A stretch of DNA of 30,900 nucleotides from a virus. The stretch is taken from positions 1 through 30,900 of IMG/VR virus record IMGVR_UViG_3300023171_000325; one strand, given 5' to 3'. This document shows, one piece after another, positions 1 to 30,900 of the stretch. The position numbers and the translations under genes are program-made. The notes beneath the pieces were generated by a model, which had not been told where the DNA came from, ran no database searches, and saw only the letters and a program-made list of their open reading frames with translations. How positions within the stretch are numbered: the stretch's first letter is position 1; each line of letters opens with the position of its first letter.

Positions 1-1158
1 GAGTGCGGTCTCGGTGAGCAGGTCGCGCAGCTGGGTGGACTGCTCGGCTGCTTCGGTGAGGACGGAGAAGTCGACGCCGGCTGCTGCCATGCGCTGGCCT
101 GTCAGGGCGACCGGCTCACGGGAGCCGAGCACCTTCACCGTGGAGGACTCGACCGCGTACTGCAGCTTGCGGAACGCGCTGCTGGTCAGCACGGCGTTCT
201 GGTCGAGGTTGAGGTCGGCGGAGACCGGGACGGCGCCGAGCGGCAGGAGCGGGTCTTGGATGAACCCGGTCGTGCCCTCGAGCGTGGCCACGTCGGAGAC
301 CCGGAGAGGGACCACGCCGCCGGAGTGGACTTCGAGGGAGTACGTAACCGGGCGCCCGAGCGGGGCCTCGTAGTCGATCGCGTAGTCCGATCCGTAGACC
401 TGCCGGCGGTTCCACCCGCGCACCACCCGGCGCTGGCCGCCGGGCGTGGACCTGAAGAGGGTCACCCGCGACGGGCCTGCACTGTCCAGGCCCGTCAGAG
501 TGATCCCCACGCGCGGGACCGGGGCATCCGTGAAGGCCTCGACGCGCAGGCCGGGAGTCGGGTTCTCGAGTGATGCCGAGGCGTAGACCGCCCCGGCCCA
601 TGAGTAGGTCCAGTCGGGCGTCGCGACGAAGGTCGCGTCGAAGTACGGGCGCAGCGCCGTGCCGAGGTCCGGGAGCACGTCCGCGGTCTCGTACACCCCG
701 CCCACCGGGATCGTGCCGCCGGAGACGACCGCCCACGCCTGGAAGCCGTCGTAGGCCGCCGCAGCGGTGAGGGTGACGAACAGTCGCGTCCACACGCCTG
801 CCGGCACGCTGGTGAGTGCGCCGACGCCCGCCGTGCTTGTCGTGGCTCCGGTGCGCAGCTGGCCCGAGACCTGGACGGTCACGGCCTGGCGGAATCTCAC
901 CCAGAGGGAGAGAGTCCGACGTTCACCAGCGGTGCCGATGCACTCACCGACGGCCGAGCGGTAGAAGCTGCCGCTCGTGCCGCCGGTCTTGGCCGTGGTG
1001 ACGGTGCGGCGCACGTAACCGGTGCGTCCCTCCGGCCCGTCTCCGACGGTGCCCACCCAGGCGACTGTGGTGACTTCACCCGTGCCCGCCTGATGGGACC
1101 AACCCGCCAGCGATGAGGACCGCGGCCCGGAGTTGAAGGCATCATTTCTGCGACTCAT
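1..1158 (-). CDS. Distal/minor tail protein, 3' part missing (386 aa seen)
   Basis: The frame opens with ATG at 1158, overlapping the tape-measure stop as ATGA, and stays open for 386 codons to the window edge, so the C-terminus is off-window. The N-terminus is Gly/Ser/Thr-rich (MSRRNDAFNSG) and is followed by beta-rich sequence containing FYRSAVGECIG and LSLWVRF, which looks like a carbohydrate-binding/jelly-roll type segment (inference). Later come WNRRQVYGSDYAIDYEAPLG and a C-terminal portion near AEQSTQLRDLLTE. The position directly after the tape measure is where siphoviruses encode distal tail and baseplate/minor tail proteins. I do not recognise a catalytic motif. Function is assigned from synteny and general fold impression only. 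Confidence 0.75.
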   Translation of the reverse strand, partial: MSRRNDAFNSGPRSSSLAGWSHQAGTGEVTTVAWVGTVGDGPEGRTGYVRRTVTTAKTGGTSGSFYRSAVGECIGTAGERRTLSLWVRFRQAVTVQVSGQLRTGATTSTAGVGALTSVPAGVWTRLFVTLTAAAAYDGFQAWAVVSGGTIPVGGVYETADVLPDLGTALRPYFDATFVATPDWTYSWAGAVYASASLENPTPGLRVEAFTDAPVPRVGITLTGLDSAGPSRVTLFRSTPGGQRRVVRGWNRRQVYGSDYAIDYEAPLGRPVTYSLEVHSGGVVPLRVSDVATLEGTTGFIQDPLLPLGAVPVSADLNLDQNAVLTSSAFRKLQYAVESSTVKVLGSREPVALTGQRMAAAGVDFSVLTEAAEQSTQLRDLLTETAL

Positions 1159-4100
1159 CCTCGGAACCCCCTGTGTCCGCTCAGCGAGCGCTTGTCGTCG
1201 TCGAGGACCTGGGTGGCCTCGACCTTCATCCGCCCGATCAGGTCGCCGTGGACGTCCACAACGACGAGCTCGCTCGGGAGCGAGTTGCCGGGGCCCTTGT
1301 CGATCGACTCCCACTGGTCTGCGGAGAAGATCGGCTCGGGTCGCTGCGAGAGGTTCACGGCGACGCCGCCTGGGGGAAGCCAGCCACCGTCGTCGTAGAC
1401 CTTCGCGCCCGGCCACACTCCACCGTCCTGGGCCGCCCAGTGGATGTGGTTGTAGTGCATCTGCTTCGTGACACCGGAGGTGTCTCCCGAGAACGAACCC
1501 CCCCGACCTCGCTGGCGCTGACGTCCGCCAGCGGGCGAGTAGAGCAGCTCGGTCAGTGGGAGACCTGAGCTCAGGAGTGCGTTGAACGTCGCCATCGACG
1601 GTGCGATGTCGATCGCGCGGCCGAGGCCGTGCATCGAAGGGATGTTCGTCCCAGCGACTTTCGCCCCCGGGCGGTACCCGGACGTGATCCGAGCCCCCGG
1701 GACGAGAGCCGCGAGCGCGCTCGTCATGGCCTTCCAGCCCATGCCGGCACCACCGCTGACGGTTGCTCCGGTGCTGGTGGGGTCGGAGCCGTCGTCAGTG
1801 CGGGCGGGGCCGAAGATGCCCGTGGCGCCGTCGACGATGGCCTTGACGATCGCCTTGGGGACTCCGGCGATGATCTCGCCGACGCTCCCGCCTCCGATGC
1901 CCTCGAGGAGAGCCATGACGGGCTTGGAGATGACCTGCAGAGCGCCGGCGACGGGGTCCTTCATGAAGTTCACAACCGCTGAGGCCGCGTCCGTGGTGAA
2001 GTCCCATGCCGATCCAGCAGTGTTCTTGACCCAGTCCCAGACGCCTCCGCCCCAGAAGGACGACCCGTCGCCGGCGACTCCCGCGCCGCGGCGAGCGCGG
2101 GCGTTCATCGCGGCGACAGCGGCCGGTCCGCCAACGGCCTTGGTCCACTCGGGGACCATGATCGCTTCGCCGCCGGACAGGTGCAGGGACCCGGCCGTCG
2201 GTGACTGGAAGTGGTGGACGTCGACGCCCGGGGTGTAGCCGGGCAGGACGCCACCGGTGGCCATCCAGCTGGACAGACCAGGGCGCATGGGCCCCCGAGG
2301 GGTGTTCTGTGGGCTAGGGCTTCCGATCGGGCTGAGGCTCGGGAGCCGCTGGGGCAGACCGAGCTTCTCCGCGACCGTGTCGAAGAGCTTCTTGATCCCG
2401 TTGGTGTAGACGGTCTCGATCACGAAGTTCACCGGCTTGACCGCGGCGTCACTGATCGCATCCCACGCGGTCTTCACGACGCCCTGGGCGGAGTTGAACG
2501 CGTCACCGATCGCGGCGATCGCTGTCCCGAGCGGGGAGAAGACGTGCTTGCTCATCCAGTCCCACGCGGTCTTCGCGCCCGAGCGAATGCCCTCCCACGC
2601 GGTGTCGGCGAGGGCCCTCGCGGCGGAGAACTTGTCGCCGACCGTCTTGACCCCACCACCGATGGGGGTGAAGACGTTGTCCCGGATCCAGTTCCACCCG
2701 GCAGAGAGACCTGTCTTGAGCAGTTCCCACGCAGGGCTGATGAGGGTGTTCCAGACCCACAGGAACCCAGCACCAACGGCTTCGAAGGCGGCCTTGAACG
2801 GAGCGAATACCCCGTCGCGGATGAATGCCCACCCGGCCCGGAACCCGGCCTGCAGCCCGATCCATGCCGCCTGGATGACCAGGGTCGTGACGTTCCAGAA
2901 CACCTGGCCCAGGAAGGTAAGCACCGCGACGTGGGCGTCGAAGATCGGCTTGATGATCCCCCACGCGATCGCGATCGCGGACTTGATGCCGTCGAAGGCG
3001 GGCTTGATCGCCTTCTCGTACAGGTAGGACGCGGCGAGCCCGATGTTGTCCCACGCTGCGGAGAGCACGGGGGCGACGGAGGTCTGGAACCAGTCCACGA
3101 CGCCACCGATGGCGGACTTGATGCCACCCCAGACGGCGTCGATGACCTTCTTACCCGTCTCGGTCTTGGTGAAGAACAGGATGAGACCAGCGACCAGTGC
3201 CGCGATCCCCGCGATGATCAGAGAGATCGGGTTCGCGGTGAGCGCTGCGTTGAGCAGCCACTGACCGGCCGCAGCCGCCCTGGTCGCCACCGTGGAGGCC
3301 ACCGTTGCCACGCGCTGGGCGACGGTCGCCGCAGCGGCACGGGTGCGGGCGATGATGCCGCCCTGCTGGGCGGCGTTGTTCGTGACGGTCGCACCGGTCT
3401 CGGTCGATGTCGCCGCCGTCTGGGCGAGGCGTGCCGAGGTCTGCCTGTTCTCGAGGAGGATCGCCGTCAGGCGCAGCGTGTTGTTCGCGAGCAGCACCGG
3501 GGCCATCGCGAGCTGGGCCATCTGCAGCTTGTTCGACTGCGCGGTGAGACCCATCGAGGCGACCCGCCACGCGACGTACCCAGCCACGATGAGCGGCATG
3601 ATCTTTATGATCACGTCGACGTGATCAGCGAGGAACGCCAGCCCGCTCGCGAGCATGTTCACGGCCGCGAGCGCGAGCGTGCCGATCGAGCCGCCGATCT
3701 TGGGCAGCTGGTCGATGAAGGCCTTGAAGGCAGGCTTGAGCGAGACGAGAGAGTCGCCGATCGAGGAGAAGGCTCCGCCGAGCTGCTCGCCGGTGGGGCC
3801 GAGGGACTTCTTGAAGGCGTCCCAGGAGGTGAAGTCGAGCGAGGCGACGGCGTCACGGACGTAGCGGGCTGCGAGGCCCACGCGCTCCATGACGCCGGCA
3901 AACCCGGAGGACGTGACGTCGTCTCCGCCGGCCTGGTAGGCGGCGACCATGGCGGTCACGCCGCCCACGACGAGGTCGCGGGTGGAGCGTGCGGTGTTGC
4001 CGATGCGCTCCATGACTCCGGCGAACCCGGAGGAGGTGACGTCGCCGTCGCCGGCCTTGTAAGCGGCGAACATCGCGGTGAAGCCACCGGTGACCTCGGT

Positions 4101-5177
4101 GACGATGTCGTGGGCGCGCAGGAGGTAGTCGACGAGGCGTGAGTCTTCCTCGGCGCCGAGCGCCAGGCGGATCTGGTCGTTGAAGTCGCCGGTGCGGAAC
4201 AGGGTGAAGGCGGCCGAGATCCGGTCGACTGCTCCCAGGACGTTGTCGGCGAAGCCTGCGACCACGGGGCCGGCCTTCTCCTGGAAGACTGCGCCGAAGC
4301 GCTCAGCCCAGGGGCCCATGCGGTCGTTGAGGCCGTCGAGGATCGTGGTGACGCCGTTGAAGACGTCCTTGACGAGCGGGTAGAACCAGCTCGTCATCGT
4401 CACGCCGACGCGCGAGAGCGCGGCGCCCATGTTCGCGAACGCGCCGCGGGTCGTGTTCCCCGACTCGAGGGCCGCGCCGCCGATGTTCTCCTCGATGACC
4501 TTGCGGAAGGTCTCGGCGTCCACCTTGCCCTCGGACACCATCTTCGACAGCGCCTCCTGGGAGACGCCGTACTCCTCAGCCAGCCACTGCATGATCGGGA
4601 CACCCCGGTCAGAGAGCTGGTTGAGGCTGTCCATCTGGGCCTTGCCCGAGGCAGTGACCTTGTTGATGATCGAGCCCATGTCGCCGAGCGAGGTGCCCGC
4701 GATCGTCGCAGCGTCGGCGGTGAGCTTGAGGTACTTCTCGAGCTCCTTGCCCGGCTTGATGCCGGCGGCCACAGCCGACGCGGCGATCGTCGCCGCCGAG
4801 TCGAGCCCGAAGGCGGTGCCCTTCACCGAGGCCAGCGCGTCGTTCATGATCGCGGTGACGGTCTCGGTGGAGTTGCCCAGGCCCTTGAGCTTCGCCTGGG
4901 CATCCTCGATGTTCAGCTGGCGGGAGATCCCGCCCTTGATCGCCAGGCCGGCGACGGCCGTGCCGAGCGCCCCGACGACCGCAGTGGTCGTCTTGATGGC
5001 CGAGGAGACGTTGCCCATGATCCGAGCACCGATCGAGCGACCAGCGCCGTCCGAGGCGCGCATGACCTCCGCGCTGCCGAGCTGAGCGCTGATCGCGCGC
5101 CCGGCCCCCGGCATCTGAGGCATGAGGGTGACGTACCCGGTAGCGAGCTCGGTGCCGACAGACACGGGGCGCCCCAA
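1155..5177 (-). CDS. Tape measure protein with C-terminal peptidase M15-like domain
   Basis: This 1340-residue protein sets tail length and occupies the tail lumen. Residues 1-300 carry the typical tape-measure start (AISAQLGSAEV) and a hydrophobic AVVGALGTAVAGLA stretch. Residues 364-404 and 405-445 are a tandem 41-residue duplication. Residues about 640-680 are hydrophobic, followed by Trp-rich repeats (AGWNWIRDNVFTPI, AWDWMSKHVFSPL). Residues about 1145-1250 look like a zinc D-Ala-D-Ala peptidase fold: SGYRPGA, SMHGLGRAIDI (H1183, D1190) and HYNHIHW (H1244/H1246), the expected ligand set of the M15 family. That would be a tail-borne cell-wall hydrolase used at DNA entry. The TTG at 5177 has AGGGG six bases upstream, but GTG at 5165 (MSVGTELATGYV) matches the usual family start and may be the real one. 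It follows the tail chaperones and overlaps the next gene by ATGA. Confidence 0.93.
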   Translation of the reverse strand: MGRPVSVGTELATGYVTLMPQMPGAGRAISAQLGSAEVMRASDGAGRSIGARIMGNVSSAIKTTTAVVGALGTAVAGLAIKGGISRQLNIEDAQAKLKGLGNSTETVTAIMNDALASVKGTAFGLDSAATIAASAVAAGIKPGKELEKYLKLTADAATIAGTSLGDMGSIINKVTASGKAQMDSLNQLSDRGVPIMQWLAEEYGVSQEALSKMVSEGKVDAETFRKVIEENIGGAALESGNTTRGAFANMGAALSRVGVTMTSWFYPLVKDVFNGVTTILDGLNDRMGPWAERFGAVFQEKAGPVVAGFADNVLGAVDRISAAFTLFRTGDFNDQIRLALGAEEDSRLVDYLLRAHDIVTEVTGGFTAMFAAYKAGDGDVTSSGFAGVMERIGNTARSTRDLVVGGVTAMVAAYQAGGDDVTSSGFAGVMERVGLAARYVRDAVASLDFTSWDAFKKSLGPTGEQLGGAFSSIGDSLVSLKPAFKAFIDQLPKIGGSIGTLALAAVNMLASGLAFLADHVDVIIKIMPLIVAGYVAWRVASMGLTAQSNKLQMAQLAMAPVLLANNTLRLTAILLENRQTSARLAQTAATSTETGATVTNNAAQQGGIIARTRAAAATVAQRVATVASTVATRAAAAGQWLLNAALTANPISLIIAGIAALVAGLILFFTKTETGKKVIDAVWGGIKSAIGGVVDWFQTSVAPVLSAAWDNIGLAASYLYEKAIKPAFDGIKSAIAIAWGIIKPIFDAHVAVLTFLGQVFWNVTTLVIQAAWIGLQAGFRAGWAFIRDGVFAPFKAAFEAVGAGFLWVWNTLISPAWELLKTGLSAGWNWIRDNVFTPIGGGVKTVGDKFSAARALADTAWEGIRSGAKTAWDWMSKHVFSPLGTAIAAIGDAFNSAQGVVKTAWDAISDAAVKPVNFVIETVYTNGIKKLFDTVAEKLGLPQRLPSLSPIGSPSPQNTPRGPMRPGLSSWMATGGVLPGYTPGVDVHHFQSPTAGSLHLSGGEAIMVPEWTKAVGGPAAVAAMNARARRGAGVAGDGSSFWGGGVWDWVKNTAGSAWDFTTDAASAVVNFMKDPVAGALQVISKPVMALLEGIGGGSVGEIIAGVPKAIVKAIVDGATGIFGPARTDDGSDPTSTGATVSGGAGMGWKAMTSALAALVPGARITSGYRPGAKVAGTNIPSMHGLGRAIDIAPSMATFNALLSSGLPLTELLYSPAGGRQRQRGRGGSFSGDTSGVTKQMHYNHIHWAAQDGGVWPGAKVYDDGGWLPPGGVAVNLSQRPEPIFSADQWESIDKGPGNSLPSELVVVDVHGDLIGRMKVEATQVLDDDKRSLSGHRGFRG

Positions 5178-5209
5178 TCTGGACCCCTACGGGTCCGTCG
5201 TGGGGCGCC
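5168..5209 (-). promoter_or_regulatory. Extended RNA hairpin over the tape-measure start
   Basis: An 8-bp outer stem (GGCGCCCC at 5168-5175 with GGGGCGCC at 5202-5209) and a 6-bp inner stem (GGACCC 5181-5186 with GGGTCC 5191-5196) enclose a four-base loop and a 5x5 internal loop. In the minus-strand transcript it lies between the chaperone stop (5220) and the tape-measure start. It contains the TTG at 5177 and its AGGGG, and ends two bases before the GTG at 5165. There is no U tract, so it is a poor terminator. A role in limiting tape-measure translation is inference. Confidence 0.5.
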
Positions 5210-5219
5210 TCGCCCCTGT

Positions 5220-5621
5220 TCAGTTGTTGAGCCGCGCCTTGGTGGCCGCCCGTGCTCGAGTGCGCTGCAGGACGCGTTGTCCACGCTCACTGCTGGCCTT
5301 CTGCTCACGCACCGACTTCGGTGGTGTGAGTCGCTCAGGCGGGCGCCGGTTGTTCGACCCGTCCTTGGTCTTCATCCACCACCCGATCCGGGTGTTGTGC
5401 TCGACCATCGAGAGCATGTGCTGCTCCACCGTCCACGCCATGTCCCCGCCGACGGCCCGCCAGACGGCCGAGCCGGGCGGCAGGTGCTCGACGTAGTCCG
5501 CGAGCGCGAGCAGCCCGAGCTTGCCGCAGTAGAGGTCGAGCAGATCGACCTTGTAGACGGCGCGCAGATCAGCCCTGAGAGCCCCCGAGTACTCGTCGAG
5601 CAGTACCCGGAGGGTCGTCAG
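5220..5621 (-). CDS. Tail assembly chaperone, T frame (made as a G-T fusion by -1 frameshift)
   Basis: This frame follows directly from the end of chaperone G in the -1 register and ends 43 bases before the tape-measure TTG. Its sequence is protein-like over its whole length: LLDEYSGALRADLRAVYKVD, then LYCGKLGLLALADYVEHL, then WTVEQHMLSMVEHNTRIGWW, then a basic tail ending RARAATKARLNN. There is no ATG, GTG or TTG in frame between 5621 and 5442; the first ATG (5441) falls in the middle of the conserved block and would give only 73 residues. This is the arrangement of lambda G/GT-type chaperones, where T is made only as a fusion and helps wrap the tape measure. No canonical X XXY YYZ heptamer is visible; the end of G reads AAC CCT TCC TGA, and C-CCT-TCC is the nearest candidate. 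The extent upstream of 5621 depends on the real slip site. Confidence 0.82.
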   Translation of the reverse strand: MTTLRVLLDEYSGALRADLRAVYKVDLLDLYCGKLGLLALADYVEHLPPGSAVWRAVGGDMAWTVEQHMLSMVEHNTRIGWWMKTKDGSNNRRPPERLTPPKSVREQKASSERGQRVLQRTRARAATKARLNN

Positions 5622-6052
5622 GAAGGGTTGGCGGCCTGCACGATCTTGTAGAAGAACTCCGCGAGGGCCTCGAGGCGAACGATGCGCTTCTCGTCGCGCA
5701 GGGTGTCCTTCGCAGCCTCGTACTGCTTGTCGCCGAGGATCCTGCGCAGCACCTTGGGAGTGCGCGCGTAGTTGCCGTGGTCGATCTCGTCAATGTCCTC
5801 GAGCAGCTCGGCGTCGTCGAAGACGTCGACGGGGACCGTCCACGTGTGGCCGTCGATCTCGATGTCGAGGTCACCGCCGGACGCTTCGGCCTTGAGCGCT
5901 GCGCGCTTCTTCTTGTTCCTCTTCTTAGACTTCGGCTTGTGGTCCTGGACGGGCGGGCGATCAGTCGGCGCGGGGACGACCACGACGACGTCGTTGCTGC
6001 GCGGCGTCTCCGGGTTGCTGTCAGTGGGCTCGGGGGTGGTGCTCTCGACCAT
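5618..6052 (-). CDS. Tail assembly chaperone G
   Basis: This 144-residue protein is preceded by GAGAGG eight bases from the ATG. The N-terminal 50 residues are low-complexity Pro/Thr/Ser followed by a Lys/Arg-rich run (KPKSKKRNKKKR). The rest is acidic and helical (VPVDVFDDAELLEDIDEID, GDKQYEAAKDTLRDE) and ends AEFFYKIVQAANPS. Position between the major tail protein and the tape measure, the small acidic C-terminal domain, and the overlapping -1 frame downstream fit the siphovirus G chaperone, which coats the tape measure before tail tube polymerisation. Assignment rests on synteny and gene architecture rather than a diagnostic motif. Confidence 0.82.
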   Translation of the reverse strand: MVESTTPEPTDSNPETPRSNDVVVVVPAPTDRPPVQDHKPKSKKRNKKKRAALKAEASGGDLDIEIDGHTWTVPVDVFDDAELLEDIDEIDHGNYARTPKVLRRILGDKQYEAAKDTLRDEKRIVRLEALAEFFYKIVQAANPS

Positions 6053-6069
6053 GGTGGTGGCCTCTCTTG

Positions 6070-6144
6070 TCAGTCGGTGGTGAGGGTGTGGTTGCCGGCA
6101 GTGATCGCAGCGTTGGGCTGCTCGAGACGCCAGGCGTGAGTCAT
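6070..6144 (-). CDS. Possible 24-aa microprotein between tail genes
   Basis: ATG at 6144 lies one base after the stop of the 105-aa gene (TGAGATG) and the reading frame MTHAWRLEQPNAAITAGNHT ends at 6070, 17 bases before chaperone G. It fills the only gap between two late genes and is positioned for translational coupling, but it has no independent Shine-Dalgarno and no recognisable family. It could equally be leader sequence for G. Confidence 0.3.
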   Translation of the reverse strand: MTHAWRLEQPNAAITAGNHTLTTD

Positions 6145-6145
6145 C

Positions 6146-6463
6146 TCAGGCGAGGGGATGACCTTCCGGGGCGGGTTCGACCATCCGGATCTCGAGGGAA
6201 CGAGGCACGAGGGTCACGGTCACCTCGGTGAAACCGTGCTCGTCGTGATGGATCTGGACCGGCCTCGACTCAGAGGTGTAGAACGCCGTGCCGTTGATGA
6301 CCACCGTGTCCGGGACCGGTGGGAGCATCTCGTTCGCCTCCGGAGAGATCTCGAGAAGACGGACGTCGGCGAAGACGTTGGTCTCGACGCTCGGGGCGCG
6401 TGGTGTCTCGATGGACCTGATGAGGCGGTGGGGCAGAGCCCGAAGGCGACTGATCACGGTCAT
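6146..6463 (-). CDS. Small protein between major tail protein and chaperone genes, unknown
   Basis: The 105-residue product starts at ATG 6463 after GAGAGG with an eight-base spacer. The open frame extends further upstream, but that extension is Arg/Ser-rich shadow of the major tail gene. Sequence is MTVISRLRALPHRLIRSIET, then acidic LLEISPEANEMLPPVPD, then a beta-rich half (VVINGTAFYTSESRPVQIHH, FTEVTVTLVPRSLEIRM). I do not recognise it. Its site and size suggest an accessory tail or decoration protein. The 17-base leader GAGAGGCCACCACCATG is identical to that of chaperone G. Confidence 0.7.
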   Translation of the reverse strand: MTVISRLRALPHRLIRSIETPRAPSVETNVFADVRLLEISPEANEMLPPVPDTVVINGTAFYTSESRPVQIHHDEHGFTEVTVTLVPRSLEIRMVEPAPEGHPLA

Positions 6464-6504
6464 GGTGGTGGCCTCTCGGTAAAGGCGGTGGCCTGGGGAA
6501 GTGA

Positions 6505-6544
6505 GCGCGGCGGGCGGGCCACCACCATGAGTCGCCCGCCGCGC
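6505..6544 (-). terminator. GC-rich hairpin after the major tail protein gene
   Basis: A perfect 12-bp inverted repeat (GCGCGGCGGGCG at 6505-6516 and its complement at 6533-6544) with a 16-base loop begins 11 bases after the major tail stop on the minus strand. The downstream strand reads CTCACTTCCCC, so there is no real U tract. It may act as a partial terminator or 3'-end stabiliser that keeps major tail mRNA more abundant than distal tail genes. Confidence 0.5.
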
Positions 6545-6554
6545 GGTCGAGGGA

Positions 6555-7097
6555 TCAGGCCTCGGGGTCGGGACCGGAGATCTTGAAGTGGTCGCCGATG
6601 ATCTCGCCGGTGAACTCCCGCTCGGTGATCGCCGAGTTGGAGAACGTCTCCGTCCCGCCGCCGGCGACCTCGAAGCGCGGGATCGCCCGTCGCACCATGG
6701 CGCCGCCGTCGTAGAGGTCGAGGATCGCCGCGTAGGCCTGAACCTCGCGCGCTGCGGCGATCGTCGCGGTGGTGACCCCCTCGACCGTCGCGGTCGCGAC
6801 GATGTTGTCCGCGAGCTTCTCGGTGACCGCGTTCTCCTCGACAGTGCGGAAGACGATCGACGTCGAGCTCGACGTGACCTTCTTCCGGACCGTCTTGCCA
6901 GCCTGGTGGACCTTGAAGCTCTGGACGTCGTCCTCGCGGTTGAGGTCGAAGCCGGCCTCACCGTTGAGCCCAACGTCGTTGAACGTCGGCCCAGGAGCCG
7001 CGAGGCCGACGGGCAGAGTTGTACCGAGTGGAGCGAGCCAAAGAGTGTCCTTCTCCGACCCATAGATGTGGATGTTGTCGACGTCCTTGCCTGCCAT
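6555..7097 (-). CDS. Major tail (tube) protein
   Basis: The 180-residue protein starts at ATG 7097 (MAGKDVDNIHIYGSEKDTLW); the GTG at 7103 overlaps the previous stop, and AAGGG nine bases upstream favours the ATG. The text APLGTTLPVGLAAPGPTFND followed by GLNGEAGFDLNREDD is the characteristic start of actinophage major tail tube proteins. Beta-rich segments follow (TVRKKVTSSSTSIVFRTVEE and FTGEIIGDHFKISGPDPEA). It is located after the tail terminator and before the chaperones, as expected, and is followed by a stable hairpin. Confidence 0.9.
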   Translation of the reverse strand: MAGKDVDNIHIYGSEKDTLWLAPLGTTLPVGLAAPGPTFNDVGLNGEAGFDLNREDDVQSFKVHQAGKTVRKKVTSSSTSIVFRTVEENAVTEKLADNIVATATVEGVTTATIAAAREVQAYAAILDLYDGGAMVRRAIPRFEVAGGGTETFSNSAITEREFTGEIIGDHFKISGPDPEA

Positions 7098-7099
7098 GG

Positions 7100-7378
7100 T
7101 CACTTGCCCTTCGCGGTCGAGGTGGCCGCGGCGGTCGCCGTGGCCGGGTCTTCAGCCGGCGCGGTGCTGGTCGCCTCGGCCTTCTTGGTCGCTGCACGGC
7201 GCGAACGGCTCGCAGCGGGCGGGGTCTCTTCCTTGTCGGGCTCCCGTGCGAGGCCGGCACGGATGAGGTCCCGCGCCTCGAGGTCCGGGAGCGTCACCGT
7301 GCTGTCCGCCTCGTGGGTCTTGCCTTCGATCACCCGCGCGACGGCGAGGGTGACCTTCCGGCCGGTGTCCTTGGTCAT
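7100..7378 (-). CDS. Small Ala/Lys-tailed phage protein before the major tail gene
   Basis: The ATG at 7378 has AGGAGG five bases upstream. Residues 1-48 (VTLAVARVIEGKTHEADSTV, then ARDLIRAGLAREPD) resemble the small beta-hairpin plus helix domain found in many phage head/tail accessory proteins, comparable to the N-terminal domain of Mu-like FluMu proteins (inference). Residues 50-92 are Ala/Thr/Lys-rich and probably disordered. It lies just downstream of a terminator-like hairpin (7400-7423), so it may start the tail transcription unit. Function unknown. Confidence 0.75.
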   Translation of the reverse strand: MTKDTGRKVTLAVARVIEGKTHEADSTVTLPDLEARDLIRAGLAREPDKEETPPAASRSRRAATKKAEATSTAPAEDPATATAAATSTAKGK

Positions 7379-7399
7379 GAGTGCCTCCTGGGCATGAAG

Positions 7400-7423
7400 A
7401 AGGCCCGCACAGTGGCGGGCCTT
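7400..7423 (-). terminator. Intrinsic terminator-like hairpin between neck and tail genes
   Basis: AAGGCCCGC (7400-7408) pairs perfectly with GCGGGCCTT (7415-7423) across a six-base loop. On the minus strand it follows the tail-terminator gene stop (7435) by 12 bases and continues CTTCATG. Short GC stems ending in GGGCCTT are common actinobacterial terminators. If it works, head/neck and tail genes would be partly uncoupled. Confidence 0.6.
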
Positions 7424-7434
7424 GGGTGGGTGTG

Positions 7435-7803
7435 TCAGGACCGGGCGGCCCGGACGGTGAGGAACGCGGTAAACGTCGCACGGTCGGCCCCGGAGTCGGG
7501 GTCTGGGTCGTCGTAGAGCGAGGCGACCTGTGTGGCGTGCCAGCCGCGCGAGGTTCGCGCGGCTTCGATCAGCGCGTCGCGGCCGACGTCCGCGAGCGCG
7601 AGTGCGCGGACGGAGTCGCCCGCCCAGGCGGTGACGGTGATCTGTGGGTGGTCGACCACGCGGCCCGTGACGTGGCCGCCGGTGCGGCGGACCCAGAAGA
7701 ACTCCTCCGGGCGGTCGGGGGGAACCTTGGACCCGCCCTCTACGTCCGGCTCAGCGGCAGCCAGGACGCCCAGGACGAGTGCGATCGCGTCCCGGAAGGT
7801 CAT
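7435..7803 (-). CDS. Tail terminator / tail completion protein
   Basis: This 122-residue protein starts with ATGA overlapping the preceding gene's stop. Features include a hydrophobic first helix (DAIALVLGVLAAAE), the beta segments FFWVRRTGGHVTGRVVDHPQ and ITVTAWAGDS, a helix ALALADVGRDALIEAA, and the ending DRATFTAFLTVRAARS. This order of helix, two strands with WA, helix and final strand matches the lambda gpU/HK97 gp10-neighbour tail terminator type, which caps the completed tail tube before joining to the head. Its location right before the major tail protein supports this. Confidence 0.75.
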   Translation of the reverse strand: MTFRDAIALVLGVLAAAEPDVEGGSKVPPDRPEEFFWVRRTGGHVTGRVVDHPQITVTAWAGDSVRALALADVGRDALIEAARTSRGWHATQVASLYDDPDPDSGADRATFTAFLTVRAARS

Positions 7804-8060
7804 CGCTCACGCGCCGCGTCGAGGGCCCGCTTGAGGGCGTCCTCGCGGGCCTCGCGGATCCGGGCCTCGCGGGTGGCGGCGCGCACGCGGGTGCGGGCGA
7901 TCCACCTGTGCTCGGGGCGGTCCGTCTCGACGACGAACCCGGGGCCGGCGGTGCGAGCGACCTTGTGTCCGAGCGAGTCGAGCTTGTCGCTGATGCCCTT
8001 GGACTTCATGACCTTGTTCAGGCCGGGCAGGTTCAGCCGGACGGGTGGGTTGCGAGCCAT
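7800..8060 (-). CDS. HK97 gp10-like head-tail joining protein (small)
   Basis: The 86-residue protein begins MARNPPVRLNLPGLNKVMKS with GGGAG nine bases upstream of ATG 8060 and overlaps the tail terminator gene by ATGA. It is basic and rich in helical Arg/Ala/Glu (RVRAATREARIREAREDALK at the C-terminus), with a central segment ARTAGPGFVVETDRPEHRWI. Small basic proteins of this pattern between the head-closure protein and the tail terminator are usually neck or minor capsid components. A firm family call would need a profile search. Confidence 0.65.
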   Translation of the reverse strand: MARNPPVRLNLPGLNKVMKSKGISDKLDSLGHKVARTAGPGFVVETDRPEHRWIARTRVRAATREARIREAREDALKRALDAARER

Positions 8061-8063
8061 CGG

Positions 8064-8195
8064 TCATGTCTCCCTTCGGACGAAGCCGAGCTCGACGAGG
8101 ACCAGGTGCGCGGTCTCGATCGAGACCTGCACGACGCCGTCACGGTCGGGGCTGAGGGTCAGAGCGCGGCCGTCACGCTCCCAGATCTCTTCCAC
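8064..8195 (-). CDS. 43-aa neck-region protein, GTG start
   Basis: The GTG at 8195 has a strong GGAGG six bases upstream, starts two bases after the stop of the head-closure gene, and ends (8064) just before the gp10-like gene. The product starts VEEIWERDGRALTLSPDRDG and ends LVLVELGFVRRET, with an amphipathic, beta-like composition. It fits perfectly in the only gap between two neck genes. Sequence is plausible protein, but too short for family assignment. Confidence 0.7.
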   Translation of the reverse strand: MEEIWERDGRALTLSPDRDGVVQVSIETAHLVLVELGFVRRET

Positions 8196-8196
8196 G

Positions 8197-8685
8197 TCAG
8201 CCCTCCACTCTCTTGAGGTTGATGCGGACCCCTGCAGCCCACTGCCACGGGCCGCGGGAGTAGTCCTCAGGGTGCCCGACGACGGTGTAGACGACGCCGT
8301 CGACCGTGATCCGGTCCTTGGAGGCCGTGACCGTGCCCGTCGGGGCGTAGAGGTCGAGGTCGCGCACGACCGGCGACCGACCGCTCTCGAAGGGCTCCCC
8401 ATCAGCCGAGGGCGGCGCCCACCCGTGCACGAGGATCCCGACGGGCGGGAGCCACGTCTCGCGGGCGTTGCCATGGGCGTCGCGGGTACCGAGTACTCGA
8501 CGCTCGTGGGCGACGGTGTAGGGCGTCGGGAGCGTCACCGTGGACACCTCGCTCTCATGCACCGCCTGCACGAACGCCCTCTTGACCGGCGGTCCCGGTA
8601 GGACCCTGGCGAGAACGGCCGGTACTTGTTGCACACCGGGTCCCCTGAGCTGTGCCCCGAGGCCATTGAGGCGATCCTGCGCCAT
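8197..8685 (-). CDS. Head closure / head-tail stopper protein
   Basis: The ATG at 8685 follows GAGGCGGGT. The 162-residue product has N-terminal PVLARVLPGPPV, then beta-rich repeats including TVTLPTPYTVAHERRVLG, VRDLDLYAPTGTVTASKDRI, TVDGVVYTVVGHPEDYSRGP and the ending VRINLKRVEG. The closing motif, with a statement of position (WQWAAGVRINLKRVEG), is typical of the small beta-barrel stoppers (SPP1 gp16-like) found after the connector in actinophage siphoviruses. It follows the Gp19/Gp15-like connector and precedes the gp10-like protein. Confidence 0.7.
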   Translation of the reverse strand: MAQDRLNGLGAQLRGPGVQQVPAVLARVLPGPPVKRAFVQAVHESEVSTVTLPTPYTVAHERRVLGTRDAHGNARETWLPPVGILVHGWAPPSADGEPFESGRSPVVRDLDLYAPTGTVTASKDRITVDGVVYTVVGHPEDYSRGPWQWAAGVRINLKRVEG

Positions 8686-8692
8686 ACCCGCC

Positions 8693-9121
8693 TCACAGGA
8701 CCCACCCCCTGTCAGGCCGCACGGGCGGCAGCAGGTCGATCGAGAACGCGCGCTGGCGGCCGATGCCGAGCATGCGTTTCTCGCCCTTGGTGAGGAACAG
8801 GTCCCCGGTCGGGTTCGCGAAGCTCTGCGTCTGCGCGAAGGGACCAGCGGACTCCTGCAGCGACGTCACGGGCAGCTGGTCGACCGGGACGAGCATCGAC
8901 CGCTTCACCATCGCGCAGACGACCCTCTTGACGACCTGCGGGTCGATCTCCGGCTCGGTTGCCGGCGGCACGACGATCAGCAACGCATCGATGCCCCGCC
9001 GCAGCGCGCGGATCTCCGCTGAGGCGTCCTTGAGCAGCTCGGCCGCGGTGATCTCCTCGGCCGCGCTGAGGGGGCGCCACCGCTTCGCGAGATCCGCCGT
9101 GGTGGCGAACGGTTCAGCCAT
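8693..9121 (-). CDS. Head-tail connector, Gp19/Gp15/Gp42-like
   Basis: The 142-residue protein starts MAEPFATTADLAKRWRPLSA after an AGGGG-containing leader. The opening ADLAKRWRPLSAAEEITAAE, the second helix LLKDASAEIRALRRGIDA, and the helix IDPQVVKRVVCAMVKRSMLV are the hallmark pattern of the connector family known from Gp19/Gp15/Gp42 (adaptor ring attached to the portal). The C-terminus includes SFANPTGDLFLTKGEKRMLG, also shared with this family. Its position after the capsid and before the stopper is canonical. Confidence 0.85.
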   Translation of the reverse strand: MAEPFATTADLAKRWRPLSAAEEITAAELLKDASAEIRALRRGIDALLIVVPPATEPEIDPQVVKRVVCAMVKRSMLVPVDQLPVTSLQESAGPFAQTQSFANPTGDLFLTKGEKRMLGIGRQRAFSIDLLPPVRPDRGWVL

Positions 9122-9133
9122 GGCGCCCCTCCC

Positions 9134-9454
9134 CTACTCGGCCGGTGTCGCCGGAGCAGCTTCGCCGGCGAGCACGGGGACAATCGGCGCCGTGCTCGGG
9201 GCCGGCTCCGGGGCGAGGATCGCGAGAATCTCGTCCTTCTTCGTCGCCGCACCCAGGTCGACCCCCTGCTCAGCCGCGTAGGCCTTGAGCTGAGGCACCT
9301 TCCATGACTTGGTCGGTGTCCCCTCGGGGATCGCCGCCTCGTCCGTCTCGGGCGGCGCATCGAGCGGCACCCAGCCGAGAGCGACGAGCGCGTGACCGCC
9401 GCCGGCAGGGGTCGGTATCACCGTGCCGTCGGGGCCCTGGTAGCGCCCGCTCAC
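9134..9454 (-). CDS. Small head-region protein with a SAP/Rho-N-like C-terminal helix pair, GTG start
   Basis: GTG at 9454 overlaps the capsid stop as GTGA; the open frame reaches further upstream but only as capsid shadow. Residues 1-30 (VSGRYQGPDGTVIPTPAGGG, HALVALGWVP) are Gly/Pro-rich. Residues about 48-80 (SWKVPQLKAYAAEQGVDLGA followed by KKDEILAIL) resemble a SAP or Rho N-terminal helix-extended loop-helix, a domain often found in small proteins beside phage capsid genes. The tail is Ala/Pro-rich. It may be a head-to-tail accessory or decoration protein. Family is an inference. Confidence 0.75.
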   Translation of the reverse strand: MSGRYQGPDGTVIPTPAGGGHALVALGWVPLDAPPETDEAAIPEGTPTKSWKVPQLKAYAAEQGVDLGAATKKDEILAILAPEPAPSTAPIVPVLAGEAAPATPAE

Positions 9455-10401
9455 GGGGTCACCGCTGCAGGGGCGAGGACACCGGCCGGGTAGCGCGTCG
9501 ACGCGACGCCGTTGATCCGCGTGAGGGGGTTGGCGACCTGGAAGCCGACCCGGAACACCACGCGCAGGGCCTTGGAGTCCTGCTGCATGAGGTTGAGGAC
9601 GACCTTGCCGTCTGCGTCGGAGATGACGCCCTCGGAGAAGAGGTCGTAGGTGATGTCCTGGCGGATGCCGACGACGAACTTCGACCAGTCCGCGGCGAGC
9701 AGCTCGGCTGCCGCGGTGTTCCAGGCGCCGTTGCGGACCTCGTCGAGCGGGAAGCCGTAGAGGACCGCGGCCTGCGCCTCGGTCATCGGCGAGCCGTAGA
9801 TCGGCTGGCCGTTGCTGTCGCGCAGCGTGCGCAGCTTCCACGACAGGCCGGGGCGCGATGCGAAGCCGTTGACTGCGAACCCGTCTGTGGAGACCTTCTC
9901 CGCGAGGTTCGCGACGTCGACGCCGAAGTCAGCGCCCGTGCCGGCGATGACGACGTTGCCGGCGGCGATCGCGCCGGGGACGATCGCGGTCGGCCACGAG
10001 GCCGGCTTGTCGGTGCCGAAGAGGCCTGCCTGGTCGACCTTCTTGCCGATCGCCTCGGCGAGCAGCGGCTTGACCTGGTCCCAGAGCGGGACGTTGGCGT
10101 CGTCGACGACCGCGTTCGGGATCGGCACGATGACCGCGAGCTCCTCGGCGGTGATGACCGTGCCCTTCCACTGGGCGCTGGTCGTCTGCTTGAGCCCGGT
10201 GTCCCCGTCGACCCAGTAGGCGTCCGGCAGAGAGTCGAGCACCGGCTGCTTGGCCTTCTTGGCCGTCAGACGCACGTTGCGCGCCCGCGAGAGCAGCACC
10301 GACTGCTCAGGGGCAGTCTGGATGATGTCGTTGATCGTCTGGTCGGGCAGCAGCGCGTCGGAGACCTCTGCGCGCCCGATGATTTCGTTAGAACCTGCCA
10401 T
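9451..10401 (-). CDS. Major capsid protein (HK97 fold)
   Basis: The 316-residue protein starts at ATG 10401 with AAGGAG six bases upstream. It follows a scaffold and opens with a helix and ALLPDQTINDIIQTAPEQSV, then SVLLSRARNVRLTAKKAKQP and the E-loop-like YWVDGDTGLKQTTSAQWKGT. Next come VPIPNAVVDDANVPLWDQVK, the A-domain-like WSKFVVGIRQDITYDLFSEG and the closing VFRVGFQVANPLTRINGV. This order is that of actinophage HK97-type capsids without a fused protease. No delta-domain cleavage site is evident, in keeping with a separate scaffold. Confidence 0.93.
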   Translation of the reverse strand: MAGSNEIIGRAEVSDALLPDQTINDIIQTAPEQSVLLSRARNVRLTAKKAKQPVLDSLPDAYWVDGDTGLKQTTSAQWKGTVITAEELAVIVPIPNAVVDDANVPLWDQVKPLLAEAIGKKVDQAGLFGTDKPASWPTAIVPGAIAAGNVVIAGTGADFGVDVANLAEKVSTDGFAVNGFASRPGLSWKLRTLRDSNGQPIYGSPMTEAQAAVLYGFPLDEVRNGAWNTAAAELLAADWSKFVVGIRQDITYDLFSEGVISDADGKVVLNLMQQDSKALRVVFRVGFQVANPLTRINGVASTRYPAGVLAPAAVTP

Positions 10402-10415
10402 GGTGTGCTCCTTGG

Positions 10416-10955
10416 TCAGCGGCCGGCGACGAACGCGTCGCGCAGCCAGTCGTTGGTGCCCGGGGTGCCGCTAGTCGCGGACCCCTCAGCGGGGACGTAG
10501 GGGCCCAGGGCCCCCTTCTTCTCGGGCGGTGCGATGAGCGGCGCGAGCTCGGCGGCGTGCGCCTCGAGCTCCTCCTTGGTCGTGCCGCGCAGAACGGCAG
10601 CCGGGACACCTGTGGCCTTGGAGACTTCGGCGCGGGCAGCGGCGAGCGTGTCGGCGGTCTCTCGCTCGGCGAGGGCCTTCTCGGCCTTCTCCGCGCGCTC
10701 GATCGCCTTCTGCGTCTCGGTCTTGCTCGCCTCTTCGATCTCGGCGAGCTTCTCCGCGGCGGTCTTGTTCTCCTTGGCTCGTGACTCCCACTTGCGGGCC
10801 TCGGCCTTCCAGTCGGTCGGCTCCTCTGCAGGAGCCGCCTGGGCTGCCGGAGCGGCGGCCTGCGCCGCTGTGCCGGTGGCGTTGGCGGGCGCGGCGGCCT
10901 GAGCCACCGGGGCGTCCGTCGTCGTGGCGACGGGAGCCGCAGTCGAGTCAGCCAT
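10416..10955 (-). CDS. Capsid scaffolding protein
   Basis: This 179-residue protein is Ala/Thr/Pro-rich for 45 residues, then a long charged coiled-coil (EARKWESRAKENKTAAEKLA through AEKALAERETADTLAAARAE), then TGVPAAVLRGTTKEELEAHA, and ends TNDWLRDAFVAGR. A charged coiled coil with the KWESRAKENKTAAEKL motif immediately upstream of the capsid is diagnostic of actinophage scaffolding proteins. The short C-terminal helix presumably binds capsid subunits. Its start overlaps the stop of the small ORF upstream by eight bases. Confidence 0.93.
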   Translation of the reverse strand: MADSTAAPVATTTDAPVAQAAAPANATGTAAQAAAPAAQAAPAEEPTDWKAEARKWESRAKENKTAAEKLAEIEEASKTETQKAIERAEKAEKALAERETADTLAAARAEVSKATGVPAAVLRGTTKEELEAHAAELAPLIAPPEKKGALGPYVPAEGSATSGTPGTNDWLRDAFVAGR

Positions 10956-11112
10956 CGGACTTCACCACCAGACCGTCTTCGAGGAGGGCGGTCGCAGCCT
11001 GGCGGACGAGGTCGTCTGCCAGTGGGTCTGTGATGCCCTGGTCTCTCAGTTCCTTGCGGAACCGGCCGAGCCCTTCGGCTGTGGTGATGCGAGGGGGTGT
11101 GACGCCGTTCAT
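10948..11112 (-). CDS. 54-aa small protein before the scaffold, unknown
   Basis: ATG 11112 is preceded by GGGAGG nine bases away, better than the upstream GTG at 11142. The product, MNGVTPPRITTAEGLGRFRK and on to LVRQAATALLEDGLVVKSDG, is helical and overlaps the scaffold start by eight bases, which implies translational coupling. It sits between MuF and scaffold, where many actinophages have a short ORF of unknown role. Confidence 0.65.
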   Translation of the reverse strand: MNGVTPPRITTAEGLGRFRKELRDQGITDPLADDLVRQAATALLEDGLVVKSDG

Positions 11113-11124
11113 CGTGGTGTTCCT

Positions 11125-11201
11125 CCCGTGCGGGATCGCCACACGACCCCGTGCGGGGCCTGCGGTGGTGGGTGATGGGGTGGTGCTCCGCCGTGCGGCG
11201 G
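11125..11201 (-). repeat. Three short hairpins sharing a GTGC loop
   Basis: CCC-gtgc-GGG (11125-11134), CCCC-gtgc-GGGG (11147-11158) and CCGCC-gtgc-GGCGG (11188-11201) are perfect stems of 3, 4 and 5 bp with the same loop (GCAC in the transcript). All lie in the 93-base gap between MuF and the small ORF. The last is directly after the MuF stop. They may be a weak terminator or RNA-processing site. Function is unknown. Confidence 0.45.
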
Positions 11202-11205
11202 TGGT

Positions 11206-11994
11206 CTAGGGCTCGTCGCGAACGACGACACCGTCCGTGAGCTCGTCGGGGTAGAGCCGGCGCAGGGCCTGCAGGATCGACAGGTCGTCGTCCTCGATCG
11301 AGCCGTTGCCCTTGAGTGCGAGGACCCCGCCGGCTTCGGCCCGGGCCGCCTCGTACATCGCGTACATGCGGTCGGGGTCGTAGCCCTCGATCTGCGGCTC
11401 GTCGGACCACTCGGGCGTCGGGACGCAGTCGCAGTCGCCGTGGTAGTCGTTGAAGCCCTTGCGGCCGGCGGAGACCTCGGACGCGTAGACGAAGCCGCGG
11501 GAGGCCATCGCCAGGCAGAACGCGCACGTCTCCCTGCCGGACGGGATCCGCGCGTAGCGGACGCGCCGATCGGTGTCTTGCCGGACGGCTTGCGCCACGG
11601 TCTGGCGCCCGGGGCGCAGGACGTACTCGGTGACCGCGCCGCTGACGACGGCGAGTGTCAGTGCTGGGGCGAGAGTCCACAGGTGCCTGGCGCCCCAGCG
11701 CACGGTCGAGGCGACGGCGGACGTCGCGACCGGGCTCGCGAGCGGAGCCCGGAACGCGCCCGTGATGAGGGTGCCCGTCGGCCTGATGTCGTCGTACCAC
11801 TCGGCGGCCAGCGTGGCGCTCATGCCGCCGTACTGGGACGTCAGGGCCGGCACGAAGGCGAGCAGCGAGTCCCTCGACTCCCCCGGGAACGACAAGGTCA
11901 GCGAGCCCCAGAAGTCCTCGAGGTCCATCTGGGCCATGGCCGCGATGCCCCGGTTCGCTGCGCGGAGGTACTCCACGTCAGCCAGGGCCGTCAC
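11206..11994 (-). CDS. MuF-like minor capsid protein with zinc-binding motif
   Basis: The 262-residue protein begins with GTG 11994 overlapping the portal stop (GTGA). Residues 1-60 form helices; residues 95-140 hold a hydrophobic segment and RPGRQTVAQAVRQDTDRRVR. Residues 157-190 have C157-x2-C160, then FNDYHGDCDCVP with H185, C188, C190. This CxxC...HxxCxC array is characteristic of the MuF/SPP1 gp7-type minor head proteins, which sit inside the procapsid with the portal. The C-terminal helix is acidic (DDDLSILQALRRLYPDELTD). No ADP-ribosyl or other toxin extension is seen. Confidence 0.87.
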   Translation of the reverse strand: MTALADVEYLRAANRGIAAMAQMDLEDFWGSLTLSFPGESRDSLLAFVPALTSQYGGMSATLAAEWYDDIRPTGTLITGAFRAPLASPVATSAVASTVRWGARHLWTLAPALTLAVVSGAVTEYVLRPGRQTVAQAVRQDTDRRVRYARIPSGRETCAFCLAMASRGFVYASEVSAGRKGFNDYHGDCDCVPTPEWSDEPQIEGYDPDRMYAMYEAARAEAGGVLALKGNGSIEDDDLSILQALRRLYPDELTDGVVVRDEP

Positions 11995-13445
11995 GAGCTC
12001 ACCTCAGCGGGCTGGGCCGGCGCCGCGACGACCGCTGCGGGGCGACCAGCGCCGCGGAGGCGAGCGGCCTCGAGAACCTTGTCGATCGACGAGCCCCCGT
12101 CCGCTCTGCGCCACTCGGACTGCATGCGGCCGATCTCGTCGGTGGAGTACCCGAGCTTCTCGAGCGCCACGGTCGTCTCCCCGATCCGAGGGATCGCGGC
12201 GACCTGCTTGGTAACAGCGTCCGAAGCGGACACGACCGACGGTGTCGCTGGGTTGGACCAGTGCGCTCGGATACCGGCGTACATGGCCCGGGCCGCGGGG
12301 CTGTCGTCGACCAGGCGCATCGCCGAGCGGACGGTGCGCTGCCACGCCGGCGCGAGGGACGTCTTCTCCCAGTGCCGGATTTCGACAACGAGCTCCTCCT
12401 TCGCCGCCTCGATCGCTTCGGCCGAGGACGGGTTGTCCTGGACGATGCCGAGCGAGCCGACCGGGAGAGACATCTCGGCGGCGAGCAAGGTCGCCTGCGA
12501 GCGCGTCTGGGCGAGGTGAGGTTCCATCGACTGCTGGGCGAACTGGCCCACGGTCGGCGTGCCGCCCTCCTCGTTGAGCCCGACGGCGAGGATGCGCCCG
12601 AGCAGCGCCGACCACCCCGGGATGGGGTTGCCGGCCTTGTCGGTGAACGCGTCCTCATCGCCGCCCAGGAGGTAACGCTGGGGGGCGGAGAAGAACTCCG
12701 CGGAGACCTCGGTGCGCAGCATCGTGCGCACCGCGGCGTCAGTGAGGGCCATGACCGGGCGTGAGATCCGTGACGCGCCGAAGGGGCGGTCGAGAGAGGG
12801 CCGGTAGGGCATGACCTCGACGGGGACGCCGAGGTCATGCTCGGCCAGGCGCAGGTCCCAGCGCCGTCCGTCTCGGCGCATGACGACGACGCGGCCGGGG
12901 GTGTAGAGGTTCATGTGCGTGGGGCTGCCCTGGTCGTCGACGGCGATCACCGAGAGCGCGTCGGACAGCCGCCGGCGGCGTCGGTCCCAGGTGCCAGTTG
13001 CCCACTCTGCAGACTGGGTGGAGATCAGCGCTGCGGGCTCGCCCGCCTCGATGTCCCCTGCGGTGATGAAGGTGAAGACGGCGGAGTGGATGAGCGCCGA
13101 GGTGTGAGCCTGGGGCGCTTCGCTCTCGATCCGGTTCTCGATGAGCAGGTCGTCGAGTCCCATGCTTGCTGAGTCCCCGTCGATGACGGTGAACCCCTCG
13201 AGCACCGTGCGCCGCGACATGGAGTCGACGCCCTTGGCCGGCCAGCCCAGAACGGTGGAGACGTCCTTGAGCTGAGGCGGGATCGCGATGCCGAGATCCC
13301 GCAGCGCGGCCTTGTGGTCGTAGTACTTCCTGCGGACCTGGTTGCGCCGAGCCTTCGCCGTTATCTGGGCGACGAGCTTGTTCACGAGCGCCTGGTCGGA
13401 GAGGGAGAGGCCGGGGATCTGCGGGGCCGTGACGAGTCCGCTCAC
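11991..13445 (-). CDS. Portal protein
   Basis: GTG 13445 overlaps the terminase stop (GTGA) and gives 484 residues; the longer open frame is terminase shadow. Residues 28-60 (KARRNQVRRKYYDHKAALRD, LGIAIPPQLKDV) followed by LGWPAKGVDSMSRR are typical of actinophage SPP1-type portals. The central helix stem and crown include PYRPSLDRPFGASRISRPVM and ALTDAAVRTMLRTEVSAEFF. Residues 350-375 have the tunnel region LPVGSLGIVQDNPSSAEAIE followed by AAKEELVV. The C-terminus ends with an Ala/Pro tail. The product forms the dodecameric ring through which DNA is packaged. Confidence 0.93.
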   Translation of the reverse strand: MSGLVTAPQIPGLSLSDQALVNKLVAQITAKARRNQVRRKYYDHKAALRDLGIAIPPQLKDVSTVLGWPAKGVDSMSRRTVLEGFTVIDGDSASMGLDDLLIENRIESEAPQAHTSALIHSAVFTFITAGDIEAGEPAALISTQSAEWATGTWDRRRRRLSDALSVIAVDDQGSPTHMNLYTPGRVVVMRRDGRRWDLRLAEHDLGVPVEVMPYRPSLDRPFGASRISRPVMALTDAAVRTMLRTEVSAEFFSAPQRYLLGGDEDAFTDKAGNPIPGWSALLGRILAVGLNEEGGTPTVGQFAQQSMEPHLAQTRSQATLLAAEMSLPVGSLGIVQDNPSSAEAIEAAKEELVVEIRHWEKTSLAPAWQRTVRSAMRLVDDSPAARAMYAGIRAHWSNPATPSVVSASDAVTKQVAAIPRIGETTVALEKLGYSTDEIGRMQSEWRRADGGSSIDKVLEAARLRGAGRPAAVVAAPAQPAEVSS

Positions 13446-14935
13446 ATCACCACCACCTTCGTCTTGCGTCCTGGCTTGCGCTTGCTGGTCATCACGCCGT
13501 AGAGGGCGAGAGTCGTGCTCACGAGGGGTGAGATGTCGACGTCGGGGTCGCGGCGGTCCCAGCCCCAGCCGCCGGCCTGGCCGATCGTCCGCTTCTTCGC
13601 GCCTGAGAGGGCATCGTTGATCTCCTCCTGGTCGAAGTGCGTCAGCTTGTCGTCGCGGACGGCGTCGAAGAACATGCCGCAGGCGCGGGCCATCTCGCCC
13701 GCGCCGGTGACCGTGACGCGGACCTTGTTGCGGAGGAACTCGGGGACCAGGGACATGGCTGGGGACTGCCCGTCGATCACGACGGCCGTCAGCGTCGGCC
13801 AGCGCTCGGCGATCCAAGAGACGATCGCCTCGGTGCCCAGCCCTGCGGACTCGTAGTAGACGCACTCGACGTGCACCTTGCCCTCGTCGGGGCGCCGGGC
13901 GGCCGAGACCGAGATCTGCGAGCGGTCGGGTGGCATGTCGAGGCCGAAGGCGTAGCGGCCGTCGGTGGGGATGTCCTCGAGCTCGGCGGCACGATCCGCC
14001 CAGGCCTGAGCGTCGATGACCTGCGAGTGAGTCTCGGACGCCCACACGCCGAGCCGCTCACGTGCGAAGTTCTCCCACCCGAGGGCAAGGATCTCGTCGG
14101 CGATCGTCTCGATGTTCAGGCGCCGGCCCAGCGAGGGGTTGGTCGCGGCCCAGACGGTCCGGTCGTAGACGTCGATCGCGTTCGGGGTCTTGGCCGGGGC
14201 GTTGACGTTGCCCTCGACGGACCACTCGAACCAGGCGAGGCGGTCGTTGGAGCCCTTGACGCCTTCGTTGCGGATCCGCGTGAAGACCTCACCGTCCATG
14301 GACGGGCCCGGAGCCGTGCCCATGTAGGTCTGAGTGGCGTCGCCCGACGGCGCGGACGAGATCGTCGGCAGCAGCGCGGCCAGCGACTCTTCGCTGAGCT
14401 CCTGCGCCTCGTCGCAGACGAGGTCGTCGACGGTGAACCCTCGGCCCGAGCCCTTCGAGCGAGCGATGAACTCGATCGACGCGCCGTTCTTGAGGAGGAT
14501 CATCTCCTGGCCGTTGGTGTTGCGGACCTCGTGCACGAGCGCGTTGAGCTCGGGGAACTTCGCCGTCGGGTCGTCGCGCTTCTCGCCGAAGAAGTGCTTG
14601 AGACGGATGAACGCCTTGCGGGCGGTCTTGACCTCGTGCGCGGTGTGAAGGATCTTCCGCCCGAGCGCCACCATCTTGTAGAGCTCGACGATCTCGAGGA
14701 TGCCGTTCTTGCCGTTCTGACGCGGGACCGCGATCCCAGAGATCGGAGCGGACCAGCGGCCGTCAGCGCGCCGGCCGAGCCAGCCCTGCAGGACGAGCAT
14801 CTGCCACTCGTCGGGCACGAGGCCGTAGGACGCGGCGAGGAAGGCAGCGTCGTCGGCTTCGCTCCAGACGCACTCAGGGACCAGGGAGACCCGAGGTACC
14901 TGACATCCGAGCAGCGCGACGCCTCTCGAGCTCAT
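13442..14935 (-). CDS. terL: Terminase large subunit
   Basis: The 497-residue packaging motor has a Walker A-like PRQNGKN (71-77), a C-motif region (TYMGTAPGPSMDGEV) and Walker B DLVCDEAQEL with D175/E176. The nuclease half carries D333 in FGLDMPPD, D388 in VVIDGQS, and the acidic cluster DPDVDISP (463-470), consistent with an RNase H-like fold. The start overlaps the small terminase gene by 62 bases; later starts would reduce the overlap, but none has a better leader. This is the variant of Walker A used by many HK97-type terminases. It lies before the portal, as normal. Confidence 0.96.
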   Translation of the reverse strand: MSSRGVALLGCQVPRVSLVPECVWSEADDAAFLAASYGLVPDEWQMLVLQGWLGRRADGRWSAPISGIAVPRQNGKNGILEIVELYKMVALGRKILHTAHEVKTARKAFIRLKHFFGEKRDDPTAKFPELNALVHEVRNTNGQEMILLKNGASIEFIARSKGSGRGFTVDDLVCDEAQELSEESLAALLPTISSAPSGDATQTYMGTAPGPSMDGEVFTRIRNEGVKGSNDRLAWFEWSVEGNVNAPAKTPNAIDVYDRTVWAATNPSLGRRLNIETIADEILALGWENFARERLGVWASETHSQVIDAQAWADRAAELEDIPTDGRYAFGLDMPPDRSQISVSAARRPDEGKVHVECVYYESAGLGTEAIVSWIAERWPTLTAVVIDGQSPAMSLVPEFLRNKVRVTVTGAGEMARACGMFFDAVRDDKLTHFDQEEINDALSGAKKRTIGQAGGWGWDRRDPDVDISPLVSTTLALYGVMTSKRKPGRKTKVVVM

Positions 14936-15413
14936 CTAGCGCCGTCCCCTTCTTCTCCGGCGCCGGCACCGCAGCGGGCGGCGCGGAGAGCGCGAGGGAC
15001 ATGAGCAGCTGGCGGAAGGCGAGGGTGGTCTGCCGGGTCTCGGACATCACACCGTCGAAGGTGACAACGACGGTGACCTTGCGCTCGTCGGCGACTTCGA
15101 AGATGTCGCGGAGGCGGAACCGCAGGAGGTTCAGCACGCCCTTGCCCCGGATGATCGAGTCGAGGTTGTCGAGGCGGTCCGCGGTGCGGGCGACCTCGTC
15201 GACGAGCGCAAGGCGGGCGGCGTCGGTGACTCCCTCCGAGAGCTGCTCGACCAGGCGCTGGGCGCGGGGGCCGTAGAGCGGCTCGTCGTCGACCGGCTCA
15301 GCAGCTGCCTGCCCTGCGCACCGCCGGTGTCGCGCCTTGCCCTCCGGCAGCGAGTTGGGACCGGGCCGCAGCGGCTCGCCACAGGCTGCGCACGGGAACG
15401 ATCTGCGAGGCAC
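14874..15413 (-). CDS. Terminase small subunit with N-terminal zinc finger
   Basis: The 179-residue protein starts with GTG 15413 after AGGAGG. Residues 7-32 form a small CxxC...HxxC finger (CAACGEPLRPG, ARHRRC). A helical middle (EQLSEGVTDAARLALVDEVA, RTADRLDNLDSIIRGKGVLN) leads to a beta segment KVTVVVTFDGVMSETRQTTL, probably the oligomerisation domain, and a Pro/Lys-rich C-terminus that may contact TerL. Position and overlap with the large subunit support the role. The 174 bases between this start and the HNH stop (15414-15587) are GC-rich, have a start-less frame (see rejected items), and hold no convincing gene. Confidence 0.8.
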   Translation of the reverse strand: MPRRSFPCAACGEPLRPGPNSLPEGKARHRRCAGQAAAEPVDDEPLYGPRAQRLVEQLSEGVTDAARLALVDEVARTADRLDNLDSIIRGKGVLNLLRFRLRDIFEVADERKVTVVVTFDGVMSETRQTTLAFRQLLMSLALSAPPAAVPAPEKKGTALDELERRRAARMSGTSGLPGP

Positions 15414-15587
15414 CGGCCACCTCCTGCGGGGGTCGAGGGCCCAGGTCAGGGCCGCGAGCGCCGGTGGGCGGGGACAGGTCGGGGAGGTCGTTCCAGTCCC
15501 CCAGATATCGGGGCAGGTCGGGGGGATACCGGCGCTATGCCGTGGGGGGCGCTGTGCCGGTGAGGAGGGGGGACCCCCCCACCCGGC

Positions 15588-15905
15588 TCACCAGCTCTGC
15601 GAGACGCGCAGCGGTGGCCGCACCGGAGGCTTGAAACCCTCCGTCGAGACCCGGTTGCTCTTCTGCTGGTTGCAGATCCGGTGCGTGAGCTGCAAGTTCT
15701 GCCGCGAGTACGGACTGCCACCGCGCGAGAACGGAATGATCTCGTCGACCTCTGGGCTCAGAGGGTGCGGCTTGCCGTCGGGCCCGAGCCGAAGCAGCTT
15801 GTCGACCGGCTGCTTGCACAGAGCGCAGATGTCCTCGCTCGCGAGCACAGCAGCGCGCGCCTTGCGGCGGCGGTGACCGTTCGCGTAGCGACCGTTGCGC
15901 TTCAC
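15588..15905 (-). CDS. HNH endonuclease adjacent to terminase
   Basis: The 105-residue protein starts at GTG 15905 (VKRNGRYANGHRRRKARAAV), with GGAGGG just upstream. It contains C27-x2-C30 (CALCKQPV), then VDEIIPFSRGGSPYSRQNLQ at 53-72 and LTHRICNQQKSN, where H75 and C78 complete the HNH finger. The usual DH is DE here, a variant seen in this phage-associated subgroup. HNH proteins placed right before TerS-TerL are known packaging cofactors in many tailed phages (e.g. HK97 gp74), where they stimulate terminase cutting. It is probably the first gene of the late operon. Confidence 0.9.
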   Translation of the reverse strand: MKRNGRYANGHRRRKARAAVLASEDICALCKQPVDKLLRLGPDGKPHPLSPEVDEIIPFSRGGSPYSRQNLQLTHRICNQQKSNRVSTEGFKPPVRPPLRVSQSW

Positions 15906-16085
15906 GAGCCCTCCGATCTGCTGGTCTCCCGCCGTCGCCGGCTCACCGCGCTGGTCACGTGTGGTGGTCGCGGGCCAAGGGCGACGGCGGGACGTTCATG
16001 GGGTGACACGCCGGGCCGCCCGACGCTCCCACCGCGGCAAGGGGCGCGGCGTCACCCCGCAGCCCCGAAGGGCGCGGCCTGCGTC

Positions 16086-16106
16086 CCGGGGTGTCTGCAC
16101 CCGGGA
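16086..16106 (-). repeat. Bulged CCCGGG hairpin
   Basis: CCCGGGGTG (16086-16094) can pair with CACCCGGG (16099-16106) with one bulged G. It is the leftmost of three consecutive hairpins in the 368-base gap between the HNH gene and the ParA-like gene. No gene is convincing in this gap. The remaining sequence (15906-16085) is GC-rich without visible function; it may hold the late promoter. Confidence 0.4.
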
Positions 16107-16115
16107 AGCACGAAG

Positions 16116-16143
16116 GCCCGGTCTCCGTGTGGAGATCGGGCCT
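16116..16143 (-). terminator. Intrinsic terminator (second, minus strand)
   Basis: GGCCCGgTCTCC (16116-16127) pairs with GGAGAtCGGGCC (16132-16143) across a GTGT loop, with one G-T wobble. On the minus strand the stem is followed by TTCGTGCTTCCC, a typical actinobacterial terminator tail. It backs up the stronger terminator 75 bases upstream on the same strand. Confidence 0.7.
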
Positions 16144-16216
16144 CAGATCCAGAAGTTCTAACTGAAACATAGAGTACCCCTCAGACAGACCGGCGTCCAC
16201 CCTCAACCGAGAGAGA

Positions 16217-16257
16217 TGCCAGCAAGGCCCCTCTCCGAGTGAGGGGCCTCGCTGGCA
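16217..16257 (-). terminator. Strong terminator after the ParA-like gene
   Basis: TGCCAGC-a-AGGCCCCTC (16217-16233) pairs with GAGGGGCCT-c-GCTGGCA (16241-16257), 16 matched pairs with one mismatch and a seven-base loop. It starts 17 bases after the ParA-like stop. The minus strand continues TCTCTCTCGG. It should stop transcription from the early region into the late genes. Confidence 0.8.
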
Positions 16258-16273
16258 CCTGCTGGGTGCGCCT

Positions 16274-17284
16274 TCAGGATCGACGCAGAATCTCTTCCGC
16301 CAACGATCGGAACTGCTCTTCCGAGGCTTGAGCTCGTGTCACCTGGCCTCCGCGGATCACCGCGTCGGCTCGCAACTCGAAGATGGCCTTCCGCAAGGTC
16401 TGAGCGTGCGGCACCAGGCTGTGGTAGTTCTTCAGGTCCCCGAGCGATGCTCCAAGGTTACTGGCAGGCATGGCCAGTGTGCCTCCGCTCGGGTGAGCGT
16501 GTGCGTCCAACGGCTGAAGCAGACCAGTCGCCATTGCGGCAGGCATCTTCTCTATCCACTTCGAGAACGCCATGGTCGGGTCCCCGCGGTAGACGTTGAA
16601 CTGCTGGGAAACGTAACCCATGATCCGGGGGAAGCCCAGGGGAATCGGGAAGGCCAGGGGCGGAGCAACCGTCTGCGCTGTCTTCCACTGGCGCACCCAC
16701 CTGTCCACGCTCTGACCAACGCTGGGGAGTGCCCGCAACGAGAAGAGATCTGACGCCATCGGGAGGATGATGTAGTCGCTGCCGAGCAGGACCGCTCGGT
16801 TCAAAGCTCCGACGTTCGGGCCGAGGTCGACGAAGACGATATCAGCACTGATCTGGGCGGCTGCATCGGTGATCATCCGGTAGGGAGCGCTGGTGACGCG
16901 GAATCCCCGCTCATTGCCCGCCAGTGCTTCCGTCCAGGCGTTCGGGAGGATCGACTCGAAAACCGAGAGCTGGATATCACCAGGAATGATCCACACCTTG
17001 CCAGGTCGAATCTCGATCGGCTGCGGAGCGGAGACGTCACCAGACCCGCTCACCAGAGGGGCAAACGCCCCCGCCACCGTGTTCGCGTGAGGAAGCGACG
17101 TCGCAGAATACAGGTCGTCCAGGACTTCATCCTGCAGCGAGATCGCCGTCAAGTTCGCCTGTGCGTCGAGGTCGACGATCAGCACACGCTTCCCAAGACG
17201 GCCCAGCTCGATGGCAGTGTTGAAGAGGGTCGTCGTCTTTCCAACGCCGCCCTTGTGGTTGAAGAACGAGATGATGGGTGTCAT
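16274..17284 (-). CDS. ParA-like deviant Walker A ATPase (probable moron)
   Basis: The 336-residue protein begins MTPIISFFNHKGGVGKTT at ATG 17284. It has the deviant Walker A K11-GGVGK16-TT, the A' motif VLIVDLDAQANLT near 35, and the Walker B-like IVFVDLGPNVGALNRAVL near 150, followed by LGSDYIILPMASDLFSLRAL. The ATPase/AAA_31 fold covers most of the protein; the C-terminal third has no obvious DNA-binding domain and no ParB lies next to it. The GC content is visibly lower than in its neighbours (about 60% by eye). No Shine-Dalgarno lies at a normal distance (GAGGAG is 19 bases away), so the mRNA may be leaderless. Two terminators follow. Partition, competition or defence roles are all possible. 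An upstream TTG (17317) would add 11 residues but looks unlikely. Confidence 0.88.
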   Translation of the reverse strand: MTPIISFFNHKGGVGKTTTLFNTAIELGRLGKRVLIVDLDAQANLTAISLQDEVLDDLYSATSLPHANTVAGAFAPLVSGSGDVSAPQPIEIRPGKVWIIPGDIQLSVFESILPNAWTEALAGNERGFRVTSAPYRMITDAAAQISADIVFVDLGPNVGALNRAVLLGSDYIILPMASDLFSLRALPSVGQSVDRWVRQWKTAQTVAPPLAFPIPLGFPRIMGYVSQQFNVYRGDPTMAFSKWIEKMPAAMATGLLQPLDAHAHPSGGTLAMPASNLGASLGDLKNYHSLVPHAQTLRKAIFELRADAVIRGGQVTRAQASEEQFRSLAEEILRRS

Positions 17285-17317
17285 GGCGTAAGTAAAGCCT
17301 AGTCTCCTCGCCAACAA
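17285..17317 (-). promoter_or_regulatory. Candidate promoter for the ParA-like gene
   Basis: On the minus strand TTGTTG (17312-17317) lies 17 bases from TACTTA (17289-17294), four bases before the ATG at 17284. The hexamers are poor matches to the vegetative consensus, but the location would produce a leaderless transcript, in agreement with the lack of a Shine-Dalgarno. Confidence 0.22.
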
Positions 17318-17329
17318 CAGTGCCGCCTT

Positions 17330-18184
17330 TCACCTCCTACCCCCCATCGTCACCACGGCGCGACGCGACTGCTCAGACTTCACGATGTCCAGGACGTCGC
17401 CCACACGGTAGGTCGGTCGGTTGCGGCCGAGCACTCGGGTCATGCCGGCGGGCTTGAGGCGTCCTCGGGCGGCCCAGTTCTCGAGCTGCTTCGGGCTGAC
17501 GTCGACGCCGAGCCCGTCGACGGCCCGCTGCAGCGCGGCCGCGGGAAGCCTCACCTCTTCGGCCTCGCCGAGCAGCCAGGCCCGCCGGTCGTGAGCCTGG
17601 TGGACGTGGAGGCACGTGCGGCAGGTGACCTCAGAACGGTTCGCCGGGGCGTAGAGCGCGGCGCCGCAGTTGTCGCCCGGCACGCGTCCATCCACGCCCT
17701 CACCGATCGTGCCGTTGCAGTGCCCGAGCATCACGACGTCGGCCGGTCGATCGACCACGCGGCTCGCAGCGGTCAGCACGCTTGTGAGGTGTCGGACCAT
17801 GGCCGGGCCGTCGTGCTGGACGCGGATCCACGAGACCTGCGCGGCGAGGAACCGGGACAGCGCACGGAAGGTGTCGAGCGGTCGGAAGAGATCTGCGCGG
17901 AACGCGATCGCGTCGGCGGCCTGGGTTAAGGCGGCGAACAACTCGGCACGGGCGTCGGACGCACGGGGGCTGAACGGGACCGGCGACTCGTCAGGGTTGG
18001 GCAGCGCGATGCTCGAGGTGCCGAACCGTTGGCCCTTGATGTGGGCGTCCTCGAGGGCGCCTGCGATGAGCGGGATGTAGAGCAGCGAGAGGCCGAGCTC
18101 GTTCGCGCAGTCGGAGCAGACGGCGGTCCCTGGTGGGCAGGTGTTCTTGCAGCGGCTGGTGACCGCGCAGGTTGGCAGGTTCAT
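17330..18184 (-). CDS. Zinc-finger / winged-helix phage protein, function unknown
   Basis: The 284-residue protein has an AAGGAG seven bases before its ATG and overlaps the HNH gene's stop by one base. The N-terminus contains several cysteines (TCAVTSRCKNTCPPGTAVCS, DCANELG). Residues 150-195 hold a second cysteine array (GHCNG, NCGAALY, VTCRTC, HVHQAHDR), like a zinc ribbon. Residues 215-280 look like a MerR/excisionase winged helix (DVSPKQLENWAARGRLKPAG, RPTYRVGDVLDIV). A DNA-binding regulator is likely. It is the last gene of the early operon before the ParA-like gene and could be the late activator (inference). Confidence 0.78.
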   Translation of the reverse strand: MNLPTCAVTSRCKNTCPPGTAVCSDCANELGLSLLYIPLIAGALEDAHIKGQRFGTSSIALPNPDESPVPFSPRASDARAELFAALTQAADAIAFRADLFRPLDTFRALSRFLAAQVSWIRVQHDGPAMVRHLTSVLTAASRVVDRPADVVMLGHCNGTIGEGVDGRVPGDNCGAALYAPANRSEVTCRTCLHVHQAHDRRAWLLGEAEEVRLPAAALQRAVDGLGVDVSPKQLENWAARGRLKPAGMTRVLGRNRPTYRVGDVLDIVKSEQSRRAVVTMGGRR

Positions 18185-19311
18185 CAGGACTCTCCTTGAG
18201 GTTTACGGGAGCGACCTCCACGAGACCCACGGCGGGAGCGACGGCGGGGGTTGGCCTGTGAGGCCTCGGGTGGTCGTGGGGCTGGGTGAGGAAGAGGTGG
18301 AACGTCTTGCGAGGCGGTACCTGCCACTACCAACCCGACCCGACCCGTCCCGTCCCGACCCGGCACCCCTTGATCGTCCACACTGGCGATCTGCTCGGAT
18401 CTGCCGGGATCTGCCGGAACGTCGGCGGGTGAGGTCGGCCAGGCGATCGTGGGCGCTGCTGGTCGCTCCGTCTGGGGTGCGGTGCCTGCTGCTGCCGTGG
18501 CGCGCGCCGGCGTGGGCGCTGCTGCCGTGCTCGCGCCCGTCGCGCGGCGCACACCAGAGGTGGGTGCTGCCTGCGCGCCGGGGGCGATGCGGCCTGGTGC
18601 GAGGTCCTCCTGGGAGGGCCTCTCGGGTGGTGGGGTCATGCCGTACCGGGCGAGGACGACCGCGTGCGCTTGGAGCAGCTCGCGTGTCTTCGTCGAGTAG
18701 TACGGCTTGGGTGGTGGTGGCAGGAGTGGGACCTCCTCGTCGGCGATCGCCAGAGGGCGACGACCGCGACGGGCGTTGCACTCACCGCACGCGATGACCG
18801 ACGTCTCGACCGAGCCTGGCTGGCCCGGTGGTCGGTGGTCGTAGGTGCCGGCGAGCTTGCCCTTGCGCGCTGCGAAGTTGACGATCTTGCCGCAGTAGCG
18901 GCAGGCGTCTCCGTCGCGGCAGCGAACGGGCATCGTGATCTCGGGGTTGCGGTTGTCGGCCTGGCGCTGACGCTCCCAGGCGACCTCGTCCGCGAGCTTG
19001 ATGTGCCAGAACTCAGGGTCGTCCAGGAGCTTGAAGGCCCGGCGCCCCGTCTCGTTCTCAACCTCGGTGGCGAGGCCGGTCCAAGCCGCGAGCGCCAGGA
19101 GGCGGGTCGCGTTGTCCTTGGTGCCGGCGACGAGCATGACGGTGCCGTAGGAGACGACGTAGTCCGTGAGGTGCTGTCCGGACATGCCGACGAGGCGGCC
19201 GTAGAAGCCGTAGAGCTCGTTGACGGTGCGGTCGTCGGCGAGGTCATGCTCGATCACGGAGATCAGGCGGGGGTCCATCGGAGCGGTGTCGCTCACTTTT
19301 GCCCATGGCAC
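18184..19311 (-). CDS. HNH-nuclease protein with replisome-organiser-like N-terminus and disordered tail
   Basis: The GTG at 19311 has AGGAG seven bases upstream. Residues 1-120 (MPWAKVSDTAPMDPRLISVI, YGFYGRLVGMSGQHLTDYVV) resemble the N-terminal winged-helix of phage replication initiators. Residues 137-182 form an HNH finger: C137-x2-C140, D158-H159, C175-x2-C178 and N179. Residues 205-375 are Pro/Ala/Gly/Arg-rich and must be disordered, containing GGGACGGGACGGG-type DNA micro-repeats near 18330-18360. HNH proteins of this mosaic design are known in actinophages (recall, not checked). It could act in replication or as a homing-type endonuclease. Confidence 0.8.
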   Translation of the reverse strand: MPWAKVSDTAPMDPRLISVIEHDLADDRTVNELYGFYGRLVGMSGQHLTDYVVSYGTVMLVAGTKDNATRLLALAAWTGLATEVENETGRRAFKLLDDPEFWHIKLADEVAWERQRQADNRNPEITMPVRCRDGDACRYCGKIVNFAARKGKLAGTYDHRPPGQPGSVETSVIACGECNARRGRRPLAIADEEVPLLPPPPKPYYSTKTRELLQAHAVVLARYGMTPPPERPSQEDLAPGRIAPGAQAAPTSGVRRATGASTAAAPTPARATAAAGTAPQTERPAAPTIAWPTSPADVPADPGRSEQIASVDDQGVPGRDGTGRVGLVVAGTASQDVPPLPHPAPRPPEASQANPRRRSRRGSRGGRSRKPQGES

Positions 19312-19324
19312 GTGGGCTCTCCTG

Positions 19325-19429
19325 TCAGTCGTCTTCTGGTCGTGGTGCGGGGCGCTGCAGGCGCCGGTTGCGGTTCGCCGTGCGCTTCTTGGTGCGGCGG
19401 CGGTCGCGGGAGTGTGATCGGGCGGCCAT
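19325..19429 (-). CDS. 34-aa very basic microprotein
   Basis: ATG 19429 has a near-perfect AGGAGG seven bases upstream (AGGAGGTGAACCACATG). The product MAARSHSRDRRRTKKRTANR has 15 Arg/Lys in 34 residues and ends with acidic PEDD. It lies 13 bases before the HNH gene and is likely co-translated. It may bind nucleic acid. Strong initiation signal, compact fit and codon usage make it likely real despite the length. Confidence 0.7.
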   Translation of the reverse strand: MAARSHSRDRRRTKKRTANRNRRLQRPAPRPEDD

Positions 19430-19472
19430 GTGGTTCACCTCCTCTCTGGTGTGGTCGGGGTGGGTGCCGGGG

Positions 19473-19553
19473 TCAGTCGGAGCAGCCGGCGCACTCGCCG
19501 GTCATGGGGTTGATGGGCTTGTCGCACGCGGTGCAGAGCTGGTCTTCGGGCAT
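19473..19553 (-). CDS. 26-aa zinc-ribbon microprotein
   Basis: ATG 19553 has GGAGGAGGTGAACCACC before it, the same leader as the 34-aa gene. The product includes CTACDKPINPMTGECAGCSD, that is CxxC...CxxC, a complete minimal zinc knuckle. It overlaps the C-terminal codons of the 217-aa gene by 52 bases in another frame. It matches the C-terminal end of the 70-aa protein at 20861-21073 (CTSCGGPIDPHSGECRCSA). That similarity is the best evidence that both are real and related. Confidence 0.75.
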   Translation of the reverse strand: MPEDQLCTACDKPINPMTGECAGCSD

Positions 19554-20155
19554 GGTGGTTCACCTCCTCCGGGGCATGTGGGGTGGGCGGTCATCCACGG
19601 GAGCGTCAGTGCGAGGTACCCGTCTCGGGGATCTCCGCAGGAGACGCAGCGTGGTGCTTCCCGGCGGCGCCGTGCGGCTGCCTGCCGGGACTCCGGGCAC
19701 GAGGTGATGTGCTGCCGGAAGAGTGGGACGCCCTCGGGGGGCGTGTCGGTGCCGGTCACGACGACGGCGTAGGTCTGTGCGTCCTCGGCGGTGAGGTAGA
19801 CGGTGCCGTTCGGGTGGGACCAGGGGTCGAGGAGGATCGGGGTGCCGCGGCGGCTCTTGACGGGCACGACGGCCCAGCCGCAGTCGTTGCACGGCTTGGC
19901 GCCTGGTCGGCCGCGGGTGCCGCCCTCGAGGATCTCGAGGGCCATGGTCCAGGTCTCGTCCGATGGTCGGGTCTTGAGGCCGAGGTCCTTGCGGACCCGC
20001 TCGCGACGCTCGTGGTCGGCGAGGGTGCCGAACGCGACGGGCATCGTGAGCTCGTAGGGCTGGAAGCCGAACTCCGCGGCTCGCAGGGCCAGGGCCTCGG
20101 CCTTCTTCCTGCGGTTCTGCTGAGCGTGGGAGGTCTGGGCGTAGTCGGTCGGCAT
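19502..20155 (-). CDS. Conserved-looking phage protein with paired CxxC motifs, unknown
   Basis: ATG 20155 with GGAGG nine bases upstream is preferred over GTG 20161. The 217-residue product starts with a helical RRKKAEALALRAAEFGFQPY, then a segment VRKDLGLKTRPSDETWTMAL. Residues about 90-150 contain CNDCGWAVVPVKSRRGTPIL, LLDPWSHPNGTVYLTAEDAQ and VPLFRQHITSCPESRQ; the next part has APRCVSCGDPRDGYL. CxxC pairs and the H...C spacing suggest two structural zincs. Similar small zinc proteins are common in early regions of actinophages. I do not assign function. The last 17 residues overlap the microprotein gene. Confidence 0.68.
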   Translation of the reverse strand: MPTDYAQTSHAQQNRRKKAEALALRAAEFGFQPYELTMPVAFGTLADHERRERVRKDLGLKTRPSDETWTMALEILEGGTRGRPGAKPCNDCGWAVVPVKSRRGTPILLDPWSHPNGTVYLTAEDAQTYAVVVTGTDTPPEGVPLFRQHITSCPESRQAAARRRREAPRCVSCGDPRDGYLALTLPWMTAHPTCPGGGEPPCPKTSSAPRATSPSTP

Positions 20156-20157
20156 CG

Positions 20158-20823
20158 TCACAGGCCTCCGAGGTCGAGGGCGTCTTGGGCGAGGCGCGCG
20201 GCGGCGATGTGGGCGTAGACGGGGTCGAGCTCGACGCCGATCGCGCGGCGGCCGAGCTCCTTCGCGGCGACGAGCGTCGAGCCGGTTCCAGCGAACGGGT
20301 CGCAGATGACGCCCGCGGGGGCCTTCTCGATGAGCATCCGCATGAGCGCGACGGGCTTAGGGGTCGGGTGGCCTGCCTTCGTGGCCGCGTTCGACGCGAG
20401 AGGCACCTGTAGGACGGCGGTGGAGCGGTGTCCGGCCCATCCCGAGCCGGACACGTAGATGAGCTCGTAGGACGGGCGCCACGGGAACCGGGTGTCCCCC
20501 ATGCCGACGCCGGCGCCCTTGTCCCAGATGAGCGGGACCTCACGGTGCGGCACGGCCGCGTCGAGGCGGCGCGGTGAGGCGAACATCGCGTAGGGACGGT
20601 CGAGCTCCGATCCGCGAGCGCCGGCGGACAGGAACATCTCGAGCGCGGCGTCGCGCACCTCGAGGGTCTTGTCCCACTCGTGCGTGGCGGTGGTCGTGGT
20701 GAGGTTGCCACCGACGCCGTAGGGCGGGTCGGTGATCAGCACGTCGGCCGAGGCCCACGCGGGGATGGCGAGGCAGTCACCCTGGTAGAGGGTGACCAGC
20801 TCGTCCTGGTACACGATCGTCAT
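20158..20823 (-). CDS. Beta-class DNA (N4-cytosine/N6-adenine) methyltransferase, orphan
   Basis: The 221-residue protein starts MTIVYQDELVTLYQGDCLAI at ATG 20823; a longer open frame adds only low-complexity sequence. It has catalytic DPPY (32-35), HPTPKP (152-157) and the AdoMet-binding DPFAGTGS (175-182), then GVELD (196-200). Motif IV before motif I is the beta order, as in M.RsrI or CcrM. The target-recognition stretch between them is short. There is no restriction gene nearby, so it probably protects phage DNA from host restriction or modulates expression. Confidence 0.92.
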   Translation of the reverse strand: MTIVYQDELVTLYQGDCLAIPAWASADVLITDPPYGVGGNLTTTTATHEWDKTLEVRDAALEMFLSAGARGSELDRPYAMFASPRRLDAAVPHREVPLIWDKGAGVGMGDTRFPWRPSYELIYVSGSGWAGHRSTAVLQVPLASNAATKAGHPTPKPVALMRMLIEKAPAGVICDPFAGTGSTLVAAKELGRRAIGVELDPVYAHIAAARLAQDALDLGGL

Positions 20824-20860
20824 CTGGTTCCGTTCTGTTGGTGTGGTCGTGCTGGGCTGG

Positions 20861-21073
20861 TCATGCGGAGCAGCGGCACTCGCCGCTGTGGGGGTCGATC
20901 GGCCCGCCGCAGGACGTGCAGCGGGCCGCAGGGTGGCTCTCCGTCGGTGCGAGGGACCGAGGCTGGTCACCGATCGCTTTCCGGTGGGCGGCGATCGCCT
21001 CGGGGAGCTCGTAGTACGCCCCGCGGGACACGAGGCACTCGCGCTTCGCGTGCAGCGGGTACTTCACCGTCAT
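20861..21073 (-). CDS. 70-aa zinc-ribbon protein
   Basis: Starts at ATG 21073 overlapping the preceding stop as ATGA. Residues 1-42 (MTVKYPLHAKRECLVSRGAY, ELPEAIAAHRKAIGD) look helical and basic. Residues 52-70 are CTSCGGPIDPHSGECRCSA, which parallels the 26-aa microprotein. The last CRC pattern is shorter than the CAGC of the paralogue. A role in protein-nucleic acid or protein-protein contact is likely, but undefined. The gap of 37 bases to the methyltransferase has no other gene. Confidence 0.7.
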   Translation of the reverse strand: MTVKYPLHAKRECLVSRGAYYELPEAIAAHRKAIGDQPRSLAPTESHPAARCTSCGGPIDPHSGECRCSA

Positions 21074-21675
21074 GCCAGCGGAACGGGCGCGGGCCCTTGA
21101 GCGACGTCGTCGAGGGCGTCGAGAGCGTCGACGATGCGCGCGGCCGCGATGTAAGCCTGCGGGTTGTGGCCCGGGAGGTACTTGACGACCTCCCTGATAC
21201 GGGTGAGGTCGTCGCCTGGTCGGCGTCCACCATCCGCGCCGTCGCGCAGGCCGACGATGGCCCCGACGATCGCGCCGTCGAGGACGATGCGCCAGAGGCG
21301 CTCCGCTGGCTCGAGCGTCCAGCCGGCCCGCTCAGCCAGGAGGACGTAGTACGGGTTGAGTGCCTGCGGGTTGCCGGCGGCCTGCGCCTGGTCGAGGACC
21401 TTCTGCAAGGCCCCGGTGACGCCCTCGGCGGGCCACGTCGACGGGTACTGGGAGGACATGGGCTCTCCGCTGAGCAGCTCAGTGCGGATGAGCATGTACC
21501 GGTCCGAGATCCACTCGTGGCCGGCGAGCGTCACCGGGAAGTAGTCGGTGCTCTCGACCTCGGCCTCGCTCTCGGGTGCCTCGTCGTCGAAGTCAGTAAG
21601 CGGGGCGTAGGGCGCCAGAGCGCCCCATGGAATGCGGTGCTCAGCGGCGAAGACGTCCGGCTCGGCGGCGCTCAT
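21070..21675 (-). CDS. Acidic early protein of unknown function, 201 aa
   Basis: The start ATG at 21675 overlaps the lipoprotein stop (ATGA). The product is acidic at the N-terminus (TDFDDEAPESEAEVESTDYF), then shows WISDRYMLIRTELL, a helical region ALQKVLDQAQAAGNPQALNP, a hydrophobic helix (WRIVLDGAIVGAIVGLRDGA) and ends VDALDALDDVAQ. There are no cysteines of a metal site. The pattern of position between lipoprotein and the zinc-ribbon gene suggests a member of a conserved early cluster. No function is assigned. Confidence 0.65.
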   Translation of the reverse strand: MSAAEPDVFAAEHRIPWGALAPYAPLTDFDDEAPESEAEVESTDYFPVTLAGHEWISDRYMLIRTELLSGEPMSSQYPSTWPAEGVTGALQKVLDQAQAAGNPQALNPYYVLLAERAGWTLEPAERLWRIVLDGAIVGAIVGLRDGADGGRRPGDDLTRIREVVKYLPGHNPQAYIAAARIVDALDALDDVAQGPAPVPLA

Positions 21676-22058
21676 GAGCGGCTCGTCTCGAGGTCGAAGT
21701 TCGGGAGGATGTTCTCAGGCTTGAGAACGATGGTCGTGTGGTACTCGCTGACGTCGATGCCCTCCAGCTGAGTCGAGACCCAGGTGACGTTGTCGGACAG
21801 GCCGACGTAGTGCTTGCGGTAGTCGTCCTCGCCGTGCTTGCACGTGATGACGAGATCCCCGTCGCGCTCGAGCGAGCACCGTCCCTCGACCTCGAAGAGC
21901 ACCTCGTCGGTGATCCCGTTGATGCCGACGATCCGGCGCTGGACCTCGAAGCGGTCGGCCTCGGTGGACAGGTTCTCGCTGACCTTGTCGGCGTCGGTGC
22001 CGCACCCGGTGAGCAGCGCCGTGGCTGCCAGAGTGAGAGCGATGGCGGTCTTCTTCAT
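21672..22058 (-). CDS. Phage-encoded lipoprotein
   Basis: ATG 22058 (MKKTAIALTLAATALLTGC) has a perfect signal peptide: two lysines, a hydrophobic core and lipobox LTGC with C19 as the lipidated residue. The mature part (TDADKVSENLSTEADRFEVQ onward) alternates short strands, with EVEGRCSLERDGDLVITCKH and HYVGLSDNVTWVSTQLEG, resembling the beta-sandwich lipoproteins often seen in actinophages. Its role could be superinfection exclusion at the membrane, since lipoproteins of temperate phages such as TP-J34 Ltp do this. It is in the early operon. Expression in the lysogen is uncertain. Confidence 0.85.
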   Translation of the reverse strand: MKKTAIALTLAATALLTGCGTDADKVSENLSTEADRFEVQRRIVGINGITDEVLFEVEGRCSLERDGDLVITCKHGEDDYRKHYVGLSDNVTWVSTQLEGIDVSEYHTTIVLKPENILPNFDLETSRS

Positions 22059-22288
22059 GGTCGGTGACCCTTCTTCTGAGAGATCCGGCTCGCGACCGCG
22101 AGCGCGGTGAGGTTGGTCCACTGGGTGGTGGGGGTGTCGCCGTACACGGTGTGGCGAGGGTGGTAGGCGCGGGTGATGGCTCGTTCCTCGCGCGGGGTGA
22201 GCGTCGGGACGGCGTCGACGGCGCGGCGAATGCGGGCCGCACGGATCTCGGCGGCGCGCTGGGCCCGGGCGGTCTGGGTGATCAGCAC
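22055..22288 (-). CDS. Basic 77-aa early protein, unknown
   Basis: GTG 22288 overlaps the ParB-like stop by seven bases and has GGAGG with a seven-base spacer. The product (VLITQTARAQRAAEIRAARI, then LTPREERAITRAYHPRHTVY, ending ASRISQKKGHRP) is helical, with basic ends. The overlap implies co-translation with the ParB-like protein. No family recognised. An HTH-like packing is possible for residues 10-45. Confidence 0.6.
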   Translation of the reverse strand: MLITQTARAQRAAEIRAARIRRAVDAVPTLTPREERAITRAYHPRHTVYGDTPTTQWTNLTALAVASRISQKKGHRP

Positions 22289-22965
22289 GCGTGGGCCTCC
22301 TCGTCGTCGCGGATGACGCGCTCCCAGCACTGCCCGCACGCCGGCCCGACAGCACGGCGGTCGGCCAGGTGCGTGCACAGGGCGCGCGCAGCGCCGGCGA
22401 GCGGGTGAGAGGTCGTGAAGTGCGCCGGTCGGGCTGCAGAGGCCGTGCGGGCCTCGCCGCGGCCGTCAGCGGCGACCTGGCGTGCGAGGTCGACGGCCGC
22501 GGTGACGGTGAGCTCGCCGTCGGCGACCATGTCCTGCGCCTCCTCGGGGAGCGCCAGGAGCGAGAGGCGGGCGGCGACGGTGCGGGCCGAGTACCCGGTG
22601 CGCTTCGAGATCTCCGGGACGGTCATCCCGCCGTCGCGGAGCCGGCGGAACGCGTTCGCCTGCTCGAGCGTCGAGAGGTCCTTGTGCATGGCCGCAGCGA
22701 GCATCACGGTGTCGCGATGCTCGGCGTCGCCCGGACGCACACCGATGCACGGCAGCGCCTGGGCGCCGGCGTCGAGGGCAGCCTGGTAGCGGCGGTGCCC
22801 GTCGAGAATCAGCCACCCGCGCTGGGTCTGCTCGACGACGAGGGGCTGCAGCAGACCGCGAGCGCGGATCGACGCTGAGAGCTCGGTGAGGTCCCCGAGG
22901 TCGCGCCGGATGTTGTCGGGGTTGGGGAAGATCCGCTCGACGGGGATCTGCGGCAGCCCGGTCAT
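22282..22965 (-). CDS. ParB-like protein 1 with a C-terminal cysteine cluster
   Basis: The 227-residue protein has the ParB/Srx N-terminal domain (IPVERIFPNPDNIRRDLGDL, then LLQPLVVEQ and LDGHRRYQAA with G56-H57-R58-R59) and the HTH segment (MTVPEISKRTGYSARTVAAR, near 112-131). The C-terminus has CTHLADRRAVGPACGQCWER, a zinc-ribbon-like cluster. It lacks a long dimerisation domain. Such lone phage ParB-like proteins are often regulators rather than partition proteins. Its start overlaps the ParB-like 2 stop as ATGA. Confidence 0.9.
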   Translation of the reverse strand: MTGLPQIPVERIFPNPDNIRRDLGDLTELSASIRARGLLQPLVVEQTQRGWLILDGHRRYQAALDAGAQALPCIGVRPGDAEHRDTVMLAAAMHKDLSTLEQANAFRRLRDGGMTVPEISKRTGYSARTVAARLSLLALPEEAQDMVADGELTVTAAVDLARQVAADGRGEARTASAARPAHFTTSHPLAGAARALCTHLADRRAVGPACGQCWERVIRDDEEAHAC

Positions 22966-24404
22966 CAGGCTGCCTGCGCTTCGGGTGTGGCGAGGGCGTC
23001 GAGCTCGGCGGTGGAGGGTGTGTACCCGAGGGCGACGAGGACGTCGTACCAGGCACAGATCTCGAGGATGCGGTCAAGCCAGTACTCGGGGTGGTGCGCG
23101 GTGCCCTCGCCGTAGGTCGCGGCGAGCAGGAGGGTGCGCGCTGCGGCCGAGAGTCCGTTGGCCCAGTCCCGCTGGGCGTCTGTCTCGACGTCGGGGAGGA
23201 CCTCGCGGATGGAGTAGGTGGACAGGCGTGCGTAGCTGTCGGTGATGAGCTCGGTGGTGGCCTTCGTGAGGAAGTACTCGGACACGATGGTGTGCTGTGC
23301 GGGGGTGATCTTGCGGGTCGTGAGGACGTCGCGCAGGAAGGTGAGGCGTGTCTTGGCTGCTGTGCTGACGGTCTCGAGGAGAGCGGTGATCTGGGCGCTG
23401 CGGAGCTCGAGCGCGGCGCGGGCGGCGGCGTTCTTCTCGGCCTTCTTCGCCTCGCTCGCGCGCTCCTTCTCGGTGAGCGGGCGGTAGAGGTAGATGTAGT
23501 AGTTCTCCCTGTAGCGCCAGGTTCTGTCGGCGCCGAGCTCGGTGAGCACGGCGGCGAGCTCGGTTGCGGCATCCTGGCTGCGGTTCGTGAACTGCTTGGC
23601 CTCGCGGTATCCCTCGGGCGTGCCCCAATTCGACGAGGCGGCCTTGACGCCGGCCTTCTTGAGGGCTGCCTTGATGGCCCGCTCAGCCTTGGCCCGCTCA
23701 CGGGCGTCTCGCGCCCGCTGGAGGCGGAAGGAGAAGTCGCGGGTGCCGACGGCCTGGATCAGCAGCTCAGCGTCCTCGGTGCCGTCGAACTCGGCGATCG
23801 CGTCGAGCTGATCGAAGGTCGGGTGCTTGTCGGCGAGCGCGTCGAGGATCCGCGCGGGGGTCTTGGCGGCGTGGGCGCGCTGGGAGACCCACGAGGTGGA
23901 CTTGCCGACGCCCTCGGCGATGCGCTTCTGCGTCATGCCGGGCAGGTCGAGGGTCGCCTGGACGAGGCGAGCCTCCTCGAGCGGCGTGAAGTCCTTGCGG
24001 TTCTGGTTCGCGCCGAGCACGGTGATGAGCGCGGCCGCGTCGTCGAGGTCCTTCACGCGAACGGGAACGAGCACCATGCCGATGGACTGGGCGGCGGCGA
24101 GGCGGCGGTGGCCGTTGAGGACCTCGTACTCCCCCGGGATCGTCGGCGAGGGTCGGACGGTGAGAGCGTCGGTGATCTCCCCGTCGGCCTCGATCGCCGC
24201 GGCGAGCTCCTCGAAGTCGGAGTCCGAGCGGTGCGGGGGGTTGGCCGGGTGCGGGTGCAGCACCGTCGTCTCCAGCAGCCGCGGGTGCGCCGGTGCGCCG
24301 AGCAGCTCGGTCGTCGACGTCGACGAGCCCGAGGAGAGGGTCGCGGCGTCGGGGACGGCGGTGCGCTTGCCTCGTGGTCGGCGGGTGATCGTTGGCTCTG
24401 TCAT
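22965..24404 (-). CDS. ParB-like protein 2 with a large helical C-terminal region
   Basis: ATG 24404 has AGGAG six bases upstream, and the upstream open frame is shadow. The product has 479 residues. Residues 45-110 carry the ParB domain with the signature VLNGHRRLAAAQ (95-106). Residues 148-180 contain the HTH (MTQKRIAEGVGKSTSWVSQR). Residues 230-360 are charged helix (ARDARERAKAERAIKAALKK; LTEKERASEAKKAEKNAAAR), probably a coiled coil. The end is helical with an EYWLDRILEICAWYDVLV segment. It is much longer than usual ParB. It pairs with ParB-like 1, and both may act with the ParA-like ATPase 5 kb downstream, or regulate. Confidence 0.9.
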   Translation of the reverse strand: MTEPTITRRPRGKRTAVPDAATLSSGSSTSTTELLGAPAHPRLLETTVLHPHPANPPHRSDSDFEELAAAIEADGEITDALTVRPSPTIPGEYEVLNGHRRLAAAQSIGMVLVPVRVKDLDDAAALITVLGANQNRKDFTPLEEARLVQATLDLPGMTQKRIAEGVGKSTSWVSQRAHAAKTPARILDALADKHPTFDQLDAIAEFDGTEDAELLIQAVGTRDFSFRLQRARDARERAKAERAIKAALKKAGVKAASSNWGTPEGYREAKQFTNRSQDAATELAAVLTELGADRTWRYRENYYIYLYRPLTEKERASEAKKAEKNAAARAALELRSAQITALLETVSTAAKTRLTFLRDVLTTRKITPAQHTIVSEYFLTKATTELITDSYARLSTYSIREVLPDVETDAQRDWANGLSAAARTLLLAATYGEGTAHHPEYWLDRILEICAWYDVLVALGYTPSTAELDALATPEAQAA

Positions 24405-24694
24405 GGTCTTCTCCTGTGCGGGCAGGTAGCGAGGTGGGTGAGTGCTGGGTCCTCGTGCGGTGCTGGTGTGTCGCCCCGGTCGAGCGGGCGGCAGATCAGC
24501 AAGGTGCGCGAGGTGATCGCGTGCGACGGTGGGATCCCGCACGCGGGGTCGTAGGTCGGGTTGAGCGGGATGCGCTTGCGCCCGACGCCCTTGCGGGGGT
24601 GCTCGGGGACGACGAGGGCGAGCACGATCGGGGCGCCGCAGCCAAACTGCACGACGCCGTCGATGACCTGGTCCTTGCACGTCTCCGTCTTCAT
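24401..24694 (-). CDS. Small Cys/His-rich early protein, unknown
   Basis: The 97-residue protein overlaps the preceding stop and the ParB-like 2 start (ATGA). Cysteines at the start (TETCKDQVI, FGCGAPIV), middle (DPACGIPP) and end (HLATCPHRR) suggest zinc binding. The sequence PLNPTYDPACGIPPSHAITS in the middle is typical of phage zinc-ribbon proteins. Function unknown. Confidence 0.68.
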   Translation of the reverse strand: MKTETCKDQVIDGVVQFGCGAPIVLALVVPEHPRKGVGRKRIPLNPTYDPACGIPPSHAITSRTLLICRPLDRGDTPAPHEDPALTHLATCPHRRRP

Positions 24695-25014
24695 CAGAGG
24701 CGCTCGTAGACCTGGACGTAGGCCTGGTGGGCGGACCGGCCCGTCGACTGGACGCGGACCGGGACCGTGATGCCCTCGACGGTCACCTCGAGCGGCACGA
24801 GCAGCTCGAGGTCGACCGCACGGCGGAAGAGCGCGGCGCGGGAGGTCGTCGGGATCTCCAGGTGGTCCAGCCGCGAGCGCAGGTCGTTGACGGACAGGCG
24901 GGTGCCCTGGGGGTAGGCGCGGACGGCGTCGAGGAACGCCTCGGCCTGGTCGTCTATCAGGCGTCCGAGGGAGCGGGCCTGACCCTCGGTCTTCTCGCCG
25001 ACGGCGGTGCTCAT
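24694..25014 (-). CDS. Early protein with possible winged-helix domain
   Basis: The 106-residue protein is helical in its first half (SLGRLIDDQAEAFLDAVRAY, LSVNDLRSRLDHLEIPTTSR, AALFRRAVDLELLVP) and beta-like in the second (EVTVEGITVPVRVQSTGRSA). The first half, with a turn after LSVNDLRSRL, looks like a winged-helix fold, and the end YVQVYERL is a strand. It could be a small DNA-binding protein. The start ATG 25014 overlaps the upstream stop by ATGA. Confidence 0.65.
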   Translation of the reverse strand: MSTAVGEKTEGQARSLGRLIDDQAEAFLDAVRAYPQGTRLSVNDLRSRLDHLEIPTTSRAALFRRAVDLELLVPLEVTVEGITVPVRVQSTGRSAHQAYVQVYERL

Positions 25015-25433
25015 GGCCGGTCGCCCCAGACGGCGACGATTAGGCCGCCGCTCCCGGCGGCGTGACGGCCGGTGTGGCCCGCGATGCGGGTGCAGGTGAC
25101 TGTGCGGTCGAGAGAGGTGCTGCCGTCAGGGAAGACGTGGAACGCGGGAAGCGCGTCGACGAGCTCGATCCAGAACCTGTTCCGCTTATTGCAGATGTGG
25201 TCGGGCCAGTACCCGCGGGTCAGGTCGGGGATCACCGGCGTGCCGGTGACCCGCTCGAATGCGCACCACTCCCCCGGACGCGCCCGGCTCTTGTCCGCGA
25301 GCACCTCGTCGATGCGGGCGATCATGTCGCGCAGGGCCTCGGGGGTGACGTGCTGGCCGAGCTTGTCGTCGACCTGGACCCAGGAGCCTGGACGTTCGGT
25401 CTCGGCCGAGGACGCCGGTGTGGGGGTCACCAT
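25011..25433 (-). CDS. Early protein, 140 aa, with possible zinc site, unknown
   Basis: The product has SWVQVDDKLGQHVTPEALRD, RARPGEWCAFERVTG, RGYWPDHICNKRNRFWIEL and VTCTRIAGHTGRHAAGSGG. The C-x-R-x3-H-x3-H end (CTRIAGHTGRH) is a small metal-binding motif common to actinophage early proteins. Its start overlaps the membrane-protein stop by seven bases. No function assigned. Confidence 0.63.
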   Translation of the reverse strand: MVTPTPASSAETERPGSWVQVDDKLGQHVTPEALRDMIARIDEVLADKSRARPGEWCAFERVTGTPVIPDLTRGYWPDHICNKRNRFWIELVDALPAFHVFPDGSTSLDRTVTCTRIAGHTGRHAAGSGGLIVAVWGDRP

Positions 25434-25633
25434 GACTTCACCCCCTGCTTGCTGTTCTCGACGTGGATGACGCGGAGCGCGATCGCGCCGAAGAGCGCGA
25501 CGAGGCCGAGGCCCGCCAGGGTGCCGCCGGAGAAGGGCGGCGTGATCATGCCGACGTACATGCCGGCGGAGACACCTGCGACGGCGACCGCGATCGACAT
25601 GGCGGGGCCGGTGCGTGCGAGGAGCTTCTTCAT
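25427..25633 (-). CDS. Small two-TM membrane protein
   Basis: ATG 25633 (MKKLLARTGPAMSIAVAVAG) has AGGAG seven bases upstream; a longer open frame is Arg/Pro-rich shadow. The 68-residue protein has two hydrophobic helices, about residues 11-32 and 37-56 (GTLAGLGLVALFGAIALRVI), with a short GG turn. It ends ENSKQGVKSW. Possible roles are superinfection exclusion or an early membrane function. It does not resemble a holin in context, since it is far from lysis genes. Confidence 0.7.
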   Translation of the reverse strand: MKKLLARTGPAMSIAVAVAGVSAGMYVGMITPPFSGGTLAGLGLVALFGAIALRVIHVENSKQGVKSW

Positions 25634-25968
25634 GGGGTCTCTCCTGGGAGTGGGAGTCCGGTGGTCGGGTCGATCGGGGTCGCGACGGCGACGCGGCCGG
25701 CGGCTTCGGAGAGCACCTGGTGCTGCCCGCCGAGCCAGAGGTGGGTGTGCGCGTCGGGGCGCGGCTCGAGGAGCGGGCACTCGGTGACCGCGACCAGGAC
25801 GACGATGCCGAGGACCGGGAACTCGACCGGCTCGGGCACCTCCTCGGTGCAGTGCAGGAAGTCGGAGAGTCCGCCGTCGATGAGCCCGCCGGACTCAGTT
25901 CCCTCGACGTGCACGCCGAGGTGCTCAGTGGTCAGGGCGCTGGGGCGCGCCAGGCGCACGAGCGCCAT
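25630..25968 (-). CDS. Early protein, 112 aa, unknown
   Basis: The ATG at 25968 overlaps the stop of the preceding gene (TGATG); a GTG three bases earlier is also possible. Segments: MALVRLARPSALTTEHLGVH, EGTESGGLIDGGLSDFLHCT, VEFPVLGIVVLVAVTECPLL, PDAHTHLWLGGQHQVLSEAA, ending PIDPTTGLPLPGETP. The central hydrophobic segment may be a buried strand rather than a membrane helix. I cannot name the family. Confidence 0.6.
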   Translation of the reverse strand: MALVRLARPSALTTEHLGVHVEGTESGGLIDGGLSDFLHCTEEVPEPVEFPVLGIVVLVAVTECPLLEPRPDAHTHLWLGGQHQVLSEAAGRVAVATPIDPTTGLPLPGETP

Positions 25969-26408
25969 CACGCGAAGTCACGCGCTTCGGCAGCGGCCGC
26001 GAGCGCGTTGCGGGCCTCCTGGGCCTCGCGGCGTGTGCTGCAGTGCGTGAGGGCGACGCCGTCGCGCTCGACGAGGTACCCGCCCTCGTGGTGCGGGAGG
26101 ACGTGGTAGCCGTGGCGCCTCGAGCGGGCTCGACGCTCCTGGACGTAGGCGACGACCGCGGCGGAGTGCGCTTCGGCGAGGGCGCGGAGCTCAGCGCGCC
26201 GGACGACGATCGCAGCGCGGACGGCGCGGACGAGGTCGCGTGCCTCGTCCGCAGCCTCGCGGGCGATCTCGAAGAAAGTCCAGACCGCGAGCGCGTCGAG
26301 AGTCTCCTCAGACTGGGCGTGGGCGATCGAGTCGGTGTGCCAAGCCTCGAGCCAGGTGGGGACGGTGATGCGCTCGGGTGCGTCGTAGTCGACGAGGAGG
26401 GTGCTCAT
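25968..26408 (-). CDS. Coiled-coil early protein with DUF2188-like C-terminus
   Basis: The 146-residue protein has a helical Ala/Glu/Arg-rich middle (FFEIAREAADEARDLVRAVR, AELRALAEAHSAAVVAYVQE) and a C-terminal block YHVLPHHEGGYLVERDGVAL followed by TRREAQEARNALA. The last block is like the DUF2188 short beta-hairpin plus helix (inference from pattern). The start overlaps the previous gene by ATGA. No function known. Confidence 0.65.
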   Translation of the reverse strand: MSTLLVDYDAPERITVPTWLEAWHTDSIAHAQSEETLDALAVWTFFEIAREAADEARDLVRAVRAAIVVRRAELRALAEAHSAAVVAYVQERRARSRRHGYHVLPHHEGGYLVERDGVALTHCSTRREAQEARNALAAAAEARDFA

Positions 26409-26605
26409 GCTGCTCGCTCCCCCACTGTTGCCTTGCGACGGGCGGCGATGCGGCGCTCGAGCTCGGCGAGGGTCGGGCCGGTCGGGGTGTAGGCGCGGCG
26501 GGCGGCTTCAGCGACGGGGAGTGAGTCGCGGAGCGCGCGGGCCTCGGCGAGGCACGTGCCGGCGGCGGCGATCGCGTAGTGCTGGGCGGTGCGGGGTACG
26601 GTCAT
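26405..26605 (-). CDS. First small leftward early gene, 66 aa, unknown
   Basis: ATG 26605 has AAGGAG about nine bases upstream, and the longer frame is shadow of the XRE gene and its terminator. The product (MTVPRTAQHYAIAAAGTCLA, then SLPVAEAARRAYTPTGPTLA, then ELERRIAARRKATVG) is helical and basic at the end. It is directly after a terminator-like hairpin, so it may need antitermination or its own promoter. Confidence 0.65.
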   Translation of the reverse strand: MTVPRTAQHYAIAAAGTCLAEARALRDSLPVAEAARRAYTPTGPTLAELERRIAARRKATVGERAA

Positions 26606-26646
26606 CTGACTCGTCTCCTTGGTCCTTGACAGGTGAGGGATGGGTA

Positions 26647-26681
26647 GAAGGCCGGTTCTCGTTGGCGCGGGGCCGGCCTTC
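26647..26681 (-). terminator. Terminator-like hairpin after the XRE gene
   Basis: GAAGGCCGG (26647-26655) pairs perfectly with CCGGCCTTC (26673-26681) across a 17-base loop. On the minus strand it is 14 bases after the XRE stop (26695). It could terminate XRE mRNA and so set early gene expression. The minus strand runs TACCCATCCC after it, without U-tract. Confidence 0.55.
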
Positions 26682-26694
26682 GTCGTGCGTGGTG

Positions 26695-27024
26695 TCATGC
26701 CGCCGCGACAGGCTGACGCTTGGAACCTGTCGCGTTTGTCACTCTGTGCACGCGAGAGCCGTCGTGCTTCTCGAAGAGCTCGGAGATATCTCGGTCGACC
26801 CACTTACAGACCGCGAGCGCCAGGTCCTCGCTGCAGCCCTTCATGTTGCCGGTCTCGAGGCCGGAGATCGCCGCCTGCGTACAGCGTGCGAGCGCGGCGA
26901 GGTCGTACTGCGTGAGACCCGCGCGCTTGCGAGCCACGGCGATCTTGCTGCCGTCGATCACCTTCATCCATACCTCCCTGAGATACCGAACCTTCGGTCG
27001 TCGTGCTGTGGTGCGTGCAGTCAT
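26695..27024 (-). CDS. XRE-family HTH regulator (Cro-like)
   Basis: ATG 27024 with AGGAGG five bases upstream is preferred to the longer start. The 109-residue protein has an HTH at about 26-62 (SKIAVARKRAGLTQYDLAAL, ARCTQAAISGLETGN) and a segment LALAVCKWVDRDISELFEKH typical of XRE_3-type domains. It is divergent from the repressor gene and probably acts as Cro or early regulator, binding the CACTTGTC repeats between them (inference). Confidence 0.88.
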   Translation of the reverse strand: MTARTTARRPKVRYLREVWMKVIDGSKIAVARKRAGLTQYDLAALARCTQAAISGLETGNMKGCSEDLALAVCKWVDRDISELFEKHDGSRVHRVTNATGSKRQPVAAA

Positions 27025-27195
27025 CTTGCCCTCCTGGGTCGCGGTTAGACAAGTGGATCTTGCATCACGCCTCACTCACTTGTCAACGGCATGCCTCGAA
27101 ACCCCAGGTAGCGCCGTAGAGTTTCGGCATTCACTTGTCTGGAAATTGGTCCCGACCACTAGCAACAGCGGGACCAGCACCGGGAGGCTTGAGCC
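27025..27195. promoter_or_regulatory. Divergent immunity switch with three CACTTGTC operators
   Basis: The 171-base gap has CACTTGTC at 27077-27084 and 27132-27139 and its inverse GACAAGTG at 27048-27055. The consensus TCACTTGTC(T/A) covers two sites; the first two form an inverted pair 21 bases apart. On the minus strand TTGACA (27081-27086) lies within site 2 and can be a -35 for the XRE gene. On the plus strand TAGAGT at 27117-27122 is a possible -10 for the repressor without a good -35. The layout suits a phage bistable switch. Confidence 0.65.
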
Positions 27196-27780
27196 ATGAA
27201 CGACAGGGAGCAACTGACCCTCCGAGAGGTCGCCTTGAAGGCGTCCGAGCGGGTAGGAGGTCTGCAGGGACGAGCGCTCGACCGAGAGGCCAAGCGGCGC
27301 GGCCTGACCCTGTCGTACACGACCGTCGACAGGATCATCGCCGGCACCTACAAGTCCCGCCCCAAAGGCGAGACGATCGCAGCACTGGCCCAGCTCTCTG
27401 GATACTCCGAGGAGCAGGTGCGCAGGGCGGCGGGGCTCGCCCCGCAGATGCGTTCGTTCGCCGAGGACTTGCCGCCCGACGCCGACCTCCTGTCGCCCGA
27501 CCAGCGCCGCGTGGTGCTCGACGTAGTCCGCCAGTTTGCGCGGGCCAACAGTGAGCTCTACGCAGCACGCCAGAGCGAAGCAGGTGAGGACCGTGCACAG
27601 CGTTCCGCCCCCATGAACCCCGCCGGGGAGAGCCCGGCACAGGACGACACACCCGAGGGCGACGTCGTCGAGATCCGCCGCCGCGGCCGCGGCACGCCGA
27701 GCGGGATCCCGCTCGGCGCCGTGGCAGACCGCAAGCCCGGGTGGCGCCGCGAGGCCGACGAACGCGAGGACTCGATCTAG
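27196..27780 (+). CDS. Prophage immunity repressor (HTH), ImmR-like
   Basis: The 194-residue protein has an HTH in the first 75 residues (REVALKASERVGGLQGRALD, SYTTVDRIIAGTYKSRPKGE, TIAALAQLSGYSEEQVRRAA). The rest includes a helix LSPDQRRVVLDVVRQFARAN, an acidic-polar linker and a basic end. It has no LexA-type Ser-Lys peptidase domain, so it cannot self-cleave and would need an external protease. The ImmA-like peptidase 58 bases downstream fits that role, as in ICEBs1. Codons 167-174 contain a 22-base perfect palindrome. The start ATG 27196 has only weak Shine-Dalgarno (CGGGAGG about 6-12 bases upstream). Confidence 0.85.
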   Translation: MNDREQLTLREVALKASERVGGLQGRALDREAKRRGLTLSYTTVDRIIAGTYKSRPKGETIAALAQLSGYSEEQVRRAAGLAPQMRSFAEDLPPDADLLSPDQRRVVLDVVRQFARANSELYAARQSEAGEDRAQRSAPMNPAGESPAQDDTPEGDVVEIRRRGRGTPSGIPLGAVADRKPGWRREADEREDSI

Positions 27781-27809
27781 CCGACCCGTCCCACACTCGC
27801 TACCATCAT

Positions 27810-27825
27810 TCGAACACCCGTTCGA
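27810..27825 (+). promoter_or_regulatory. Perfect LexA (SOS) box upstream of the ImmA-like gene
   Basis: TCGAACACCCGTTCGA is a perfect palindromic match to the mycobacterial/actinobacterial LexA box TCGAAC-N4-GTTCGA. It lies 13 bases before the GTG of the metallopeptidase gene, in the only intergenic gap in this operon. A possible -10 (TACCAT, 27801-27806) ends four bases upstream of it, so LexA bound there could block transcription. DNA damage would then raise the peptidase, and with it integrase, independent of the repressor promoter. Confidence 0.82.
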
Positions 27826-27838
27826 ACATGGAGGTTGA

Positions 27839-28246
27839 GTGCGGCGTTTGATGGACCTGGCCCACGCCCGTGGGTTGCTCGTCGAGTGGGCTCCACTCGG
27901 CGACGAGGTGCGCGGCTACTACGAGCACCACGTCCGCACCATCACCCTCAACACCGCGCTCCCCCAGGACCTGCTGCTCTGCGCCTTCGCACACGAGCTC
28001 GGGCACGCCTGGTACGGGCACGTGCCCGTCCACGACCAGCGCCTCGCCGAGCGCCACGAGCTGCTCGCCGACCGGTACGCCGCGGACCTCCTCATCACCC
28101 CTGACGCCTACGCGCGCGCCGAAGCGCTCGTCGGCCCTCACCTCGGCGCGATCGCGCTCGAGCTCAGCTGCGACGTCAACCTCGTCGCCGTCTACCAAGA
28201 CGCGCTCGAGACGCGTCGTCGACCCACCGCAAGGAGACCTGCATGA
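27839..28246 (+). CDS. ImmA/IrrE-type metallopeptidase
   Basis: The product of 135 residues has the zinc motif HELGHAWYGH with H52, E53 and H56, and a likely third ligand E74 in ERHELLADRYAADLL. This is the COG2856/ImmA pattern, whose members cut XRE-type repressors. GTG 27839 is four bases after GGAGG, which is short; ATG 27851 would shorten it by four residues but is too far. Downstream of repressor and LexA box, it most likely degrades the repressor on induction (inference by comparison with ICEBs1 ImmA). Confidence 0.92.
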   Translation: MRRLMDLAHARGLLVEWAPLGDEVRGYYEHHVRTITLNTALPQDLLLCAFAHELGHAWYGHVPVHDQRLAERHELLADRYAADLLITPDAYARAEALVGPHLGAIALELSCDVNLVAVYQDALETRRRPTARRPA

Positions 28247-28467
28247 ACGACCCCGCCGACCTCACGGACGAGCAACTCCGCGAGCGCCTGCAGGCGCTGT
28301 ACCCGCTGACGCAGCGCCCAGGTTGCCCTCGGGAGACGACGCTCGAGTACTTCGCTCTGAGTGACGAGGAGGACCGCCGGCTCCCGCCGCGCGTGGTGGA
28401 CATCGGATGCATGGTGTGGAGCGAGGATCTCGAGCGCGAGCTCGAGGGGCACCTCGAGCAGCCGTGA
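28243..28467 (+). CDS. Small acidic protein between peptidase and integrase, unknown
   Basis: ATG 28243 overlaps the peptidase stop (ATGA) and has AAGGAG six bases upstream. The 74-residue acidic product (LTDEQLRERLQALYPLTQRP, EYFALSDEEDRRLPP, EDLERELEGHLEQP) is helical. The stop overlaps the GTG of the integrase, so it is part of the same operon. A recombination or regulatory helper role is possible. It is not recognised. Confidence 0.72.
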   Translation: MNDPADLTDEQLRERLQALYPLTQRPGCPRETTLEYFALSDEEDRRLPPRVVDIGCMVWSEDLERELEGHLEQP

Positions 28468-29936
28468 GCGCCGCTCGCCGCCTGACGTCCGTGCCGGCGA
28501 TCGCGCCTCGGGCGGTGCTGTACCTGCGGCAGTCAACGCACCGGGAGGAGTCGATCTCCCTCGAGCTGCAGGAGTCGGCGGGTCGTGACTACTGCGACCG
28601 CATGGGCTACCAGGTCGTCGCCGTGGAGGCTGACCCGGGCGTCTCTGGGCGGACGTGGAACCGTCCGGCTGTGCAGCGGGTCATGGCGCTCGTCGAGGAC
28701 GGTGGCGCTGACGTCATCGTGCTCTGGAAGTGGTCTCGCCTGTCGAGGAGCCGGCGGGACTGGGCTGTGGCGGCGGACCGCGTCGACGTCGTCGGTGGCC
28801 GTATCGAGTCGTCGACGGAGCCGCTCGACGTCGCGACGTCGGCCGGGCGCCTGGCCCGCGGGATGATGACCGAGTTCGCGGCGTTCGAGTCGGAGCGGAT
28901 CGGAGACGTCTGGAAGGAAGCCCAGGCGCGCCGCGTGCGATCGGGCCGGACCGCGAACGGCAAGCCGCGGTGGGGCTACACCTACGACGCCGAGAAGAAG
29001 ATCCACGTGCCCGACCCGGAGATCGGTCCGGTCGTCGCAGAGATCTACCGCCGGTACGTCGCCGGCGACTCGATGTACCAGCTCACCCGGTGGCTCAACG
29101 ACAACGGCTACAAGACTTCGCCCGGGTACTCCGCGGCCGGGCCTGGGTTCTGGGCGGACCCGTCGCTGCGCACCACCCTCGACTCCGGGTTCGCCGCAGG
29201 GCTGCTCAACGTCAAGGGCGAGAAGCTGCCCGGCGCGCATGAGCCGCTCATCGACGCGGCGACGTGGGAGGCTTACCAGGCGGCCCGTGCAGAGCGCAGG
29301 ACGCAGGGACGGGTGCAGCGGTCCCAGTACCTGCTCTCAGGGCTCGTGCGATGCCACTGTGGCGCCAAGATGGTCGGTGGATCCTCCGGGGTGAACGAGG
29401 TCAAGCCACGGCTGCCCAGGTTCCGGTGCCGCAAGGGCCAGAACGAAGGCCGGCACGCGAGCCTTTCGGTCGCGATGGTCGTGCCCGAGCGCGCCGTCAT
29501 GGAGTGGCTGCGCGACTACGCCCACGACATCGACGACGCCTCCGTGGCCGCGAGCGCAGCTCGGGCCGCCACGGCCCGACACCGCACGGACGTCGAGGTA
29601 ATCTCCCGCGAGCTCGCTGCCCTCGACGCGCAGCTCGTGACCGCGACCAGGCAGCACCTGTCTGGCGTGATCCCCGAGCGCGCCTACGTCGCTGTGAGGG
29701 ACGAACTGCAGGCGCAGGTCGACATGCTCGAGCAGCGACGGGTCCTGGCTGCGGCGAGCGCACGAGGAGGCGTGACTCCTCAGATGGCGAGGGACCTGCT
29801 GCAGGAGTGGGACGAACTGCCGATCGAGCATCGTCGCGAGGCGCTGCGGAAGTTGATCCGGGAGGTCGTGGTCACTCCCGGGAGGCCGCGAGCGCAGTGC
29901 GTAGTCGTAGCGATGTGGGAGCCAACGAGGTCCTGA
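28464..29936 (+). CDS. int: Large serine integrase (site-specific recombinase)
   Basis: GTG 28464 overlaps the preceding stop (GTGA) and gives 490 residues. The catalytic domain (17-150) has VLYLRQSTHREESISLELQ with nucleophile S24 and LWKWSRLSRSRRDWA. The recombinase domain (about 165-285) has GKPRWGYTYD and TRWLNDNGYKTSPGY. A zinc-ribbon begins about 296 with RCHCGAKM and RFRCRKG, with CxC spacing instead of CxxC. A coiled-coil segment spans about 373-435, followed by the C-terminal portion. Length and order match phiC31/Bxb1-type integrases. It lies at the right end of the prophage. Confidence 0.95.
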   Translation: MSAARRLTSVPAIAPRAVLYLRQSTHREESISLELQESAGRDYCDRMGYQVVAVEADPGVSGRTWNRPAVQRVMALVEDGGADVIVLWKWSRLSRSRRDWAVAADRVDVVGGRIESSTEPLDVATSAGRLARGMMTEFAAFESERIGDVWKEAQARRVRSGRTANGKPRWGYTYDAEKKIHVPDPEIGPVVAEIYRRYVAGDSMYQLTRWLNDNGYKTSPGYSAAGPGFWADPSLRTTLDSGFAAGLLNVKGEKLPGAHEPLIDAATWEAYQAARAERRTQGRVQRSQYLLSGLVRCHCGAKMVGGSSGVNEVKPRLPRFRCRKGQNEGRHASLSVAMVVPERAVMEWLRDYAHDIDDASVAASAARAATARHRTDVEVISRELAALDAQLVTATRQHLSGVIPERAYVAVRDELQAQVDMLEQRRVLAAASARGGVTPQMARDLLQEWDELPIEHRREALRKLIREVVVTPGRPRAQCVVVAMWEPTRS

Positions 29937-30046
29937 TCAGAGAGGGCAACGTTTAAAACGAAGTCAGGCCACTAAAGCGACGTCACTCTCGGCCTGCATG
30001 CGCGAGGCGCCACACCGATTCTCGACGTTACTTCCCAGGACCAATC
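29937..30046. other. Probable prophage-host junction (candidate att region)
   Basis: The 110 bases between the integrase stop and the next gene show a shift to lower GC at about 29940-30060. They include the palindrome CGTTTAAAACG (29956-29966), the CGACGTCA motif and CACCGATTCTCGACG. Prophages with serine integrases often have att next to int. The exact core cannot be identified without the other end. No gene is seen here. Confidence 0.4.
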
Positions 30047-30574
30047 CTACAATCTGCCCTCAGCGGCTGGACGATAAAGCGCACCTCGCTTCACCGCCGC
30101 CTTAGCAAGCTCCCTCCCAGCACTCTTACGTTGACCTATTGTCGTCTTTTCTGAGAAATCCACTGCCGCATGAGCAATCGGGAACGGGGGCTCGTCAGAC
30201 CTCTCTAGGTCGGCGGCCTGGGCCGCCCGCAACACTGGACCGTCGTGGTAAGGCTGAAGGTTCAATTCCAAGCACTCATCCACCGAGACACCCCATGTGC
30301 CTGCGGACTCTTTTCCACTGTCTACAAAAGAGGCATGCGCACTCTTCGCTGTGACCGAATCTCGCAGCGTAGACAACATTCCCCTGGGTCCGCGCTCCCC
30401 CTCGGGGGTGAAGGCAGGCGAAAGGATGCCTTTTTCATCATCGAGCCACTGAGGGTGCACCTGTCGTCGAAGCACCTCCGGCTCCTGGTGAGGTTGAGAA
30501 GCAGAGAGAGGGACGCCCACAGGCGTCCACGTGTCGAGGTCTTCGGCAGCGCCAGATGACGCCTTGTCACTCAC
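30047..30574 (-). CDS. Unknown protein of a two-gene unit beyond the integrase
   Basis: The 175-residue protein has PEVLRRQVHPQWLDDEKG, ILSPAFTPEGERGPRGMLST, then TWGVSVDECLELNLQPYHDG, PIAHAAVDFSEKTTIG and the end ELAKAAVKRGALYRP. By recall this resembles a recurrent protein with HPxW/F...S.AF, WxV.V.EC and HA.VDF blocks found beside short partner proteins in many genomes, with unknown function. It overlaps the upstream gene by ATGA and has lower GC than the phage. It may be host chromosome or island sequence. Confidence 0.75.
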   Translation of the reverse strand: MSDKASSGAAEDLDTWTPVGVPLSASQPHQEPEVLRRQVHPQWLDDEKGILSPAFTPEGERGPRGMLSTLRDSVTAKSAHASFVDSGKESAGTWGVSVDECLELNLQPYHDGPVLRAAQAADLERSDEPPFPIAHAAVDFSEKTTIGQRKSAGRELAKAAVKRGALYRPAAEGRL

Positions 30575-30900
30575 TCGGTCATCTCTCCGATAAAGCGCTT
30601 CAACTCTTCACCATTCGCCTCTACAACCCGCTCGCTCGGCCGATCATCCCCCGATTGTTCCGAAACGAGAGTCATACGCGACGACCCGTCGAGGATGACC
30701 ATGCACTCGAATACACCGCACTCCCACTCAAGGACGATAGACCCTGAAGTATCGGCTGAGAATGCGACGTAAGTGGATCTTGAAGCAATATAGTCCAGCG
30801 CCGATTCCAACAAGTTCAGAGACTGCTCCGGCACCGCGAAACTATTTTCTCCCCACCACCCGGACTCCAGGGCTCGCATCTCCGCCAGCTTGCTTGCCAT
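30571..30900 (-). CDS. Unknown partner protein, start at or beyond window edge
   Basis: The 109 codons seen start with ATG at the very last base and could be complete or 5'-truncated. The sequence MASKLAEMRALESGWWGENS then VPEQSLNLLESALDYIASRS, then IVLEWECGVFECMVILDG and ends GEELKRFIGEMTE. The L-E-S-G-W-x-G opening and S-I-V-L-E-W block recall small proteins that precede partners such as the 30047 product (from memory, not verified). The ATGA overlap means the two are co-translated. Function unknown. Confidence 0.72.
   Translation of the reverse strand: MASKLAEMRALESGWWGENSFAVPEQSLNLLESALDYIASRSTYVAFSADTSGSIVLEWECGVFECMVILDGSSRMTLVSEQSGDDRPSERVVEANGEELKRFIGEMTE

Follow-up and report, generated by a model that had tools for sequence, protein, structure and literature searches.

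Antirepressors whose genes are controlled by the host SOS repressor LexA are known from phage 186 (Tum), N15 (AntC) and Gifsy (GfoA/GftA), in all of which LexA represses the gene for a protein that puts the repressor of the phage out of action (PMC3121763). These proteins act by binding the repressor, not by proteolysis; their hosts are enterobacteria with another LexA box, and the Gifsy genes are located outside the immunity region, unlike the gene considered here. Protease antirepressors are also known, such as ImmA of ICEBs1 and MpaR of Listeria (PMC6872733). In both the ICEBs1 ImmR/ImmA and the Listeria monocin repressor/MpaR pairs, an HTH repressor is followed by an M78/IrrE-type metalloprotease antirepressor; these pairs are autoregulated by the repressor, with SOS acting upstream of, or on, the protease. 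In the accessible parts of two sources on pairs of this type, no LexA box is reported before the protease gene (PMC6872733, PMC12637031). Moreover, no description of a LexA box before an ImmA-type gene was found in the open-access literature, subscription journals lying mostly outside this coverage. GIL01 and CTXphi resemble such a design in that the phage directly uses host LexA, but there the target on which LexA and a phage protein act is a lytic or early promoter of the phage, not a protease antirepressor.

Among phages of Actinobacteria, the order of repressor, M78 peptidase and integrase is known in Corynebacterium, Rhodococcus and Arthrobacter phages and in L224-L226, the IMG/VR phages with the serine integrases closest to that of the present record. 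All three genes share a strand in Adelaide (Corynebacterium), Sleepyhead (Rhodococcus) and TripleJ/Kukla (Arthrobacter), where they are accompanied by divergent Cro/Xis-like genes; in Adelaide the repressor gene overlaps that of the peptidase, and in Sleepyhead and TripleJ/Kukla a short gap parts the two. What distinguishes these phages from the record analysed here, an IMG/VR virus sequence of 30,900 bases that is referred to as the window, is that they have no LexA box near the peptidase start. To judge from the sequences compared, the gene order is ordinary among actinophages and the box is unusual. The best reading is a candidate design joining two known ones, the LexA-controlled antirepressor of 186 Tum, N15 and Gifsy and the ImmR/ImmA protease. 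As the window protein is an M78 peptidase, homology to Tum, AntC or GftA is not expected, and the likeness lies in the working only.

The lysogeny cassette of the window

The window has a G+C content of 69% and encodes tail, head, portal, terminase, ParA/ParB, methyltransferase and lysogeny genes, and judged by this content it is a fragment of a temperate actinophage. One ParA-like and two ParB-like proteins (16274-17317, 22282-22965 and 22965-24506, all on the minus strand) are encoded alongside the serine integrase.

On the plus strand, an HTH repressor is followed by a 58-nt gap, an M78 peptidase, a 74-aa ORF and a serine integrase. The preliminary description had given this order, with a LexA box between repressor and HExxH peptidase, and it is confirmed by the ORFs, Pfam and PHROG; an HTH repressor gene thereby adjoins a protease gene, as in ImmR/ImmA-type switches. 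The chain of stop-start overlaps that had also been described holds for the peptidase, the 74-aa ORF and the integrase, which are joined by ATGA at 28243-28246 and GTGA at 28464-28467, but does not include the repressor, which stands 58 nt away. This gap, between 27780 and 27839, is the sole gap of the operon and contains the box. No terminator-like site was found in the lysogeny region, the gap included, so that read-through from the repressor gene is possible.

The repressor gene (27196-27780, plus strand) encodes 194 aa and matches PHROG 12831, 'transcriptional repressor' (E 7.7e-16). The earlier statement that it lacks a self-cleaving domain agrees with the profile searches, since neither Pfam nor NCBIfam gave an S24/LexA-type match that would place it in that family. 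It is 57% identical over 73 aa to TripleJ gp41, which occupies the equivalent position in an equivalent cassette. Divergent from it is a gene for a small Cro/C1-type HTH protein of 90 aa (26695-26967, minus strand), with Pfam HTH_31/HTH_3 matches above cut-off and PHROG matches to transcription regulators, whose product is a probable Cro-like regulator. Between the two genes are three exact copies of CACTTGTC, one of them inverted (27048-27055, minus strand; 27077-27084 and 27132-27139, plus strand), which are likely to be operators of the phage repressor or Cro. A 17-nt direct repeat, AAGTGGATCTTGNANCA, is present with 15/17 identical positions in the repressor promoter (27051-27067) and beyond the integrase (30771-30787), and is possibly an attachment-related site or a chance occurrence.

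The peptidase (27839-28246, plus strand; 135 aa, GTG start) has an intact HELGH motif and belongs to the M78/IrrE-ImmA-like metallopeptidases, with 29.6 bits for Peptidase_M78 (PF06114) against a Pfam cut-off of 22 and a match to PHROG 87, metallo-protease (2.8e-17). The profile of its phage family matches the IrrE structures 3dte/8slm, and H52, E53, H56 and E74, which make up the HExxH motif and a downstream Glu, are invariant in the peptidase alignment. By analogy with the known pairs, it is predicted to be a protease antirepressor. No relative above about 51% identity was found, one 55% match spanning just 73 residues. The 74-aa ORF (28243-28467, plus strand), taken from the ORF list, has no significant family in Pfam, PHROG or NCBIfam. 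The large serine integrase (28464-29936, plus strand; 490 aa) matches PHROG 95 (E 2.7e-96 in a search run from 28467) and the Pfam families Resolvase/Recombinase/Zn_ribbon_recom, and is 52% identical to S-int of Arthrobacter phage Maja; the GTG at 28464 is taken as its start because this is consistent with the GTGA overlap. In another phage, a 97-aa ImmA-like protein lies between the repressor and a serine integrase (L223:3705-3998, plus strand), with a HExxH segment that seemingly reads VQIAM, and is apparently a protease-dead relative of the window peptidase.

A LexA-type box at the predicted peptidase promoter

The perfect TCGAAC-N4-GTTCGA palindrome of the preliminary description was recovered at 27810-27825 by a motif scan of the record, in which TCGAACACCCGTTCGA is the single perfect match. 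The box, TCGAAC-ACCC-GTTCGA, has arms that extend to TTCGAAC-ACCC-GTTCGAA. A candidate -10 element, TACCAT (TANNNT; 27801-27806, plus strand), is located 3 nt upstream of it and a ribosome-binding site, GGAGG (27830-27834, plus strand), 4 nt downstream, so that a LexA dimer on the box would lie across the predicted start of transcription. A generic scan of the region for sigma-70 consensus promoters gave nothing. The locus presents a 16-bp actinobacterial LexA palindrome at a predicted promoter, as in a LexA regulon, and may be compared with candidate sites at host lexA and recA genes and with the LexA motif of Streptomyces venezuelae, tCGAAC-N4-GNNCGa, which was obtained by ChIP-seq and confirmed by SPR (PMC9380542).

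The box in other phages

Among 80 IMG/VR relatives, most have a repressor gene that overlaps or directly adjoins the peptidase gene, and a single one, L071, has a box within one mismatch near the peptidase; the other 79 have none. Other Micrococcales peptidase loci have no box at the gene start, and most Micrococcaceae loci are likewise without one. SOS-gated transcription is thus not the rule of the family. In TripleJ and Kukla, whose repressors are nearest to that of the window, a gap of 50-65 nt before the peptidase has no LexA box; -10-like sequences are seen in this separate gap (TripleJ L208:5855-5906, Kukla L210:5855-5921), and other control of the peptidase gene is therefore likely.

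IMG/VR was searched for perfect core boxes with a HELGH or HELAH codon pattern at the appropriate distance downstream. The single genuine case was L088, which is a prophage of Paeniglutamicibacter gangotriensis and carries TCGAACACATGTTCGA across the peptidase ATG; L087 and L089 were rejected as chance matches. Relatives of the L088 peptidase provided further boxes, namely TCGAACATATGTTCGA in L254, TCGAACACATGTTCGA in L255, TCGAAAGTATGTTCGA in L257 and TCGGACCCATGTTCGA in L258, and the box of Glutamicibacter phage BIM BV-113 (L284) is TCGAATGTATGTTCGA. All six boxes lie across the peptidase ATG with 0-1 mismatch. BIM BV-113 and the Micrococcaceae prophages of the L088 group share with the window a LexA-type box at the peptidase and the order repressor-peptidase-integrase, but BIM BV-113 has a tyrosine, not a serine, integrase; moreover, the box of the L088 group is over the start codon of an apparently leaderless gene, whereas that of the window is 14-29 nt upstream, and the peptidases fall in separate clades. 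In L071, TCGAACACATGTTTGA, with 1 mismatch, is found at the start of a peptidase gene that neither adjoins the repressor gene nor is directly followed by an integrase. Two oppositely oriented genes part this peptidase from the probable repressor gene (L071:2873-5300), and for that reason it needs its own promoter. The peptidases of L088, L284 and L071 scored 35.8-45.1 bits for Peptidase_M78.

In the boxed loci outside the window, the right half of the box codes for Met-Phe-Glu/Asp, and its conservation alone is therefore no evidence. The left half precedes the ATG and is non-coding, yet it is kept while the adjacent intergenic DNA diverges. In addition, all seven loci have a TANNNT hexamer that ends on the first base of the box (T), 7 nt before the ATG, a placement that fits a leaderless transcript with a promoter covered by the box.

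Genome contigs were also scanned for a box followed by HExxH. The sole clear peptidase-start match among the matches listed was L116, the same prophage as L088, and most others among those listed were unrelated HExxH proteins; L138 (Gemmiger, M78-like, E 5e-13, box TCGAACATCGGTTCGT) has a frame that opens upstream of the box and may be a chance match. A class-wide pattern search of 395 genomes gave three other matches and no clear case beyond the L088 host. Closer relatives of the window were sought via integrase, terminase and repressor. No box was found in those obtained by integrase, and among relatives of the L071 peptidase the box is present only in L071 itself. The box is thus present in the Micrococcaceae clade and L071 and absent from most distant relatives. 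As no relative of the window peptidase above about 51% identity was found, this does not directly count as the absence from close relatives that the preliminary description had named as a refutation.

Over-representation and phylogenetic distribution

A motif-blind test, in which every possible 6-N4-6 palindrome was scored in 113 groups of peptidase start regions (-70 to +20), was run over all loci because the set had partly been gathered by searching for the box. TCGAAC came out at the top of all half-sites, with 3 perfect groups against at most 1 for any other; when one mismatch was allowed, it had 7 groups and no other had more than 2. Only the L088 group had entered through the box scan and its peptidase follow-up; L071 had not, and the window had been picked for its box in the preliminary description. 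Without the L088 group, the two groups left (the window, perfect, and L071, one mismatch) would be level with the best other half-sites, so that the weight of the test rests on conservation within the L088 group together with two cases outside it.

The peptidase tree (130 peptidases, 134 columns; many forks unresolved) has no separate row for L255, which is nearly identical to L254. The L088 group is a starred clade (100/98), every member of which on the tree is boxed, and this one well-supported clade of temperate Micrococcaceae phages, BIM BV-113 among them, accounts for 6/8 boxed loci. As the window and L071 are placed outside it, the box probably arose on two or more separate occasions; the starred branches require a minimum of two changes, and the best tree has three. 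By these comparisons, the box is over-represented and conserved at peptidase starts in two or three separate lineages.

Candidate LexA sites of the hosts

Host sites were taken as the best matches within some hundreds of bases of lexA or recA and are candidates, some perhaps due to chance. In the host of the L088 prophage (G001), the stretch between lexA and a divergently oriented gene contains CCGAACACCTGTTCGA, and TCGAACACCTGTTCTA is found ahead of a DnaE2-like gene. Among hosts or related genomes, sites with 1-2 mismatches are found upstream of lexA in G712, G715, G001, G753 and G580 and upstream of recA in G577, G715, G001 and G753; the boxed prophages are those of G001 (L088/L256), G715 (L257) and G712 (L258). 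The phage boxes are as near the consensus as these host candidates, or nearer. Since G001 has 24 one-mismatch matches genome-wide against 23 for a reversed-pattern control, a lone imperfect site proves little, and position and conservation are required.

Alternative explanations

The claim that a host LexA operator precedes the ImmA-like peptidase and integrase, made in the preliminary description without mention of the LexA-controlled antirepressors of 186, N15 and Gifsy, gains independent support by comparison, from the box at peptidase starts in the Micrococcaceae phage clade and L071, from the first rank of TCGAAC among palindromic half-sites and from host lexA/recA candidates of like form. 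It is very improbable that the window box is a chance match and that the peptidase gene shares a transcript with the repressor gene, as in most relatives. The window is, to be sure, a single case without close relatives, and the genes of most relatives overlap or abut with no box; but a first-order simulation with the window's composition gives about 0.003 perfect matches per window and about 4e-6 in the 58-nt gap, rough values because they derive from a single count, one perfect match in 10 Mb simulated. Furthermore, a box occurs at the equivalent place in other phages, and the gap, the ribosome-binding site and the -10-like element fit a separate promoter.

The box may also be regarded as an operator of a phage regulator, either the repressor or the Cro-like protein; the peptidase gene would then be autoregulated like ICEBs1 immR-immA and the monocin pair of Listeria. 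Autoregulation is the known rule for repressor-protease pairs (PMC6872733), and the L284 box is inside a longer palindrome, TATCTTCGAA-N6-TTCGAAGATA, that another dimeric regulator could bind. However, the motif recurs beside widely differing phage repressors and yet matches candidate host lexA/recA boxes, and the candidate operators CACTTGTC of the window differ in sequence and are confined to the region between the divergent HTH genes, with no copy at the peptidase promoter; such an operator is accordingly improbable. Alternatively, LexA control could be real with the integrase (or the 74-aa protein) as its main target, the peptidase being activated by a separate protein-level signal, as proposed for other ImmA systems. 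The overlaps place the integrase on the peptidase transcript, the boxed phage L284 also has an integrase, of the tyrosine type, directly downstream, and ssDNA-linked signals seem to activate pneumococcal ImmA-type systems at the protein level (PMC12637031). Against this, the L071 box is at the start of a peptidase with no integrase directly after it, and all boxed relatives outside the window have the box overlapping the peptidase start codon, which leaves this a rather unlikely alternative. LexA repression, release upon damage, repressor proteolysis and integrase supply together make up the most economical reading.

A proposed SOS-gated lysogeny switch

It is highly probable, from the comparative evidence, that this lysogeny cassette of a temperate actinophage has a protease antirepressor under the control of the host SOS repressor LexA. 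We infer LexA binding, damage induction, repressor cleavage, a roadblock and a role of the integrase as follows. In an undamaged lysogen, LexA would occupy 27810-27825, over the promoter start, and keep transcription of the peptidase, the 74-aa ORF and the integrase low. As the repressor and peptidase genes are co-directional with no terminator between them, bound LexA may also roadblock transcription running on from the repressor promoter, and a measure of such read-through could provide integrase at first integration. DNA damage would lead, via RecA filaments, to LexA self-cleavage and opening of the promoter, and the peptidase, the 74-aa protein and the serine integrase would be made together. 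By analogy to ImmA and MpaR, the peptidase would inactivate the HTH repressor and free the lytic promoters, and integrase made after damage may be available for excision. A second layer, the activation of the protease itself, which would make the two-layer circuit of the preliminary description, may be present as well.

Implications for actinophage lysogeny

To the question of how DNA damage triggers ImmA-type proteases, the sequence suggests a direct answer in the case of one group, namely host LexA acting at transcription. Two induction strategies previously known separately are joined here, and the SOS dependence of ImmR/ImmA-type actinophages becomes predictable from sequence, with Glutamicibacter phage BIM BV-113 as a cultured test case. 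Host DNA damage could directly switch on a prophage-waking protease, here and in at least one, probably two, unrelated groups of viruses that infect related soil bacteria. It is quite possible, if short of probable, that unrelated actinophages have repeatedly put a protease antirepressor, together with the integrase in the window, under host LexA, and that SOS transcription alone suffices for induction. If true, this would be an SOS-gated proteolytic lysogeny switch in Actinobacteria that works without separate activation of the protease.
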